Of a stretch of 64,000 nucleotides of DNA, positions 1 through 64,000 are shown one piece after another. The notes under the pieces are model-generated. The model saw nothing but the letters and a program-made list of their open reading frames with translations. It had not been told where the DNA came from and did no database searches. Source of the DNA: Nodularia spumigena CCY9414. GTDB taxonomy: Bacteria; Cyanobacteriota; Cyanobacteriia; Cyanobacteriales; Nostocaceae. The position numbers and the translations under genes are program-made. Position 1 is the first letter of the stretch. Each line of letters begins with the position of its first letter. The DNA is taken from the NCBI RefSeq assembly GCF_000340565.2, contig NZ_CP007203.1, positions 3,093,824 through 3,157,823 on the forward strand. Reading direction: 5' to 3'.

Positions 1-1280
1 CTGATGCAGTGAATTCTTTGCAAACTCTGCGTAATGATTTGGTTAGCCTCAATCCTGATCTTCAGTATGATTTTAGAGAAAGAGTAGAACCAGTATATCG
101 TCGATATGTTGATTTACTATTACAAGATCATCCCAATCAGGATAATTTGCAAAAAGCTCGTGAGTTGATAGAGTCCTTACAACTGGCAGAATTAGAAAAT
201 TTCTTTAGAGATGCTTGTATAGAAAATCAAGAAATAAATATTGATGATTTTGTCACGCAATCAGCACAAAATAATTCACCAACAGCCATATTTTATGCAA
301 TTGTTTTACCGCAAAGGTTAGAAATTATTCTCACAGTTCCCCAAAAACCTTTATTACATTACACAACTGATATTTCTCAGCCGGAATTAGAAACTACTTT
401 AAAAGCATTACAGCAAGAACTTAAAAGTCCTAGTCGTCGAGAGTCACAATTATCTCAAAAAGTTTATGATTGGTTATTTGGACAAGTAGAGCCTGATTTA
501 GCTAAAAATAACATTCAGACTGTGGTATTTATTTTAGATAGTTACTTAAGAAATATCCCGATGGCGGCTTTAGATGATGGGCAAAAGTATCTAGTAGAAA
601 AATATGCGATCGCCTACAGCCCTGGTTTAAAATTGATCCAGCCGCAGCCCCTGAAAAAACAAGAATTAAGCGCCTTATCTGCGGGAATAGATACAGATAA
701 AGCCCCCAGTATCGAAGCTAGAAAATTAGGCGGATTACCATTTGTCAGTCAGGAACTCGATGAAATAAAAGCTCAAGTTTCTGGCGAACAACTGCGTAAT
801 CAAGACTTTACGAAAAATAATTTTAAATTGAAAATTGATCAAACTGCTGCCCAAGTCATTCATCTAGCAACTCATGGACAATTTAGCTCTAACAATGAAG
901 AAACTTTTATTTTGGCTTGGGATAAATCTATTAATATCCAAGAATTAGAGCAATTATTGCGAAGCAGAGATCCACTACAATCTCAAAATATTGAATTATT
1001 AGTCCTCAGTGCTTGTGAAACCGCCGCCGGAGATAACCGCGCTGCGTTAGGGCTAGCAGGGGTAGCAGTACGTTCTGGTGCGCGTAGTACTTTAGCAACT
1101 TTATGGCAAGTAGATGATGACTCTACTGCTGCTTTAATGAAACAATTTTATCAAGAATTAATTAATAATCCTGAGTTGACTAAAGCCCAAGCTTTGCAAA
1201 AAGCACAACTGCACCTTTTAAATTACTATCGTGTACCTCATAAATGGGCGGCTGTTGTTTTAGTAGGTAATTGGTTGTGA
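1..1280 (+). CDS. CHAT-domain (caspase-like) protein, N-terminus cut by window edge
   Basis: The reading frame is open from the left edge (an in-frame GTG at 9 is probably internal), so only the C-terminal part is seen; relatives usually carry TPR repeats before this point. Counting from the GTG codon, the CHAT domain fills residues about 150-423. The two catalytic residues of the caspase/HetF-type protease fold are present: His289 in LATHG and Cys336 in LSACETA. The C-terminal block ending HKWAAVVLVGNW is also typical. CHAT proteins are putative cysteine proteases acting in cytoplasmic signalling; the substrate is unknown. The gene converges on the minus-strand DUF928/CHAT-CHASE2 genes with only two bases between stop codons, which suggests that the two arms belong to one locus. 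Confidence 0.85.
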   Translation, partial: DAVNSLQTLRNDLVSLNPDLQYDFRERVEPVYRRYVDLLLQDHPNQDNLQKARELIESLQLAELENFFRDACIENQEINIDDFVTQSAQNNSPTAIFYAIVLPQRLEIILTVPQKPLLHYTTDISQPELETTLKALQQELKSPSRRESQLSQKVYDWLFGQVEPDLAKNNIQTVVFILDSYLRNIPMAALDDGQKYLVEKYAIAYSPGLKLIQPQPLKKQELSALSAGIDTDKAPSIEARKLGGLPFVSQELDEIKAQVSGEQLRNQDFTKNNFKLKIDQTAAQVIHLATHGQFSSNNEETFILAWDKSINIQELEQLLRSRDPLQSQNIELLVLSACETAAGDNRAALGLAGVAVRSGARSTLATLWQVDDDSTAALMKQFYQELINNPELTKAQALQKAQLHLLNYYRVPHKWAAVVLVGNWL

Positions 1281-1282
1281 AA

Positions 1283-2074
1283 CTAATTTGAAGTGTTTAG
1301 ACTACAACAAGGAACAATTTTTTCTGAGACTAAATGCTTTAAATTAATCTCTGTTAACAGTTGCTTCCAGTCTGCTTCTGATGTTTGACTTACTAAAGTT
1401 AGAACATCTTGCCAAATACCATGTTCAGCTAAAATAACAGCTTGCTCTTGCTTTGATAATTTTCCTGATAATATCGGTGATGCTAAATTGAGCCTCTTCG
1501 TGTCTATCCAAACCCACCCATTAACACCAACTTCAGCATTTTCTGAATCACACTTTATAGGAACTGATAAATACCAATGATATCTTCTGTCTTTCTCTAG
1601 TTTCACCTGATGGGGGAGAGAAAGACTAATAATCCCCGGAGTGTTTTGTAAAGAGAAATTACCTTGATAAATTTTCTGATGTTTTCTCTTATCTGCATCT
1701 GTTTCATCCCATATTATTAATTCCCCGCTACTCACATCTGTAGGTGAATAGGGAATATAAAACCATAAAGTTGGTGATTTTTCTAGAGTTAATCCCCAAA
1801 CATTGCTGAAATATGGCGATTTTTTAACCCTGGGTACTAACGCAGTTAGAGGTGTATTAATTTTAGGACAAGTACCACGTCTTCCTGCTCCTTCTGTATC
1901 ACCAGGAGCGTCTTTATCTCCTAAGTCTGGGAGATTAAATTGAATGTTGGACAATGGGGATTTGCTCACTTGGGCTGGTGTTTTTAGTAAATTGACTGGG
2001 AAACTAGCCAACGAAAAAACTAAAATAGATATCAGTCTTAACCTAACTTGATTAAAGTTGGGGTGCAACATCAT
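1283..2074 (-). CDS. DUF928 family protein, exported
   Basis: About 263 residues from the ATG chosen at 2074. The frame is open upstream to 2185, but that would overlap the preceding gene by more than 100 bases, and the stretch from 2074 gives a proper signal peptide (MMLHPNF then a hydrophobic run ending near LLKTPAQ). The family is recognised by the Arg-Gly-Thr-Cys-Pro block followed by PLTALVP, the LWFYIPYSP motif and the late WYLSVPI stretch. DUF928 proteins are cyanobacterial, of unknown biochemical function, and commonly sit beside CHAT/CHASE2 genes, as here: the start is two bases after the CHAT-CHASE2 stop, so the pair is probably co-transcribed. The export prediction would put it in the periplasm, facing the CHASE2 sensor domain. 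Confidence 0.75.
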   Translation of the reverse strand: MMLHPNFNQVRLRLISILVFSLASFPVNLLKTPAQVSKSPLSNIQFNLPDLGDKDAPGDTEGAGRRGTCPKINTPLTALVPRVKKSPYFSNVWGLTLEKSPTLWFYIPYSPTDVSSGELIIWDETDADKRKHQKIYQGNFSLQNTPGIISLSLPHQVKLEKDRRYHWYLSVPIKCDSENAEVGVNGWVWIDTKRLNLASPILSGKLSKQEQAVILAEHGIWQDVLTLVSQTSEADWKQLLTEINLKHLVSEKIVPCCSLNTSN

Positions 2075-2076
2075 TT

Positions 2077-4359
2077 TTATGCCTCGGTTTCGGATGTAAT
2101 TAACAAAGAAGGTGCAAAAATTCTTAATAAAGCTAAGACTAAAATTGCCGGGATTAATGGTGCTGTAATCAAGTACAAAAAACAAGCATAATATAAAACA
2201 ATAATGTTAATGGCAAATACCACAGTCTGATGTAATGATGATTTTAAGTATAAAATTGGTATCCAAGCTGAGAAGGAAACAAGTAAAATGCAAATTCCAT
2301 CTCCCCACCAAGGTAAAAAGCCAAGCTGTTGTGTTTCTTTTAAGCCTATACTAATTAATTGACTGGTCATTTGTGCATGAATTTCTACACCAAACATCTT
2401 TTTTTGCTGCGGGTGGTTAGTGTAGGGAGTTAAAAATACATCTGGCTTCGTTGATTCAGTTGTATAACCAATCAGGACAATTTTGTTTCCTAACAATTGA
2501 GGCTCAAAATCATTATTAATAATTTGGCTCAAACTAATTTCTGCTGCTACTTTTCCTGAAGAACGGTAATTGAGCAAGATTTGATAACCTTTATCATCTA
2601 TTTGTTGGTAAAATCCATTTTTATTACGTAATTCATGCAAACGATTGAAAATAACACTCTCTGGACTAATTCCTTTTGAGTTTAAAAACCTGAATGCTAG
2701 TTGTGAGCTAAAAGAGTATTTAGCTTGACAATAAGATAGTTCTGTGGGTGTGGCGTAAATGAGTTGACGACGAACAATATTATCAGGATCTTTATTAATA
2801 TTATTAAAGCTTCTACTGGTTTGGGGACTTCCTGGTGGGGGTTTTAAGCCAAGATCATTTTTAGTTTTAGCTTGGGGATGACCGAATTTACATATAGTCA
2901 CAATATTGGGGTTTTCTTGAAGATAGCTATTTAACTCTTGATTACCTGGATTGAGAGGAATATTCCGAAGAATATCTAAACCTATAGCTATTGGTTGATG
3001 CTGATTGATATTTTCTAAGGCTTTTAATATTAAGCGATCGCTAATCGGATCTTGAGCAAATTCTTGAATATCTGCTTCTGTGACTTTAACGATTACTAGG
3101 TGCGGATCAGGTTCTTTGTCTGGAAGCATCCGCAAAAAATGATCGTAAGCTTTCAGTTCTAATGGTTGTAAAATACCAAGCGATCGCACTCCCATCACTA
3201 AGCCAGTGAATACAAAACTTGTCAGCAACAAATGCAAAAATTTAATCTGGCTGACTTGTGGGGTTTGTCGTTTTATTCCGATTAAATCATGCCATGTTGG
3301 TGGAATCACTGCCGGATTCTGAAAAATTACAGGTAGCCAAGTTGCACAAGGAAATTTATCTTCTAACCCTTGCAACTGTTCCCTAGCTTCTCTGACAGCA
3401 ATATATAAAGATTTACCCTGAGCAAATTTCTTCAAAAAGGACTTTAAAAACTCATGGGCTACTTGATCAGGAACTAATTCCCGCATCACAATTGTTTGCG
3501 GAATATTTAAGTTATACAGACTTCTAGCTAATCCTAATCCATCACAAGAATTAAAAATTGCTAACTTTAAACCTTTCTCTATAGCTTTTTTTAATCCATA
3601 ACATAGTTCATCAATACTCAGACTATCATGAGGATTAATATCAATTGTACCTGTTTCTGATTTTGTCCTACTATGTCCAGCAAAAAAGATAATATCCCAA
3701 TTTTTCTCCCAAAGTTCGTCATTAATTTCCCGGCGGTGTGGTTCATCGAGAAACACTAAGTCAACATTGGGTAAACTCTGTAATAACAGTTTATCTGTCT
3801 CAATATCAATTCCTTGACGATTACCCAGAATCACTAATACTCTGACTTTAAAATTATGATTTTTTATGGATCTTGGTAATTGATAATTAGGCAAAGCCCA
3901 ACCTATTTCTGCTCGTGAATAAGATGTAAAAATATCCCATTCTTGCCAAGGAAGCTTTTGTAACTCTTGATCATCGGTATGAATGAGAAATCTAACGTCT
4001 TCATCCAGTTTTAACTGCTCTCTGATACAAACATCAATTTCCCTAAACTCTTCAGACTTCAGCCAATTATTTAATTCATTTTTTAAATCTACACTGGATT
4101 GATGACATTTTTCTACAAGTGATTGTAAAAATGATTTACTGATAATTTGTTTGTTCTTAATGCGATAGGATGCTGCTAAATTACGATATATTTCTTGCCA
4201 ATGATATTCTAGGCGATCGCTTAATTTGGGATCAGGAGGTAATTTCCCTTTCCGACGACAAAGGGAATCTATCCTTCCTTCTTCTTTAATCTCCAAACTG
4301 ACGCGAAAACCTTGTTGTAACAAGTCACCATCAAGTTCAATAACTACGACTTTACTCAT
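2077..4359 (-). CDS. CHAT-CHASE2 fusion membrane protein
   Basis: 760 residues. Residues about 120-345 form a CHAT-type caspase-like domain with His229 (FFAGHS) and Cys272 (IFNSCDG) in the expected dyad positions. A membrane helix follows at about 372-392, then a CHASE2 extracytoplasmic sensor domain (about 395-680; LKAYDHFLRMLPD, and KIVLIGYTTES near its end). Three hydrophobic helices close the protein. CHASE2 domains normally precede kinases or cyclases; here the sensor is fused to a putative protease facing the cytoplasm. It lies between DUF1822 (upstream) and DUF928 (downstream), all on the minus strand. Function is inferred: an envelope signal might control CHAT proteolysis. The ligand and substrate are not predictable from sequence. 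Confidence 0.85.
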   Translation of the reverse strand: MSKVVVIELDGDLLQQGFRVSLEIKEEGRIDSLCRRKGKLPPDPKLSDRLEYHWQEIYRNLAASYRIKNKQIISKSFLQSLVEKCHQSSVDLKNELNNWLKSEEFREIDVCIREQLKLDEDVRFLIHTDDQELQKLPWQEWDIFTSYSRAEIGWALPNYQLPRSIKNHNFKVRVLVILGNRQGIDIETDKLLLQSLPNVDLVFLDEPHRREINDELWEKNWDIIFFAGHSRTKSETGTIDINPHDSLSIDELCYGLKKAIEKGLKLAIFNSCDGLGLARSLYNLNIPQTIVMRELVPDQVAHEFLKSFLKKFAQGKSLYIAVREAREQLQGLEDKFPCATWLPVIFQNPAVIPPTWHDLIGIKRQTPQVSQIKFLHLLLTSFVFTGLVMGVRSLGILQPLELKAYDHFLRMLPDKEPDPHLVIVKVTEADIQEFAQDPISDRLILKALENINQHQPIAIGLDILRNIPLNPGNQELNSYLQENPNIVTICKFGHPQAKTKNDLGLKPPPGSPQTSRSFNNINKDPDNIVRRQLIYATPTELSYCQAKYSFSSQLAFRFLNSKGISPESVIFNRLHELRNKNGFYQQIDDKGYQILLNYRSSGKVAAEISLSQIINNDFEPQLLGNKIVLIGYTTESTKPDVFLTPYTNHPQQKKMFGVEIHAQMTSQLISIGLKETQQLGFLPWWGDGICILLVSFSAWIPILYLKSSLHQTVVFAINIIVLYYACFLYLITAPLIPAILVLALLRIFAPSLLITSETEA

Positions 4360-4391
4360 AGCGGCATTAATCTTTACATCGTTACCAAATA

Positions 4392-5321
4392 CTATAGACT
4401 AAATTTCTCAGCAATATCCACATTTCCCCAACAAATTTTTACACAAAAACTTTCTCCTAATTCTCCAGTAAATTGAAATTTAAGAAACTGATCATTCTTT
4501 CCAGCTTCTGCTTGCATCTCTAGTTTACCCTGTTCATTAAATAACATTAACTGTAATCCAGTAGGTAGAACCTGTTGTTCAGTGGGGTATAGACTAATAT
4601 AAATAGCCATTTCTGAATGGAATACTGGATTGACACCAACACATAAAGCAACTGCTTCTTGGCCTTGGATTAAATCTAATCTTTTCCCCCTAATAATTGT
4701 CTGACTATCTCTAAAATTAAAATTCAATTCTTGAGAGGGAGATGCTAAAATATTTGAGAGTAATTGCCAACTTGATTCAAAAGTATTATTTAACCACTCA
4801 CTAAGTTTAACAATTGATGTTTTTTGCTTTAATTGGTTGATATGTTCCAATAAAGTTTCCACCGATAGTAACTGATTTAGATATACATAGTTTGTTGTGA
4901 TTTTTTCCGTAAACCCTAATAAATAAGCTTCCTTTTGCTGCAAATCAATACTAACTATTACATAACCAATTCTCTCATCAATTACTTCCAGGGGAATATC
5001 ACATTTTTCTGCCTGATTAACTACAGGGAGACATTCTAAACGTCCCACGCCTGTAATTTCTAAGTCAGCAACATCAGCAGCAAAACGCACCGCAGGATTC
5101 CAACTATCTCCGGCTGCTAAATCTGTGTTAATTCCCATAACACGTAAATAGTTATCGACTAAATAAACTGCCAAAGTATTGAGATAAACTTGCTGTGCTT
5201 TTGCTTGGGTGTACTGTTCTCTAGCAAACTTTTCAGCAGTAGAAATCGCTTTGTTAGTAAGAATTACTGGAACGGAAATGTTTGATTCTTTCGTGAAGAT
5301 TTTATCGAGCATATTACTCAT
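4392..5321 (-). CDS. DUF1822 family protein
   Basis: 309 residues, start ATG at 5321 preceded by an AAGG-like ribosome-binding site. The family is recognised from the N-terminal block around EKFAREQYTQAKAQQVYLNT and the following AVYLVDNYLRVMGI, typical of cyanobacterial DUF1822 proteins. There is no signal peptide or membrane helix, so it is probably cytoplasmic. Its function is unknown. It is the second gene of the minus-strand run (sigma-like, DUF1822, CHAT-CHASE2, DUF928); the 30-odd bases to the next gene suggest one transcript. Confidence 0.75.
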   Translation of the reverse strand: MSNMLDKIFTKESNISVPVILTNKAISTAEKFAREQYTQAKAQQVYLNTLAVYLVDNYLRVMGINTDLAAGDSWNPAVRFAADVADLEITGVGRLECLPVVNQAEKCDIPLEVIDERIGYVIVSIDLQQKEAYLLGFTEKITTNYVYLNQLLSVETLLEHINQLKQKTSIVKLSEWLNNTFESSWQLLSNILASPSQELNFNFRDSQTIIRGKRLDLIQGQEAVALCVGVNPVFHSEMAIYISLYPTEQQVLPTGLQLMLFNEQGKLEMQAEAGKNDQFLKFQFTGELGESFCVKICWGNVDIAEKFSL

Positions 5322-5398
5322 CTACCTTCTTATTATATTAACTGTAGTAGTCATTTATTTACTATAAGCAAAAATATATTTTTCGCAAGTTTATCTTG

Positions 5399-6073
5399 CT
5401 ATAAATATCCTTGGTTAGTACCAAATCTTCTGAGTAAAGGCAAACAACTACGGTGATACCATTTAGGTAAATTTTTGGACTCAGCATCATTTAAATTAAA
5501 CTCTTTAGCAATTTCTTTCCAAGAAACATCAGGAGGTAGCCTTTTTAAAATCACAACTTGAGCGTTAATTTCTGGACGTTCTTGAAAATAAGTGTTGCGT
5601 AATACTTGATCTGGGTCAGCTTTCACCCATTGGACTGTTGTTTCCCACATTTCAAGTAATGGTTGAATATCAGTAGGTGGTTTGTTTAATTGTTCTGGAG
5701 ATAAGTTATCTAAATTATTAATTACTGGTTCAAAATTATCTGAATTTAAATTTACCCTAAGTTCAATGTGTCTCTTGCGTGGTCTTGTTTCTTCTTTATA
5801 CTCATATCTTCTCAAAGCTTTAATAATTTCATCATTTAGCCAAGTAATTACCTGTTTTTTTGTAGGGTTATATTCTTCCAGATGACTACAGCAATATTCC
5901 CACATATCTTGCAGTGCATCATTATAATAAGGTTTATTTTCTCGCCAAAGTTTACCAGATTTCATTGCTAGGAGATAAGTCTGATGTATTTTTTGTTGAC
6001 GCTCTACACTTTCTAGTGGTAAATTTTTCGCCTCATTAATCAGACGACGCAAGTTAGTATTAATATCGTTCAT
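5399..6073 (-). CDS. Sigma-70-like regulatory protein (putative), first gene of CHAT cluster
   Basis: 224 residues. The N-terminal half (about 50-100; DALQDMWEYCC and then YNPTKKQVITWLN) resembles sigma region 2 of the small divergent sigma-like proteins found in cyanobacteria. The C-terminus holds a helix-turn-helix-like stretch (WKEIAKEFNLN, about 184-195) where region 4 would lie. The match is weak and made by eye, so the protein could be a DNA-binding regulator that is not a true sigma factor. It heads the minus-strand run with DUF1822, CHAT-CHASE2 and DUF928, and is divergent from the secreted-protein gene at 6373. This position would suit a regulator of its own cluster. Confidence 0.5.
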   Translation of the reverse strand: MNDINTNLRRLINEAKNLPLESVERQQKIHQTYLLAMKSGKLWRENKPYYNDALQDMWEYCCSHLEEYNPTKKQVITWLNDEIIKALRRYEYKEETRPRKRHIELRVNLNSDNFEPVINNLDNLSPEQLNKPPTDIQPLLEMWETTVQWVKADPDQVLRNTYFQERPEINAQVVILKRLPPDVSWKEIAKEFNLNDAESKNLPKWYHRSCLPLLRRFGTNQGYL

Positions 6074-6372
6074 AACGAAATTGTGGTAATTGCCAGTGTC
6101 AAATTCTATAAATAAATGCCAGAATAATTGTATAGGATTGTTGCGCGATCGCCTCTCTGGTAACTCAAATACATAGCATAATCTGTATGTTCAATTAATC
6201 TATACGCTTATTTACAGGATGCTAAAACCCATCTTTCGCAATTCACTTGATATATTATTTTAATAAGTTTTATATATAAACATAAGTTTTATTTATTACT
6301 CCAACTTGCGAAAAGTTTGTTTCAGCGTCCTCTAATAACTAGAAGTTAAAATCACTCTCTAGTGAGGTAACT

Positions 6373-6774
6373 ATGAACAAGTTGTATAAATTATTCATAA
6401 CCGCCACCGCGATAGCTTCTGTATTAGGTTGGAATATCAACGTAGCTCAAGCCCAATCCCAAGAAACTTACTGCACTGCATCAGCCATCGGTGCTTTACT
6501 GGGTTTAGCAATTACAGGTGATGCAGAAACTGCCGCTTCAGTAATTCCCTCAGAATGCACTGAAAATAATCAGCCCGCACCCAAGCGCCCCTACCGTCAT
6601 CAACAACCCAGTAGACGTGATTCAAATGATTATGTGAATCAGCAGCGTCTGTGGCTACTAGAACAACAAAGAGTCGAAAGAGAAAGAGAAGACAGAGAGT
6701 ATCGGAGGGTATCTCGCTGTATGGACAATTGTCTGGCCAGCACTGATCCAAACTGCATGTCAAGATGTTCTTAA
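6373..6774 (+). CDS. Small secreted protein of unknown function
   Basis: 133 residues with a clear signal peptide (MNKLYKLFITATAIASVLGW and a predicted cleavage after AQA around residue 28). The mature part has a short Gly/Ala-rich stretch (SAIGALLGLAITGDAE), a charged middle rich in Arg and Gln, and a Cys-rich tail with four cysteines in the last 20 residues (RCMDNCLASTDPNCMSRC). Such a tail suggests disulphides or metal binding in the periplasm. The family was not recognised. The ATG follows a GAGGTAA ribosome-binding site. The gene stands alone between the CHAT cluster and a MITE-rich stretch. Confidence 0.65.
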   Translation: MNKLYKLFITATAIASVLGWNINVAQAQSQETYCTASAIGALLGLAITGDAETAASVIPSECTENNQPAPKRPYRHQQPSRRDSNDYVNQQRLWLLEQQRVEREREDREYRRVSRCMDNCLASTDPNCMSRCS

Positions 6775-6838
6775 TCTAATCAGGTGATAAATCAAATTCA
6801 TACAATGGTGGGTTAGGCTGCGGTTAATCCACTTTACT

Positions 6839-7028
6839 AGGACTTACGCATTGTACAAATTAATCATGGTATGCTGTCAGCAAAATAGCCAATTTCTGGC
6901 TTTGAACAATGATTATGTTGATAGTAAATATACCCGTGTGGTAAGGGTTTAGCATTGCTAAACCCCCTACGAAATATGTGCTTTTTAGTGTTTACATATT
7001 TGGGATTTATTGTCAATGCGTAAGTCCT
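6839..7028. mobile_element. 190-bp MITE, GGACTTACGC family
   Basis: The ends are inverted copies of AGGACTTACGCATTG (15 bases matching). Treating GGACTTACGC as the terminal repeat, the insertion is flanked by TA on both sides, the target duplication typical of IS630/Tc1-mariner transposons. There is no open frame of note inside. Shorter members with the same ends occur at 7208, 16698 and 19634, and a lone right end at 25197. Confidence 0.75.
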
Positions 7029-7207
7029 AAATCAATTTAGGAATCACGTTTGATTACTGAAATTACTCGTAGAGATAGGAAACAGGGAACGAACAGGAAA
7101 AAATCAGTAACAGCATACTGAATGTTTTTCAAAAATCAAATAGGAGTCTTACTGCGAAAACTCTCTTTCAGCATTCAGTAATAAATAGAACGTTCTGAGA
7201 TTAACTT

Positions 7208-7297
7208 AGGACTTACGCAAATTTATGGGAAAACCAACCACAGAGGCACAGAGTACACCGAGTCAAGAGGGTTTAAGAGAGTTTCTGCGTAAGTCCT
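7208..7297. mobile_element. 90-bp MITE, GGACTTACGC family
   Basis: The same terminal inverted repeat as the 6839 element with a different, shorter core; TA flanks both sides. The core (ACCACAGAGGCACAGAG region) is shared in type with the copies at 16698 and 19634. It lies directly upstream of the lipoprotein start at 7306 and supplies an in-frame ATG at 7225 that makes the lipoprotein frame look 27 residues longer. Confidence 0.75.
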
Positions 7298-7305
7298 ATA
7301 ACTTT

Positions 7306-7674
7306 ATGTCAAAAAGTTTTGCCACCCGTAGGCTTTTGGGAATTTTAATTACCTGTGTAATGATTACTTCTTGTAGTGGCGGTACATCAAGTAATACTCC
7401 TAATGGGGGAGGGGGTAACAACAGTCAGAATCAAAATGCTGATAGTGGAGGTACATCAAGTAATACTTCTAATGGGGGAGGGGGTGACAACAGTCAGAAT
7501 CAAAATGCTGAAAGATCTGAAGAAGAATGGCAGCAATATAGGATTGATTGTCAAGGTTCCTCGACTCCGATTTCTCGAAGAACTTTTAGTGATGGTTCAA
7601 GAGGAAGATGTGAATTTGGTCCGAGGAGACGGGCAGATGGCTCTAGTATACCAGTTGCTTTTAGAGATAGATAA
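7306..7674 (+). CDS. Small lipoprotein with internal duplicated segment
   Basis: 122 residues from the ATG at 7306. This start is chosen because MSKSFATRRLLGILITCVMI plus TSC gives a proper lipoprotein signal with a lipobox Cys at residue 23, and because the paralogue at 8052 begins identically. The longer frame from 7225 would be encoded by the inserted MITE. After the Cys there are two 23-residue repeats (SGGTSSNT..NGGGG..NSQNQNA), forming a low-complexity linker. The C-terminal domain of about 50 residues is basic with two Cys and is not recognised. It is probably anchored to a membrane facing the periplasm. The upstream region and signal peptide are duplicated at 8052. Confidence 0.65.
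   Translation: MSKSFATRRLLGILITCVMITSCSGGTSSNTPNGGGGNNSQNQNADSGGTSSNTSNGGGGDNSQNQNAERSEEEWQQYRIDCQGSSTPISRRTFSDGSRGRCEFGPRRRADGSSIPVAFRDR
7375..7512 (+). repeat. Tandem 69-bp duplication inside lipoprotein gene
   Basis: Two in-frame 69-base units (7375-7443 and 7444-7512), nearly identical, each encoding 23 residues rich in Gly, Ser and Asn. The near identity implies a recent duplication or repeat-unit expansion. Confidence 0.85.
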
Positions 7675-7815
7675 TCAATATATCAACCAATTGAACTAAC
7701 TAGTACCGCTAGCCGTTCATCAAAAGTCAAAAAGCTGATCAAACAGGCTTTTCAAGGATTTTAAATGGTTGCTTTATTTACGCTGTGCTGTACTAGCATC
7801 AATATTTAGTCAAAG

Positions 7816-7840
7816 ATTGCGGGCATCTTGCCCGCTTACA
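7816..7840. repeat. Palindromic repeat (GCGGGCATCTTGCCCGC type), copy 1
   Basis: A 17-base palindrome core at 7819-7835 able to form a GCGGGC hairpin; the same 25 bases recur at 8420-8444, downstream of the paralogous lipoprotein gene. Related hairpins (GGCATCTTGCC) are dispersed in cyanobacterial genomes; one lies inside the repeat at 53963. The rest of the 7675-8051 gap holds the duplicated upstream region of the second lipoprotein gene. Confidence 0.6.
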
Positions 7841-8051
7841 TTTGAGATGCGCTAACCCTGGTAATTTAACAGTGAAAATAAAGTAACATAGCCGGAGTTA
7901 GTTAGATTATTTATCACATCACAATGGTGATTGATGCTGTCGTCAACCCACTGCAATCATTACAAGTTCGTATAAAATTTATTTACAAATCACCCTGGGA
8001 AAACTCTCTTTCAGCCTCATGTAATAAGTAGAACGTTGTGAGATTAATTTT

Positions 8052-8396
8052 ATGTCCAAAAATTTGGCTACCCGTAGGCTTTTGGGAATTTTAATTACCT
8101 GTGTAATGATTACTTCCTGTAGTGGAGGTACATCAAGTAATACTCCCCCCATTTACCCCACTGAACCCACTGAACCCCCCGAACCCCCCCAAACCTTAAC
8201 TATTACCGTTCCGTCTTTAGGTTATGTAGCAACAGTTGATAGAAATACAACTTTCGGAGAAATTAATAGCACAGCCACAGATTTAACTGGTCAGTGTGTA
8301 GACAGATTTGGTTTGAGTCAACAAGGTACCACTTGCCGGGCTGAAGTACAAGCAGCACAAAGAGAGGCGGTTAGGTTTATCAATCAAGCTAATTAG
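8052..8396 (+). CDS. Small lipoprotein, paralogue of the 7306 gene
   Basis: 114 residues. The first 30 residues (MSKNLATRRLLGILITCVMI, then TSCSGGTSSNTP) almost repeat those of the 7306 gene, including the lipobox Cys; the roughly 60 bases upstream are duplicated as well. A Pro/Thr/Glu linker follows. The C-terminal domain (about 50-114) differs from the neighbour's and has two Cys (GQCVDRF and TTCRAEV), probably a disulphide in the periplasm. The family is not recognised. The pair looks like a duplication in which only promoter, signal and linker were kept. Confidence 0.65.
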   Translation: MSKNLATRRLLGILITCVMITSCSGGTSSNTPPIYPTEPTEPPEPPQTLTITVPSLGYVATVDRNTTFGEINSTATDLTGQCVDRFGLSQQGTTCRAEVQAAQREAVRFINQAN

Positions 8397-8419
8397 GGAA
8401 AGTACATTTTTTATAAAAT

Positions 8420-8444
8420 ATTGCGGGCATCTTGCCCGCTTACA
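8420..8444. repeat. Palindromic repeat (GCGGGCATCTTGCCCGC type), copy 2
   Basis: Second copy of the 25-base repeat at 7816-7840, just after the stop of the second lipoprotein gene. A hairpin here could act as a transcript end before the LptF/LptG gene. Confidence 0.6.
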
Positions 8445-8474
8445 TATCACTTGACATAACTGGAACAATGATAA

Positions 8475-9632
8475 ATGAAAAAAAATCATACTTTTCCTCA
8501 ACTCTCATTACTAGAACGTTATTTAATCTCAGAGCTAATTCCACCTTTATTATTTAGCATTGCTATCGTTACCATTGTTGCAGAATCAATTGGGATATCA
8601 TTTGAACAGTTCAAATTTCTCATAGAAAGACAGTTAACCTTTGAAATATTAATATATCTTCATTTACTTAAACTACCTGAGTTTATTGTTTTTGCTGCGC
8701 CTATTGCTGTTTTACTAGCTACTATATTTACTTATAAAAAATTATCAAATACCAGTGAAATTATTGCCATCCACAGCTGTGGAGTCAGTTTAGATAAATT
8801 AGTTTATCCTGCGGTAATGGTCGCTGCTTTGTTAATACCTGTATTATTTATATTTAATGAAGTAATTGTGATTCCTGCCAACTATAAAGCTGCAATTACC
8901 CTAGAAAAAGCTATGAATATAAATAGATTATATTTTCAAAAAAATGATATTTTTTACCAACAAATAGATAATGAAAATACCCTGGATTCATTAGCTCAAC
9001 AGAATTATCTCAAACATCTATTATATGCCGAGAGATTTGCTGATGGGCAGATGCAACAAGTCACTTTATTAATGAGAGATTCAGAAAAGTTAAAAGTAAT
9101 TATCAAATCCAGGTTTGCTGAATGCTATGGACAGCAGAAATTTTGCTATTTTTATGAGGGTGTGAAAAATATAATTAATGCAGATGGCTCTTATGGTGAA
9201 AGAATTAAGTTTGATACCATGCCTTTATATCTACCTAATATAGCTTTACAATTGCAAATAGATCAAGAAACACTTGATAACAGAGAAATGAATATATTTC
9301 AAGTTTATCAACGATTGTTGGTTTTCCAAAAAGCAGGCGATCGCAGAAATTTTCGTAGTCTACAAGTTAATATTCAAGAAAGATTTACTTTACCAGTTTC
9401 CTGTGCTGTATTTGCTTTATTAGGTTCAGCAATAGGAATTAATCTACAACCGAGAACTAGATATAACAGCTTCAGTCTAACTTTAGGAATTATTTTACTA
9501 TATGATGCAATTCAAGTAATTGCTAAAATTTTTATCATATCAGAAATTATCTCATTTTCTTGGATATGGCTACCAAATATAGTTGGTACTACCGTTGGAG
9601 TTTATTTGTTAATTAAAAAAAATTCACCATAG
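8475..9632 (+). CDS. LptF/LptG family permease
   Basis: 385 residues, YjgP/YjgQ family: membrane component of the lipopolysaccharide transport ABC system, which extracts LPS from the inner membrane and passes it to the periplasmic bridge. It shows the family pattern of an N-terminal helix after LLERYLISELIPP, two further helices (about 60-110, with LPEFIVFAAPIAVLLAT), a long periplasmic domain (about 130-280) and three C-terminal helices. The SNTSEIIAIHSCGVS stretch is the conserved cytoplasmic loop. Cyanobacteria commonly have one such gene rather than the lptF/lptG pair. The palindrome just downstream could end its transcript. Confidence 0.85.
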   Translation: MKKNHTFPQLSLLERYLISELIPPLLFSIAIVTIVAESIGISFEQFKFLIERQLTFEILIYLHLLKLPEFIVFAAPIAVLLATIFTYKKLSNTSEIIAIHSCGVSLDKLVYPAVMVAALLIPVLFIFNEVIVIPANYKAAITLEKAMNINRLYFQKNDIFYQQIDNENTLDSLAQQNYLKHLLYAERFADGQMQQVTLLMRDSEKLKVIIKSRFAECYGQQKFCYFYEGVKNIINADGSYGERIKFDTMPLYLPNIALQLQIDQETLDNREMNIFQVYQRLLVFQKAGDRRNFRSLQVNIQERFTLPVSCAVFALLGSAIGINLQPRTRYNSFSLTLGIILLYDAIQVIAKIFIISEIISFSWIWLPNIVGTTVGVYLLIKKNSP

Positions 9633-9661
9633 ATAGGTGAATACTCATAGAAAGAACTTGA

Positions 9662-9688
9662 GGTGCGTTACGGATTTGCTAACGCACC
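9662..9688. terminator. Hairpin between convergent lptF/G-like and cysH genes
   Basis: Perfect 9-bp stem GGTGCGTTA/TAACGCACC with a 9-base loop, located between convergent genes. The same arms terminate a dispersed element at 19761-19936, so it may be a repeat that serves as a bidirectional terminator. There is no clear U-tract. Confidence 0.5.
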
Positions 9689-9695
9689 CTTGGGG

Positions 9696-10430
9696 TTATT
9701 TTTCTAAATTACCAGCGTGTAAACCACACTCTTTCATTGTAGATTCTTCCCACCACCAACGGCCTTCTCGTTCATGCTGGCTAGGTAAAACAGGTCTAGT
9801 GCAAGGTTCGCAACCGATGCTGATAAAACCGCGTTCGTGTAACTTATTGTAAGGCACATTGAAAGCGCGGATGTATTCCCACACCCGTGTAGAAGACCAA
9901 TTTGCTAAAGGGTTAAATTTAATTAACTGATGGTCTGGGGTAGAAAAAGCACTATCAACTTCAATTACAGGAATATGGTTGCGGGTACTAGGGCTTTGGT
10001 CTTTGCGTTGTCCGGTAATCCAAGCATCAAGAGTATTCAGTTTGCGGCGTAATGGTCTGACTTTGCGAACTCCGCAGCATTCCTTGTGACCGTCTTGATA
10101 GAAACTAAACAAGCCCTTTTCTTCCACTAAAGCTTGGACTTCCGCAGCATCTGGAAATTGCACCTCTAATTTAATCCCGTAACGTTCTCTCACCTGATCC
10201 AATAACTGATAAGTTTCAGGGTGCAAGCGTCCTGTGTCCAGTGTAAAAACACGGAAATCTTTAGTAATTTTTGAGGCGATATCAATCAGGACAACATCCT
10301 CAGCACCACTAAAAGAAATCGAGAGATTATTAAAAGTCTCCAAGGCAAATTTGATAATTTCCCTGGGCATTCTTTGACTATATTCTGCTTCTAAGGCGGG
10401 AATATTTAAATCGGTTGGGGTGGCTACCAT
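9696..10430 (-). CDS. cysH: Phosphoadenylyl/adenylyl-sulfate reductase
   Basis: 244 residues. It reduces activated sulfate (APS or PAPS) to sulfite in assimilatory sulfur metabolism, in the cytoplasm. Visible are the nucleotide-binding [10 protein letters not shown] block (about 39-48), [12 protein letters not shown] (about 61-72), and the C-terminal active-site Cys235 in KECGLH. Cys118-Cys119 and Cys207-x2-Cys210 form the CC...CxxC set that binds a [4Fe-4S] cluster in the APS-type enzymes, so APS is the more likely substrate. The gene stands alone on the minus strand, facing the LptF/LptG gene. Confidence 0.93.
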
Positions 10431-10534
10431 GTATTTAGTGTTCTCCTCTGGCTCACCCTAGATTTTAGCAAGTAGAGATGTTCTCCCGAAACATTTCTAG
10501 GATAAATTTGCCATTCATACTCTCCAAAAGAGTC

Positions 10535-11977
10535 CTACTGATTGAAAGTATTGATACCTTGATGCTGATAATACTTGTGGGCGGCCATAGCCATAGCTAA
10601 AAATCCCCAAAGAATCATACCCGGCACACTTAGCATCGCACTATTGCCTACTAACTGTACACAAGAACTCAGACCAATAGCACGGGCGGCGCTGACAAAA
10701 CTATCAAATTTAGCTTCATTATATTGGAGAACGCTGAAAATGATCAAAATTAAACCACCAATATAAGGGATAGCACCTAACCAACCCAAGGTAAAAAACA
10801 TATCTAAAATGCCACTGTCAAGCACAATTACTTCTATTTGACCAGTTTTTTCATTGACTTTCCAGATATTTCCTAACCCATTACCTAAAACATTAGAAAG
10901 AGCTAAACTTAAATTTCTGTCATAGCTTCCCGATCTCTCTTTAAAGCTAGTATCGTTTTCCAAATTAGAAAAACTTTCCAAACGATCCGCAACTACACCA
11001 GAAATTGGTTCAATGTTAGTCAATGGTATAACACACATGAGCATGATTAAAATGATGGCAATTAAGCGCATTTGAATCCGCGCCTTTACCGAACCAAAAA
11101 TCATCACTACTCCTAGCAACCAACCCAACCAACTTGTGCGTACTTGTGTTAACAAAAAGGAGAGATAACCAACGGCTGAGGCTGGAAAAATTAAGGTTCC
11201 CGAACTGGTAAATAATAACAATAAACCTGTTTGCATGACATAGGCAAAGGGACCGGGTGAGTGTAAAGTACTCCACACGCGCATTCCAAAAGGTTCCGGA
11301 TCTCCCGAACTCGTAAACATTTTGGATTCTATCAACCAATATCTATCCCATTCAGGTGCTACCACGAATTGATAGATACCATAAATGCCTAAAATCAACA
11401 CGCCCCACAGAAAAATGCGTTGCAAATTTTGGCGGTAGCTGGGATAATCTCGCCAGTTGATAAATAAGTGAAAAGCGAAAATAATCGGACTGAGCCAATC
11501 TAAAAAACCCCGTGCTACAGGTACTGGTGCATTATAAATTAGACCCACTAAAGAACCATAAAACACGCCAATAAACGCCAAAATAAACGGCAGTCCTCCC
11601 TGAATTGAAGCGCGAGGAGAGTGCCGTAAAAATGTGGCGATAGTGACAAACACCACTAAGTAAGGTGCTACGAGCATCTGACGGGTAGGGTCCCAACCAA
11701 TGCGATAGTCAACTAAGCGAGTCGCTAAGGGTGTCAGGAACCATATCCACCAAGTAAAGCCGATATAGAGAATGGGATGGCGTAAGTATAAAAATACAGC
11801 TACAGCCAAAGCCATCGCCGGATAAACCAAGCGCAACAAACCAGCCGCACCAGCAAAATAGCAAACTACAATTAGTAGCAAAAAGCCCAAAATAGCCAGC
11901 CAACCTTGTAGCGATCGCTCTTCAGGAAAAAAGTGTGATTCTGAAAAACTATTAAAATGTATCTGTTTGGAAATCAC
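10535..11977 (-). CDS. O-antigen ligase/polymerase-like membrane protein of the HEP island (Wzy-like)
   Basis: 480 residues with about ten membrane helices and a large periplasmic loop (about 300-400) containing the RSGSYDR stretch, as in Wzy/WaaL-type proteins that polymerise or ligate lipid-linked sugar repeats. It is the last gene of the minus-strand polysaccharide cluster (rfbF to here), a position matching the polymerase-like gene at the end of the heterocyst envelope polysaccharide island of Nostoc PCC 7120. The likely role is polymerising the heterocyst polysaccharide repeat at the periplasmic face. Ligase and polymerase activities cannot be told apart from sequence alone. Confidence 0.8.
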   Translation of the reverse strand: MISKQIHFNSFSESHFFPEERSLQGWLAILGFLLLIVVCYFAGAAGLLRLVYPAMALAVAVFLYLRHPILYIGFTWWIWFLTPLATRLVDYRIGWDPTRQMLVAPYLVVFVTIATFLRHSPRASIQGGLPFILAFIGVFYGSLVGLIYNAPVPVARGFLDWLSPIIFAFHLFINWRDYPSYRQNLQRIFLWGVLILGIYGIYQFVVAPEWDRYWLIESKMFTSSGDPEPFGMRVWSTLHSPGPFAYVMQTGLLLLFTSSGTLIFPASAVGYLSFLLTQVRTSWLGWLLGVVMIFGSVKARIQMRLIAIILIMLMCVIPLTNIEPISGVVADRLESFSNLENDTSFKERSGSYDRNLSLALSNVLGNGLGNIWKVNEKTGQIEVIVLDSGILDMFFTLGWLGAIPYIGGLILIIFSVLQYNEAKFDSFVSAARAIGLSSCVQLVGNSAMLSVPGMILWGFLAMAMAAHKYYQHQGINTFNQ

Positions 11978-12080
11978 AATAAAGCTACCAACATTATATT
12001 GTAAAAATTGAATAAAAAATCATCCGTCTTTATCTGTGGTTAATTAATCATTCCGGATACCTCAAAATATAAAAATCGCT

Positions 12081-13040
12081 CTAAGAAGGAAAATTTCCCA
12101 TATTTAAACGAGGATTTGTAAATTTCAAGGCTTCATAAGCTTGCCAACGACCGCGCCAAGATATGATTAATTTTTGTCCAGCCAGTTTACCTTGACTCGG
12201 TAAAAGTCGCAACCATTGGATTAAACCTAAACTCTCTCGTGTCCCCACTAAGAAAGCCCAAAGCCAAAAAACAAAATGGCGCGATCGCGGCAAATGTTCT
12301 AGTAAAACTAAAGTTTCATTATGAACCAAATTAATCAAAGCAACTTCATTAAAATTATGACGTTGGTCTTCATCAAAACGTTGGGCTGGATAGTGGTCAA
12401 CCGCCACCTGTGGGTCATAAATCATCTTCCAACCAGCCCGCTTTAAACACAGAGTAAAAGCCATTTCAAAATGTACCTGCGCTCCCGTACCACGCATACG
12501 TTGATCAAATTTTAATCGACCAATTGCGAGAGTCCGAAAACTCATATTTACCCCTTTAAGAACATCAACTTCGCGCGGTTCTCCTACTCCCAAATGATGA
12601 TTACCAATTACCCGCCCGAACCACTGCAACTTACCAACTATCGGCTGTTGACCGGATTCAATTTGATCGCCGTAGTGTACCCAATCACGACCACCCACAC
12701 CACCAATGCAACTATCAGCGATAAAGTGAGCATTGATTTTTTCTAACCAATCAGGATGGGGCGCTGCATCATCATCAGTAATGGAAAGAATGTCTCCTTC
12801 TACTTCCGCTAATCCGGCGTTGAGTGCGGCGACTACTCCCGGTTGTGTCACTTTCACAGTTTGCAGTGGTAAGAAGTTTTGCAGATGAAATTCGGCGATA
12901 AATTCCCAAGTTTCTGTATCCGTATCCCGAACTACTATAATTAGTTGATCAACCGGTTTAGTTTGGGTTTGCAGTGCCAAAAGGCAGCGTGATAGATCCA
13001 GGGGACGGCGATAAGTAGGGATGAGAACTGTATTCCTCAT
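12081..13040 (-). CDS. Glycosyltransferase family 2
   Basis: 319 residues, GT-A fold. The N-terminal VLIPTYRRPLDLSRCL block and the metal-binding DDD at SITDDDAAPHPDW (about 97-109) define family 2. The C-terminal part has a hydrophobic patch (FVFWLWAFLVG) that may sit on the membrane. The start codon lies 83 bases inside the preceding glycosyltransferase gene (which ends at 12958), but the conserved IPTYRRP block needs this early start, so the overlap is real. It is part of the HEP island and probably adds a sugar to the lipid-linked repeat unit. Confidence 0.88.
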   Translation of the reverse strand: MRNTVLIPTYRRPLDLSRCLLALQTQTKPVDQLIIVVRDTDTETWEFIAEFHLQNFLPLQTVKVTQPGVVAALNAGLAEVEGDILSITDDDAAPHPDWLEKINAHFIADSCIGGVGGRDWVHYGDQIESGQQPIVGKLQWFGRVIGNHHLGVGEPREVDVLKGVNMSFRTLAIGRLKFDQRMRGTGAQVHFEMAFTLCLKRAGWKMIYDPQVAVDHYPAQRFDEDQRHNFNEVALINLVHNETLVLLEHLPRSRHFVFWLWAFLVGTRESLGLIQWLRLLPSQGKLAGQKLIISWRGRWQAYEALKFTNPRLNMGNFPS

Positions 13041-14166
13041 GATTAATTAATTCCTCAAATAAATCCAGATAAATTTGTGCCATATTCGTCCAACTATGTT
13101 GTTCGGCGATGGAACGGGCGGCTTTCCCCATGTTTTGGCGTAAGATGCGATCGCTTGCTAATAACTGCATTGCTTGTGTCAAACCCTCAGCATCATCTGA
13201 GTCAGACAAAACTATCCCAGATGCTGGCGTTACCAAATTGGCCGCACCGGTGGAACGAGCTGTAATTACAGGTAAACCAGAAGCCATCGCTTCAATCACC
13301 ACCAAGCCAAAGGGTTCATAACGGGAGGGGAAAACAAAGAAATCTACAGCTTTCATCAGTTCTGGGACATCAAACCTCTGTCCCAAAAAATGCACTCGTT
13401 CACCCAATCCCAGTGATGCTGCTAGCTGAACATAGGGACTTCCTTGAGTATTTCCGGCTACTGCTAGATGTAACTCAGGAACTTTCACTAAAGCTTGTAA
13501 GACTGTATCTAAGTTTTTGCGAGCTAGTCTGATATCGCCTGCAAACAGTGCTAGGGGTACGTTCTCAGGTAGTTGCCATTTTTGGCGTTCTCTAATTCCT
13601 GGGGAAAACTCTTGTAAATCAACGCCGTTTAAAATTACTTTAATGGACTCTGGAAGTACACCTATTTCTCGTAAATCTTGGGCGACTTTATCAGACACTG
13701 CAACTACTACTTGAGCTTTACGAAAAGCTTGTTTTTCCCAATGAGCATTTAAATTTGTGTATACCCACTGGTAAAAATTATATAAAAATTTCTGTAAATT
13801 TGGTTGATTTTTCCTAGAGGTGAATTTCAGCCAAGAATTATGCACAAAATGCACTGCATTCACATCTCCAGAAGCATTGGTAATTGCTCCGTTTACTTTT
13901 ACTATGTCCAGTTCTGGGCGATGTTTTTGCAACCATTTTGTACTTTTAAGCGCAAAAACCATGTTGCGAATAAATTCCGTCGGCCATCCTTTTACAGAGA
14001 TAGTAACCCAATTAACTTGGGGATTTTGCAGAATTTCTGAATCTACTTTACTCGCTAATAAGGTCAGGTGATAACCGCGACGAATTGCTTCTTGAGCAAC
14101 TTCGTAATTAACTCTACCCTGACCATCGCCTTTTTGTACGGTGTGGGTAACAATACAAATTCTCAT
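12958..14166 (-). CDS. Glycosyltransferase family 4
   Basis: 402 residues, GT-B fold. The N-terminal Rossmann half begins MRICIVTHTVQKGDGQGRVN, and the C-terminal half carries the nucleotide-sugar motif PSRYEPFGLVVIEAMASGLP (about 280-299) with the E-x7-E pair of retaining GT4 enzymes. It probably transfers a hexose from a nucleotide donor at the inner membrane. The last 83 bases overlap the next glycosyltransferase gene in another frame; the tail after FEELINHEEYSS is not conserved-looking. HEP island member. Confidence 0.9.
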   Translation of the reverse strand: MRICIVTHTVQKGDGQGRVNYEVAQEAIRRGYHLTLLASKVDSEILQNPQVNWVTISVKGWPTEFIRNMVFALKSTKWLQKHRPELDIVKVNGAITNASGDVNAVHFVHNSWLKFTSRKNQPNLQKFLYNFYQWVYTNLNAHWEKQAFRKAQVVVAVSDKVAQDLREIGVLPESIKVILNGVDLQEFSPGIRERQKWQLPENVPLALFAGDIRLARKNLDTVLQALVKVPELHLAVAGNTQGSPYVQLAASLGLGERVHFLGQRFDVPELMKAVDFFVFPSRYEPFGLVVIEAMASGLPVITARSTGAANLVTPASGIVLSDSDDAEGLTQAMQLLASDRILRQNMGKAARSIAEQHSWTNMAQIYLDLFEELINHEEYSSHPYLSPSPGSITLPFGTANPN

Positions 14167-14287
14167 TGATTCTGATTCCCTCTATTATTAATGATTAACT
14201 GAGTAATTGGGCAAAGATAAAGAAGGAACTACTAAGACACAAACAAAGCAGATGATTGAAAATTTTGAATTAATTAATACTATTGAT

Positions 14288-15280
14288 TTATTCTGGTATT
14301 CCTAGTAATTGATTGCTTAACATTTTCGGGGTAAAGCTGAGAATCAGTGCGACGATGGTTCGCAAATTAAACTTTTGCTCTCTCAGGGCTTGCCAAAGAT
14401 AACAACGTCCTAATTCTGTCTGTTTATTTCGCAGTAACCCGATGCCTAAAGTTGTATGAGATTCTAACATTTTTTTTTGAAAGTGGGTTTTAAATTCGGC
14501 GATATTCGGATCTTCTCTAAAGATTTTATAACAGAAGATTTCACTTTTGGCTTTACGGATTTTTGCCTGCACGTTTCTACTTCCGCTCTGATTTGTGTCT
14601 GTCTGCTCGTGTTCTCGATATAGTGTGAGTTTTTCGGGATGATAGTAAACACTATGACCGGATATACAGCAGAGGTAGGTTAAATATAAATCCCACATAC
14701 CGCCAACTTCTGAGGGAATACTATCCCAATCAATAGTGTGATTACGAATTACGCAAGCTGCGGCTGTGGCTATACTTTTATCTATTAACCCAATTTTGGC
14801 GAATGGTTGATGAACTCCTGGGGCTAGTTGATCTCGCTTGTAACTGCGTGTATTTACTTCTGTTTTCTCCTTTTGAATTTTGTTATTATTATCTATAATG
14901 TATTGGTCACAAAATGCTAGAATTAAATCAGAATTGGCTTCTAATGGTGGTACAAGTTTGGCTAAAAAATCCTGATTCCACATATCATCATCGTGGAGGC
15001 TAGCTACATATTTACCAGTTGCCATTTTGAAGCCATACATTTGATTAGCAATCATCCCCACATTTTGCGGTTGTCGCCAAAATCTAATGCGTGGATCTCC
15101 AAAAGATTCGACAATTTCTTGGGGACTTTCGGGACTGCAATTATCAGAAACAATAATTTCAATATTTTGATAAGTTTGCTTAACAGCACTGGCGATCGCT
15201 TGATGGAGATATTCCGGTCGATTATAAGTGGGAATAATAACACTGACTAAAGGTTGTGGGGATTTCATCGTGAGTGACAT
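14288..15280 (-). CDS. Glycosyltransferase family 2
   Basis: 330 residues. It has the family 2 signature at the N-terminus (VSVIIPTYNRPEYLHQAIAS) and a DDD metal site in YVASLHDDDMWNQ (about 90-103). ATG at 15280 is used; an ATG four codons later is possible. The gene lies between two GT4 genes, with about 120 and 200 bases on either side, in the HEP island. The gaps before and after hold no recognisable element. Confidence 0.9.
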   Translation of the reverse strand: MSLTMKSPQPLVSVIIPTYNRPEYLHQAIASAVKQTYQNIEIIVSDNCSPESPQEIVESFGDPRIRFWRQPQNVGMIANQMYGFKMATGKYVASLHDDDMWNQDFLAKLVPPLEANSDLILAFCDQYIIDNNNKIQKEKTEVNTRSYKRDQLAPGVHQPFAKIGLIDKSIATAAACVIRNHTIDWDSIPSEVGGMWDLYLTYLCCISGHSVYYHPEKLTLYREHEQTDTNQSGSRNVQAKIRKAKSEIFCYKIFREDPNIAEFKTHFQKKMLESHTTLGIGLLRNKQTELGRCYLWQALREQKFNLRTIVALILSFTPKMLSNQLLGIPE

Positions 15281-15482
15281 TAGTTTATCAGGTGATATTT
15301 TGGCTTTACTATTCCAGAAGGAATAGATTTTACCTGGTGTTTATATAATTAGATACTTGAAGTTGGGAAATTTTGGATTGGCTGCTCTGATACCAGTGAT
15401 TTTTATCGACATCAGGCGTGAGTAATTTTTGACTGCATTAATTGAAAATGAGCCATCCAAAATCAAAAGTTATTTAATTTTC

Positions 15483-16646
15483 TTAAATGGGGCAGAAATT
15501 TAAAGCCGTATTAGTAGGAGTTCTTGCTTCAAATTCAGCGATAGTTTTAGCATAAATTTCTGCCAGTCTTTGGATGTGGATATCAATAGTAAATTCTTGC
15601 TGATACCAAGCCTGACCTTTCTCACCCATGAGTCGGCTTTGGGAATAATTTATGGCGAGTTCGTTGATGGCAGCAGCTAACTGTTTTATATTATTAGGTG
15701 TAACCAAAATTCCTGTTTCACCATCTCGCACGTGTTCAGGAATACCGCCCACTGCACTAGCAATGATTGGGCGATAGTGACTATAGGCTTCGAGGGTTAC
15801 TAAACCAGCAGGTTCAGGCCACAGACTGGGAAAGACTACAGCAAAGCATTGTTGATAAAGTGATTCTAGTTTGTCACTATTACACCAGCCATGCCAAGTA
15901 ATGCGATCGCTTAACCCCATCTGACGTGCTAATTTTTCCATACTAGGCTTACTCCAACCATCACCGGCGATGTCCAGATGAATGCGTTGGTTAGTTTGTG
16001 CTAAAGCTTTAATCAGCCATTCCACCCCTTTATCAGGAACAATTCGACCAGCGAACAAAATGCGCTGATTTTGATGAGTGTCCGAATTTAGGGGTGTTGT
16101 GGGATTTTTGGGTGGTTTGACACCACACCGCAATGTCATGACTCGTTCCGGTGCTAAACCACTACTAATGATTTGCTGACGCACATAATCACTATTAGCA
16201 ATTACAGGAATTTTGAGGTTTTTGAGTATCTCTAGAGGATGGTGAGTATTCAACCAATTTTGCAGAATTTTTCGGGGTCGGCGACTACCACAGCCATCTA
16301 CTAAATGTCCCCAAGTACATCCTAAAGGATTCATCATGCGATCGCACACTTTCCCGCGATTGGCTAAATATTTTGTTCCACTGGGACAGTAGCTAGAGTG
16401 ATTGTGCAGAGTAAAAATTGCTGGACATTCTTCTCGCAAATCCACTAACATATCTGGGTCGTGAATATGCAGCAATTGGGGCTGTTTTTGAGCGATATTT
16501 TTTAGAGAAGAAATAGGGCGATCGCTCACCCCAGAAATTTGCGAATTTACTAAAGACGCTAAATAAGTTTCAATACCACCACCCCCCTTGATATCAGCAC
16601 GGGAGCAGTGATAAATCATTTTTTGATCAATTAATGTATAACTCAT
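15483..16646 (-). CDS. Glycosyltransferase family 4
   Basis: 387 residues, GT-B fold. Recognised by GGGGIETYLASL near the N-terminus, the LHIHDPDM and FTLHNHSSYCPSG stretches, ILFAGRIVPDKGVEWLI in the linker to the second half, and PSLWPEPAGLVTLEAYSHYR (E-x7-E type) in the nucleotide-sugar site. A CPSG...CDR...GCTWG cysteine cluster (about 87-113) is a feature of a GT4 subgroup and may bind a metal. HEP island; a MITE was inserted just upstream (16698-16789), separating it from the previous gene. Confidence 0.9.
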   Translation of the reverse strand: MSYTLIDQKMIYHCSRADIKGGGGIETYLASLVNSQISGVSDRPISSLKNIAQKQPQLLHIHDPDMLVDLREECPAIFTLHNHSSYCPSGTKYLANRGKVCDRMMNPLGCTWGHLVDGCGSRRPRKILQNWLNTHHPLEILKNLKIPVIANSDYVRQQIISSGLAPERVMTLRCGVKPPKNPTTPLNSDTHQNQRILFAGRIVPDKGVEWLIKALAQTNQRIHLDIAGDGWSKPSMEKLARQMGLSDRITWHGWCNSDKLESLYQQCFAVVFPSLWPEPAGLVTLEAYSHYRPIIASAVGGIPEHVRDGETGILVTPNNIKQLAAAINELAINYSQSRLMGEKGQAWYQQEFTIDIHIQRLAEIYAKTIAEFEARTPTNTALNFCPI

Positions 16647-16697
16647 ATTGATTTGGCTTATTTTTAATTAGAATCCTAATTTTTTTAGATAAATTAT

Positions 16698-16789
16698 AGG
16701 ACTTACGCACGAATTACGGAATAACTAACCACACCAGACGCAGAGGACACAGAGAAATAGGGGTTGGAGAGAGTTTTTGCGTAAGTCCT
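16698..16789. mobile_element. 92-bp MITE, GGACTTACGC family
   Basis: Terminal inverted repeat AGGACTTACGCA at both ends. TA lies on the left; the right flank reads TG, so one side of the duplication has mutated or been lost. It lies in the 147-base gap between two HEP-island genes. Confidence 0.7.
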
Positions 16790-16793
16790 GAAA

Positions 16794-17633
16794 TTAGTTG
16801 GATGCATTCATCCAAAACTTATGTCTGACATCACTTACATAATGTCGTAAAGCAATTTTTTTACTAGAAAATTTATCTGGATAGATAAATTGATCCATCA
16901 CATTCATGACATACTTTTCTGAACATAGTGGCACACCATGATTATGGTGAATTGTCAAATGTACAATTGTTTGTTCAGTAAAATAGCTCGGTGTTCCGGC
17001 TAAATTTGCCAAACGTTTAATTGCAAAATCCCAATTTAGCTCATGTTTAAATAAAATAAATCCCGCATTCACAGGATTTGATTTTTCTGTTTCTTCATAA
17101 AGGATTCTGCCATCTAGAGAATTAGCACAATCAGGAAGATAATGACATACTTGATTATCTAACTTCGCTAACTCAACTAAGTCAATTCCCCCTGGGAAGA
17201 ATAAAATGTCTGAATCAGTATAAATAGTTGCACCATTCACCGGAATTGACATCAATGCTGATAATTTTTTACCCATTGGATGTATTTGAGCATAATCAGA
17301 TACACATGGTGGTAAATCTGTTTTGAGAAATTTGTTGATTGGTATAACCTCAACACAGGGATGAATGCGGCGTAGTAACTGACAACTCACATCAGTATAG
17401 CTACCATCAGAAATCACAGTAAATGTCTCAGGTATCCCAACATTGCTGATAAATGAGCGAATACTTGCTACTTGTTCAGCTAAGTCGCGTTCACAAGATA
17501 AAGCATAGACTCGAATGGGAACTTTTTGATTTGATTGTATGGCAATTTTAACCGTTTTCGCCAGCTTTGATTTATAGAGAGAACGGTTAAATTTTCCTTG
17601 AAAGCGCGCAGTATGATAGCCAATATTTACCAT
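16794..17633 (-). CDS. Glycosyltransferase-like protein (GT-A fold), HEP island
   Basis: 279 residues. It is recognised as a nucleotide-sugar transferase only by its general fold: an N-terminal IRVYALSCERDLAEQVASIR Rossmann-like strand-helix and a D-x-D in IYTDSDILFFPGG (about 136-148), the usual metal site. It does not match family 2 and resembles the loosely defined transferases beside hepA in heterocyst clusters. It sits directly downstream of hepA and may be co-transcribed with it (gap about 80 bases). The stop codon lies five bases from a MITE. Exact sugar and linkage are unknown. Confidence 0.65.
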   Translation of the reverse strand: MVNIGYHTARFQGKFNRSLYKSKLAKTVKIAIQSNQKVPIRVYALSCERDLAEQVASIRSFISNVGIPETFTVISDGSYTDVSCQLLRRIHPCVEVIPINKFLKTDLPPCVSDYAQIHPMGKKLSALMSIPVNGATIYTDSDILFFPGGIDLVELAKLDNQVCHYLPDCANSLDGRILYEETEKSNPVNAGFILFKHELNWDFAIKRLANLAGTPSYFTEQTIVHLTIHHNHGVPLCSEKYVMNVMDQFIYPDKFSSKKIALRHYVSDVRHKFWMNASN

Positions 17634-17711
17634 TTATCTCACCTCGTTTAAATGCCAAATGTTTGGTCTCAATTTATTGTGCAATCTCTGATAATTAAAT
17701 CCGGACAAATT

Positions 17712-19562
17712 TTATCCAGCTTGACCCATTTCATATTGAGTTTTGTGATATTCCCACAGCTTGCCTTGAAGTTGTAGTAATTCTTGATAATTACCTTGTT
17801 CCACGATGCGTCCTTGTTCTAAGACTACAACCTTATCAGCTTGGGCGATAGTTGAAAGACGGTGAGCGATCGCAATCACTGTTCTACCTACAGATAGCTT
17901 TTCGATAGATTCCTGAATCAAATGTTCAGTCACAGAATCGAGGGCGCTGGTGGCTTCGTCCAAAATCAGAATTTCTGGGTCACGTAGCAAAGCACGAGCG
18001 ATCGCAATTCGCTGGCGTTGTCCTCCAGATAATCGCACACCCCGATCCCCCAGTTGCGTATTCAAGCCTTCAGGCATTTCGTCAATAAATTCCAGTGCAT
18101 TCGCTAATTGAGCAACTTTGCGAATTTCCGCTTCAGTCGCTCCTTCAGTACCATAGGAAATATTATTCCCCACAGTAGTATTGAAAATAAACGTATCCTG
18201 ACTGACAACAGCGATTTTCTGCCGTAAAGAACTAATATCAAATTGGCGAATATTTATGCCATCAATCAGGACATTCCCTTCTGTTGGATCATAAAATCTG
18301 GGAATTAAATCAATCAAAGTACTTTTACCAGCCCCAGTGCCGCCAACTAACGCAGTAGTTTTACCTTTTTCAATGCTCAGGGTAATATTATTTAGCACTA
18401 AAGTATCAGCATCATAGCCAAAATCAGCAGAAACTATATCAATTGAATACTGTAGCCCAGTAAATTTGACATAGCCATTTTGCAAATAGATTTTATTGTC
18501 AGTCCTAATTAGCTCCTTAATATTATCTGCCGCTCCTTCAAGTGTGCTGAGATGCGCTCTAGTGCCATTAATATCTTGCACAATTGGCACAACCCGGAAG
18601 AGAACAAAGAAAAATGTCAGCAAAGAAGCTACTTGTAAGGTTCCATTGACAACAAAAATAGTAAATGCAAAAATAATCATCCCAATGAGAATTGTACTAG
18701 CTATAGCTTCAGCTAGCGGTCTGACAAGCGCCCAAGTTAATACAACTTTAGTAGAAGTGCTAACTACGTTATCACTAGCATTATAGAAACGTTCGCGCTC
18801 AAACTCTTGAGTAGAAAATGCCTGAACTGTGCGAATAGCGTTAATAAATTCAATCGCTATTGAAGTAAAATTTCCATTAGCAATCGAAGTACTAAAACTC
18901 GTTTCTCTAGCCCGCGCATTCAGTGTTGATAATCCTACTCCTACCAAGGTGAATAAGAAAAAAGAAATAACAGTAAGTTGCCACGATAATAAACACATCG
19001 AGACAAAATAGACAAAAGCAGTGATACCTCTAGTTATTAAAAATGCTGCTCCACTAAACCACTGTTTCATCCTCTCAATTTCAGTGGTAATAGTATTAAT
19101 TAGTTCACCAGAGCGAGTTTTAGCAAAATAACTTAAAGGTAAACCTTGCAACTGATCAAAAATTTGTTTCCGCAAGCGGTCAGCTAGAAACAATTGAGAC
19201 ATTTCTGTGTATACTTGTGCTAGATAATTGAAACCAGCCCGAATCCATGTACTTAAGAGAATCAGTAAAGAGATGCGATATAGTCTATGAATTGCCGATG
19301 CATTAGCAGCTAAAATCCAAGTATCAAACCAGGAAATTCCCGTTTGAATAGGTTCGGCATCAGGAGTAGTTAAATTTTGCAAAAACGACAGGAGAAAACC
19401 AATACTAAAACCTTCAAAAGTGGCAGCTATAAATGAAAAGACTAAAGCTAAAGCAGCAATTTTGCGGAAATTTTTAAACTCTCGTAAAATTAACCGATTT
19501 TTTTGCCAAAACTTGGTATTTTTGCAGCGATTACCTATTAGTTGGAAAGCTTGAATATACAT
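17712..19562 (-). CDS. hepA: HepA-like ABC exporter for heterocyst envelope polysaccharide
   Basis: 616 residues: one six-helix membrane domain (about 35-335) fused to one ATPase domain, the half-exporter plan of MsbA-type transporters. Walker A is GGTGAGKST (407-415), the signature LSGGQ is at 511-515, and Walker B ILILDEATSALD has Asp535-Glu536. In Nostoc, hepA is required to deposit the polysaccharide layer that protects nitrogenase from oxygen. The name is given from the neighbourhood (hepC upstream, glycosyltransferases downstream, rfb genes beyond) as well as from sequence. The 407-base gap to hepC holds two repeat elements, so hepA may have its own promoter there. Confidence 0.85.
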   Translation of the reverse strand: MYIQAFQLIGNRCKNTKFWQKNRLILREFKNFRKIAALALVFSFIAATFEGFSIGFLLSFLQNLTTPDAEPIQTGISWFDTWILAANASAIHRLYRISLLILLSTWIRAGFNYLAQVYTEMSQLFLADRLRKQIFDQLQGLPLSYFAKTRSGELINTITTEIERMKQWFSGAAFLITRGITAFVYFVSMCLLSWQLTVISFFLFTLVGVGLSTLNARARETSFSTSIANGNFTSIAIEFINAIRTVQAFSTQEFERERFYNASDNVVSTSTKVVLTWALVRPLAEAIASTILIGMIIFAFTIFVVNGTLQVASLLTFFFVLFRVVPIVQDINGTRAHLSTLEGAADNIKELIRTDNKIYLQNGYVKFTGLQYSIDIVSADFGYDADTLVLNNITLSIEKGKTTALVGGTGAGKSTLIDLIPRFYDPTEGNVLIDGINIRQFDISSLRQKIAVVSQDTFIFNTTVGNNISYGTEGATEAEIRKVAQLANALEFIDEMPEGLNTQLGDRGVRLSGGQRQRIAIARALLRDPEILILDEATSALDSVTEHLIQESIEKLSVGRTVIAIAHRLSTIAQADKVVVLEQGRIVEQGNYQELLQLQGKLWEYHKTQYEMGQAG

Positions 19563-19633
19563 GAGGATTGATTTACAAAATGTGATTGCTTAGATAGATA
19601 ATAGAGATGCTAAATAACCCGTTGATTTTAGGC

Positions 19634-19724
19634 AGGACTTACGCAAAATCATGAAAAAACGAACCACAAAGAACGCGAAGGACACGAAGGAAAGAGGGTT
19701 GCAGAGAGTTATTGCGTAAGTCCT
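19634..19724. mobile_element. 91-bp MITE, GGACTTACGC family
   Basis: Inverted AGGACTTACGCA ends with a core like those at 7208 and 16698. The right flank is TA; the left flank reads CA. It lies in the hepC-hepA gap, within about 75 bases of the hepA start. Confidence 0.7.
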
Positions 19725-19760
19725 ATTAGGTAAGACAAAAAAAGGCTGATCTTTTTTTAG

Positions 19761-19936
19761 GGTGCGTTATGGCGATGAGGGAGTTCCAAATAAAAAAATA
19801 CGAAATCACCTAAAGCAAAAAACCTCTCAAACTCTCATAACTCTGTGTCCTCTGTGTCTGGAGTGGTAGCCTTCGGCAAGCCCTTCGGTCTACGTTTATT
19901 AGGATAATTTATTTCTTGGAAGTCCCTTAACGCACC
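19761..19936. mobile_element. 176-bp inverted-repeat element (GGTGCGTTA family)
   Basis: Outer arms GGTGCGTTA/TAACGCACC, then inner arms GGGAGTTCCAAATAAA against TTTATTTCTTGGAAGTCCC. The core contains CTCTGTGTCCTCTGTG-type and CTTCGGCAAGCCCTTCGG palindromic repeats. The inner arms recur in the element at 53963-54084. No coding capacity. It fills most of the hepC-hepA gap. Confidence 0.6.
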
Positions 19937-19969
19937 TGAGCGACTTAATGCATCTAGTTCACAAGCAAA

Positions 19970-20713
19970 TCACAATGTTTGGCTATCTAAATGCAACAGA
20001 CTCGATTCTTCCCATGAATTCCTCATCTCTGATAGTTGATTCATCTGCTGTTGTCCCGCCAAAGTTAGCCGCACAGCTTGTTCTAAAGTGCAATTACCAG
20101 AACCCATCAAACTCATTTCACCGCGTAGCACATTCCACAACTGGGGTAGATGATCTAAATCGTATTTACGCATCCAACGACACAAAGGTGTAATATTGGG
20201 CTTTGTAGTTGTACAAAACTTGATTGCACGAAAGAGTTTACCTCGTTCTCCAACTTGCCATTCACTGGTAAAAACTGATTCTGGTGAGTTAAGCTGTAAA
20301 ATTGCAAATAATCCCATCATGACTGGACTCATGAGTAGGAGCAGAAATAAAGCCGCAATCCATTCAATTAGTTTTTGCCAATTGTTACCTTGTTTCGCCT
20401 GTTTATCGCTAGAGGGTAGGCGCAGAAATATGGGCTTACCAGCTTCTTCGCAAGCTTCAACCCAAAGTTTTAGATAATCTTCACCAATATTTGGATCTAT
20501 ACTCACCAAATTTACTAGAGAATGTTTTAAGCAATTGACTAATAATTGCTCGTCATGCAAAGAAGGTAGATGAAGCGGTTGAGTTTTTCCGGTAGATTTG
20601 ACCAACAACTGACCCCGCCGCCATTGGAGTTTACAGTATGAAAAGTGATGATGTTGGTGTTTTTGGGTTTCAAGAGAAGAATTCTGGAGAGCAGGAATTA
20701 ATGATATTGTCAT
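19970..20713 (-). CDS. hepC: HepC-like sugar-phosphate transferase, divergent
   Basis: 247 residues. Residues about 112-205 match the bacterial sugar transferase family (initiating phosphoglycosyl transferases that load the first sugar-phosphate on undecaprenyl phosphate): one membrane helix at 117-138, ERGKLFRAIKFCTTT, then WMRKYDLDHLPQLWNVLRGE. The N-terminal 110 residues are a soluble extension unlike WbaP. The catalytic Asp-Glu of the family (SLDELPQ) reads Asp187-His188, and the usual PRP following the MSL(V/M)G strand is SGN. The name rests on position next to hepA and on the overall match to HepC. The 750 bases upstream are free of genes and probably hold regulatory sites. Confidence 0.75.
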   Translation of the reverse strand: MTISLIPALQNSSLETQKHQHHHFSYCKLQWRRGQLLVKSTGKTQPLHLPSLHDEQLLVNCLKHSLVNLVSIDPNIGEDYLKLWVEACEEAGKPIFLRLPSSDKQAKQGNNWQKLIEWIAALFLLLLMSPVMMGLFAILQLNSPESVFTSEWQVGERGKLFRAIKFCTTTKPNITPLCRWMRKYDLDHLPQLWNVLRGEMSLMGSGNCTLEQAVRLTLAGQQQMNQLSEMRNSWEESSLLHLDSQTL

Positions 20714-21463
20714 ATGTCTTTGGATCTATACAATAGTGAATTTCTGGGTTAATATTGAAGGCTATTAATGCCAAAGACTCCGAAAAAAAGTTTTGCTCCA
20801 AGAAATATGTAGGCGATTACGTGCAGAAATACGCTCTTTTAAGTAAGTTGCACTCCAGACAAGTCCACATCTTGGGAAATTCTGCTGGTGTCAAGATGTA
20901 CAAACAAGAAAGATCCTAAGCAGACAACTAGCAGTAAACATACTGGGAAAGCTGATTGGGAAACGCGGGTTTCTCTTTGATAACTAGGGAAGATGGGAAG
21001 TGCAGAGGAAAATTTCCCCGTTCCTCAAGTGAACCCTAACTTCATATCTACGTTTAGTTGCGACTACCTATTTTTTTTTTATCAATCTCACAAAACTAGT
21101 TCACCGTTGTCTTTTAGCTGTTGAGAAGGGGCTTTAATCTCTAGGATATAAGACTATGTAGAAAGAACTATCTACTGTGCTAGATTCTTTATTTAGTCTT
21201 TAAACAGGCAGTTGTTTTTCTAGATAATTATAAAGTTGCTATAAATATACTGAATTTGAAGTAATATTAATACAATAAAAAATTCATATCTGAAAATATA
21301 AGCGATCGCCTCTCCAAATTACGAGCAAATTATCAAAAAAAGCATATGTGCGATCCCATACCAAAAATTGCGATCGCACATCATATAAAACCTTTCAATT
21401 GGTAAAATTGCACACAGATACAAATAGAAGTTTCCTATCTGTCCCCCCTCCCCAAAATCTGTG
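20714..21463. other. 750-base gap upstream of hepC
   Basis: No gene is supported. The stretch contains HIP1 octamers near 21303 and 21372 and AT-rich sequence. In Nostoc the hepC-hepA region depends on developmental regulation from extended upstream DNA; whether that control lies here is inference. No NtcA-type or other operator could be assigned with confidence. Confidence 0.4.
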
Positions 21464-23707
21464 CTATTTTTCTACCGCTTCTTGCAACGCCAATTGAGAA
21501 GATTGAGACGGCTGGGGATACTTGACATAAGTACTGCCAGAATTTGAGACTCCATTAGCCACAACCCCAATCAGATTTAACTTACTCAACATGGCTGTAG
21601 CTTGGGCTAATTGGCTGCGAGTAATCTTACTCATACTGGCAGCCAGTACCACACTACGACAAGATGAAGCTGTCAGCATAGCATCCACCAAGCCGAGAAC
21701 TGGCGGACCATCTATAAGTACCAAATCATAATTATCCTCAAAGACTGCCATCAATTGCATCATCCGTGGTGAACTCAAAAGATTTGCTGGGTCAATCGGT
21801 GTCGGCCCGGCTGTCAAAATATCGATGTACGCTGAACCTAAACTAGGAACACCAATCTGGTTGGGAAGAGAGACATCACTAGCCAGGAGAGTAGATAGCC
21901 CTTGCTCATTGGGAAGATTGAGCTGTTCGTGGAGACTAGGCTCGCGTAAGTTGGCATCAATCAATAGTACCCTTTTGTGTAAACGAGCCGCACTCATCGC
22001 CAAACCCAAAGCCAAAGCTGACTTACTCTCATCTCGCAAAGCCGAGGTAATCATCAAAGACTTCAACGTGGAAACAGAATTTAAAAGTTCAATATTCTTG
22101 AAAATTAAATCCAAGGATTCCCAACGCGGTGGAGATTGCAACACCTGAATTGTCCAAGGAGAAAGAACTTCTGGTTTACCAAAAGGTAACTTGATAATTG
22201 ACTCTCTGTTTTTGGTAGTTGGCAGTTTGGGAGTAGTTCCCAACAACGGCAAAGCCACCTGCTTTTCCAATTCCGCCGTAGTATGCACAGCATCATCAGA
22301 TGCTTCTCGAATAAAGGTAGCAATACCTCCCAACATCAACCCCACAACTCCACCCAACAAAAGATTCTGCCGCAGATTGGGGCCTAAATACGTACCTAAT
22401 TGTGGTTCTTCCACAACTTCCCAATTAAAGCCACCCTTAGCAAGTTCTTGGCGTAATTTCTGTTCAGCTCGCAATAGCTCCTCTAACCGTTCACGGCTAA
22501 ATTGTAGCTGTGGCATAATCCGATTGTAATAAGCCAACAGAGGCGGAAAGCGTTTGATTTCAAAACGCAATTCATTTTCTTTTTCCGCCAAAGTTTGATC
22601 GCGGGCGCTTAAGGCAACTATAGTTGTTTGCGTCTCCACTAGCTGACTCGCTAGGTTGAGGTCAATTTCACCGAATTGTCCTTGTTCCAAAAGAGGTGCT
22701 TGGGAGGACAATACACCATTAGATTGTACGCCTAAAGTTCTGCCCACCTCTTGTTGCAATAATTTCTTCTGGCTTTCCAGTTGTTCTTGAAGCTGTTGCA
22801 CAGTCGGAGTTTCATCCGTAAACCGCAAACGCTCTTGAGCTAGTGCTAGTTCAGTTTTTTGAATTTCGTTGAGTAAGCCTTGGTAGCGAGTAGACTGGCT
22901 CAGACGAGAAGCAACCAGAGCATTTTGTGGAGAACGCTTGAGTTGTTCTTGCAAAGATTTTTGGCGGGCTACAGCCTCTTGATATTGAGAACGGGTAGTA
23001 CGACGTTCTTGTTCAATAGTGTTTAAAGAATCTTCTAGAGCTTTAGCTTGTGACTCAGGATCGATTAAATTTTGGTTTCTGCGAAATCTTTGTAGATTAG
23101 TCTCCGAGGCATTTACTTCCTCACTGGCTTTACTTAACTGTTCCCTAATAACTTGCAAACCTTTTTGTAACCGGGAATTCTGCTGCTGTTTGTTGTATTC
23201 TACATAAACTTGCCGAATTGCCGCCAAAACGTTTTGTGTCTTTTCTGGATCTTGGGCAGTATAGTCTACTTGGAAAATTTTTGTAGCCACATTATCTTCT
23301 TTACTCCTGAGTTGATTCAGAACTAAAGATTCTCTAATTTCATTGACAGTAATCTGAGGATAATCAGATTTAAGTTTGTCAACTGCTTGTTGGATGAGTC
23401 CTGAACTTTGCATCAGATTCAGCTGAGTTGCTGTATCTATCTGAATATCCGGCTCGATAAATTGACTGTCTATCCCAGCGCCTTCGGGCCTACCTTGATA
23501 GTTAGGTTCTACAAGCAGCTGCATCGAGCTTCTGTAAGTAGGCTTTGTCCTAGAAGTTACCACAGCCGCCATTGAGATTGAAGTAATAAATACTGCTAAA
23601 AACCAAGGGAATCTACGAATAAATATTTTAAACAACTGTCCATAACTTGGTTCTGTATTAGAGTTATTAACCTGATTTATACCGGGACTAAGACTAGGTT
23701 GATTCAT
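21464..23707 (-). CDS. Wzc-like polysaccharide co-polymerase/BY-kinase homologue
   Basis: 747 residues. Wzz-type domain: membrane helices at about 33-51 and 448-465 enclose a long coiled-coil periplasmic part (about 180-425). The C-terminal ATPase-like domain resembles bacterial tyrosine kinases of the CpsD/CapB type: Walker A' VLLIDANLREP (580-590) and Walker B DLVLIDGPPV (661-670) are normal. The Walker A loop reads ALRDESKSA, with the Gly before the Lys replaced by Ser561, while Lys562-Ser563 remain. The C-terminal tail has Tyr727 and Tyr730 but no Tyr cluster. The protein probably controls polymer length and export of the heterocyst polysaccharide. It precedes hepC in the HEP island. Confidence 0.85.
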   Translation of the reverse strand: MNQPSLSPGINQVNNSNTEPSYGQLFKIFIRRFPWFLAVFITSISMAAVVTSRTKPTYRSSMQLLVEPNYQGRPEGAGIDSQFIEPDIQIDTATQLNLMQSSGLIQQAVDKLKSDYPQITVNEIRESLVLNQLRSKEDNVATKIFQVDYTAQDPEKTQNVLAAIRQVYVEYNKQQQNSRLQKGLQVIREQLSKASEEVNASETNLQRFRRNQNLIDPESQAKALEDSLNTIEQERRTTRSQYQEAVARQKSLQEQLKRSPQNALVASRLSQSTRYQGLLNEIQKTELALAQERLRFTDETPTVQQLQEQLESQKKLLQQEVGRTLGVQSNGVLSSQAPLLEQGQFGEIDLNLASQLVETQTTIVALSARDQTLAEKENELRFEIKRFPPLLAYYNRIMPQLQFSRERLEELLRAEQKLRQELAKGGFNWEVVEEPQLGTYLGPNLRQNLLLGGVVGLMLGGIATFIREASDDAVHTTAELEKQVALPLLGTTPKLPTTKNRESIIKLPFGKPEVLSPWTIQVLQSPPRWESLDLIFKNIELLNSVSTLKSLMITSALRDESKSALALGLAMSAARLHKRVLLIDANLREPSLHEQLNLPNEQGLSTLLASDVSLPNQIGVPSLGSAYIDILTAGPTPIDPANLLSSPRMMQLMAVFEDNYDLVLIDGPPVLGLVDAMLTASSCRSVVLAASMSKITRSQLAQATAMLSKLNLIGVVANGVSNSGSTYVKYPQPSQSSQLALQEAVEK

Positions 23708-23719
23708 GTTTATTATCCT

Positions 23720-23850
23720 TATCTGCGAGATGCTACGCGTAGCTTGCTTCCCCGTAGGGATATTGTTAATACTAATTCGTCATTGCCCAGGGGCTACGCT
23801 CTTAGCCCAGCTATGCCCATAACTTGCATGGACTAACCAGAGGCTTTACG
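23720..23850. repeat. Dispersed palindromic repeats between two HEP genes
   Basis: Several short palindromic segments of the kind dispersed in Nostoc genomes (GCTACGCGTAGC, GGGGCTACGC, CCCGTAGGG). No coding potential in the 23708-23945 gap. Confidence 0.4.
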
Positions 23851-23945
23851 TGATTTATAATTGGGAAAATCAGACTCCATCTTGGTTTCTCGGTTTACAA
23901 GTGTGACATGATTTTGATAATTTATATGAAAAACCTCAACAATGA

Positions 23946-25034
23946 TTAATTGATACTACAAGTTTGTTCAATAAGTTGCTCAACCTTCCTAAAAAACACT
24001 GGTTCTGAAAAATTGTTCACTGCATGATTACGAATATTTTCATAATTCCAAGTGATTGCTCCGGACTCTATTAATGCAGATTGTATGGATTCGGGTGTTT
24101 GTCTCTTAAATAATACCCCGGTTTTTCCGTGTATCTGTGTATCTAATACTCCACCCGCTCCGTAGGCAATCACTGGTGTGCCACTAGCATTTGCCTCAAC
24201 TGGAACTAATCCATAGTCTTCTAAGGCGGCAACTATCACAGACTTGGCTTTAGAAAATAATTCTTTGCGTTGAGCATCACTGACGTGTCCTAAAAACGTA
24301 ATATTATCTAAGGCTTTGGCTTTGAGACGTTCTTGTTCTGGCCCATCACCTGAAATTAATAATTGCCACCCTAGCCAATTAAAGGCTTCAATGATGATAT
24401 CTAGCCGCTTATAGCTGATCATCCTTGCCGAAGCTAGATAATATTCATCTTTTATATCTGAAAAGAGAAAATTATTTGTATCAATGGGATAGTTAATAGT
24501 AATTGCTTGTTTATTGTAAATTTTTTGAATACGACGGGCGACTACACTAGAGTTAGCAATGTAAAGATCAGGTTCCTGAGCATATTTCAGGTCTACATTT
24601 CTCATTAATTGAAAAATCTGTTCAATTAAGGGCGCAAAATAGCGATAGTCCCCATACTCCCTTAAATAAGTTTCTGTATCCCACAAGAAACGGGTAACAT
24701 TATGACAAAAACAAATATGTTTTGCATCTGGACGTTTGCGTACTGCTTTGGCAAAGCTCGTACTACTACTAATAATCAAATCATAATCTTGTAAATCCAA
24801 GGACCTAAAGGCAGGAAAATACAAAGGAGCCATCAATCTAAAATACTTGACTGCGCCGGGAATTTTTTGCAAAAAAGTAGTTTTGACGATACGTTCACCC
24901 ATATCAATGGTTTTTTGCGGGTTGTACAAAGAGGTGAAAACATCCGCTTGGGGGTAACGCTTGCAAAGTAATTCAAATACGCGCTCTGCTCCACCGCGCT
25001 GGGTTAAATAATCATGAACTAGAGCAATTTTCAT
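23946..25034 (-). CDS. Glycosyltransferase family 4 (WbaZ-like)
   Basis: 362 residues, GT-B fold. The N-terminus MKIALVHDYLTQRGGAERVF and the ASGTPVIAYGAGGVLDTQIH segment are typical of mannosyltransferase-like GT4 proteins in capsule and O-antigen clusters. The donor-site helix EANASGTPVIAYG lies around residue 280. It presumably builds the repeat unit together with the other island transferases. ATG at 25034 gives the complete first strand. The upstream gap (25035-25340) is filled with dispersed repeats. Confidence 0.9.
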   Translation of the reverse strand: MKIALVHDYLTQRGGAERVFELLCKRYPQADVFTSLYNPQKTIDMGERIVKTTFLQKIPGAVKYFRLMAPLYFPAFRSLDLQDYDLIISSSTSFAKAVRKRPDAKHICFCHNVTRFLWDTETYLREYGDYRYFAPLIEQIFQLMRNVDLKYAQEPDLYIANSSVVARRIQKIYNKQAITINYPIDTNNFLFSDIKDEYYLASARMISYKRLDIIIEAFNWLGWQLLISGDGPEQERLKAKALDNITFLGHVSDAQRKELFSKAKSVIVAALEDYGLVPVEANASGTPVIAYGAGGVLDTQIHGKTGVLFKRQTPESIQSALIESGAITWNYENIRNHAVNNFSEPVFFRKVEQLIEQTCSIN

Positions 25035-25059
25035 ACTTTTATCTAAATTTCTTCTTAAG

Positions 25060-25185
25060 TTTAGGAGACGCTTCGCGAACGTGTTCTTCTCCCAAGGGGA
25101 GACGCTACGCGAACGTTCCTTCTCCCAAAGGGATAGGCTAGCGCCATAAGCGAAGCTATGCCGTAGGCTTTACGTGGTTCATTCT
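25060..25185. repeat. Dispersed GACGCTACGCGAACG-type repeats
   Basis: Two near copies of a GGAGACGCT(T/A)CGCGAACG segment, then GCGAAGC and GCCGTAGGC palindromic pieces. These are common interspersed repeats of Nostocales. They fill the upstream region of the glycosyltransferase gene. Confidence 0.5.
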
Positions 25186-25196
25186 TTCTTAACTTG

Positions 25197-25208
25197 TGCG
25201 TAAGTCCT
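25197..25208. repeat. Solo right end of GGACTTACGC-family MITE
   Basis: TGCGTAAGTCCT followed by AC; no matching left end within the preceding 200 bases, so this is a relic or a decayed copy. Confidence 0.5.
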
Positions 25209-25265
25209 ACTGACTACAAACTTTTATTTCTACAGTTTGGTTAGCTGATGTATCTGTCGAAGATG

Positions 25266-25296
25266 CCCTCAAGCTGCTGATCAAAGAGCTTGAGGG
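25266..25296. terminator. Hairpin downstream of the SAF-domain oxidoreductase gene
   Basis: Perfect 10-bp stem CCCTCAAGCT/AGCTTGAGGG with an 11-base loop, about 45 bases after the minus-strand stop at 25341. There is no strong U-tract, so it could attenuate rather than end the rfb-side transcript. Confidence 0.4.
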
Positions 25297-25340
25297 GTTC
25301 ACAGGCTTAACTGAAGGTAGTAATATAGAAAATGCTGATG

Positions 25341-26654
25341 TTATCCAACGGTTGCTAGAACTTTTTCTGATGCAAAATAAGTGTTTTGTTCAGCACGTAG
25401 TTGGTCGCAAAGTCTGCCTTCAGGTAACTCGACATCATCGTATGTGAGGACTTGATCCTGGGGAATATCTCGTTTGAGACGACATCCTTCGGCTAAACCG
25501 ATTGGTAATAGTTTCTGCTCTTGAACAATGGGGGAATTTTCACATTGGCCGTAGGTCATATAGTAGCCAATACCATCTAGGGTTTCCCCGGCTTTCAGAT
25601 TAATTTTGGCGGTGGTGATCACATCGACTAATGGACCTGCTAGTGGAGACAAGACAGCATCTTGAAACAGCACAGCACGGGCTACAGATAATGGGACTTC
25701 AAAATGGCAGAGGTGATAAGGAGTGTAGAAGCTATATAAGGGACCTTCACCTAATTTGTACAAATCGAGATAATGGCGTTGTTTGGGGTCGTCATGAGTG
25801 GCAAATACAAATACACCAGGGCTAGGTTGAGCGCCAACTACATAATCAACGATACCACCCAGTTGCTTCAGTTGATCAACGTCGTACATTTTGGTCATTT
25901 GATCAACATGACCGCTAAAGTTGTAGCCGAGCATTCCGCGCTGGGCGACTTTCATTCCTGTGGCGTTGGCAACGATCGCTTGCTCGAAGGAAATTTTGGT
26001 TCCGTCAGCAAAACTAGTTACCATGTGGGCTTTTTGACCCCAACGTTTAGCAAATCCTTCTTGGGTTGTCGGGTTACGATAGGGGTCTTGGAGTCCTTTA
26101 ATGTTACCGCACAATAAGGGAGTTAGACCAATACTTTTGACAAATCGGTAGAGATTCATTTCTACCCCTGGCTGATCACCATCACAGGCGCTGAGAATGA
26201 CTCCGGCTTGTTTGGCGTACACGTTGAGGATGGGGCCGATAGTCGCGTCGAGTTCGGCATTCATCATAATGACGTGTTTGCGATGGGCGATCGCTTCCAT
26301 GACGATATGAGCGCCAAATTCTACTGCACCAGTGACTTCGATGATCGCATCAATGCCCTCAGCTTGGCAGAGTAATGAAGCATCTTCGGTAACTGCATAT
26401 TTATCCTGAGCGATCGCCTCTTCTAATTCAGTTACACTTGTCACAACTTGAATATTTTCTAATCCCGCTTCTGTATAAGCTCGTTTGGCTGCATCAACCT
26501 GACGGCTAAAAATCGCCACCAACTCCATTCCGGGAACTGAATTGATAATTTGATTAGCAATCCCCCTACCCATAAAACCAGCCCCAATCATCCCCACTTT
26601 CACGGGATTCCCGGCGGCGGCGCGGGCTTCTAAGGCACGATCAATAATAATCAT
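25341..26654 (-). CDS. NAD(P)-dependent oxidoreductase with C-terminal SAF domain
   Basis: 437 residues. The N-terminal Rossmann domain has the dinucleotide motif GMIGAGFMGRGI (about 21-32), as in homoserine dehydrogenase-like proteins, and EVTGAVEFG marks the substrate-proximal strand. The C-terminal 60 residues (GCRLKRDIPQDQVLTYDDVE) form a SAF domain. Homologues are found in O-antigen and deoxysugar gene clusters beside CDP-glucose dehydratase, as here. The role in sugar modification is inferred; the substrate is unknown. It follows rfbC, with a heptamer repeat between. Confidence 0.8.
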   Translation of the reverse strand: MIIIDRALEARAAAGNPVKVGMIGAGFMGRGIANQIINSVPGMELVAIFSRQVDAAKRAYTEAGLENIQVVTSVTELEEAIAQDKYAVTEDASLLCQAEGIDAIIEVTGAVEFGAHIVMEAIAHRKHVIMMNAELDATIGPILNVYAKQAGVILSACDGDQPGVEMNLYRFVKSIGLTPLLCGNIKGLQDPYRNPTTQEGFAKRWGQKAHMVTSFADGTKISFEQAIVANATGMKVAQRGMLGYNFSGHVDQMTKMYDVDQLKQLGGIVDYVVGAQPSPGVFVFATHDDPKQRHYLDLYKLGEGPLYSFYTPYHLCHFEVPLSVARAVLFQDAVLSPLAGPLVDVITTAKINLKAGETLDGIGYYMTYGQCENSPIVQEQKLLPIGLAEGCRLKRDIPQDQVLTYDDVELPEGRLCDQLRAEQNTYFASEKVLATVG

Positions 26655-26716
26655 TAGCTAAATTCCTAGTGTTAATTATTTGCTCAAACTAAGCTTAAAA
26701 ACAGTAAATACACTGG

Positions 26717-26743
26717 TAACTGATAACTGATAACTGATAACTG
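26717..26743. repeat. Heptamer tandem repeat (TAACTGA units)
   Basis: About four copies of a 7-base unit. Such short tandem heptamers are characteristic of heterocystous cyanobacteria; the same unit recurs at 37196 and 62028. It lies directly after the rfbC stop. Confidence 0.9.
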
Positions 26744-26744
26744 T

Positions 26745-27302
26745 TTATCTAGAATCTGCACTACCAACAGGGATCATTTCCAATAAAGTCCAATTTAAGT
26801 CTTTCTCAGAAATTTCAGTTACTGCTAGAGGCCATTCAATATGAAAAAATGGGTCATTGTAACGTAATCCTCGTTCATAACCTGGTGTATAAAACTCACC
26901 CACTTGATAGACAACCTCAGCATCATCTGTGAGGGTTTGATAACCGTGAGCAAACATTTCCGGTACATACAAAGCCCGGTGATTTTCTGCGGTTAATTCC
27001 ACGCCAATATGTGATAAAAAAGTCGGCGACTCAGGACGCATATCAATAATTACGTCATAGATAGCGCCTTTGGTACAACGCACTAATTTGGTTTCTGCGG
27101 CTGGAGAAACTTGATAATGCATTCCCCTTACAGTACCTTTCTTGTGGTTAAAAGATATATTACATTGGGCAACTGTAGGCTTCAAACCATGTGCCATAAA
27201 TTCTTGAGCGCAGAAACCACGGGCAAAAAATCCCCGATGATCCGGCTTTTTTTCAACATCAACAATGAATGCGTCTTTCAGTGTAGTTGTGGTAAATATC
27301 AT
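26745..27302 (-). CDS. rfbC: dTDP-4-dehydrorhamnose 3,5-epimerase family (RmlC/RfbC-like)
   Basis: 185 residues, cupin fold. The conserved blocks are present: DHRGFFAR near residue 22, the catalytic His in GTVRGMHYQ (about 60), YVPEMFAHGYQTL (about 110-122) and a Tyr in EFYTPGYERG (about 138). It epimerises C3 and/or C5 of a 4-keto-6-deoxy sugar nucleotide. As it follows CDP-glucose 4,6-dehydratase, the likely substrate is CDP-4-keto-6-deoxyglucose rather than the dTDP sugar of rhamnose synthesis. Confidence 0.9.
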   Translation of the reverse strand: MIFTTTTLKDAFIVDVEKKPDHRGFFARGFCAQEFMAHGLKPTVAQCNISFNHKKGTVRGMHYQVSPAAETKLVRCTKGAIYDVIIDMRPESPTFLSHIGVELTAENHRALYVPEMFAHGYQTLTDDAEVVYQVGEFYTPGYERGLRYNDPFFHIEWPLAVTEISEKDLNWTLLEMIPVGSADSR

Positions 27303-27339
27303 AGAATTTATCTGGAGAAATTTTGGGACAATTAGTTGG

Positions 27340-28488
27340 TTAACTTCTTGATTGAGCGACTTCAGCTACATTTTCCCCAGTTTCAACTTCCCACCGAGCA
27401 ATTTCTCGTTGCTGAAAATATGCAAGTTGCATAAACTGCTGAATTTGCGCTTGGCTCTTTTGCTGCATATCACAGCCTTGTTTCCAGGCTTTTGTCCAAT
27501 CCACAATCCAAGCTAAAGCTGTGGTTAAATCTAATTTTGGTTCCCAGTTAATTTGAGTTCGAGCTTTAGAACAATCCAAGGTTAACAAATTGGCTTCATG
27601 GGGTTGAACTTTACCATCCTGAATCCAATTAGCATCCTTACCCCAAAACTTTTGCAGCTGGTTAACTACCCAAGCTACGGTTTTTACTCCTGACTCATTC
27701 GGCCCAAAATTCCAGCCTCCACAATAAACTGAACCGTGAGTAAATAGTTTTTCAGCCAGCATTAAGTAACCATTTAGGGGTTCCAAAACGTGTTGCCAAG
27801 GGCGCACTGCTTGGGGATTTCTAATCACAACTTCTTTCCCGGAAAGCCAAGCGTTGAGAATATCAGGAATCAGTCTGTCCTTAGCCCAGTCTCCGCCGCC
27901 AATGACATTTCCAGCTCGAACACTGGCTACAGCTACTCCATGTTGAGCGTAATCAGCCGGATTGAAAAATGATTGACGATAAGCTGTGGTGACTAATTCA
28001 GCACATCCTTTACTACTGCTGTAAGGATCATATCCCCCCATAGCATCAGTTTCCCGGTAGCCCCAAACCCATTCCCGATTTTCATAACACTTATCAGAGG
28101 TGACTGAAACTACGGCTTTGACGCTGGGGACATTCCGTACTGCTTCCAATACGTTGACTGTTCCCATAATATTTACAGCATAGGTGTCTACTGGGTTGTA
28201 GTAAGATTCCCGCACCAACGCCTGCGCTGCCATATGGATGACAATATCGGGTTGATAGGTTTGCATCACTCGTTGGAGAAAATCTAAATCTTTGATATCT
28301 CCTACCACCGATGTCATCCCATCAGCAACATTAGCTAATTCAAACAGGTTCAAACTTGTGGGAGGTGTTAAAGCATAACCACACACTTCTGCCCCTAACA
28401 TTTGTAACCACAGAGATAACCAACTACCTTTAAAACCTGTATGTCCTGTGACAAAAACTTTTTTTCCAGACCAAAAATTTGATTTCAT
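27340..28488 (-). CDS. rfbG: CDP-glucose 4,6-dehydratase
   Basis: 382 residues, extended short-chain dehydrogenase fold. The NAD-binding motif is VFVTGHTGFKGSWL (about 11-24), the variant characteristic of RfbG; VSVTSDKCYENREW holds the catalytic Thr-Ser region and YDPYSSSKGCAEL the Tyr-x3-Lys. It converts CDP-glucose to CDP-4-keto-6-deoxyglucose. It lies between rfbF, which makes CDP-glucose, and rfbC, so the three form a deoxysugar branch feeding the heterocyst polysaccharide. Confidence 0.93.
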   Translation of the reverse strand: MKSNFWSGKKVFVTGHTGFKGSWLSLWLQMLGAEVCGYALTPPTSLNLFELANVADGMTSVVGDIKDLDFLQRVMQTYQPDIVIHMAAQALVRESYYNPVDTYAVNIMGTVNVLEAVRNVPSVKAVVSVTSDKCYENREWVWGYRETDAMGGYDPYSSSKGCAELVTTAYRQSFFNPADYAQHGVAVASVRAGNVIGGGDWAKDRLIPDILNAWLSGKEVVIRNPQAVRPWQHVLEPLNGYLMLAEKLFTHGSVYCGGWNFGPNESGVKTVAWVVNQLQKFWGKDANWIQDGKVQPHEANLLTLDCSKARTQINWEPKLDLTTALAWIVDWTKAWKQGCDMQQKSQAQIQQFMQLAYFQQREIARWEVETGENVAEVAQSRS

Positions 28489-28555
28489 TAGCTAAATTAT
28501 CCTCATGCAGCACGGTGTAAATTAACCTTCAGTTATGGCAATTACGAACTACGAA

Positions 28556-29329
28556 TTACCAGACTTTCCAAGGAGCATGACCACTTTTCCATAGCTCTTC
28601 TAGGTGGTTTTTATCACGTAAAGTATCCATCGGCTGCCAAAAATCATTATGTTTAAAAGCAGATAACTGATTCATCTGTGCCAGTTTTTCTAATGGTTCT
28701 TTCTCCCAAACTGTAGAGTCATCAGCAATCAAGTTAATTACTTCCGGTTCTAAAACAAAGTAACCGCCGTTAATCCATGCACCATCACCTTCCGGTTTTT
28801 CCCGAAAGCTGTTGATTTTAGTTTGCTCTTGTCCTAAAGAAATCGCACCAAAGCGTCCTGCTGGTTGAACGGCGCTGAGTGTCGCTAAGGTTTGTTGTTC
28901 TTTATGGAAGTTAATTAACTCTGTGATATTGATGTTACTTACACCATCGCCATAAGTGAAGCAAAAAGTGCTGTTACCAATATGCTCACTGATGCGCTTT
29001 AAGCGTCCACCTGTCATTGTGTAATCGCCCGTATTGACTAAGGTGACACGCCAGGGTTCAGCATAACCAGAATGTATACTCATCTGATTAAATCGCATAT
29101 CAAAGGTAACATCTGACATATGTAAAAAGTAATTGGCAAAATACTCTTTAATGATGTAACCTTTATATCCACAACAAATGATAAAGTCATTAATGCCGTG
29201 GGTAGAGTAAGTCTTCATAATGTGCCAAAGAATTGGTTTCCCACCAATTTCAACCATTGGCTTAGGTCTGATACTAGTTTCTTCACTGAGGCGTGTACCA
29301 AGCCCTCCAGCTAGAATTACCGCTTTCAT
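28556..29329 (-). CDS. rfbF: Glucose-1-phosphate cytidylyltransferase
   Basis: 257 residues from the ATG at 29329, chosen because MKAVILAGGLGTRLSEETSI is the true N-terminal nucleotidyltransferase motif and an AAAAGG site precedes it; the frame opens 27 codons earlier without conserved sequence. KPMVEIGGKPILWHIMKTYS is the second conserved block, and the CTP-specific RfbF features (YGDGVSNINI, REKPEGDGAWINGGYFV) are seen. It makes CDP-glucose, the entry point to the CDP-deoxysugar pathway, and is the first gene of the HEP island run. Confidence 0.93.
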   Translation of the reverse strand: MKAVILAGGLGTRLSEETSIRPKPMVEIGGKPILWHIMKTYSTHGINDFIICCGYKGYIIKEYFANYFLHMSDVTFDMRFNQMSIHSGYAEPWRVTLVNTGDYTMTGGRLKRISEHIGNSTFCFTYGDGVSNINITELINFHKEQQTLATLSAVQPAGRFGAISLGQEQTKINSFREKPEGDGAWINGGYFVLEPEVINLIADDSTVWEKEPLEKLAQMNQLSAFKHNDFWQPMDTLRDKNHLEELWKSGHAPWKVW

Positions 29330-29562
29330 ACAATTACCTTTTCGGAGATTTTTAGGTAGATTATTATTTGAATTTTTCGGGATGAAGAGGATGCACGTAT
29401 AGAGGAGCAAATTGCCTGGATAATGTCTTTGCTTCCGTACACAATATAACGATTATTTTTGGCTAATTGATGAAGAGGATGTAAATGATTTTCTTTTATA
29501 TATAAAATATAGATGAATATAGATATAATGATAATTCAATAAGTTAAATATAGTAAAATAGC

Positions 29563-29606
29563 TAAACATGATAAGAGTATGGAAATGCTCACCCTTATCA
29601 TGTTTA
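29563..29606. terminator. Long hairpin in the gap between the kinase gene and rfbF
   Basis: 13-bp perfect stem TAAACATGATAAG/CTTATCATGTTTA with an 18-base loop. It lies about 65 bases downstream of the minus-strand kinase stop, so it probably ends the VWA-PP2C-kinase transcript. The rest of the 29330-29671 gap is AT-rich and should hold the rfbF promoter. Confidence 0.5.
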
Positions 29607-29671
29607 ATTTTATCTCACCAAAAAAAAACTATTTAGGAAAAAACTAGCTCTAACTTCACTAGTTTTTTAAA

Positions 29672-31855
29672 TTAATTGTTCCCTGTATATTCCCATATAG
29701 CAGAGCTTTGTAATAAAGCAGTACATTGGCTTTCTATAATTACACAGATACTGCTAAGTGCTTGCTGGTAGCTTTCTGTATCCTCTTGCTCTAAGGAAAG
29801 TTTGGCTGCTGTTTGTAAATCTTCAATAGCCTTGAGATTATTGGGGTCAAATTCCTTGCCAGTATATTGTGTAAGTTCATAGCGAATCATCCCTCGCTTG
29901 AGATAGACTTTCGCCAAGCTGCCATTTATTTTTAGTGCTTCGTTAAAGTCAGCGATTACCTGTTGATATTCTGGAATAAAGTTACTGCTAAATTGTGCCA
30001 TTTTATAGCGAATTTCACCGCGCTGAAAATAAGCTTCTGCTCTGGATGCATTCAGTCGAATCGCCTGGGTCAAATCAACAATTGCTTGTTGATAAACTTG
30101 CACAGATTCACTGCTATATCTAGCCATTTTAGAACGGACAATACCTCTTCTAATATAGGCTTCAATTTCCTGCTTATTGATCCCCAGAGCTTGATTAAAG
30201 TCAGCGATCGCTAGCTGATATTCTCGATCAGGATCATGGCTATATTCAGCCATCATATAACGAGCATTACCTCGGTTGACAAAAGCTTTAACTTCTTCGG
30301 GGTTAATCTCTAAAGCTTGGTTATAGTCTTTGAGAGCGCCTTCATAATCTCTCAAATTATAGCGGGCATTGCCTCGGTTAACATAAGCTCTGGAACTTGT
30401 CGGTTGCTGTTCTATGGCTTGGCTAAACTTTTTGACTGCTTGGTCATAATCTCGAATTTGGTAAGCAGCATGACCGGCTTTATAGTAATCTGCGAAACTG
30501 AGAGTGTCTTCTGGTGGTTTGTGGGAACGAGCTATCAAAGTTTGTTGAGTGTAGGCATTTTGAGAAACGTATGGACGAGTAAATTTAATTACTACGTCCA
30601 AATACCCCAACAGACCAAAACCTAGTAAACACAAAATAGCAGGATAAAACTTGGTCTTTTTGCGATGTTGATAAGGAGAAAAGCCAGGAGTAGCTACTGA
30701 CTGCCAATAATTTACTTGATACTGCGGACTGACTGGTTGTGGAGAACGTGGACGCTGGGTGTAACGCCTTTTTGGTACGACTCGCGGGCGCAGATGTTCG
30801 CGATTCTCTACTGCTCTAGGTGATGGAAATGGATCACGTCCACCTAAGCGCAAAGTCCGTTCACACCAAGGACAACTATCTAAATGGTTGTTGTAGCGAT
30901 GCTGAGGATTAGTAGTACAAGTAATCAGGCTATCTTCGGCTTCAGCTAAAACTGATAGCCAAGTTTGAGCAGTGGGGCGCATCTGTGGGTCATGATGACC
31001 ATCCTCAAAGCAACGTAAAAACAATTCTTGCAACTTGGGATGAAGCACTTCCCAAGCAGGTGCGATGGGGGTAGGGCTATAAGGTACTTGGCGCTTTTGA
31101 CTGTAAGTGAAATGTCCCGCAGCAATGCGGGCTTCGTAAGGGGGTGGCTCAGAAATACCTTGAAAGATTCCCGAAAAGGGGTGAGTACCTTCCATTAAAA
31201 GTTGAAAAATCAACACCGCCAAGCCAAACAAGTCATGGGGAATTTGGCGATCGTGTTGAGCAAAAGTTTTATTTTGTAGTTCTGGTGGAGTAAACTCTGG
31301 TTTACCCACTGAACAGCGATAAACAAGATTCTGATCAGGATCGTATACTTGGAAAGAGTCAGTATCTACCAAAGTCACCAGTGCTGTATCACTGACGAGA
31401 ATATTTGACTCATTTACGTCACCAACGCAATACCCACTATTATGCAAAGCCGCAAAAGCCGCCGCTAAATTGCGAGCTGTACGCAGCAAATACTGATAAT
31501 TGAATAAAGGACAATGTTCGCGACGGGTTTTGGGATTGTAAAAGTCAATAATTGGGCGCATCCCGTAAATCCGGGGCATCAAAAAGCCAATGATACCATT
31601 GCCTTGATCTGTCGCCTGTAATAAATCCTGGGGCCAAGCAATGGAAATATGCCCCAAGCTAGCCGTAGGGTTTTCTGGAGGGTTAGCCAGCATCGCCCGG
31701 AGTTTTTGGGCGTGAGCAACTGTGGGCTTGTGATAAACCTTGGCTACTAAATCACCACAAGACGGTATTGCATAGATACAAGCTTCACCGCCACGCCCCA
31801 AACTAACGCTGAGGTTGATAATTTCTGGTTTGGGAAGACAACGTAAGACCTGCAT
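29672..31855 (-). CDS. Atypical protein kinase with zinc-binding linker and TPR repeats (TerY-P triad)
   Basis: 727 residues. Kinase domain 1-310: Gly-rich loop SLGRGGEACIY (18-28), ATP Lys39 in LVAKVY, catalytic loop GDVNESN with Asp146 and Asn151 in place of HRDxxxxN, metal site VDTDSF (163-168) instead of DFG. A His/Cys cluster ending CPWC (328-331) may bind zinc. One membrane helix at 403-423, then about seven TPR repeats (455-700; AYVNRGNARYNLRDYEGALK type). The first Met fits the fold start. It belongs to the kinase type that sits in triads with TerY-like VWA and PP2C genes, which lie just upstream here. Substrates are unknown. Confidence 0.85.
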   Translation of the reverse strand: MQVLRCLPKPEIINLSVSLGRGGEACIYAIPSCGDLVAKVYHKPTVAHAQKLRAMLANPPENPTASLGHISIAWPQDLLQATDQGNGIIGFLMPRIYGMRPIIDFYNPKTRREHCPLFNYQYLLRTARNLAAAFAALHNSGYCVGDVNESNILVSDTALVTLVDTDSFQVYDPDQNLVYRCSVGKPEFTPPELQNKTFAQHDRQIPHDLFGLAVLIFQLLMEGTHPFSGIFQGISEPPPYEARIAAGHFTYSQKRQVPYSPTPIAPAWEVLHPKLQELFLRCFEDGHHDPQMRPTAQTWLSVLAEAEDSLITCTTNPQHRYNNHLDSCPWCERTLRLGGRDPFPSPRAVENREHLRPRVVPKRRYTQRPRSPQPVSPQYQVNYWQSVATPGFSPYQHRKKTKFYPAILCLLGFGLLGYLDVVIKFTRPYVSQNAYTQQTLIARSHKPPEDTLSFADYYKAGHAAYQIRDYDQAVKKFSQAIEQQPTSSRAYVNRGNARYNLRDYEGALKDYNQALEINPEEVKAFVNRGNARYMMAEYSHDPDREYQLAIADFNQALGINKQEIEAYIRRGIVRSKMARYSSESVQVYQQAIVDLTQAIRLNASRAEAYFQRGEIRYKMAQFSSNFIPEYQQVIADFNEALKINGSLAKVYLKRGMIRYELTQYTGKEFDPNNLKAIEDLQTAAKLSLEQEDTESYQQALSSICVIIESQCTALLQSSAIWEYTGNN

Positions 31856-31996
31856 GATGAAATCACGGTGAATGGGGTTATGTAAAAGACTAATATCGCA
31901 AAATTAGCACAACATTGCTGAGAAAAAAGCTCATGAGACGTGAGCCACGTTTCAAGTATTTTTTTCACTTAGCACGGGCTAACGTCCCGCTTTGCT

Positions 31997-32806
31997 CTAA
32001 GCGCAGCTATCGTAGGGCTTTACAGCACTCTGGAAGCCGGCTAAAATCAGCGTCAGATCATCATCAGTACGTTGCGTAATCCGCTCAGAACCTAAAAACC
32101 GCACCAACTGCTCTTTGGCTAATGTTTGATCTTCCGCATTCTCTACAAAGTCGAATAAGGGAAAAAAGAATGGTTTGTGAGGTTCACCCAGAACCATGTT
32201 TAAAGCCACCATTTGTAGTCCATCGGTAAGGACTCCAATATTCACTATGGATTCACGCCATAATCTCATTTGCGCGGTATCTAAGGCATCAGGCGAAGTT
32301 AAAAAAGTCGTCTCGTTGATGTGTTCGCCATTGTCAGGTATTGTCAGTGCCACTAAGTTACCCATATGATCTTTGGCTACTGCTAAACCGTCTCCAATTT
32401 GTACAACTGCCACCATATCTGGTGTGGCAACCATAATAATTAAGGTAGTTGCTAAATCTTGAGGCTGTTTGCTACAAGCTACCGCTTCATCCTCTACTGC
32501 TTTTTTGGCGGCTAGTAAGGCTTCATTCAATAGTGATTGCACAATTGCATCATCTGCAAGGGAGTCTGGAGTAATTTCTTGGAGAGAAAGGTTTTCTATT
32601 GCTGTTTCTACAGCTACCATTGCTCCCACTTTTCCCTGACTGGCTGAACCAGCACCATCAGCAGCAGCAATTACCAATACATTACTTGGCAAGAGCTGCC
32701 AGTGGTGAGCATCTTGACATAGCTGCTTGTTTCTGATGTGACTTGTACCACATACAGATGCGGCGACTACTCGCCAATGAGATATCTTTTTTGATGTTGT
32801 GTTCAT
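31997..32806 (-). CDS. PP2C-family protein phosphatase (TerY-P triad)
   Basis: 269 residues from the ATG at 32806; an ATG at 32851 would add 15 basic residues. PPM-fold metal sites: CQDAHHW (the aspartate of motif 1), AAADGAGSASQGKVGA (motif DGxGS), TLIIMVATPDMVAVVQIGDG, and RTDDDLTLILA near the end. It is a Ser/Thr phosphatase of the group that reverses the action of the partner kinase. The 31856-31996 gap to the kinase gene contains dispersed palindromic repeats. It is the second gene of the triad, all in the same orientation. Confidence 0.87.
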   Translation of the reverse strand: MNTTSKKISHWRVVAASVCGTSHIRNKQLCQDAHHWQLLPSNVLVIAAADGAGSASQGKVGAMVAVETAIENLSLQEITPDSLADDAIVQSLLNEALLAAKKAVEDEAVACSKQPQDLATTLIIMVATPDMVAVVQIGDGLAVAKDHMGNLVALTIPDNGEHINETTFLTSPDALDTAQMRLWRESIVNIGVLTDGLQMVALNMVLGEPHKPFFFPLFDFVENAEDQTLAKEQLVRFLGSERITQRTDDDLTLILAGFQSAVKPYDSCA

Positions 32807-32877
32807 AGATTTTTTCACAGCAGCTAGCTGTCTGAGTATAAGCCGCGCCATACCTACGGTCAGCTACGCGATCGCGA

Positions 32878-33552
32878 TTAAAGAGTCCCCCAGCCAATCG
32901 GTGGTAGTGCTACCTGTTCATCTACCTGGGAATGGGAAACTGCTGACATACTAGCTGACAACCAAACAAACATCTCAATAAAATTCAGTCCTTTCAGTTT
33001 GAGCGGAGTCCTCACGGCTAATTGATTTAAGCGCATCATGTTAGCGTTTTCTACACCTACTGTGAAGAATGCAACTCGTTTATTGGCTTCCTCTCCTTGC
33101 AGGCGCTGCGCTGCTTGCTCTATCAGATGATCTAATTCCCCTTGCGGTTCTCCATCTGTAATCATAAATACCCAAGGACGATAGTAAGCAATGCCATTGG
33201 TACGATATAGAGATTTACGCTCTTGCACCATGTCTAATGCTTTATGAATTCCCGCGCCCATTGTCGTTAGTCCCTGTGCTGTCAATATTGGCGGGTTAAA
33301 TTGATCGGCTGTCACAAAGTCTTGGACTATATTGACGTTACTATCAAATGTGACAATGGCTACTTCAACTCTTCTGGCTGCTAAGGAATTTTTGACTAAT
33401 TCATCCTTTAAACTCAACAAGCCCTGATTTAACGCCTCTATTGCATCTCCTTGCATTGAGCCAGATGTGTCCAGCAATAGCACACAAGGACAACGTGGTT
33501 CAGGGTTTTCAGCAAATTCAACTATTTCATCGAGTTTTAAGGTATCGTGCAT
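32878..33552 (-). CDS. VWA-domain protein, TerY type
   Basis: 224 residues from the ATG at 33552; a TTG nine codons upstream has a better-placed AAGGA site and is a real alternative. The N-terminus MHDTLKLDEIVEFAENPEPR is the family's usual start. The von Willebrand A fold has its MIDAS metal site: DTSGSM (Asp28-x-Ser-x-Ser), GLTTMGAGI, and ITDGEPQGE. TerY-like proteins scaffold the phosphatase and kinase in the stress-linked TerY-P triad known from comparative genomics of tellurite-resistance systems. It is the first gene of the triad. Confidence 0.87.
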   Translation of the reverse strand: MHDTLKLDEIVEFAENPEPRCPCVLLLDTSGSMQGDAIEALNQGLLSLKDELVKNSLAARRVEVAIVTFDSNVNIVQDFVTADQFNPPILTAQGLTTMGAGIHKALDMVQERKSLYRTNGIAYYRPWVFMITDGEPQGELDHLIEQAAQRLQGEEANKRVAFFTVGVENANMMRLNQLAVRTPLKLKGLNFIEMFVWLSASMSAVSHSQVDEQVALPPIGWGTL

Positions 33553-33579
33553 AACTTTTTTTGTTATGTTATGTTTCAA

Positions 33580-34103
33580 TGCTTTATTTTCCTTTTTTCA
33601 AAGTATATAGTTTCGTTTCCGGAGCCTACAAGACTAAACATAAATGTTTAGCCCTAATTAGTGCAATCTTTATGAAACAGATACTTTTAACTAAATGATC
33701 TATATATACCATTTATTAATCAAAATGTGCCTAATTAGCCTGTTAATCACAGCTTTGTTTGCCAGCCTGTGAGATTGATTCCTGTGCTGGAATAAATCGC
33801 AGTTCCTCATATATAATCGGTATACATATTTATTTAAGAAATTATTTATGTACAAAGTTTTGTCTATCAACAAAATGTGGAATACTAACATAAATCTCGA
33901 CAAATCTCAGCAAATCATCTGACCAATTAATTCATTTAATCACTCTGTTATAAATTTAAATAAAAAAATCGCTATTTTTTCTATATACATATTTACAAGT
34001 TTATAATGTTTTTTTATTTTAAATATTAAATTTTCAAAAAAATCCCTAATCAAAGATTAATTGTGGCGGTATTCTGTATACTCTCTCGAAAATACACCAA
34101 AAT
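33580..34103. other. Divergent intergenic region between TerY triad and PatA-like gene
   Basis: About 520 AT-rich bases without a supported gene (the longest frame, 33700-33903 minus, has no family resemblance). It must contain the promoters for both flanking transcripts; none could be assigned by eye. Confidence 0.4.
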
Positions 34104-35453
34104 ATGAATAATATTGGCACTTTCACAGCATTACGTCCTCAGCGTTTGTTAAGACATTTATCTAATTGTTATGATACTACTTGTCTACAAGCTTTTAGTA
34201 ACTTAGTTACTTGGTCAATTTACCTAAAGCAGGGGAAAATAACCTACGCAACCCATTCAGTAGAACCTTTTGACCGACTAGAACGCCATCTGCGTCGCCT
34301 GAGTTATCAAATTCCAGGGCTTACTAGTGAAATTCGTGTCCAATTACGCTTAATGTTTGAAACTGACTTACATAATCAGTTCAGAGAATATCATGGTGAT
34401 ACGAATAATCATCCTGCTGATTATCAAGCTATTAACTGGTTGATGAATCAAGGGTATTTGAATACTCAACAAGCAACATTACTGATTGAAGAATTAGTTA
34501 AAGAAGTAGTTGAATCATTTTTATTAATTAAAAATGGTCATTTTGCATTCAGCTATTTCCCGCCAGAAGCATCAGAAATATGCAGATTAGATGTAGAAAA
34601 AGTTATAGAATTTTGCCAAATTCAATTAGATAATTGGTTGTCTTTAACACCTTATATTTCTTCACCTTATCAGCGCCCATATCTGTTGTTTACCAATATA
34701 GTTCAAAGTCAAGCTTTTTCAGATATCCAGCCAAATTTAACTACCTGGATGAAGGGTTTCAGCCTACGCCATCTTGCGGTGATGATGAATCAAGATGAAA
34801 TTGAATTGGCTAAAATACTATATCCTTACATTGTCAAAGGTGGAATTATATTACATGAACCAGATCCACCTTTTGATCAATTACCGATAACAGAATTATT
34901 TCACAAGAATTTAGTAGCCATACCAGTAGATACGCTCAAGAATACGAGCCAATCTGACTCAGATATTGTTGTAGAGGAATTCCAGGATATTTCTGCTCCT
35001 ATAGGAGAAAATATTCAGGAACTAACAATATCAAATAACATAAATCCTACTGCTGAAAGAGTAACTGCTGCTACTGTAAGCACCAAAAAAGTCTATAAAG
35101 TTGTTTCTGTAGATGATAGTCCAACAATTCTCCAAGAAATTAGCCGTTTTTTAGACAGTGAAACTTTTGTTGTCATTGCAATCAATAACCCGCTCAAAGC
35201 TGTAATGTCGATTATTCGACACAAGCCAGATTTAATTTTACTGGATTTAAATATGCCAGTAATTGACGGTTATGAGTTGTGTCGGGTTATACGAAATAAT
35301 TCGATGTTTAAAAATACTCCGGTGATTTTTGTCACAGGTTCTAAGGGAATTATTGATCAGGTAAAAGCGCGATTAGTAGGAGCATCTGGATATTTAACGA
35401 AACCTTTTACAAGAGTAGAGTTACACAAAATAATTTTTAGACACTTGAGTTAA
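34104..35453 (+). CDS. PatA-like response regulator (PATAN-REC)
   Basis: 449 residues. The N-terminal half (about 1-250) is a PATAN/DUF4388-type domain as in PatA: LRPQRLLRHLSNC at the start and GYLNTQQATLLIEELVKEVV. A linker of about 60 residues follows. The C-terminal receiver domain (330-449) has the acidic pair in VSVDDSP, phospho-acceptor Asp381 in LILLDLNMP, the Thr of FVTGS and Lys of YLTKPF, so it should be phosphorylatable. Such proteins control heterocyst patterning, motility or phototaxis in cyanobacteria. There is no chemotaxis operon beside it, so its partner kinase lies elsewhere. Confidence 0.88.
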   Translation: MNNIGTFTALRPQRLLRHLSNCYDTTCLQAFSNLVTWSIYLKQGKITYATHSVEPFDRLERHLRRLSYQIPGLTSEIRVQLRLMFETDLHNQFREYHGDTNNHPADYQAINWLMNQGYLNTQQATLLIEELVKEVVESFLLIKNGHFAFSYFPPEASEICRLDVEKVIEFCQIQLDNWLSLTPYISSPYQRPYLLFTNIVQSQAFSDIQPNLTTWMKGFSLRHLAVMMNQDEIELAKILYPYIVKGGIILHEPDPPFDQLPITELFHKNLVAIPVDTLKNTSQSDSDIVVEEFQDISAPIGENIQELTISNNINPTAERVTAATVSTKKVYKVVSVDDSPTILQEISRFLDSETFVVIAINNPLKAVMSIIRHKPDLILLDLNMPVIDGYELCRVIRNNSMFKNTPVIFVTGSKGIIDQVKARLVGASGYLTKPFTRVELHKIIFRHLS

Positions 35454-35501
35454 ATTAGCAAAATTTACCTCGGCAAAGTCCATTTTTATGGGGAATTGGG
35501 A

Positions 35502-36650
35502 TTACTCTTCTTGTGGTAAAATCTGATCAAGTTGCGGCTCTTGGTCGCCATTTGGAGTTTCTTCCTTCCAGTCAATATCTGACAGGGAAGATTCAGAAAT
35601 TATGACTAACTCAGTTTCTTGGTGGTGACTTTTGCCCCATTGATCTAAAACATCTTTAATCAATACTTCTTCCAGCCAAATCTTAGCAACAACAGTCAAA
35701 GGTAGGGCTAAAAATAAGCCTAAAAACCCAAAGAAAGTCACAAAAAATAGTTGTGAAATTAATGTCACTGCTGGTAGCAATGAAACTCGATTGGCCATGA
35801 TTGTGGGAGTAACCAAGTTAGCATCAATTTGTTGAACTACAAAATAGAGAATGAATACCAACAGAGGTTTCCAGGGAGTATCTAACAAAGCGATCGCCAT
35901 TGCTGGGATAAGACTCAATGTGGGGCCTAAATTAGGAATTAAGTTGAGAAATCCTGCTAAAACTCCTAAAGCTAGAGCCGCCTTGACACCCAACACAGAT
36001 AAGCCTATCACACTCAATATTCCCACTACACTCATGGCAATGAAAGCACCTGTAATCCATCTCTCTAATGACAGTTCACATTTATCTAAAATCCCGTCTA
36101 CTTTTGTGCGATAAAAGGAGGGAAACAGGCGAATAAATAATTTGCGATAGGCTTGAGGTTCGGCTAAGAACATTCCTGTTAATACTAAGACTAATAAAAT
36201 CTTGAGTAGGACTTCTAAAGAGCCAGAAACAAAAGCGAAAGAGTTTCCCAATATCTGATTCAGAAAAGGTTGTGCCTGTGCAATGAGATGATTGAAATCT
36301 GGGATGTAAGGAACCAATTGGTTAGGAATTAAAGTTTCTAGTCGTTGTATCCAACTATTAAAACGATCAAACCCTTGAGGAACCCGATAAGTGAGTTCTT
36401 GAAACTGCTGTGCAAAAGGTGGCACAATCAGCCAGAAAAAACACACAACCCCCACGAAAAAAAGAACTACCGACAGGACAACAGCAAAGCCACGTCTCAC
36501 GCCAAAGCCTTGAATACGTTTGGCTAGGCGATTTAAGGTGACAGCTAAGACGACGGCGGCAAATATCAGCAATAACACCTGCCGAATTTGCCATAAGATA
36601 TATAAAGAAAGGACTATGGCGATTAAGCCGATCCATTGACCAAGGTTCAC
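35502..36650 (-). CDS. AI-2E family transporter (PerM-like)
   Basis: 382 residues with about eight membrane helices: two at the N-terminus (LIAIVLSLYILWQIRQVLLL), a pair around 60-80, and a block from about 150 to 330 with LNLIPNLGPTLSLIPAM and ILYFVVQQIDANLVTPTIMA, which are the family's conserved segments. Despite the name, most members are of unknown substrate. The C-terminal 50 residues are acidic and cytoplasmic. Convergent with the PatA-like gene (gap about 48 bases). Confidence 0.9.
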   Translation of the reverse strand: MNLGQWIGLIAIVLSLYILWQIRQVLLLIFAAVVLAVTLNRLAKRIQGFGVRRGFAVVLSVVLFFVGVVCFFWLIVPPFAQQFQELTYRVPQGFDRFNSWIQRLETLIPNQLVPYIPDFNHLIAQAQPFLNQILGNSFAFVSGSLEVLLKILLVLVLTGMFLAEPQAYRKLFIRLFPSFYRTKVDGILDKCELSLERWITGAFIAMSVVGILSVIGLSVLGVKAALALGVLAGFLNLIPNLGPTLSLIPAMAIALLDTPWKPLLVFILYFVVQQIDANLVTPTIMANRVSLLPAVTLISQLFFVTFFGFLGLFLALPLTVVAKIWLEEVLIKDVLDQWGKSHHQETELVIISESSLSDIDWKEETPNGDQEPQLDQILPQEE

Positions 36651-36706
36651 AGGCTGCTCCCCAACTGTGTCATTCAGATTAGGTTAGCTGATTTTAGCAA
36701 GTTATA

Positions 36707-36901
36707 CTAATTTTGTTTGGGTGCTGACTGGAATCGCCAAAATAAAGCGATCGCAATCATCACAGTCGGTAACAATACTATAATCAGCGCATTAGCATCT
36801 GTTGCCATGATCGAGACATTCGGTCCTGCATACTTAATCAAGACAGACAGCAAACTTGAAATCACAAGTAATTTAACCACAAATCCGAGATTATTTTTCA
36901 T
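36707..36901 (-). CDS. Small two-helix membrane protein, unknown function
   Basis: 64 residues from the ATG at 36901 (a TTG at 36913 is less likely). Two hydrophobic segments: FVVKLLVISSLLSVLIKY and NALIIVLLPTVMIAIALFW, joined by a short GPNVSIMATDA loop. A short basic tail closes it. No family was recognised, but the composition and the clean start support a real gene. It lies about 56 bases upstream of the AI-2E transporter, in the same direction. Confidence 0.55.
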   Translation of the reverse strand: MKNNLGFVVKLLVISSLLSVLIKYAGPNVSIMATDANALIIVLLPTVMIAIALFWRFQSAPKQN

Positions 36902-37195
36902 ACAGTTCGGCAATACACATTTTTCTGTGGGGTATACCCGATATTAGGGTATTGGCTTTAGTTTCTAGAATAGACCTATACAGACACGAACCTTTATATT
37001 GACACTGCCAAAGTCGCTAGTTCGTTAAATTTTTTGTTGCTTCGAGTAGTTAGAAAAATTGTCTCCATACCCAGAACCTGTCTAATTTGCCACTTCACAA
37101 GATAGTTAACCACAGATGAACACAGATATAGACGCGTTAGCGGCTTGCCGTAGGCTACACAGATAAATCTGTATTTCATCTCAATGAAAACTGCT

Positions 37196-37223
37196 GTAAC
37201 TGATAACTGATAACTGATAACTG
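37196..37223. repeat. Heptamer tandem repeat (TGATAAC units)
   Basis: About four copies of the unit, directly upstream of the ftsH ribosome-binding site (GGAGG at about 37229). It matches the repeats at 26717 and 62028. Confidence 0.9.
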
Positions 37224-37243
37224 AATTTGGAGGGTGTATCTAA

Positions 37244-38119
37244 ATGCCTGTAGAAACTAATAATAATCAAAAAAAACCCAATCAACCGCCGAAAAATAGG
37301 CAGTTGGGCGGGAGTTTACTGATTCTGTTAAGTTTGTTATTAATGCTTAACTTAATCGTTCCCAGTTTGTTTTGGCAGCGACAAGCGCAAGTTCCCTACA
37401 GTCAGTTTATTGCTCAGGTGCAAAATAATCAAGTTGAGCAAGCTGTTGTGGGTAGCGATCGCATTGAATATACCATCAAAACCCAAACACCTGAAGGCGA
37501 AACCGTAGAAAAAGTATTTACCACTACGCCAGTAGCTCTCGATTTAGATTTGCCCAAAATTCTCCGTGAGCATGATGTCGAATTTACCGCCCCACCGCCA
37601 TCTGAGAACGCCTGGATAGGTACATTACTCAGTTGGGTGGTTCCGCCGCTCATTTTCTTTGGAATTTGGGGCTTCTTAATCAATCGCCAAGGCGGTGGTC
37701 CTGCGGCGCTAACGGTAGGTAAAAGCAAAGCCCGCATCTATTCTGAAGGCATCACAGGTGTAAAATTCAGTGACGTTGCTGGTGTAGATGAAGCTAAAGC
37801 CGAACTGGAAGAAATTATTGATTTTCTCAAAAATGCGGGTAAATACACCAGACTGGGGGCAAAAATTCCCAAAGGTGTCTTATTAGTCGGACCCCCAGGA
37901 ACAGGTAAAACCATGCTCGCCAAAGCTGTTGCGGGTGAAGCTGGTGTTCCCTTCTTCAGCATTTCTGGTTCCGAATTTATTGAGTTATTCGTCGGTGTCG
38001 GTGCTTCACGAGTGCGGGACTTGTTCGACCAAGCTAAACAGCAAGCTCCTTGTATTGTCTTTATTGACCGAAAAACGAGACGCAAGCCCCTGACTTTAGG
38101 CATGGGGAGAAGGCGGTAA
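37244..38119 (+). pseudogene. ftsH: FtsH protease, 5' part, interrupted by 382-bp element
   Basis: FtsH is a membrane-bound ATP-dependent zinc metalloprotease for quality control, including photosystem repair in cyanobacteria. This part codes residues 1-275 of the native protein: membrane helix 1 (22-43), a lumenal domain, helix 2 (125-147), and the AAA module with Walker A GPPGTGKT (216-223). The native frame ends at 38068 with FID; the next 17 codons and the stop come from the inserted element. The break lies between Asp275 and Glu276 of the Walker B motif. Exact removal of the element joins GAC to GAA in frame and gives a 648-residue FtsH, a normal length. Start ATG follows GGAGG. Confidence 0.9.
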
Positions 38120-38450
38120 GAACTTTTAAGTTCCGTCAAACGATTGCGTGGCTTTAGCCACAGTGTTAAAATAGATTAGCGAGAAAACAAGTAGGAATAA
38201 CCTTCAGCGCATTGAAGTATCCTAGTACGGAGCAATCCCGGCAACGGACATATCCGACTCGATTCGGAATAGTTAAAGGGCGAATAATGGCAGGATATGG
38301 AGCGTTCATCTTTAAAATATGAAGGACTCAGAAAGTATGCGCGAATGAGAGCAAAAGCTCTTTGAGTGAGTAGAGGGATACTTGAATGTCCCGTTGTCGC
38401 CTTTTTCAGGTAGGCAAGAATCCCCTGGCTTTAGACGTGGGGAGGTTCAA
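38069..38450 (+). mobile_element. 382-bp non-autonomous IS200/IS605-like element, copy 1 (in ftsH)
   Basis: Begins CGAAAAACGAG, ends GGGGAGGTTCAA. Left subterminal hairpin CCCCTG...CATGGGG and right hairpin CCCCTGGC...CGTGGGG, each with an unpaired T, as in Y1-transposase IS200/IS605 ends. The left flank is TTGAC; there is no target duplication. No transposase frame. Internal hairpins visible: GAACTT/AAGTTC, GTGGCT/AGCCAC, CTTCA/TGAAG, CGGA/TCCG, AGAGC/GCTCT, GGGATA/TGTCCC. It reads identical to copies at 40205 and 54649. Same direction as ftsH. The length (382) is not a multiple of three and it adds an in-frame stop. Confidence 0.85.
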
Positions 38451-39572
38451 GAATTAGACGCGCTGGGTAAGTCTCGCGGTGGTGCTGGACCAATGATGGG
38501 CGGTAACGATGAACGCGAACAAACTCTCAACCAGTTACTCAGCGAAATGGATGGTTTTGACGCTAACACAGGGGTGATAATTATCGCCGCTACTAACCGT
38601 CCTGAAGTCATTGACCCGGCTTTAAGTCGTCCGGGACGATTTGACCGTCAAGTTGTGGTTGACCGCCCTGATAAAAGCGGGAGAGAAGCTATTCTCAATG
38701 TCCATGCTAAAAATGTCAAATTAGCTAATGATGTGAATTTGTCAACTATTGCGGCGAGAACTCCTGGTTTTGCGGGTGCAGATTTAGCTAACTTGGTGAA
38801 TGAAGCGGCATTATTAGCAGCCCGAAAAAATCGCCAAGCTGTGATTATGGCAGATTTTAATGAAGCTATTGAGCGCTTGGTGGCTGGTTTAGAAAAACGC
38901 TCTCGTGTCCTGAATGAACTGGAGAAAACCACTGTAGCTTATCACGAAGTTGGTCACGCGCTCATCGGTGCGTTGATGCCTGGGGCTGGTAAAGTGGAAA
39001 AAATCTCTGTTGTCCCCCGTGGTGTGGGTGCTTTGGGTTATACAATTCAGATGCCGGAAGAAGACCGCTTTTTGATGATAGAAGATGAAATTCGCGGTCG
39101 CATTGCTACTTTATTGGGTGGACGTTCTGCGGAAGAAACTGTTTTTGGCAAGGTTTCCACTGGTGCGGCGGATGATATTCAAAAGGCTACTGATTTAGCA
39201 GAAAGAGCCATTACTATCTATGGAATGAGCGAAAGGTTGGGACCTGTGGCTTTTGATAAAATTCAACAACAGCAGTTCCTCGAAGGTTATGGAAATCCTC
39301 GCCGCAGTATTAGCCCCAAGGTGGCTGAGGAAATTGACCGGGAAGTGAAGCTAACTCTGGATAATGCTCATCACATTGCTTTGAGTATTTTGCATTATAA
39401 CCGCGAGTTGCTAGAGGAGACTGCACAGGCATTATTAGAGAAGGAAATTCTCGAAGGTGTTAAGTTGCGCGAATTTCTCAACCAAGTGCAAGTACCAGAT
39501 GAACTGGAGGAGTGGTTACGGACTGGGAAGTTATCCGAAGACAGACCATTGATGCAATCACTGCTGGTGTAA
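38451..39572 (+). pseudogene. ftsH: FtsH protease, 3' part
   Basis: Continues the native protein at Glu276: [11 protein letters not shown], then the AAA second region of homology ([20 protein letters not shown], 321-340 in native numbering), the protease zinc site HEVGH (His440, Glu441, His444), and the C-terminal helical domain. All conserved sites are intact with no further frame damage, so the insertion is recent or the gene is still used. Without excision, translation could only begin inside the element (ATG at 38388), giving a soluble piece lacking membrane helices and Walker A. Cyanobacteria normally have several ftsH paralogues, so loss of one may be tolerated. Confidence 0.88.
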
Positions 39573-39613
39573 TGATTTTAGATGACGATATTTTCGGTTA
39601 ATTAGATCATAAT

Positions 39614-39641
39614 GTAGAGACGTTGCATGCAACGTCTCTAC
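39614..39641. terminator. 28-base perfect palindrome downstream of ftsH
   Basis: GTAGAGACGTTGCA followed by its exact reverse complement, about 40 bases after the ftsH stop. It is a common dispersed GTAGAGACG repeat in cyanobacteria and may terminate ftsH transcription. Confidence 0.5.
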
Positions 39642-39678
39642 ACTGTTTTAATTTCCGTCTTGCGTAGCACTTAAGGAA

Positions 39679-39870
39679 TTATTTCACTTCACCAAAGGCG
39701 TGTTCTACATCTGCCATGTTGCCATATTCCCGTTCTGGCATTTGTTGGAGGGTGTCAATTATCTCTTGGTTGGCATTTTTCTGTCTAGCATGGTTGACTA
39801 AACCGTCTTTGTTTACCGGAAAGTCTATGCCACTGAGACTTCTGGAAATGTCAATTGCTGATACTGCCAT
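39679..39870 (-). CDS. DUF2795 family small protein
   Basis: 63 residues. The fold is recognised from LSGIDFPVNKDGLVNHARQK and the INDTLQ-like segment EIIDTLQQMPEREYGNMADV, typical of DUF2795 proteins, which are short helical proteins of unknown function, often annotated near stress genes. It is complete, with ATG at 39870 after an AGAGGTTA site. Convergent with ftsH. Confidence 0.75.
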   Translation of the reverse strand: MAVSAIDISRSLSGIDFPVNKDGLVNHARQKNANQEIIDTLQQMPEREYGNMADVEHAFGEVK

Positions 39871-40052
39871 AACTTTAACCTCTTTTAGTTGGTTATGTCT
39901 AGGCTATTGGCGATCGCCATCTCTAATTCTCCCCCTACAGATGTAACTTAAGTCTCAAAATTTTTGTGATTTGATATACATCAGGACTTAACTCCTTTAA
40001 CCCGTCCGGTAAAACAAAACATCTCTCCCCAAATCTTAATTGTTTTATCTCT

Positions 40053-40077
40053 CCCCTCTCCTTACTAAGGAGAGGGG
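40053..40077. repeat. CCCCTCTCCTT palindromic repeat
   Basis: 11-bp perfect stem with a 3-base loop, part of a longer CTCCCC...GGGGTGAGG dispersed repeat (40051-40090). It lies in the gap 39871-40108, downstream of the interrupted gene, and may act as its terminator. Confidence 0.5.
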
Positions 40078-40108
40078 CTGGGGGTGAGGTTCTATATTTT
40101 ATTATTCA

Positions 40109-40871
40109 CTATTGTTTATTTTTTTTATTCCGGCTACGCTTAGTCTTCTCAGTTATTTCTAGCTGTTTTATTTTCTTATTTAAATCAAACTCATCACTAC
40201 TGACCGAAAAACGAGACGCAAGCCCCTGACTTTAGGCATGGGGAGAAGGCGGTAAGAACTTTTAAGTTCCGTCAAACGATTGCGTGGCTTTAGCCACAGT
40301 GTTAAAATAGATTAGCGAGAAAACAAGTAGGAATAACCTTCAGCGCATTGAAGTATCCTAGTACGGAGCAATCCCGGCAACGGACATATCCGACTCGATT
40401 CGGAATAGTTAAAGGGCGAATAATGGCAGGATATGGAGCGTTCATCTTTAAAATATGAAGGACTCAGAAAGTATGCGCGAATGAGAGCAAAAGCTCTTTG
40501 AGTGAGTAGAGGGATACTTGAATGTCCCGTTGTCGCCTTTTTCAGGTAGGCAAGAATCCCCTGGCTTTAGACGTGGGGAGGTTCAATATTGTTTCCAAAT
40601 TAGCTAATCTTTGTTGTAAAATTTCTAGCTGCTGTGCTGATAAATCATGAGATTTGGCGTTTTTCTCATCAGAACGCCAAACAGCAACAGTACTAAGAGT
40701 TGCACCAAAAATAGCAGCTAAAGGCAAAATTGGACCACTTCTCGTCACACCTGCAAGTGGAATACAAATTGCCAAAATGCCAACTGTCATTTCCCAGATT
40801 TTCTTGGTAGTAATGAATCTAATATCTTTATCTGGAGATAATTCTCTCTTTTTTTGCTTTTTCTTACCCAT
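40109..40871 (-). pseudogene. Small membrane-associated protein gene interrupted by 382-bp element
   Basis: The intact part codes 95 residues from ATG at 40871 to 40587: a basic start (MGKKKQKKRE), two hydrophobic segments (TVGILAICIPLAGV, ILPLAAIFGATLSTVAVW) and the start of a coiled coil (LSAQQLEILQQRLANLETI). The element then adds 14 foreign codons and a stop (at 40542). Removing 40205-40586 continues the frame with VSSDEFDLNKKIKQLEITEK and a basic tail to a TAG at 40109-40111, giving 126 residues. The restored part continues the helical, charged character, so this was one gene. Family not recognised. The element is antisense to the gene. Confidence 0.65.
40205..40586 (+). mobile_element. 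382-bp non-autonomous IS200/IS605-like element, copy 2
   Basis: Same 382 bases as copy 1 on reading through, 2.1 kb away. Left flank CTGAC, right flank TATTG; no target duplication. Inserted antisense to the host gene at 40109-40871. Confidence 0.85.
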
Positions 40872-41105
40872 GAGTTTCTTTGAGAAGATTTACTTGCTTG
40901 TTTAGTTAAAAATTCCTTTAGCGATCGCACTGAGTATAATTGCTTTAATTAAACAAGGGATTTTCGCTACTGATATTTAAATTTCATCACTCAAAAATAT
41001 CTGTCGTCATAATCACAAACTCAGATTTGGAGTATTGCTGCGACTAGTCAAGCAACTGGTAAAATTTGATTAATTACGAGACCATATTGATTACTCAAAA
41101 TTTAT

Positions 41106-41783
41106 ATGACAAGTGCATCTTACATTTTTCTGGCTGGCGCAAGCCGTGGTGTTGGGCGAGAAATTGCCAAATACTTAAGCGCCCAAAATCTTCAGGTAAA
41201 AGCACTCCTGAGAAATGAGTCAGCTGTTGCTGAACTAGAATCAATGGGTATTGAAACTGTCATGGGAGATGCTTTAGATATCAGCGATGTCGAGCGTGCA
41301 ATAATTGCAGATCAGCCTATCCACACAGTTATTAGTACCATTGGCGGCTTACCTTCGGAAGGTGAAAGGGCTGATTTCCTCGGTAACAAAAATATCATTG
41401 ATGCGGCTGTTAAAGCTGGAGTACATAGGTTTATTTTGGTGTCTTCTATTGGTACTGGGAATAGCGCTGGTGCTTTACCTCCCCAAGCTTTAGCCACTCT
41501 GGGACCTGTGTTAGTGGAAAAGGATAAGGCTGAACAACACTTAATTACTAGTGGACTGATTTATACAATAATTCGTCCTGGTGGGTTGAAATCGGAACCA
41601 GCCACAGGTAATGGGATTTTAACTGAAGATCCCCGGATTGTTGGTACTATTCATCGCCCTGATGTGGCGGAGTTGGTTTGTAAAAGTCTAAATTCTCAGC
41701 GTTCTCATTATAAAACTTTGTCGGCAGTGGATAAAAATATGTTGGCTGGGGAACCAGAGTTTGTAGAATTTACCTTAGATTAA
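41106..41783 (+). CDS. NAD(P)-binding SDR-family protein (NmrA-like)
   Basis: 225 residues, atypical short-chain dehydrogenase. Dinucleotide motif FLAGASRGVGREIAKYL (8-24), ETVMGDALDI at the second strand, FILVSSIGTGN at the serine site and TIIRPGGLKSEPATG at the substrate side. There is no clear Tyr-x3-Lys catalytic pair, as in NmrA-like and NAD(P)H-binding proteins that modify or sense dinucleotides. Likely cytoplasmic; substrate unknown. It is transcribed alone, followed by a convergent aminotransferase gene. Confidence 0.8.
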   Translation: MTSASYIFLAGASRGVGREIAKYLSAQNLQVKALLRNESAVAELESMGIETVMGDALDISDVERAIIADQPIHTVISTIGGLPSEGERADFLGNKNIIDAAVKAGVHRFILVSSIGTGNSAGALPPQALATLGPVLVEKDKAEQHLITSGLIYTIIRPGGLKSEPATGNGILTEDPRIVGTIHRPDVAELVCKSLNSQRSHYKTLSAVDKNMLAGEPEFVEFTLD

Positions 41784-41860
41784 TGGGGTATTGGGGAAAT
41801 TATCCGGAATTTAAGGAACCACAGAGGCACAGAGAACACAGAGAATAAGAAATACAGATG

Positions 41861-43057
41861 TTATTTGATTTTGAGGTTCCTGTTTTCCCCATTCCTCAGT
41901 AAAATTTGCAAGCCTTTTACTAATCTTTCTATACCTGCTTTGGCGGTATCTTTTTGCAGCGCACCATAAGCAACCCTCAGATAACATCCTGATTCTATCC
42001 CGAAGGTTGTTCCGGGAATCACTGCTACTTGATGTTCTTTAATTAACCTTTTAACTAATTCAAAGGCATCCATCTGAGTATGAACTTTGAGGAAAAAGTA
42101 AAACGCGCCATTGGCAGGTGCTATGCTACATAAACCTTCTAGGGGTTTGAGGGCATCTATGACTATTTCTCGGACTTGGGAAATAGCACCAATGTTTTTC
42201 TGTAAATACTCTGGCTTGGCTTGTAATGCTCCTAATGCTGCATACTGAGAAACAACGGGCGGACAAATCAATATCGTATCTTGAATTTTTTTGACGGCGA
42301 CAAATAGGTGCTGCGGAATTACCATATAACCAATCCGCCAACTGGCAAAACCATAGGCTTTAGAAAGGCTATACAGGGAAATTGTGTACTCTCTACTACC
42401 ACTAAATGAGCCGGGAGAAATGTGTTTTACGCCATTGTAGGTAAAATATTCATAGGCTTCATCGCTAATGTGGTAAATGCCATGAGTTCCACAGATTTGA
42501 TTTACCTGTTTTAATGCGGCTTCTGTATAAATAACTCCTGTGGGATTATTTGGGGATATTGTAACTATAGCTCGTGTTTTGGGGGTAATTGCTTGGGCGA
42601 TCGCCTCTGGACGCAGGTGATAATTGGTATCTGTGGCGACCAATACGGCACGACAACCAGCCATTGCGATCGCCATCTCATGATTAAAATAATAAGGCGT
42701 ATTCAGGATAATTTCGTCACCTGGGGAAGTAATCGCCAAAATAGCATTCATAAACGCCATATTGCTTCCCGCAGTCACTACAATGCAGTTATCTTGATTA
42801 ATTGCAATCTTGTTGAAGGTTTGTAACTTTTCCGCCAGCGCTGATAATAATGGGGGAATTCCCTCAACAGCTTTGTATAAATTATTAGAAGATTCTGCTA
42901 AAAATTGGGGTAAAAGCTCAATGGCTTCTGGCGGTGGGTTGTATGAAACTACACCCTGTCCTAAAGAAATTGTGCCGGGAGAATTTTGAATTAATTCCCC
43001 AACCACAGGAATAATTGGCGACTGTACCGCCTGCATACGGGAGGTTAGGGAGTCCAT
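41861..43057 (-). CDS. Class I/II pyridoxal-phosphate aminotransferase
   Basis: 398 residues, fold type I. Visible are the NNPTGVIY cofactor-binding loop (about 170-177), ISDEAYEYF (197-205), and Lys233 in SLSKAYGFASWRIGY, which forms the Schiff base. The C-terminal Arg in LRVAYGAL binds the substrate carboxylate. It belongs to the aspartate/aromatic/alanine aminotransferase group; which amino acid is used cannot be decided from sequence. The gene is alone. Confidence 0.9.
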   Translation of the reverse strand: MDSLTSRMQAVQSPIIPVVGELIQNSPGTISLGQGVVSYNPPPEAIELLPQFLAESSNNLYKAVEGIPPLLSALAEKLQTFNKIAINQDNCIVVTAGSNMAFMNAILAITSPGDEIILNTPYYFNHEMAIAMAGCRAVLVATDTNYHLRPEAIAQAITPKTRAIVTISPNNPTGVIYTEAALKQVNQICGTHGIYHISDEAYEYFTYNGVKHISPGSFSGSREYTISLYSLSKAYGFASWRIGYMVIPQHLFVAVKKIQDTILICPPVVSQYAALGALQAKPEYLQKNIGAISQVREIVIDALKPLEGLCSIAPANGAFYFFLKVHTQMDAFELVKRLIKEHQVAVIPGTTFGIESGCYLRVAYGALQKDTAKAGIERLVKGLQILLRNGENRNLKIK

Positions 43058-43110
43058 ATAAAATTAGATTTTGGATAAAATTAATACGTCAAAATCCTAT
43101 CACCTTTTGT

Positions 43111-43157
43111 GAGTCTAATTTGTTGCCATACTCAGGGGAGATGTTTGAGCCAACCTT
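43111..43157. repeat. 47-base direct repeat, copy A (downstream of DUF29 gene)
   Basis: Matches 43792-43838 at 44 of 47 positions, in the same orientation. Copy B contains the last codons and stop of the P450 gene, so copy A looks like a duplicate of the P450 3' end on the other side of the DUF29 gene. Both contain a TGAGT...ACTCA hairpin. Confidence 0.75.
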
Positions 43158-43229
43158 GTGGCGGGGTTTCCCCACCCTATTGCCAAATTTCTCACCCAAA
43201 TGTGTCATTACTTACCATCTCCCGGCTTT

Positions 43230-43733
43230 CTAATCTTCACCACCCGGTAATTGAGTTAAACTTTCTGCCACAATTGCTGGTAACTCCTTGGCTGAATAGG
43301 AATAAGTTAATCCCAAAAAATTCAAAGCATTCTCAATTAACTGGGTTCTATCTATAATTTCAGCTAGTTGAAATTGACTATACTTGCCATTCATCACTTC
43401 TAAACTGGCATCAGCTATAGAACTTTCAATTACTACCTCATTTATGAAATCTTCCCATTCATCTTGATTGACATAATAGGATTTTTTATTTTCTTTGAGA
43501 TTCACGTCTTGAATTTCTAAAATTGCATTGCGAATAGAAGCTACCCAAGAATTTGTTAATCGCTGTTCTACTTGATTTTTAATTAAATGGATCAACAAAA
43601 TCTTGAGAAAAGATTTAATCTGCCGCAGAATTGCTTTTTTACTCATCCCCTCTAACTCATCAACAATTGCCAAAGCATCTGCGTAATTTCCTTGTAAAAT
43701 ACTATTTCTGAGGTCGGTGAGTTCCTGTGTCAT
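43230..43733 (-). CDS. DUF29 family protein
   Basis: 167 residues from ATG at 43733 (MTQELTDLRNSILQGNYADA); the frame opens nine codons earlier with no conserved sequence. The family is recognised by ALAIVDELEGMSKKAILRQI, then SFLKILLIHLIKNQVEQRLT and SWVASIRNAILEI. DUF29 proteins are all-helical, mostly cyanobacterial, multi-copy and of unknown function. The gene is bracketed by 47-base direct repeats, suggesting insertion as a cassette next to the P450. Confidence 0.7.
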   Translation of the reverse strand: MTQELTDLRNSILQGNYADALAIVDELEGMSKKAILRQIKSFLKILLIHLIKNQVEQRLTNSWVASIRNAILEIQDVNLKENKKSYYVNQDEWEDFINEVVIESSIADASLEVMNGKYSQFQLAEIIDRTQLIENALNFLGLTYSYSAKELPAIVAESLTQLPGGED

Positions 43734-43791
43734 TTTTTTTAACCTCCATAAAATTATCACTCAAAGCCAAGTCGTTACCAAAACCGATTCT

Positions 43792-43838
43792 GAGTCTAAT
43801 TTGTTGCCATACTCAGTGGAGATTTTTAAGCCAACCTT
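43792..43838. repeat. 47-base direct repeat, copy B (P450 3' end)
   Basis: See copy A. It spans the P450 stop codon (43826-43828) and the last few codons. Confidence 0.75.
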
Positions 43839-45178
43839 TGACCTGTTATCATCATATTTACACCACGACCAGGCGCAAGGGTAACACCTCGACGACGGGG
43901 GACTTCTGGTTGATCATCAGTCAATGCGAGTTCATAGCGTGAGAGAATTGTTGCCAATACTAGCTTCAGTTCAAATACTGCCAAAGCCTCACCCACACAG
44001 CGACGCACACCACCGCCAAAGGGGATAAACTCATAGGGAGAAAATTGACGTTCTAGAAAGCGCTCTGGTTTAAATTGCTTGGGTTCTGGATATAAATCTT
44101 CACGCTGGTGAGTCAGATACATCGAGCCAACTAATATCGTACCAGGGTCGAGAGCATAACCCGAAATTTCCACAGGTTCTTTTACTGTTCTGGGAAATGT
44201 CAACATGGCTACGGGATGAATCCGCAAGGTTTCATTACAAACAGCTGTAAGATAAGGCAACCGGAAAATGCTCATAGGATCTGGTGAATCACCAAGGGTG
44301 TCCAATTCTTGCAGTAGTTTTTCTTGAACTTCCGGGTGTTTCTGAATAAAATATAATCCCCAAGCCAGTGCTGTAGCTGTGGTTTCATATCCAGCAAACA
44401 ACAAAGTCATCAACTCATCGCGTAATTCCTGAACTGTCATAGGATTACCAGATTCATCTTCTGCTGACATCAGCAACGAAAGGATATCAATCCGATTTTC
44501 CAGGTTCTGCTGGCGACGTTCAGCAATTTCAGTGTAAATTAAATTATCAAGTTCCTGTCTATCCCTAACAAACTTACCCCAGGGACTCCAAGCGCCTAAA
44601 TCCTGTTGCAGAGACGAAAAAAATAGCATACTAGAACTCAACGGTGAGCGAAATATATTCGCCATTAACTCTAGTTGTTTCTTGAGTTGTTGGCTGCGTT
44701 CTCCTTGATATACACCGAAGACTGCTTGTATCATCACTTGTAAGGTGATATCTTGGGTGACATTACGCGCCAGAAAAGATTTATCTGTCGGTAAATTGCT
44801 CCAAACTTCTTCAGTAATATTACTAATAATTTCACCATAACTTCGCATCCGATCGCCATGAAAAGATGGCATTACCAATTGTCGCCGTTTTCGATGGCGA
44901 TCGCCATCCAGCATAATCATGGAATAATCACCTAATAAAGGCTGCAAAATTTTATTTTCTTTACCACCAGCAAAAAGCTTCTTACGGTCATTGGTTAAAA
45001 TTTCTTGCATCGCCTGGGGATGGTTGACAAATACTAAGTTGTTACCAAAACCGACGACTTGAGCCGTAAAAATGTCAGGATATTGTTGGGCGGCTTTTTC
45101 CATATACCCTACAGGATCAGCTACCCACTGTAATTGCTGGAAAAAAGCAGGAGTTTTTAAACGATTAGGTGTTGACAT
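43826..45178 (-). CDS. Cytochrome P450
   Basis: 450 residues. I-helix oxygen-activation motif LLFAGYETTATALAW (about 265-279), ETLRIHP of the K-helix, and the haem loop FIPFGGGVRRCVG with Cys394 as thiolate ligand. The overall pattern resembles the CYP110 group, cyanobacterial P450s that oxidise fatty acids, terpenes or alkanes; the assignment to that group is by resemblance only. No ferredoxin or terpene synthase gene is beside it. The start MSTPNRLKTPAFFQQLQWVA is family-typical. Confidence 0.93.
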   Translation of the reverse strand: MSTPNRLKTPAFFQQLQWVADPVGYMEKAAQQYPDIFTAQVVGFGNNLVFVNHPQAMQEILTNDRKKLFAGGKENKILQPLLGDYSMIMLDGDRHRKRRQLVMPSFHGDRMRSYGEIISNITEEVWSNLPTDKSFLARNVTQDITLQVMIQAVFGVYQGERSQQLKKQLELMANIFRSPLSSSMLFFSSLQQDLGAWSPWGKFVRDRQELDNLIYTEIAERRQQNLENRIDILSLLMSAEDESGNPMTVQELRDELMTLLFAGYETTATALAWGLYFIQKHPEVQEKLLQELDTLGDSPDPMSIFRLPYLTAVCNETLRIHPVAMLTFPRTVKEPVEISGYALDPGTILVGSMYLTHQREDLYPEPKQFKPERFLERQFSPYEFIPFGGGVRRCVGEALAVFELKLVLATILSRYELALTDDQPEVPRRRGVTLAPGRGVNMMITGQRLA

Positions 45179-45220
45179 CAGGTATTTGCTCCCGAAATAG
45201 TGATTATTTCAGTGTAACTT

Positions 45221-45697
45221 TTAATTTTTGCTAGGTTCATCACTCCCTTGAGTCAACTTAAAAGGTTTGACCCAGCCGATTTGAATTGTGGTATCGAGAG
45301 CGATCGCCCCCATTGCAAACCACAAAACACTTTCACCAGCTAGCACCAAACCAGGTAAAATTGTCTGAGCAGAATCTATCTGGGTTAAACCTCGCACTAA
45401 ACCAAAAGCCATTACACCACCAGATTTCAGTTGAGGATTTTCATCGGTGCGGATGATATAGCGATAGGTGACACCAAATAACAAACCAGAAAAAGCCGCA
45501 ATTCCCCCACTCAGCCACCAACGCCCATTAATCTCACTTTGCAGACTTGCGAGTGTCGGAAAATACCTGGCAACAACCAGGGTATTCACCAGACTGGTAA
45601 TTAGAAAAGCCAAACCAACAGAAAAACCCCCAATTATTCCCGCTTTGAGAGATTCTAGCCGTTCCGCCATCAATGGCATATTTGCAGTTTCGTTCAC
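45221..45697 (-). CDS. Conserved membrane protein, unknown function
   Basis: 158 residues with four membrane segments: GIIGGFSVGLAFLITSLVNTL, LSGGIAAFSGLLFGVTYRY, a Gly-rich helix with VMAFGLVRGLTQID, and GLVLAGESVLWFAMGAIALD. The pattern of small Gly-rich helices recalls cyanobacterial envelope proteins of unknown function. A Met six codons in (45679) could also be the start. It lies upstream of the P450 gene with a gap of about 40 bases and may share its transcript. Confidence 0.7.
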   Translation of the reverse strand: MNETANMPLMAERLESLKAGIIGGFSVGLAFLITSLVNTLVVARYFPTLASLQSEINGRWWLSGGIAAFSGLLFGVTYRYIIRTDENPQLKSGGVMAFGLVRGLTQIDSAQTILPGLVLAGESVLWFAMGAIALDTTIQIGWVKPFKLTQGSDEPSKN

Positions 45698-45918
45698 TTT
45701 ATATCTATAAGTAAGACCATTTTTGGATCAAGATCGCCTTCTTAGCGGCTAATCATGGCTTAGTTTATCAGCCTGTGGCATTGCTTGTTGTGGGCTAATA
45801 AAACCCCAGCTTACAGAGAATCTGTATAATAAATTAGCAATATAGTTGAAGAATCAACTGCTCTTTCCCATTATCATAGGGATTAGAGACGTTTTGTAAT
45901 TATTTAGAAAGTAAGACT

Positions 45919-46008
45919 ATGGCAACTTTGACACTGGGTTGGGTATCACTTTTGGTTGTGTTTACTTGGTCAATTGCAATGGTGGTTTGGGGACGTAACG
46001 GACTATAG
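45919..46008 (+). CDS. petN: Cytochrome b6-f complex subunit VIII
   Basis: 29 residues, [20 protein letters not shown] and then MVVWGRNGL, nearly identical to the known PetN sequence (usual start MDILTLGW). One thylakoid membrane helix; it stabilises the b6f complex that links the two photosystems. ATG at 45919, stop TAG at 46006-46008. It is short enough to be missed by ordinary length filters. Confidence 0.95.
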
Positions 46009-46015
46009 GGGAATC

Positions 46016-46177
46016 GTGGAAAATCCATTCCTGAATATTTTGGCTTTATTAGCCTTAATGCTTCTAGTAGCGGTTACTGGTGGCGTTGGTTATTTGACTC
46101 TAGCAGATTGGCGCGATCGCCGTCGCCGCGAAGACGAAAAACGCGAAATTAGACGCAGTTCTCCCAAACGGCGATAA
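46016..46177 (+). CDS. Small single-helix membrane protein downstream of petN
   Basis: 53 residues from GTG at 46016, seven bases after the petN stop; the frame is open back to 45956 but that would overlap petN. One membrane helix (FLNILALLALMLLVAVTGGV) followed by YLTLADWRDRRRREDEKREI, a strongly basic cytoplasmic tail. Function unknown. The tight spacing suggests co-transcription with petN. Confidence 0.6.
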   Translation: MENPFLNILALLALMLLVAVTGGVGYLTLADWRDRRRREDEKREIRRSSPKRR

Positions 46178-46198
46178 TTCACTCAAAGTTGAACAATG

Positions 46199-46237
46199 TT
46201 TTTGTAGGGGCTTGATTATATCATGTTCCTACAAAAA
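46199..46237. terminator. Hairpin ending the petN transcript
   Basis: 10-bp stem TTTTTGTAGG/CCTACAAAAA with a 19-base loop, about 20 bases after the stop of the small gene. The A/T-rich base of the stem provides the U-tract. Confidence 0.6.
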
Positions 46238-46257
46238 TACAAGCTAAAAATCTTATT

Positions 46258-46417
46258 TTTGACACTCCCCTGCCTAAAGGCGAGGGGATTCTGTAATCTA
46301 CCTCGTCACTTGCTCCAATAGGCTTTCGCCTAAAAGAGTAGCGGCCACGAGTCCTACAGCGTTACTTTGGACGTGCCCCGTCCTAGCTTGTCTTGCAAGA
46401 TTCAAAATGTTATAAGT
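46258..46417 (-). mobile_element. Remnant of an IS200/IS605-type right end
   Basis: Read on the minus strand it ends with hairpin CCCCTCGCCTTTAGGCAGGGG (stem about 8 bp) and GTGTCAA, the form of the right end of tnpB-carrying IS605 elements. The 110 bases inside, including TTTTAGGCGAAAGCCTATTG, look like the structured part of a guide (omega) RNA scaffold. No tnpB reading frame remains. Its inner edge is around 46417, where a GAF-like coding remnant begins. Confidence 0.5.
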
Positions 46418-46510
46418 ATTCATCAGTGTAGTGGTCCTCGGCAATGGAACACATCAGAAATTGAGTTTGTACAACTAATTGCTGAACATCTTCTTGACAT
46501 CAGGAAAATT
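46418..46510 (+). pseudogene. GAF-domain 3' remnant
   Basis: In one frame the sequence reads IHQCSGPRQWNTSEIEFVQL then IAEHLLDI, which resembles the end of a GAF domain of a cyanobacterial phytochrome-like sensor (HQ...PRQW..SEIEF...IA). It has no start codon of its own and ends in unrelated repeat sequence. The rest of the gene was presumably lost with the adjacent IS605-type insertion. Confidence 0.5.
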
Positions 46511-46608
46511 CCCAAAAAAAACTTGTCCCAGAAGCATCACACCCCCAAGACAAGCCAAATATCTAAATTCTTTTCTTCCTCCGCGTTCTCTGCGTCTGGT
46601 GTGGTTTA

Positions 46609-48015
46609 TTAAAGCTGTTTCACTTCCGAAACCAACTTAGAAACCATATCCTTCGCGCCACCAAAAAGCATCGTAGTTTTTTCCTTGTAGAACAATTCAT
46701 TATCTACACCGGCAAAACCTGTACTCATCCCACGCTTAATTACAATTGTTTGCTTTGCCCGATCTACTTCCAAAATCGGCATACCATAAATTGGGCTATT
46801 TACATCACTACGCGCCGCCGGATTTACCACATCATTCGCCCCAATTACCAAAGCCACATCCGCAGCTTCCAATTGAGGATTGATGTCATCCATATCATAC
46901 AACTGCGTATAAGCCACATTAGCCTCAGCCAATAACACATTCATGTGTCCTGGCATTCTTCCAGCTACAGGGTGAATGGCATACTTAACATCAACACCCA
47001 TGCGTTCTAATTGGTCTGCCAATTCTCGCACAGTATGCTGCGCTTGGGCAACAGCCATACCATAACCGGGGACAATTACGACGCTACGGGCATAACCCAA
47101 CATCATCGCGCCTTCTTCCGCATCGATGCTGCGAACAGTTTGGTCGCCTGTAGCACCTGTAGCACCGCCAGCACCACCAGCAACCGCCCCACCAAACGCA
47201 CCAAATAGCACGCTGAACAGAGAACGATTCATCGCTTTACACATAATCTGGGTGAGGATTAAACCAGAAGCCCCCACCAGTGCGCCAGCGATAATCAACA
47301 TATTGTTCATTACCACAAAACCAGCTGCGGCGGCTGCTATCCCAGATAGGGAGTTTAACAGCGAAATTACCACAGGCATATCGCCTCCACCAATAGGGAG
47401 AACGAACATGACACCCAATACTAAAGAAACTCCCACAACTCCGAAGAATATGGGTAAGCTGTCGGGTGTGATGATTAAATAGGCACTGCCTACTATATAA
47501 CCAACTAGCAGTAAGAGGTTAAATGGTTGCTGAAAAGGTAATTTAATCGGTGAACCACTGATTAAACCTTGCAATTTGGCAAAGGCGACAAAACTACCGG
47601 TTAAGGTGACACCACCAATTAACACATCCAGCAAAATGGAAATGTTGACATCTAGAGGTATGGGTTGAGATGCTGCGATTAACCGCCAAAATTCAGCAAC
47701 GGCGATGAGTGCTGAAGCTGCACCACCTAAACCATTGAGTAAACCCACCATTTGGGGCATTTCGGTCATTTGGACTTTGTAGGCTGCGATCGCACCAATT
47801 CCGGTACCAATCGCCAAGCCCACCAAAATCATCTCATAGTTGAGCACCTGCTGATCTAACATTGTGGCGACAATCGCCAGCAGCATTCCCACAGCAGCGA
47901 TGACGTTACCGCTGCGCGCTGTAGCTGGGGAACCGAGTTTTTTCAAACCCAGAATAAACAACGATGCAGCGACTAAGTACGTCAGCTGAATCCCAGTTGG
48001 TAGAAAATCGCTCAC
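46609..48015 (-). CDS. pntB: NAD(P) transhydrogenase subunit beta
   Basis: 468 residues. The N-terminal two thirds (1-265) hold about nine membrane helices of the proton channel; the C-terminal domain III binds NADP(H): VVIVPGYGMAVAQAQHTVRE (dinucleotide loop), IHPVAGRMPGHMNVLLAEA, DINPQLEAADVALVIGANDV. It couples proton re-entry to transfer of hydride between NADH and NADP. Its ATG overlaps the stop of the previous gene by four bases, so translation is coupled in the pnt operon. Confidence 0.96.
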   Translation of the reverse strand: MSDFLPTGIQLTYLVAASLFILGLKKLGSPATARSGNVIAAVGMLLAIVATMLDQQVLNYEMILVGLAIGTGIGAIAAYKVQMTEMPQMVGLLNGLGGAASALIAVAEFWRLIAASQPIPLDVNISILLDVLIGGVTLTGSFVAFAKLQGLISGSPIKLPFQQPFNLLLLVGYIVGSAYLIITPDSLPIFFGVVGVSLVLGVMFVLPIGGGDMPVVISLLNSLSGIAAAAAGFVVMNNMLIIAGALVGASGLILTQIMCKAMNRSLFSVLFGAFGGAVAGGAGGATGATGDQTVRSIDAEEGAMMLGYARSVVIVPGYGMAVAQAQHTVRELADQLERMGVDVKYAIHPVAGRMPGHMNVLLAEANVAYTQLYDMDDINPQLEAADVALVIGANDVVNPAARSDVNSPIYGMPILEVDRAKQTIVIKRGMSTGFAGVDNELFYKEKTTMLFGGAKDMVSKLVSEVKQL

Positions 48016-48305
48016 GCCTTAACTTCCTTTTTCTTGAACATTTGCAACATCCGATCTGTGACGAGAAAACCACCAACGACGTTAACTGTCGCTAGTACCA
48101 CAGCAATTAAACCGAGAATCACCGACACACTGGTATCTTTAGCACCAGCAGCCACAATCGCCCCCAATACCGCAATCCCCGAAATGGCATTTGAGCCGGA
48201 CATTAAAGGCGTGTGTAATGTCGGTGGAATTTTGTTGATGACTTCAAAGCCAATAAAAGATGCCAAAACAAACACAAACAAAGCAGCAAGTAATGCCTCA
48301 GTCAT
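48012..48305 (-). CDS. pntA2: NAD(P) transhydrogenase alpha subunit, membrane part
   Basis: 97 residues from ATG at 48305 (MTEALLAALFVFVLASFIGF); the frame extends nine codons upstream without support. Three to four membrane helices with VINKIPPTLHTPLMSGSNAI, the hallmark of the alpha membrane domain (domain II). In cyanobacteria the alpha subunit is split into a soluble and a membrane polypeptide, as here. Four-base overlap with pntB. Confidence 0.93.
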   Translation of the reverse strand: MTEALLAALFVFVLASFIGFEVINKIPPTLHTPLMSGSNAISGIAVLGAIVAAGAKDTSVSVILGLIAVVLATVNVVGGFLVTDRMLQMFKKKEVKA

Positions 48306-48376
48306 GAAATAATATCTCCTGTTTAGAACCACAGATGCACACAGATAAACACAGATAAATTCTTATCGGCGGTTCA

Positions 48377-49546
48377 TTAATGTGTGCCAATTTGAGGACT
48401 TAAAGCTTGTAGTGCATCCCGCACCCGTTGATTGCGAATTTCCCCTGCGTGGGTAATACAAGCTGCATTCACGATGTCGTCAGCAAAATCTACCTGTAAA
48501 GCTTTGTCCTTGACTAATAATTGCACTAAGGATGTTAGGTTCTTAGAATACAACTGACTAGCGTGAATTGGCATGGATGAGGGTAAATTGATGGGGCCAA
48601 TAATTGTTACGCCATTCCAAACAATATCTTTACCTGCTTCAGTGCAGGCGCAGTTACCACCTTGATCTGCCGCTAAATCTACTATTACCGAGCCTGGTTT
48701 CATTTGTGCCACCATTTCCTCTGTAACTAGCCGTGGGGCTTTTCTTCCAGGTACTTGGGCGGTGGTAATTACTACATCGGCATTTTTTACGTGTTCGGCG
48801 ACAACTTCCTGAGTTCGTTGTTTACTAGCTTCAGAAATTTCTTTAGCATAACCACCGGCTGCTGTGGTTTCTTCTTCGAGTTTGACTTCGACGAATTTAG
48901 CCCCCAAACTTTGCACTTCTTCTTTGACTGCGGGACGAATATCAAAGGCTTCTACTACTGCACCCAAGCGTCTGGCTGTGGCGATCGCTTGCAATCCGGC
49001 TACACCAGCACCCATAATAAATACTTTAGCTGGGGCAATAGTACCGGCGGCTGTTGTCAGCATGGGGAAATACTTTGGTAATGCTGCTGCGGCGATTAAT
49101 ACAGCCTTGTAACCTGCTAGTGAAGCTTGGGAAGACAAAGCATCCATACTTTGCGCCCTAGTAGTACGGGGGATCATCTCCATACTAAAAGCCGTAACTT
49201 GGCGATTTGCCAGTTCCTGCGCCACTGCGGGATTTCCCAAAGGATTGAGGAAGCTGATTAACACAGCCCCTTCCTTAAGTAATTCCACTTCAGAACCACC
49301 ATTTTCTCGCTCTTGCGGTGGGCTAACTTTTAACAGAATATCTGCTTCACCCCATAATTTAGCAGTATCACTGATAATTGTAGCTCCTGCTGCTTCATAG
49401 GCAGAATCGCTAAAATAAGAGCGCTCTCCCGCACCTGCTTCCACCGATACTTCCAAACCTTGTTTGATTAATCGGGCTACGGTGTCAGGATTCAATGCTA
49501 CCCGTCGTTCACAAACTTCAATTTCTTTAGCAACCGCAATTTTCAT
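48377..49546 (-). CDS. pntA1: NAD(P) transhydrogenase alpha subunit, soluble NAD-binding part
   Basis: 389 residues from ATG at 49546 (MKIAVAKEIEVCERRVALNP), preceded by AGGAGA; an upstream ATG at 49591 would add 15 residues without conservation. It is related to alanine dehydrogenase: NAD-binding VFIMGAGVAGLQAIATARRL, FDIRPAVKEEVQSLGAKFVE, and the mobile loop after it. First gene of the pnt operon (pntA1-pntA2-pntB). Confidence 0.94.
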   Translation of the reverse strand: MKIAVAKEIEVCERRVALNPDTVARLIKQGLEVSVEAGAGERSYFSDSAYEAAGATIISDTAKLWGEADILLKVSPPQERENGGSEVELLKEGAVLISFLNPLGNPAVAQELANRQVTAFSMEMIPRTTRAQSMDALSSQASLAGYKAVLIAAAALPKYFPMLTTAAGTIAPAKVFIMGAGVAGLQAIATARRLGAVVEAFDIRPAVKEEVQSLGAKFVEVKLEEETTAAGGYAKEISEASKQRTQEVVAEHVKNADVVITTAQVPGRKAPRLVTEEMVAQMKPGSVIVDLAADQGGNCACTEAGKDIVWNGVTIIGPINLPSSMPIHASQLYSKNLTSLVQLLVKDKALQVDFADDIVNAACITHAGEIRNQRVRDALQALSPQIGTH

Positions 49547-50256
49547 GAAATCTCCTGGAGATAAATACCTTTTTTGTGGGAAATCTGTCATTTTCCCCTG
49601 ATTCAGCCTTTAGGGCGATAACTGTCTGCGATCGCTTGTTCTGAGAGATTGAACCTTCAATTTGTCCTTGAATAATCTTGGTTCTCCAGTCCCAGCCTCA
49701 CTTTGCGCCTCGCATATGTCACATTTGCTGATAGTTACAAATAGGTTCACATATTGCAAATCCTAAGTTGATTACCAAATTTGCATCTTTGTCTTTAGCT
49801 TGTTTTAGGGATTGCAAAATTTTAGTATTCCTGGTTCACATATTTTTTAGCTTGATAGTTTCCTAGTTATTTTTTAATGATTGCTGCTTTGAATCAAGCT
49901 CATTTTCATCAATCTATCTCAAGTTCATTGGCGATCGCTGACTAGACAGATCAATTTTTATCACAAAACTTTTATATTAAAATACATTTATACATATTTA
50001 GAAACAAAATCACATCCCAACTGTATTTTTATTGAGGGTAAATTCTACCAATTTTATAGTGAAACTGTTTACGTAAACAAAAGTTAGATTTATCACAAGC
50101 TAATTTTACACTTACTCAAGCTTCTAGAGCTGATGGCACTTTTTGTTTCCATTTAACGTCAATTTTCGGGCTGTCAGTAGTAAAGTTTAGTTACAAAAAC
50201 TAAATTTCGGTTATTTAGATCACAAACCTATTTTTTTGTTTGAGGAAGCCCATACT
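49547..50256. other. 710-base intergenic region upstream of DUF2808 gene
   Basis: Divergent between pntA1 and the DUF2808 gene. AT-rich, HIP1 octamers near 49630 and 49932. No gene or RNA recognised; promoters of both flanking genes must lie here. Confidence 0.4.
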
Positions 50257-50808
50257 ATGCAAAGTTTACGATTTTCAGGTTCTAAGGGCAAACTGCCTCT
50301 GAGACTTCTTTCTGCTTTAGCCGTGACTAGCTCAATGCTTGCTGGATTTTCAGTGATGAATGCAGCGCAAAGCTCAGAGGGACTCATACTATTTGGCGGT
50401 GTCAAAAGCGAAAATCGGCTATCCTACACATTCGATTTTGGTGGAGAGCCTAACACCATAGACCGAGGCAGATTCAGAATACCAGCCAAGAAAATGAATT
50501 TAGCAGCAGCTCAGTTTGCCGTTAGCTACCCAGATTATTACGAAGGAACTTTCAACCCCAAAAAGATTGAGGTAAAAGTTGGAGGCAAAAAAGTTCCTCT
50601 GACTGAAGTCAAGTGGAACAAGGAAGCTCGCCTACTAGAAATTTTCCCCGAAGAGCCAGTACCAGCAGGAAAAGAGGTGGAGTTAGTGATCTCGGATATG
50701 CGAACTCCCCGTTTTGGGGGGATGTATCATTTTAACTGCCAGATTCTCGCTCCTGGGGATGTACCACTACTGCGTTATGTGGGAACCTGGCTTTTGAGTA
50801 TCTCTTAA
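50257..50808 (+). CDS. DUF2808 family exported protein
   Basis: 183 residues from the ATG at 50257 (GAGGAAG ribosome-binding site 7-13 bases upstream). Signal peptide about 1-37 (PLRLLSALAVTSSMLAGFSV, cut after NAAQS). The mature part, with TIDRGRFRIPAKKMNLAAAQ, SYPDYYEGTFNPKKIEVKVG and PVPAGKEVELVISDMRTPRF, is typical of DUF2808, a periplasmic beta-rich family almost confined to cyanobacteria, function unknown. The gene stands alone. Confidence 0.8.
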   Translation: MQSLRFSGSKGKLPLRLLSALAVTSSMLAGFSVMNAAQSSEGLILFGGVKSENRLSYTFDFGGEPNTIDRGRFRIPAKKMNLAAAQFAVSYPDYYEGTFNPKKIEVKVGGKKVPLTEVKWNKEARLLEIFPEEPVPAGKEVELVISDMRTPRFGGMYHFNCQILAPGDVPLLRYVGTWLLSIS

Positions 50809-50819
50809 ATATTTGTCAA

Positions 50820-50955
50820 AGAAGAGGAAAAGGGTCAGGGGGCGGGGGCAGGGAGAACCCCATAAATAAATTTAGGGGCTTGTATTCCTGTTGGCAGGGA
50901 AAATCCGGAATTCTTCCCCCTTGCCCCCTGCTCCGGTGCTCCCCTGCCTCTTTTG
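50820..50955. repeat. Inverted-repeat element with G-rich and C-rich arms
   Basis: The left arm (AAGAGG..AGGG.CAGGGGGCGGGGGC) and right arm (GCCCCCTGCTCC..CCCTGCCTCTTTT) are complementary over most of their lengths around a 50-base centre. It is a common dispersed Nostocales repeat; it may act as a terminator for the DUF2808 gene. Confidence 0.5.
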
Positions 50956-51094
50956 GTTAGTTGTTAATTGCTAATTCAGAAGCATGAACCGTTGACTACA
51001 AAATCAGCAATTTTTGATTGATCATTTTTGGCTGTTGCAGTGGTACAATAGCAGATTGTAACTTTTTATAAAAATCGCCTAAGAGGAGAAGAGT

Positions 51095-51229
51095 ATGCAG
51101 AGAACCCTGGGCGGCACTTGCCGTAAGAGAAAAAGAACTTCTGGTTTTCGTGCCAGAATGCAGACACCAACCGGAAGAAACGTGATCCGAGCCAGGAGAA
51201 AAAGAGGTCGTCATCGTCTGAGCGTTTAG
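51095..51229 (+). CDS. rpmH: 50S ribosomal protein L34
   Basis: 44 residues, [20 protein letters not shown], then [20 protein letters not shown] and RLSV. It matches the cyanobacterial L34 pattern. AGAGGAGAAGAGT gives a strong ribosome-binding site just before ATG. It heads the rpmH-rnpA-yidC-jag order found widely in bacteria. Confidence 0.97.
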
Positions 51230-51254
51230 GAAGTTTCCAGCAAAAAGAACAGAT

Positions 51255-51659
51255 GTGGCTTTGCCCAAAGCAAATCGATTAAAATCTCGAAAAGATTTTC
51301 AGGCAGTTTTCCGGGAAGGAATTCGTCGTCACAGTTCTCATTTCACATTGAGAGCTTTACGACCTTCAGGTTCAAAAGCGCCTTCCTTGGATACTGCTAC
51401 CAGTCAGAAACCACTGTCCAGCACACAATTTGGCGTTTCCATTAGCACTAAAGTCAGCAAAAGAGCAGTAATTCGTAACCGGATTAAACGCCAGATTACA
51501 GCTGCTTTACATGATTTGTTGCCAAATTTGTCCCCTGGCTGGCGGGTAGTCATAGTTGTCAAACCAACAGCAGCAGAATCTAAGTGCGTAAGCCAACAAT
51601 TTCTGCAAGAATTAGAGCAGTTGTTGGTAAAAGCAGAGGTATTTGATGGGCATTCGTGA
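51255..51659 (+). CDS. rnpA: Ribonuclease P protein component
   Basis: 134 residues from GTG at 51255 (MALPKANRLKSRKDFQAVFR). The RNA-binding signature KRAVIRNRIKRQI (about 75-87) is present. It binds the catalytic RNA that trims the 5' ends of tRNA. A serine/proline-rich insert (about 38-55) is longer than in the E. coli protein, as often in cyanobacteria. It lies 25 bases after rpmH. Confidence 0.95.
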   Translation: MALPKANRLKSRKDFQAVFREGIRRHSSHFTLRALRPSGSKAPSLDTATSQKPLSSTQFGVSISTKVSKRAVIRNRIKRQITAALHDLLPNLSPGWRVVIVVKPTAAESKCVSQQFLQELEQLLVKAEVFDGHS

Positions 51660-52038
51660 AGAAGTTTATTATGAGGGTGGCCCCCACATCGGGGACTTAA
51701 TTCTCAATTCGTTAATTGGACTAACTGTTGTGGGGCTACCATTGGCAGTTGGGGCAATTGTGAGGGCTTTATGGCTACGCTTCCGGATCACCGACCGCCG
51801 GATTTCTGTAACGGGAGGTTGGAGAGGACGCGATCGCACTGATATTATCTATTCAGAAGTGGTTAAAATCGTCAAAGTTCCCCGTGGCATCGGCTTTTGG
51901 GGAGATATGGTATTAACCCTCAGAAATGGTAGTCGCCTAGAAATGCGGGCTGTTCCGAATTTCCGGGAAACTTATGACTACATCAACGAAAGAGTTACAG
52001 CTAAAAATCCCCTATATAGCGGTGCTGCTAAGAAGTGA
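51646..52038 (+). CDS. PH-domain membrane protein (YdbT/bPH2-like)
   Basis: 130 residues from ATG at 51646, overlapping the rnpA end by 14 bases. Two membrane segments around residues 20-42 (LIGLTVVGLPLAVGAIVRAL), followed by RFRITDRRISVTGGWRGRDR and IIYSEVVKIVKVPRGIGFWG, the bacterial PH-like fold. This gene is regularly found between rnpA and yidC in cyanobacteria. Its role in membrane biogenesis is inferred from that context only. Confidence 0.85.
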   Translation: MGIREEVYYEGGPHIGDLILNSLIGLTVVGLPLAVGAIVRALWLRFRITDRRISVTGGWRGRDRTDIIYSEVVKIVKVPRGIGFWGDMVLTLRNGSRLEMRAVPNFRETYDYINERVTAKNPLYSGAAKK

Positions 52039-52133
52039 TAGGGAATAGGGAGTGGGGAGTAGGAAACACCGGAGCAGGGGAGAATTTAAAAGAAAATAGC
52101 ACTTATTGACTCTACTTAAAGTCCTATTCTCTT

Positions 52134-52165
52134 CTCCCCTGCCCCCTGCCCCCTGCCCCCTGCTT
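52134..52165. repeat. GCCCCCT tandem repeat
   Basis: About four units of a 7-base C-rich repeat in the 52039-52273 gap before yidC. Together with GGAGCAGGGG at 52070 it forms an inverted-repeat element like that at 50820. Confidence 0.65.
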
Positions 52166-52273
52166 CTTCTTCCCCATTCGGCTATCCGTAGCGTAGGATA
52201 GTCATATAGGAATCATGATTTAGATAAATTAGATTCAGTTCAGTTTACAGTAGCTCAGGTTAAATTCAGAATA

Positions 52274-53416
52274 ATGGATTTTGGTATCGGGTTTCTTTCA
52301 AACAACGTGATGCTGCCAATCATAGACTTTTTCTATGGAATTGTGCCTAGTTACGGATTGGCGATCGTTGCCTTGACATTGATAATCCGCTTCGCGCTCT
52401 ATCCCCTGAGTGCTGGTTCAATTCGTAATATGCGGAAAATGCGAATTGTACAACCTCTGATGCAGAAGCGGATGGCAGAAATTAAAGAGAAGTACAAAGA
52501 TAATCCGCAAAAGCAGCAAGAGGAAATGGTCAATGTCCAAAAAGAATTTGGCAACCCATTAGCTGGATGTCTTCCCCTTGTGCTGCAAATGCCAGTATTA
52601 TTAGCGCTGTTTGCCACATTGCGGGGTTCACCTTTTGCAGGTGCGAACTATAGCGTTAACCTCCAAATTTTTCCCTCCGAACAAATTGAACGCATTCAAC
52701 CCCAAGCTTTTGCCACTGCTCCCCAAAACATCTACATTGCTGATGGGGAACGCACTCGTGTGACAGCTATTCTGCCTGCTGGTAACAAATTAGCAGTAGG
52801 AGAAAAAACTAAGCTCCAATATCAGACTGTTGAAGGCAAACCATTTCAGGCGCTTTTAGCAGAACATCCCGAAAGTAACCTGGTTCCTGAATGGAAAATC
52901 ACCAAAGGGGAAGAGAGGGTAAAAATAGATGCCCAAGGCAATATAGAAGCCTTAGAACCAGGAGACGTGACAATTCAAGGCTCAATTCCTGGACTAGCAG
53001 CAGAGAAAGGATTTTTGTTCATTCAAGCTTTAGGTAGAGTTGGCGCTCAAAATCCTGACGGACAGATTAATTGGGATATTGTCTCCATGATCCTGTTTTT
53101 CGGGGTGAGCCTTTATGTCAGCCAAATGATTTCCGGGCAGAATTCCAGTGGTGGTAATCCACAACAAGATACAGTTAACAAAATCACACCAGTTATATTT
53201 TCTGGGATGTTTTTGTTCTTCCCCCTACCAGCTGGGGTTTTGATGTATATGGTAATTGGTAATATTTTCCAAACTGCTCAAACTTACATTCTCTCCCGTG
53301 AACCTCTACCAGAGGGACTACAAGAAATTGTCGCCACCCAAGAGAAAGAAACAGCAGCAGAACAGAGAACTTTACCATTTGAGCCAAAGAGTTCTAAGAA
53401 AAAGACTACAGGTTGA
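52274..53416 (+). CDS. yidC: Membrane protein insertase YidC/Oxa1/Alb3
   Basis: 380 residues. Five membrane helices in the Oxa1 pattern: [20 protein letters not shown] near the start, [17 protein letters not shown] with the conserved Arg of the hydrophilic groove (about 37-55), [19 protein letters not shown], then two late helices. A large insertion (about 130-250) in the lumenal loop is typical of cyanobacterial YidC. The tail is basic and could contact ribosomes. It inserts photosynthetic proteins. Its stop overlaps the ATG of the next gene. Confidence 0.95.
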
Positions 53417-53937
53417 TGATGCTGGAAAGTCCGATGGAAAGAGGGCAGCAGTGGTTAAAAACGCTGCTGCAACTAACAGGAACACCTGCGGAGATTAAGG
53501 GGAATCTAGAAATTGACCCGCCTCAATTTGGCGATTCCCCAAAACTAAATAGTTACTGGTTAACAATTGATCAAACCAATTTAACGACCGAACAAATCCG
53601 CTTGTTAATTGGCGCTGATGGTTCCGTTTTAGATTCGATTCAGTATTTAGCTAATTCGGTGCTAAATCTAGGCTTACCCGAAGAATCACAAGCTTTTTAC
53701 ACTATTGAGTTGAATGGCTACCGCGTCAAAAGACAAGCGGAAATTCACGCCATGGCACAAGCCGCAGCGAATGAAGTCCGGGCTTCTGGTGGAGAAGTAG
53801 AAATAAAATCTCTCAGTTCAGCAGAACGGCGGCAAATCCACTCTTTCTTGAAAGAATTTGCAGATTTGCAAACCTTCAGCCGTGGGAGAGAACCGCACCG
53901 TAATTTGGTGGTTTGTCCAGCTACGACGGTTGAATAA
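53416..53937 (+). CDS. jag: Jag/KhpB-type RNA-binding protein
   Basis: 173 residues; ATG at 53416 overlaps the yidC stop (ATGA), so translation is coupled. A KH domain in the middle (LLIGADGSVLDSIQYLANSV, with the Gly-Ala-Asp-Gly loop) and a C-terminal R3H domain (SAERRQIHSFLKEF then RGREPHRNLVV). The yidC-jag pair is conserved across bacteria; the protein binds small RNAs and mRNAs. The N-terminal Jag domain seen in firmicutes is missing, as usual in cyanobacteria. Confidence 0.92.
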   Translation: MMLESPMERGQQWLKTLLQLTGTPAEIKGNLEIDPPQFGDSPKLNSYWLTIDQTNLTTEQIRLLIGADGSVLDSIQYLANSVLNLGLPEESQAFYTIELNGYRVKRQAEIHAMAQAAANEVRASGGEVEIKSLSSAERRQIHSFLKEFADLQTFSRGREPHRNLVVCPATTVE

Positions 53938-53962
53938 TAGGAGTTAAAATAGGGTTGTATTA

Positions 53963-54084
53963 GGGACTGACAAATAAAAAAATCTGACAAATTTTCTTGT
54001 GGAGCAGGCATCTTGCCTGCTAATAACCAAGGACGGGCAGGATGGCCATCCCACAATATGGGATAATTTATTTTTTGGAGTCCC
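53963..54084. mobile_element. 122-bp inverted-repeat element
   Basis: Ends GGGACT..CAAATAAA and TTTATTTTTTGGAGTCCC, the inner arms of the element at 19761. The core holds two GC-rich hairpins (AGCAGGCATCTTGCCTGCT and a GGGCAGGATGGCCATCCC-like one). No coding capacity. It lies in the gap between jag and the YceD gene. Confidence 0.55.
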
Positions 54085-54140
54085 TTATTAGCAGATTGCT
54101 GTTAGTAAAACCTAAATTTTCGTAATTATATCGAAATCCT

Positions 54141-54647
54141 ATGGACGCAATTTTTATTCCGCAGCTCACCAAAGCCCCGGAGCGGACAGAGGAAATTCAA
54201 GTTCAAGAGTTTCTACCTGGTCTGGAAAGCTTGACACCTGTTCGCGGTCGTGTGCGGGTGCATCATCAAGGTAATTACTTGGAAGTGTCCAGTCAGGCAG
54301 AAACAATTATTACTTGTACTTGTAACCGTTGTTTGCAGCAATATAATCAACGTTTGACGGTGAATACCACAGAAGTTATTTGGTTAGATGAAGCTGCTAA
54401 CCAAATAGAGGAATTGCCTTTAGAACGGGAAGTGGTGATGGAAGATTTAGTGGAAACTCTCTCACCTAAAGGCTATTTTTATCCGAGTGAATGGTTATAC
54501 GAGCAGATGTGTTTAGCAATACCTCAGCGTCAGCTTTGTAACCTCGATTGTCCGGGTATTTTGAGCGATGATGCTGATGGTTCAAAGAAACCGGGGGATA
54601 GTCGTTGGGCTTCTTTGGAAGCGTTGAAAAAGCAACTTCCAGGATGA
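54141..54647 (+). CDS. YceD family (DUF177) protein
   Basis: 168 residues. The family's metal-site-like motif is seen in TCTCNRCLQQY (about 55-65), with a second Cys pair near the end (LCNLDCPG, about 132-139). In bacteria this family is linked to 23S rRNA accumulation and often precedes rpmF. Here it follows yidC-jag. The stop TGA is at 54645-54647, two bases from the third 382-bp element, so the reading frame was spared. Confidence 0.85.
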   Translation: MDAIFIPQLTKAPERTEEIQVQEFLPGLESLTPVRGRVRVHHQGNYLEVSSQAETIITCTCNRCLQQYNQRLTVNTTEVIWLDEAANQIEELPLEREVVMEDLVETLSPKGYFYPSEWLYEQMCLAIPQRQLCNLDCPGILSDDADGSKKPGDSRWASLEALKKQLPG

Positions 54648-54648
54648 T

Positions 54649-55030
54649 TTGAACCTCCCCACGTCTAAAGCCAGGGGATTCTTGCCTACCTGAAAAAGGC
54701 GACAACGGGACATTCAAGTATCCCTCTACTCACTCAAAGAGCTTTTGCTCTCATTCGCGCATACTTTCTGAGTCCTTCATATTTTAAAGATGAACGCTCC
54801 ATATCCTGCCATTATTCGCCCTTTAACTATTCCGAATCGAGTCGGATATGTCCGTTGCCGGGATTGCTCCGTACTAGGATACTTCAATGCGCTGAAGGTT
54901 ATTCCTACTTGTTTTCTCGCTAATCTATTTTAACACTGTGGCTAAAGCCACGCAATCGTTTGACGGAACTTAAAAGTTCTTACCGCCTTCTCCCCATGCC
55001 TAAAGTCAGGGGCTTGCGTCTCGTTTTTCG
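54649..55030 (-). mobile_element. 382-bp non-autonomous IS200/IS605-like element, copy 3
   Basis: Reverse complement of copies 1 and 2, reading identical through all 382 bases. On its own strand the left flank is TTGAC and the right flank ATCAT. Inserted in the intergenic region just after the YceD stop, without target duplication. Confidence 0.85.
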
Positions 55031-55087
55031 GTCAAGGGACGCTATGAATTTAGACGTGATTCATCGCGTCTCTACAAGTTTTTGGGA

Positions 55088-55549
55088 TTATTTGTAAAAT
55101 AACCTTGCAAATGTTGGGTTTTGTTCCTCTGCCCAACCTTGTGTATTGAATTTTAGTATCCCCTGAATAATTCGGGGGACAATTGAACTATGATTTTGAT
55201 AAATAGATTGAACAAAATAACTAACTATTCCGACTGTAAAACTGATCATCAAAAATATACAAACTTGGCTTATTACTACTTCGTCTCCTGCCAACAAATA
55301 AACATCATTTGGGCAAAACAAATGCCGCCGAAAAAACACCCAGAACACCGTTGCCCACGGTATGACTGTACGAAAGAATCTGATTACCGTCCGATAACTA
55401 CCACCACTAAGCGCCCAACGCGAAATTCCCAACATTGTAACTCGCCCGCTCATCGCTAACATGGCCGTGATGAAGGAGCTCAATTGCCGCATCGTCGTGA
55501 CTTTTATCTCTGGTAGTAGGCATTGCAACAGTGCTAGTATGTCAAACAT
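55088..55549 (-). pseudogene. Transposase N-terminal fragment (IS4-like)
   Basis: 153 residues. The first 95 (MFDILALLQCLLPEIKVTTM, then LAMSGRVTMLGISRW and VYLLAGDEVV) match the start of IS4-like transposases common in cyanobacteria, including the first catalytic Asp region in GDEVV. After about residue 97 the resemblance ends, and the following 55 residues look like unrelated hydrophobic sequence. Hence a large part (the catalytic core) has been deleted. It is inactive as it stands. No terminal inverted repeats were found at either side. Confidence 0.65.
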
Positions 55550-55875
55550 CGGCTGTGTGTGGATTTCGAGTTGTTGTTTTGGAAGACTATAACTCTACTA
55601 CATCAGCCCTCTTTTTTATACTCTTTTTTTGGCTACAGTATTGAGATTCTAAACAACCTTTTTATCGAAACGCTTATGTATGCTTGTTTTTGCCGTTTTT
55701 GCCAAAAATTATCAAGGCTCTTATTTTGGCTACAGTATTGAGTATTGAACTGATTTTCCATTTAGTGACAGTCAACATTGTGATCGTAGCAGATTTGACA
55801 TACATCTGAGAGACTTGAGAGGACTAAAAAACCTAGTTGGGATAAATTGGAAATTTTGGCAAATGCTTAGATGAC
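55550..55875. other. Degenerate intergenic sequence with a 19-base direct repeat
   Basis: TTTTGGCTACAGTATTGAG occurs at 55627-55645 and 55724-55742, in direct orientation. The 78 bases between may be a lost mobile element bracketed by its duplication, or a repeat residue of the neighbouring transposase remnant. No gene is supported. Confidence 0.4.
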
Positions 55876-56013
55876 ATGAATACACCAACAGATCAACAGT
55901 CAGCTTTAGTTAGAGAGACACTGGAAGGCAAAAGGATGTCTTGCCCCAGTCGTTTTGACCAAGAGATGCTGTTTGCTATCTATAAGGCGAATTACACATC
56001 GAACAAGCAATAG
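55876..56013 (+). CDS. Possible small gene of 45 residues
   Basis: ATG at 55876: MNTPTDQQSALVRETLEGKR, MSCPSRFDQEMLFAIYKANY, TSNKQ, TAG. The amino acid usage is protein-like and ends in an amphipathic helix, but no family is recognised and there is no clear ribosome-binding site. It may be a truncated gene. Confidence 0.25.
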   Translation: MNTPTDQQSALVRETLEGKRMSCPSRFDQEMLFAIYKANYTSNKQ

Positions 56014-56121
56014 ACCTGTTAAATCAATAAAATTCCTCTAACTTGCCTATCCCAATCTTTTGGGGTGGGGAGTGGTAATATGTCATTCTTAATTACGAAT
56101 TACGAATTATAAATTAGACTT

Positions 56122-57636
56122 ATGAATTTTCGTGAAGAATTTAAATTGCTGCTACGCGCCCGCTATCCTTTGATTTATATTCCCACTTATGAGGAGGAAC
56201 GGGTAGAAACGGCGATTCGGGAGGAAGCCGCAAACCAAGGTAATCGGCCTGTATATACTTGGGATTTTGTGGATGGCTACCAGGGAAACCCCAATGATGC
56301 GGGGTTTGGTAAGCGTAACCCTTTACAAGCTTTGGAGTTTGTGGAAAAGTTGCCAGCCTCTGCTCCTGCTGTCTTGATTTTACGCGATTATCATCGGTTT
56401 TTAGAAGATGTAGCGATCGCCCGCAAACTTCGCAATTTAGCCAGACTACTGAAATCTCAACCCAAAAATCTGGTCTTACTATCGCCACGCATCGCCATTC
56501 CTGACGATTTAACCGAAGTTCTCACAGTAGTTGAGTTCCCATTACCCGCAGCTCCAGAAATTAAAACTGAGGTAGAACGCTTACTGCAAAGCACTGGTCA
56601 AAACTCCCTATCTGGCAAAATTCTGGATGACTTGGTGCGCTCTTGTCAAGGGCTATCGATGGAAAGAATTCGGCGAGTTTTAGCTAGGGCGATCGCATCC
56701 CACGGAGAACTGCAACCAGAGGATGTAGACTTGGTTTTGGAGGAAAAGCGCCAAACTATCCGCCAAACCCAAATCCTGGACTTTTACCCCGCCACTCAGC
56801 GAATTTCTGATATAGGGGGACTAGATAACCTCAAAGACTGGCTACTACGCCGGGGAGGCTCATTTACTGATAAAGCTCGTCAGTACGGATTACCACACCC
56901 CCGTGGTTTAATGTTATTAGGTATTCAAGGTACTGGTAAATCTTTAACAGCAAAAGCGATCGCACATCATTGGCATTTACCCCTATTACGCCTCGATGTT
57001 GGGCGTTTATTCGGTGGTTTAGTCGGTGAATCAGAATCCCGGACTCGCCAAATGATTCAAGTCGCTGAAGCCCTCGCGCCTTGCGTTTTGTGGATTGATG
57101 AAATCGATAAAGGTTTTTCGGGACTTGGTGCTAAAGGTGATGCAGGTACTGCTAGCCGTGTATTTGGGACTTTTATTACTTGGTTAGCCGAAAAAACCTC
57201 ACCTGTGTTTGTTGTTTCCACAGCTAACGACATCCAAGCCCTACCGCCAGAAATGCTCCGTAAAGGGCGATTTGACGAAATTTTCTTTGTCGGTTTACCT
57301 ACCCAAGATGAAAGAAAAGCAATTTTTAACGTTCATTTATCCCGACTTCGCCCCCATAACCTGAAAAGCTATGATATTGACAGATTAGCTTATGAAACCC
57401 CCGATTTTTCCGGGGCTGAGATTGAGCAAACGTTAATTGAAGCGATGCACATTGGATTTAGTCAAAACCGTGATTTTGCTAACGACGATATTCTGGAAGC
57501 TGCTAGCCAAATTATACCCTTGGCGCGAACGGCTGTAGAGCAAATTCAACAACTACAAGAATGGGCTGCATCTGGAAGAGCGCGTCTAGCCTCGAAACAC
57601 AATCCTTTAACTGATACTTTTGGTAAGTTACGTTAA
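56122..57636 (+). CDS. AAA+ ATPase, Ycf46 type
   Basis: 504 residues. The N-terminal half (1-240) is the family-specific domain ([36 protein letters not shown]). The AAA module follows: Walker A GIQGTGKS (about 273-280), Walker [13 protein letters not shown] (about 316-327), arginine-finger region [11 protein letters not shown]. The chloroplast-encoded homologue is Ycf46; in cyanobacteria this protein is linked to photosynthesis and CO2 response, exact role unknown. It stands alone with a short upstream region. Confidence 0.9.
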
Positions 57637-57744
57637 CGCATTCAGCTACAGATGTAATAATTAGGTAATTAATCATTCAGATGTCAATAGTCAATATTTA
57701 AGATTTACTATTGACTATTGATCATTGGTGATGAGATTTTAAAG

Positions 57745-58203
57745 ATGTTTTTGAATGTAGTAAAGTTTATACTAGGTGTTTTCTTAGCGATCGCCATTTT
57801 AGCGGGTAGCGGTGTTGCAGTTGCGCTCTATTTCATGAATCGAAGTTTTATATCCCCACCTAGACCTATTTTTGCAAATGATAGTCCCTCTTTGCAAGAG
57901 CAATCTTCTCAAGGGAATGAGGTAAACACGACACCAAAACCAACGCCAACGCCCACCCCAACCCCAACCCCAACGCCCACAGACACATTACCACCAGGGG
58001 CTTACCGAGGACGTGTAACTTGGACTGAAGGCTTGAGTGTGCGAGTTGAACCCAGTATGGATGCTGAACGTATTGCTGGAGTTGGTGTTAATGAAGAACT
58101 GATTGTACTGGAGGAAAGTCAGGATAAAAATTGGCAAAAGATTCGCACACAAGGGGAACAAGAAGGTTGGATAAAAATAGGTAATACTGAACGGTTGGAA
58201 TAA
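57745..58203 (+). CDS. Membrane-anchored bacterial SH3-domain protein
   Basis: 152 residues from ATG at 57745 (the frame opens at a TTG nine codons earlier). One membrane helix near the N-terminus (ILGVFLAIAILAGSGVAVAL), then a PTPTPTPTPTPT linker (coded by CCAACGCCNACN-like repeats) and an SH3b domain of about 60 residues (TWTEGLSVRVEPSMDAERIA and GVNEELIVLEESQDKNWQKI). Such domains bind peptidoglycan or periplasmic peptides. The linker repeat is prone to length change. Confidence 0.7.
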   Translation: MFLNVVKFILGVFLAIAILAGSGVAVALYFMNRSFISPPRPIFANDSPSLQEQSSQGNEVNTTPKPTPTPTPTPTPTPTDTLPPGAYRGRVTWTEGLSVRVEPSMDAERIAGVGVNEELIVLEESQDKNWQKIRTQGEQEGWIKIGNTERLE

Positions 58204-58328
58204 ATCCTGACAATCTTCAACCATCTGATACTATGTACAGGCAGAACACCGCTCATTTTTGATGCTAACTGCGGCATTTCCACTTCTATCCTGAACATGA
58301 CCGCAGTTTTCCAATCTATCTACTATAT

Positions 58329-58848
58329 CTGCACGCTAGATTGGCAGTATTTTCTCCAATTATTAGAACCTAGTTCTTCCTCATCCATTTGACTTTAACA
58401 GATGTAAAATCATTTGTCAACTCCCCAATCCTCTTTTTTGGCGTTTTCTCTGGGAGTTAATCTGTACTCTAAATGGGCAATCATTTAGCTAGTGATTTGA
58501 AGATAGTTCTCTGGGAGTTAATCTGCACGCTAGATTGGCAGTATTTTCTCCAATTATTAGAACCTAGTTCTTCCTCATCCATTTGACTTTAACAGATGTA
58601 AAATCATTTGTCAACTCCCCAATCCTCTTTTTGGCGTTTTCTCTGGGAGTTAATCTGTACTCTAAATGGGCAATCATTTAGCTAGTGATTTGAAGATAGT
58701 TCTCTGGGAGTTAATCTGCACGCTAGATTGGCAATATTTTCTTTGAGTATTAGAAACTAGTTCTTCCTTATCGGTTTTATTTTAACAGATGTAAAATCAT
58801 TTGTCAACTCCCCAATCCTCTTTTTGGCGTTTTCTCTGGGAGTTAAAT
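58329..58848. repeat. 193/194-base tandem repeat, 2.7 copies, next to sbcC
   Basis: Units begin at CTGCACGCTAG: 58329, 58523, 58716 (periods 194 and 193); the last is cut at the sbcC stop. Each unit holds two copies of TCTCTGGGAGTTAATCTG (58447, 58508, 58640, 58701; a last incomplete one at 58833), with alternating spacings of 61 and 132 bases. AACTCCC/GGGAGTT can pair as a stem within each unit. Copies 1 and 2 are almost identical. The repeat supplies the sbcC stop codon (58843-58845). The 58204-58328 stretch before it has no gene. Confidence 0.85.
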
Positions 58849-61800
58849 TGACAAACTGACTTGGGAACCTTGCTGGGTTTTATTAACCTCTATGCGGGCT
58901 TGAAAGGCTTCTTTGAGGTGGGGCATATGTGTTACAGTGAGGATACAGGCGAAATCACAAGCGATCGCATTTATGGACGCAATCAAGCGATCGCATCCTT
59001 CGGCATCCTGAGTCCCAAAGCCTTCATCTATAATTAACAATTGTAAAGCCGCCCCTGCCCTCTGAGCCAATAATTTCGCCAGAGCTAAACGGATAGCAAA
59101 ATTAATTCTAAAAGCTTCCCCACCAGAGTAAGTTTCATAAGCTCGCGTTCCCCTAGAATCAGCAATTAAAATATCTAAAGTATCAATCAGCTTCGCATCT
59201 TTCTTCTTCGCCTTACTACTCCGCCCAGATTTCTGAGTAATAAATTGTACGTGCAATTGATTAGCACTCAACCGCGATAACAGTTGATTTGTCTCAGCTT
59301 CCAATTGGGGTAAGACATTTTCAATCATCAGTGCTTGGATGCCATTTTTACCAAACGCCTGCGCCAATTCCTGATAAACTCGTTGTTCCTGCTGACAAGA
59401 TTGTAATTGCTGCTGCTGTTGCTCATACTGATTTTGCAAAGTTTCTAATTGCAGCATCAACTGTTCCAAACGCCCCAGATTCGCTATTTTATCATCAAGT
59501 TGCCGGCGACGGGTTTGAATTTGCTGCTCTAAAACAGTAATTTCCTGAGTGGGGTTAGCTGATTTAACTAACTCTTGAGAAATACTTTCAATTTGAGTCA
59601 GCAGTTTTTGCCGTTCTTCCAATCTCTCTCTTCTGGAAACCTCTAAATCTTGCCATCTTTGCTGGAGTTGGGGATACTGCTGTTGGGCTGATAAAAGTTG
59701 TTGATAACGTAATTGCCAAGATTGGGCTTGGCGGACAGCTACGCGCAGGTTATGATGTTCCTCTGAACTGTAAGCAATTTCCGAAATCTGACGCTCAAGT
59801 TGAGCAATTTCTTTTGCACAGTCAGAATCAATTTTATCCTGCTGAATTCGAGTCTGTAATTGAGAAATGCTTGCTTGTAACTCTGGCTTGCGGGCGACTA
59901 TTTGAGCTTGTCGCTTGGCTGCGTCTTTAATTTGCCCTTGTTTAATTTCTGCCCATCGCCAACGCTCTACTTCACTTCTAGCCAGAGCATGGTCTTGTTC
60001 ATTATAATTCAGTTGTTGTAAATATTCTGCTAATTGTTGCAATTCCGCCTGTTTGTCTGGGGCGTAATCACCTGCTTGCAGCGATCGCTCTAAATGTTGT
60101 TTTTCCGCAGCTAGTTCTTGTAATTGTTGGTCAGCATCACTGGTTGATTGCAGTTGTGCGGCTAATTGACCTCTTTGTTCTCTGAGTGTATCATAAGGTG
60201 ATACCTTTTGCAATATCTCCCGATATTCTTGCCTCAGTACCTGAATTTCTCGGTCTGACACTGCTTTTTGTTCCCGGAATACCCACAATTGTCCCTCAGT
60301 ATCCTGATACTCATCTTTGGTTTTGTCTACCACACGATTCCAATGATGTTCATCTAAAGGACGCTCACACAGAGGACACATTGCATCAGGGGTGCGAAGC
60401 ATTTCCAGTTTTTGCTCCAATTCAGCCAATAATCTTTCATATTCTCGCTGTTGAGCTTGCAGACGTTCCATAAAATGCCGTCTTTCCTGGCCTTTTTCCT
60501 GAACTCGTTGCAAATAAACTTTGTCTTTCTCCATTTGCGAAATCTGGATTTCTAAGTCTTTCGCCGCTTGTTGTAATTGCGGTTGACGTTGTGAGGAGCG
60601 TTGTAGTTGGTTTTCTGTAGCTTGTAACTGTTCTAGACGCGCTACTAAACCAGCATGAACCCTATCCAGTTGACTTTGCAAATTTTGCCGTTGTTGCAAT
60701 AAAGGAGAAACCTGCATTTGCAATTCATCTAATTCAGTCACACGGCGACGAGCTGCGGTAAGTTGGGTTAAAGCTGCTTCGACTTCCGCCGATTTATTGA
60801 GAGTGTGCTGAATTTCTGGCTCTTGTTGTTCTAATGCAACTAATTGTCCTTCAACTTGTTGCAGTTCCCTTTCTAGTGCGTGTATTTGGTTAGTTAATTC
60901 CTGTTGCTTTTGTTGAAGTAAAGCCGTTGCACGGGTATATGCTTGAAATTTAGTCGCAAAAGCTTCTTCTTGAGCTTGGAGAGTTTGATATTGTGTAAAA
61001 CCAGTGTTAATTTCAGCTTCCTGATTTAAGATGGCTTCTAAATCTGATAACTGAGTTTGAACTGCTGACTGTTCTTGTTGCAAGCGATCGCCATCTTGAG
61101 TTAAATTTTGATGTTGTTGCTTGACAAAATGCAGCTGTTGTTCCCAATTTTGGCGCTGGTGCTGAACAACTTGCAAACTTTGTAATTGAATATTCTCAAA
61201 AGCCTGAACTTGTTGCAATTGGTTGAGTTCAGTTTCTAACTCTGTTTTTTGGGCTTGTGTTGCTTCTTGTTGTTGTAACTGAATTTGGCTCGATTCCAAA
61301 GAACGCTCTAACTCTTCCGCTCTCGCCTTAAACTGGCGGTATGTCTCTTTTGCCCGTTCTTCCAATTGATCATATTGATTCAGTTTTAATAATTCTGCTA
61401 AAATTTCCTTACGTTCACTGGGACGCTTGATCATGAACTCATCAGCACGACCTTGACGCAAGTAAGCCGAATTAATAAAAGTGTCGTAATCCAGTTTGAT
61501 ATGTTGTAAAATTAAATCCTGTGTAGCTCTGACTCCTTTCCCAGTCAAGGCGCGAAACCCCGAAGCTGTTTCTATTTGAAATTCTAAGACACCACTAGCA
61601 CCCCGAACTCTGGTGCGAATTACGCGATATTTTTGCTGATTACATTGAAACACATAATCAACCCGAACTTCTTTTGCACCCGAATGAATCACATCATCTT
61701 CAACACCGGCACGGCTTTGACCCCAAATTGCCCATGTGATTGCTTCTAAAAGAGAAGATTTACCCGCACCATTAGAACCACAAATACAAGCCGTATGCAA

Positions 61801-61869
61801 ACCGCGAAAATCTAAAGTTGCATCACGGTAACTGAGGAAGTTTTTGAGGATAAGTTGGACTGGAATCAT
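58843..61869 (-). CDS. sbcC: Exonuclease subunit SbcC
   Basis: 1008 residues. SMC-like ATPase: Walker A GSNGAGKSS (31-39) at the N-terminus, long coiled coils from about 170 to 850, the zinc hook CPLC (near residue 496, in AMCPLCERPLDEHH), and the C-terminal signature (YETYSGGEAFRIN) with Walker B LLIIDEGFGTQD. It works with SbcD nuclease to open hairpins and trim double-strand ends; sbcD is not in the window. The last codons (VSLSI) run into the repeat region, which provides the stop. Confidence 0.93.
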   Translation of the reverse strand: MIPVQLILKNFLSYRDATLDFRGLHTACICGSNGAGKSSLLEAITWAIWGQSRAGVEDDVIHSGAKEVRVDYVFQCNQQKYRVIRTRVRGASGVLEFQIETASGFRALTGKGVRATQDLILQHIKLDYDTFINSAYLRQGRADEFMIKRPSERKEILAELLKLNQYDQLEERAKETYRQFKARAEELERSLESSQIQLQQQEATQAQKTELETELNQLQQVQAFENIQLQSLQVVQHQRQNWEQQLHFVKQQHQNLTQDGDRLQQEQSAVQTQLSDLEAILNQEAEINTGFTQYQTLQAQEEAFATKFQAYTRATALLQQKQQELTNQIHALERELQQVEGQLVALEQQEPEIQHTLNKSAEVEAALTQLTAARRRVTELDELQMQVSPLLQQRQNLQSQLDRVHAGLVARLEQLQATENQLQRSSQRQPQLQQAAKDLEIQISQMEKDKVYLQRVQEKGQERRHFMERLQAQQREYERLLAELEQKLEMLRTPDAMCPLCERPLDEHHWNRVVDKTKDEYQDTEGQLWVFREQKAVSDREIQVLRQEYREILQKVSPYDTLREQRGQLAAQLQSTSDADQQLQELAAEKQHLERSLQAGDYAPDKQAELQQLAEYLQQLNYNEQDHALARSEVERWRWAEIKQGQIKDAAKRQAQIVARKPELQASISQLQTRIQQDKIDSDCAKEIAQLERQISEIAYSSEEHHNLRVAVRQAQSWQLRYQQLLSAQQQYPQLQQRWQDLEVSRRERLEERQKLLTQIESISQELVKSANPTQEITVLEQQIQTRRRQLDDKIANLGRLEQLMLQLETLQNQYEQQQQQLQSCQQEQRVYQELAQAFGKNGIQALMIENVLPQLEAETNQLLSRLSANQLHVQFITQKSGRSSKAKKKDAKLIDTLDILIADSRGTRAYETYSGGEAFRINFAIRLALAKLLAQRAGAALQLLIIDEGFGTQDAEGCDRLIASINAIACDFACILTVTHMPHLKEAFQARIEVNKTQQGSQVSLSI

Positions 61870-62027
61870 TGAGGCTATAGTGCCGCATCTAATGTTTTAC
61901 GAACTGTGAGTACAGATGCACTATTTTATAGTTTACCTATGTGAATATCACTATTCTAGTCTTTAAGTCAGTATTTTTATCAATCTTAACATTATTATGA
62001 CTAAGTTTTTCAACTTCCAAGAAAAAT

Positions 62028-62064
62028 ATAACTGATAACTGATAACTGATAACTGATAACTGAT
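62028..62064. repeat. Heptamer tandem repeat (TAACTGA units)
   Basis: About five copies of the unit, in the region upstream of the exported-protein gene at 62131. Same unit as at 26717 and 37196. Confidence 0.9.
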
Positions 62065-62130
62065 AGCCAGAAACAATCTTCGTCAAACGTCGTCATATCA
62101 TAGACAACAGAGATAAGGCGCAAGCATCCT

Positions 62131-62817
62131 ATGACTACCCTACACCAATGGAAATCTAGAACTGCCGCACTGATGACAATGGCAATTACTACCACTGCGG
62201 TGATGCCGATGATTGCCTTTGCTCCTGCTAATGCTCAGTATAATATGGGGCAATCGAGAACAGTCACAATTCCTGCTAATGCCAACGTGATTTTTCCTGT
62301 TACACACGATAAGGAGAAAGTTATTGTGAGTCGCGGGGAAACATTAGACCTGACATTGAAAATATCCAACGACATCACCGATAGTCAGAGAAATGTCTTA
62401 ATTCCGAGAAACACGGAAGTTGTAGGACGGTTAGAACCTGTATATTTCAACGGCGGAAACAGAGATAATGACAATTTAAGAGGTGTGCGCTTCGTAGCAC
62501 GGGAATTAGTCTTTCCCTCTGGTCGTCGCCAGTCAATTAATGCTTCTTCTCAGACTGTTACCACAACTGAAAAAGTTAGTAAAAATGATAGCAGCAGAGT
62601 TTTAACAGATGCGGCTATTGGTGCTGGTGCTTCTACGGCAATTTCATTAATTACAGGGAACCGCAGAATTGAAATTGGAGAAACGTTAGGTGGTGCGGCG
62701 GCGGGTGCTTTAGCCAGTGTACTGTTACGGAAAAAAGAAGCTGAAGTCTTCGTTTTAAGACCAGAACAAGATTTGAGGCTGGGACTTAATTCTAATTTAG
62801 TTATAGACCGCTACTAA
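62131..62817 (+). CDS. Exported protein of unknown function
   Basis: 228 residues. Signal peptide MTTLHQWKSRTAALMTMAIT, cut after APANA (about residue 35). The mature protein has a beta-rich N-terminal half (RTVTIPANANVIFPVTHDKE, then ILIPRNTEVVGRLEPVYFN-like strands) and a Gly/Ala-rich helix pair (AAIGAGASTAISLITGNRRI, TLGGAAAGALASVLL), followed by EVFVLRPEQDLRLGL. Homologues are common in cyanobacteria without function. Its signal resembles that of the following SLH gene. Confidence 0.7.
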   Translation: MTTLHQWKSRTAALMTMAITTTAVMPMIAFAPANAQYNMGQSRTVTIPANANVIFPVTHDKEKVIVSRGETLDLTLKISNDITDSQRNVLIPRNTEVVGRLEPVYFNGGNRDNDNLRGVRFVARELVFPSGRRQSINASSQTVTTTEKVSKNDSSRVLTDAAIGAGASTAISLITGNRRIEIGETLGGAAAGALASVLLRKKEAEVFVLRPEQDLRLGLNSNLVIDRY

Positions 62818-63445
62818 GCTTGATTATATTTTAGCCGTGTCTTTGATGATCTACCATGAGCGATCGCCACTGTAATTCTAGCAGGCGATCGCTTCGTTCT
62901 TTATTCATAAATCTCCAGCCATCTATACAAATAGGTCAACACCCAGCTAGTGGAATGCTCAGAGGTAAATAGTCAAAAATGTTTCATGCTCTGGCAACTA
63001 TTTTTATTTACGTAGCGTCTCAGTCAATATATCAGTTCCTTTGATTTTCCTGTTGTTAGTAATTACTGATGAAATTAATTAATTAACTAGCAAACCAAAA
63101 TGAGAACGGACTTGATTTAAATTTGTAAAATCCTCATATTCATCCCAATTCTAGATGATTAATTCGGCGTGAGCGCTCAATTTATCTGTCGAAGACTGCG
63201 CTTGATTATGCCACTAAACCGATGCTATTGGCTGACAAACAAAGCCTAAAGACCTAGTTTAATTGGACGCATTTTCATCAAGGAATGGGATAAATATGAA
63301 TTCTTAAACAGACAAATATGATTTTTACAAATTACAAAATCTTGCCAATTCACTGATGAAAAATAAAAATTCGAGGAACTTTTCATCACCCAACTTGTCT
63401 GAATAGCTAAGAGAAAAAAACTTAAATTTACTGGAGTAAAAAGCA
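62818..63445. other. 630-base gap upstream of SLH gene
   Basis: Contains HIP1 octamers (62861, 62886) and AT-rich sequence. No gene supported. The SLH-gene promoter must lie near its 3' end; CTGGAGTAAA at 63431 is a possible ribosome-binding site. Confidence 0.4.
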
Positions 63446-64000
63446 ATGTTTAATTTAAATCGTTGGCAATCTGGAACCGCAGCATTTATGGCTTTAAGCG
63501 TCACAGTCGGCGCTGTCGCCCCCTTGATGACAGCTGCACCAGCTTTGGCTCAAACCAGATTTTCTGATATTCCATCTAACTATTGGGCAGCACAGTTCAT
63601 TCAACAGTTGTCACAGCGAGGAGTGATTGCTGGTTTTCCTGATGGTAGTTTCCGCCCCGAACAGCCAGTAACCCGCGCTCAATTTGCGACAATGGTTACC
63701 AACGCTTTCTCAAGCACACCAGAACGGCAAGCAATTAATTTTGTGGATGTCCCCAGTAATTTTTGGGCATCTAATGCCATTAGACAATCCTATGTTAATG
63801 GCTTCTTATCAGGATATCCCGGTAATCGCTTCGAGCCTAATCAGGCTATTCCCCGCCAACAGGCTTTGGTAGCTTTAGCCAACGGTCTCAATTATTCGCC
63901 CACTGCTAATGCCCAAAGCACGCTGCAAACTTTCAGTGATAACTTTAATATTGCAGACTGGGCGCGTAGTCCCGTCGCCGCAGCAACTGAACAGCGAATT
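63446..64000 (+). CDS. SLH-domain exported protein, cut by right edge
   Basis: First 185 residues visible, no stop before the edge. Signal peptide MFNLNRWQSGTAAFMALSVT, cut after APALA (about residue 35). Two S-layer homology repeats follow: RFSDIPSNYWAAQFIQQLSQ with GVIAGFPDGSFRPEQPVTRA (about 38-85) and NFVDVPSNFWASNAIRQSYV with GFLSGYPGNRFEPNQAIPRQ (about 98-140); a third begins near 163. SLH domains anchor proteins to cell-wall polysaccharide. The repeat number and C-terminal domain cannot be known from this window. Confidence 0.88.
   Translation, partial: MFNLNRWQSGTAAFMALSVTVGAVAPLMTAAPALAQTRFSDIPSNYWAAQFIQQLSQRGVIAGFPDGSFRPEQPVTRAQFATMVTNAFSSTPERQAINFVDVPSNFWASNAIRQSYVNGFLSGYPGNRFEPNQAIPRQQALVALANGLNYSPTANAQSTLQTFSDNFNIADWARSPVAAATEQRI

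Follow-up and report, generated by a model that had tools for sequence, protein, structure and literature searches.

The element in ftsH and its copies

The window is a stretch of 64,000 nucleotides from the genome of Nodularia spumigena CCY9414, a draft of 5,462,271 bases in a single scaffold. It contains an ftsH gene interrupted by an element of 382 bases (Table 1). The frame ahead of the insertion matches the FtsH_ext and AAA domains, and the element separates GAC from GAA in the Walker B segment (I-D/E-L), exactly where an earlier note, made from the letters of the window, had placed it. The position falls in Walker B because the target is there, Ile-Asp of this ftsH being encoded by ATT GAC. 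Removal of the 382 bases restores the frame, also as described in that note. The insertion is precise and lineage-specific among five Nodularia genomes: all four others have the exact empty site, with a gap-free alignment across the junction (647–648 residues), the target being TTGAC in three of them and TTGAT in one. A need for excision does not follow, since CCY9414 has three more ftsH-like loci.

Table 1. Features of the element and its surroundings (positions in the window)
Feature	Position	Strand	Remark
ftsH, split by element copy 1	37244..39572	+	648 codons without the insertion
Target TTGAC retained at the left junction of copy 1	38064..38068	+	would double as the TnpB TAM
Element copy 1, 382 bases	38069..38450	+	within ftsH, on the gene's own strand
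Left end of the element	38069..38116	+	shares 43 of 48 bases with four resident elements that carry TnpA
Left subterminal hairpin	38087-38107	+	pairing by eye
Predicted promoter: TTGCGT, 17-base spacer, extended -10 TGTTAAAAT	38144..38172	+	motif
Predicted RNA start	about 38179	+	from the promoter prediction
Conserved RNA core, nested helices P1-P4, model R1	38187..38336	+	covariance model, ~150 nt
3' domain, TnpB reRNA/omegaRNA scaffold architecture	38327..38450	+	architecture only in the Nodularia subtype
3' domain hairpins	38347-38362; 38375-38392 (UUGA loop)	+	sequence letters
Right-end hairpin	38422-38442	+	sequence letters
Flanking DNA that would be copied as guide	38451..38470	+	inferred by analogy with the ISDra2 reRNA (PMC8612924, sections cited here)
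Element copy 2, identical to copy 1	40205..40586	+	sequence comparison
Element copy 3, identical to copy 1	54649..55030	-	sequence comparison

The three copies in the window were described earlier as identical, and all of them are. The 382-base query has 36 matches in the genome, of which 28 are full length; 16 of the 28 are identical to the query, while the others differ from it at 1 to 7 positions, and six copies with five differences in common form a subfamily. The sixteen identical copies support the recent spread that the earlier note had supposed. Each of the 28 full-length copies is preceded by TGAC (TTGAC 21, CTGAC 6, ATGAC 1), a motif found at 0.34% of positions across the 28 copy loci, and the flanks compared revealed no target duplication, in line with what had been read from the three window copies. 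The same note had taken random truncation as an argument against a transposon of this type. In this respect the 28 full-length matches are intact, and eight partial matches were found as well. Five further elements, of which four have TnpA and one has TnpB only, contain six of them, and two are pieces, namely the right-end hairpin at L036 and a left-end piece adjoining an N run at L037.

Five copies (L006, L007, L012, L021, L027) are situated at most about 600 bases from runs of 60 N, which are either scaffold gaps or masking; the remaining 23 have no N within 1.5 kb, and the window itself is N-free. Four of the five, all except L021, have a flank in common with another copy, and the common stretches end at an N run or at most 3 bases from one. 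The flank-sharing copies may be assembly duplicates or chimaeras; recombination or composite transposition was considered as the cause and rejected, assembly being likelier given the ends at N runs. Given these doubtful copies, the true copy number is between about 23 and 28. The window also has direct repeats that are separate from the element (58241-58820 and 7131-8146): three units of about 193 bases, and several shorter repeats.

The stop-to-stop frames of length 30 or more in the element are 84, 53, 44 and 35 in antisense and 50 in sense; none codes for a transposase, as had been stated. Terminal inverted repeats and a target duplication, the mark of a MITE, were not found, the ends being CGAAAA...GTTCAA. 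By its sequence, the element is a non-autonomous IS200/IS605 transposon of the PATE type; the ends, the TTGAC target and the lack of duplication agree with the IS200/IS605 assignment proposed earlier.

At 10 of the 28 joined sites a frame of at least 110 codons spans the junction. With L001 set aside, as the first Met of its frame is at the junction, six intragenic copies are in sense (L004, L011, L012, L014, L015, L026) and three in antisense (L008, L010, L028), two of the sense sites being doubtful: L012 is near an N run, and the L026 flank is repeated at the IscB locus. There is no clear sense bias within genes. The gene-like hosts, named from the residues at the joined sites only, are tnpB-like for L012 (near an N run), PIN-domain-like for L014 and symporter-like for L015, and L028 is antisense in a DNA-methylase-like gene.

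The orientation counts bear on the notion that the element is self-splicing, a mini-IStron removed from the ftsH mRNA so that the gene stays functional. The sense orientation of copy 1 and the in-frame empty site are what such an intron would have. However, the ratio of 6 to 3 among intragenic copies speaks against it, as do the promoter motif inside the element and the lack of any Rfam intron family in the window element (E up to 10) or in 19 related loci (E up to 1), and we regard splicing as very improbable.

Ends of the element and resident TnpA and TnpB

Both ends carry a CCCC/GGGG subterminal hairpin with an unpaired T; the pairing was assessed by eye and agrees with the earlier description. 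The four elements with the matching left end have uninterrupted Y1 TnpA frames of 149–151 residues and are preceded by TTGAC in three cases and by GTGAC in one, so the related TnpA that had been postulated elsewhere in the genome exists. One resident TnpA matches PF01797 with E 1.5e-45; in total, the genome yields eight Y1_Tnp matches, four of them equal, and 45 matches to the TnpB domain PF07282. The right end is identical at 33 of 38 positions to that of a TnpB-only element, L035.

L034 was read through and has the complete plan: the left end, TnpA, a TnpB of 443 aa in which one residue is unread, and the right end GGGGAGTATCAA. The other three TnpA elements contain N runs. The L034 TnpB presumably has all three RuvC-type acidic motifs. 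The same plan, TnpB included, is seen in plasmid p1 of Planktothrix agardhii, where the left end is 89% identical over 46 bases. We infer that the element would be mobilised in trans by the resident TnpA. Relatives of this TnpA also occur at 22 viral loci.

The conserved RNA core and its promoter

The covariance model of the core, R1, has 34 sequences, 151 positions and 19 pairs. Removal of repeats reduced 45 extracted sequences to 38, from which L047, L054 and L071 were dropped as cut or poorly aligned and L081 as an own-genome repeat, leaving the 34 sequences of alignment A1. From alignment A2, L058 and L095 were left out. Alignment A3 has 36 sequences, of which 13 repeat A1 and one (L204) repeats L128; the remaining 22, with cores not identical to any of the 34, form A4.

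Of the cells in the 34-sequence set, 92.7% pair, and changes on both sides of a pair number 36 versus 7.0 ± 2.3 in shuffles; partners slid by 1–3 columns pair in 32–43% of cells. The outermost pairs (helices 1 and 2; 62% and 89% paired) were counted on the 34 and omitted from R1. In the 22 further sequences, which were fitted to the model and hence biased towards the structure, the core sequences being mutually related as well, 94.0% of cells pair, and there are 46 both-side changes, distributed over 14 of the 19 pairs, versus 9.8 ± 2.5 in shuffles, with slid partners (1–3 columns) pairing in 32–51% of cells. The compensatory changes in both sets bear out conserved pairing in homologues, whose absence the earlier note would have counted against its reading. 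G-U pairs outnumber A-C combinations 49 to 15, or 28 to 14 without a common U-G pair, an asymmetry that fits RNA and also a single top DNA strand.

Upstream of the core, the motif TGNTANNAT begins at a distance of 15–27 bases in 27 of the 34 members, compared to 1.1 in mononucleotide shuffles, and in a second set of 35 loci, which partly repeats the first, it is present in 25. TTG at a spacer of 16–18 bases accompanies the -10 motif in 10 of these 27 members, the Nodularia element included; the -35 box is poor. The start is predicted near the first conserved base of the core, and the element seems to carry its own promoter.

These results should be compared with another explanation, a plain PATE, in which the ends alone matter and the interior is a decayed remnant retained through recent spread, whose hairpins are of use, if at all, to the single-stranded DNA intermediate. 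Matching ends and target suffice for TnpA in principle, PATEs commonly accompany IS605 elements (PMC3119063, in the sections drawn on here), and the fold of the whole element is only modestly above shuffles (z -2.4 as RNA, -1.6 as DNA). On the other hand, the interior shows compensatory changes across elements with different ends, a recurring promoter motif, and a 3' domain resembling tnpB 3' ends subtype by subtype (see below). We consider this explanation unlikely, although clearly the first among the alternatives.

Distribution of the core

The interior of the element represents a conserved family of predicted RNAs. The whole-element query matched 35 of 100 genomes (own genome included, E up to 0.001), many of them by the ends only, and a query made of the L040 core and part of the 3' domain matched 61 of 217 family genomes, again including the own one. 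Covariance-model search of cyanobacterial genomes, which had been suggested as a check, gave matches of R1 in at least 33 of 386 phylum genomes, own included; this is a lower bound, as at most 8 candidates per genome were considered under strict filters. All 33 belong to the same order, by labels of shared genus, family or order. R1 recovers the same 28 copies in the own genome. A pattern scan of a named sequence collection produced 17 stretches, including ones from Planktothrix, Nostoc, Sphaerospermopsis, Scytonema, Microcoleus and Nodularia.

The members have several types of ends: the Nodularia type and type a (CGAAAAACGAGACGC... and near variants), type b (CGTAAAAAG...GCCCC) and type c (TAAGACCTCGCGGTAAG...). 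Of 32 aligned rows, 28 end in TCAA, and two others are cut one base short or differ there.

For 87 of 91 cores, a count that includes duplicates and for which the flanks are mostly 1.5 kb, no match to TnpA, TnpB or IscB queries was found within 1.2 kb. The core as a part of an autonomous element was therefore rejected: a TnpA/TnpB-like match within this distance occurs for four of the 91, L137, L063, and L039 with L152, the latter two being one locus. In L137 the tnpB start lies beyond the right end of the non-coding element. Similarly rejected was a core hidden in tnpB or iscB elements, since R1 matched one of 13 such loci, L063, where by coordinates the core is upstream of the tnpB-like frame; the promoter and the 5' core, neither of which the earlier note had anticipated, are absent from the tnpB elements examined. 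In genome G533 (L137, L217) a family member is situated directly upstream of tnpB, with its own right end between them. This layout is possibly a route by which non-coding elements and tnpB become one unit.

The rarity of transposon genes near the cores, together with the promoter motif and the conserved core, would also suit a regulatory RNA coopted by the host and spread by transposition, with no nuclease partner. Yet the aligned members retain the right end, as seen in the TCAA rows, and keep a tnpB-like 3' domain, and cooption seems improbable to us, somewhat less so than splicing.

The core was found in no viral contig by two exact-pattern scans. Only bases 257–382 of the element are matched in Nodularia phages, in five records that represent three genomes. 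The pieces that were read (L097 and L098, positions about 2999-3126; Nodularia phages kac68v161 and 2AV2) directly follow TTGAC, end in GTGTCAA and overlap the end of a gene encoding an XRE-type regulator. They consist of the scaffold-like 3' domain without the left end, promoter or core, and may be a deletion relic or a guide scaffold kept by the phage.

In the Rfam search nothing matched the window element (E up to 10), the sole weak match listed, cow-rumen-1, being outside the element; in Rfam 15, no family matched the core, either in the window element or in 20 loci. Other hits at these 20 loci were HEARO at the IscB locus L037, rpsB beside the rpsB gene in L053, and HgcC in L057. The latter covers the 3' domain and scores 24.9 bits at a gathering threshold of 50 (E 0.12); it was taken as a chance match. 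No published description of the RNA core was found by title or abstract in the open-licence literature.

The IscB locus L037 (positions 903500-907500 of the own genome) contains an IscB gene of 425 aa with RRXRR and HNH domains, preceded by a HEARO RNA of 82.7 bits (gathering threshold 83). Beside it are the left-end piece of the element and a repeated iscB 3' end around the N run, probably an assembly effect. The presence of this gene and its RNA in the same genome invites the idea that the element RNA is a stray relative of the IscB omegaRNA. In the HEARO RNA, that is the IscB omegaRNA, the guide is at the 5' end, whereas here the tnpB-like scaffold sits at the 3' end; moreover, the HEARO model matched the IscB locus but none of the 19 other loci, 14 of which have the core, and it did not match the window element at E values up to 10. 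A 5'-guided RNA of this kind is the least credible of all explanations considered. The family resembles HEARO (RF02033) in that the RNA is borne by an element of the IS200/IS605 superfamily, and differs from it in having no match to that model.

The 3' domain

The profiles of the 3' domain were run without the right-end hairpin against tnpB loci. Among 46 loci, the profile built from the 12 elements of subtype a hits the tnpB 3' end on the Planktothrix plasmid at 5.9e-11 and the tnpB 3' ends of the resident elements at 6.6e-5 in five loci, some of them overlapping, and at 0.035 in two. In a set of ten tnpB loci, it is found in seven at E up to 0.024 (L099, L248, L034, L252, L250, L247, L249) and missing at this level from three (L243, 0.054; L251, none; L217, in the non-coding element only). 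The conserved stretch of subtype a still spells tnpB codons (PLKVRLWTLQESP; PLKIRLWTLQESP in L034).

For subtype c, the best match is the tnpB 3' end of L217, with E 1.5e-4 in a search of 181,334 residues counted over both strands and 1.9e-4 among the 46 loci. The best match of subtype b is the non-coding element in L217, followed weakly by the tnpB ends of L250 (0.0028) and L249 (0.0044), which share the order of subtype b: GTAAGCACAA, a spacer, and GGAGTGTCTAGGGG..TTTGAC..CCCC. By sequence comparison, the 3' domain of subtypes a and c, and weakly b, is homologous to the tnpB 3' end and is thus assigned as the scaffold.

No tnpB 3' end among the 46 or the ten loci was matched by the 3' domain profile from the five sequences of the Nodularia subtype; its best match is the non-coding element in L217 (E 0.48 and 0.15). 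The parts of this domain come in the same order as in the other subtypes: GTA-TGCGC, a hairpin, GAGTGAGTAG, GGGAT..TTGA..TCCC and the right-end hairpin. By this architecture and by the RNA homology to the other subtypes, the Nodularia 3' domain looks like a scaffold. Hence the omega-type link proposed in the earlier note stands for the 3' domain by sequence in subtypes a, c and, weakly, b, and was not detected by sequence in the Nodularia subtype itself.

Comparison with known systems

The Geobacillus PATEs of Meers et al. 2023 are said to be transposase-free IS605 relatives that keep an omegaRNA; a conserved 5' core is reportedly not part of their description.

PATEs are transposase-free relatives of IS605 (PMC3119063, PMC7290912, in the sections used). 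Those of Haloquadratum have near-terminal palindromes like those of IS605 and no terminal inverted repeats, duplication or transposase, and the HqIRS71 PATE includes non-coding C-terminal transposase sequence (PMC3119063, same sections). The Nodularia element likewise has subterminal palindromes, no duplication and no transposase; unlike the Haloquadratum PATEs, it adds a promoter motif and a structured RNA core, the cited sections of PMC3119063 mentioning no RNA for PATEs.

The reRNA of ISDra2, about 150 nt long, is drawn from the 3' end of tnpB and the right end, its last 16 nt or so being flank, and the ISDra2 TAM equals the TnpA target (PMC8612924, passages cited). By analogy, and in geometry only, the Nodularia element would have the same arrangement: a scaffold running through the right end, the guide position in the flank, and the TAM equal to the TnpA target. 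The differences from ISDra2 are that the scaffold is separate from tnpB, has its own promoter motif and is joined to a 150-nt 5' core.

In the same order, the MITEs of Anabaena sp. 90 have inverted repeats and no similarity to IS ends, according to the part of PMC3542288 consulted. The element is like them in being short, multicopy and gene-interrupting, in occurring in the Nostocales and in having predicted secondary structure, and it is set apart from them by that description (PMC3542288, same part).

The genome of CCY9414 was reported to have 164 genes for transposases and, downstream of a DGR reverse transcriptase, an ncRNA in 70 copies (PMC3610870, in the portion cited). Identity of the element with this DGR1 'retrotransposon' ncRNA (RT nsp38130) was considered and is not supported: the RT match best fitting the numbering of that portion of PMC3610870, at 3867601-3868242 (L159), was checked against the 36 query matches and 28 R1 matches, and no element match was found there. 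The DGR1 ncRNA appears distinct from the element and might be another transposase-free element.

A possible mode of life of the element

The anatomy of the element, the empty sites, the trans TnpA with the same left end, the promoter motif, the compensatory changes in the core and, in other subtypes, the homology of the 3' domain to tnpB 3' ends were all computed, and the explanation that we favour, as the simplest and a rather probable one, is that of a TnpA/TnpB parasite without genes, which has its own guide RNA and is moved and retained in trans. The resident Y1 TnpA would move it as a single strand, inserting it 3' of TTGAC without duplication. Its sole cargo would be a transcription unit, whose promoter would yield an RNA of about 270 nt consisting of the structured core, the TnpB reRNA/omegaRNA scaffold and then read-through past the right end, so that the flanking DNA becomes the guide. 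TnpB, acting in trans, would load this RNA and, after excision, cut the empty site (TTGAC and guide), and repair from the sister copy would then keep the element in place. Movement in trans, expression, loading by TnpB and retention by cutting are all steps that the parasite would be expected to perform.

The role of the core would most likely be either to stabilise the RNA or to draw TnpB off the mRNA that encodes it. Since the core is conserved beside different scaffold subtypes, it is suggested to work with a scaffold and yet not to be tied to a particular one. A further-reaching proposal, which we put forward tentatively and hold to be possible rather than probable, is that the 150-nt core represents a novel RNA domain, by which a TnpB scaffold becomes a free-standing guide RNA. 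Joined as a module to the scaffold that fits the resident TnpB subtype, it would let gene-less transposons capture TnpB, and TnpA, in trans, and would have spread, with IS605 ends of at least three kinds, among filamentous cyanobacteria, parasitising RNA-guided nucleases.

Guide RNAs of transposon nucleases normally come from the nuclease's own message. If the explanation is true, the element shows a guide RNA becoming independent of the nuclease gene, a step also needed towards trans guides of the CRISPR type, and the persistence of such tiny elements would be explained. The family would be a natural set of standalone guide scaffolds, and the ftsH copy, in a cyanobacterium that forms blooms, a knock-out of a membrane protease that leaves no scar and may be reversible.
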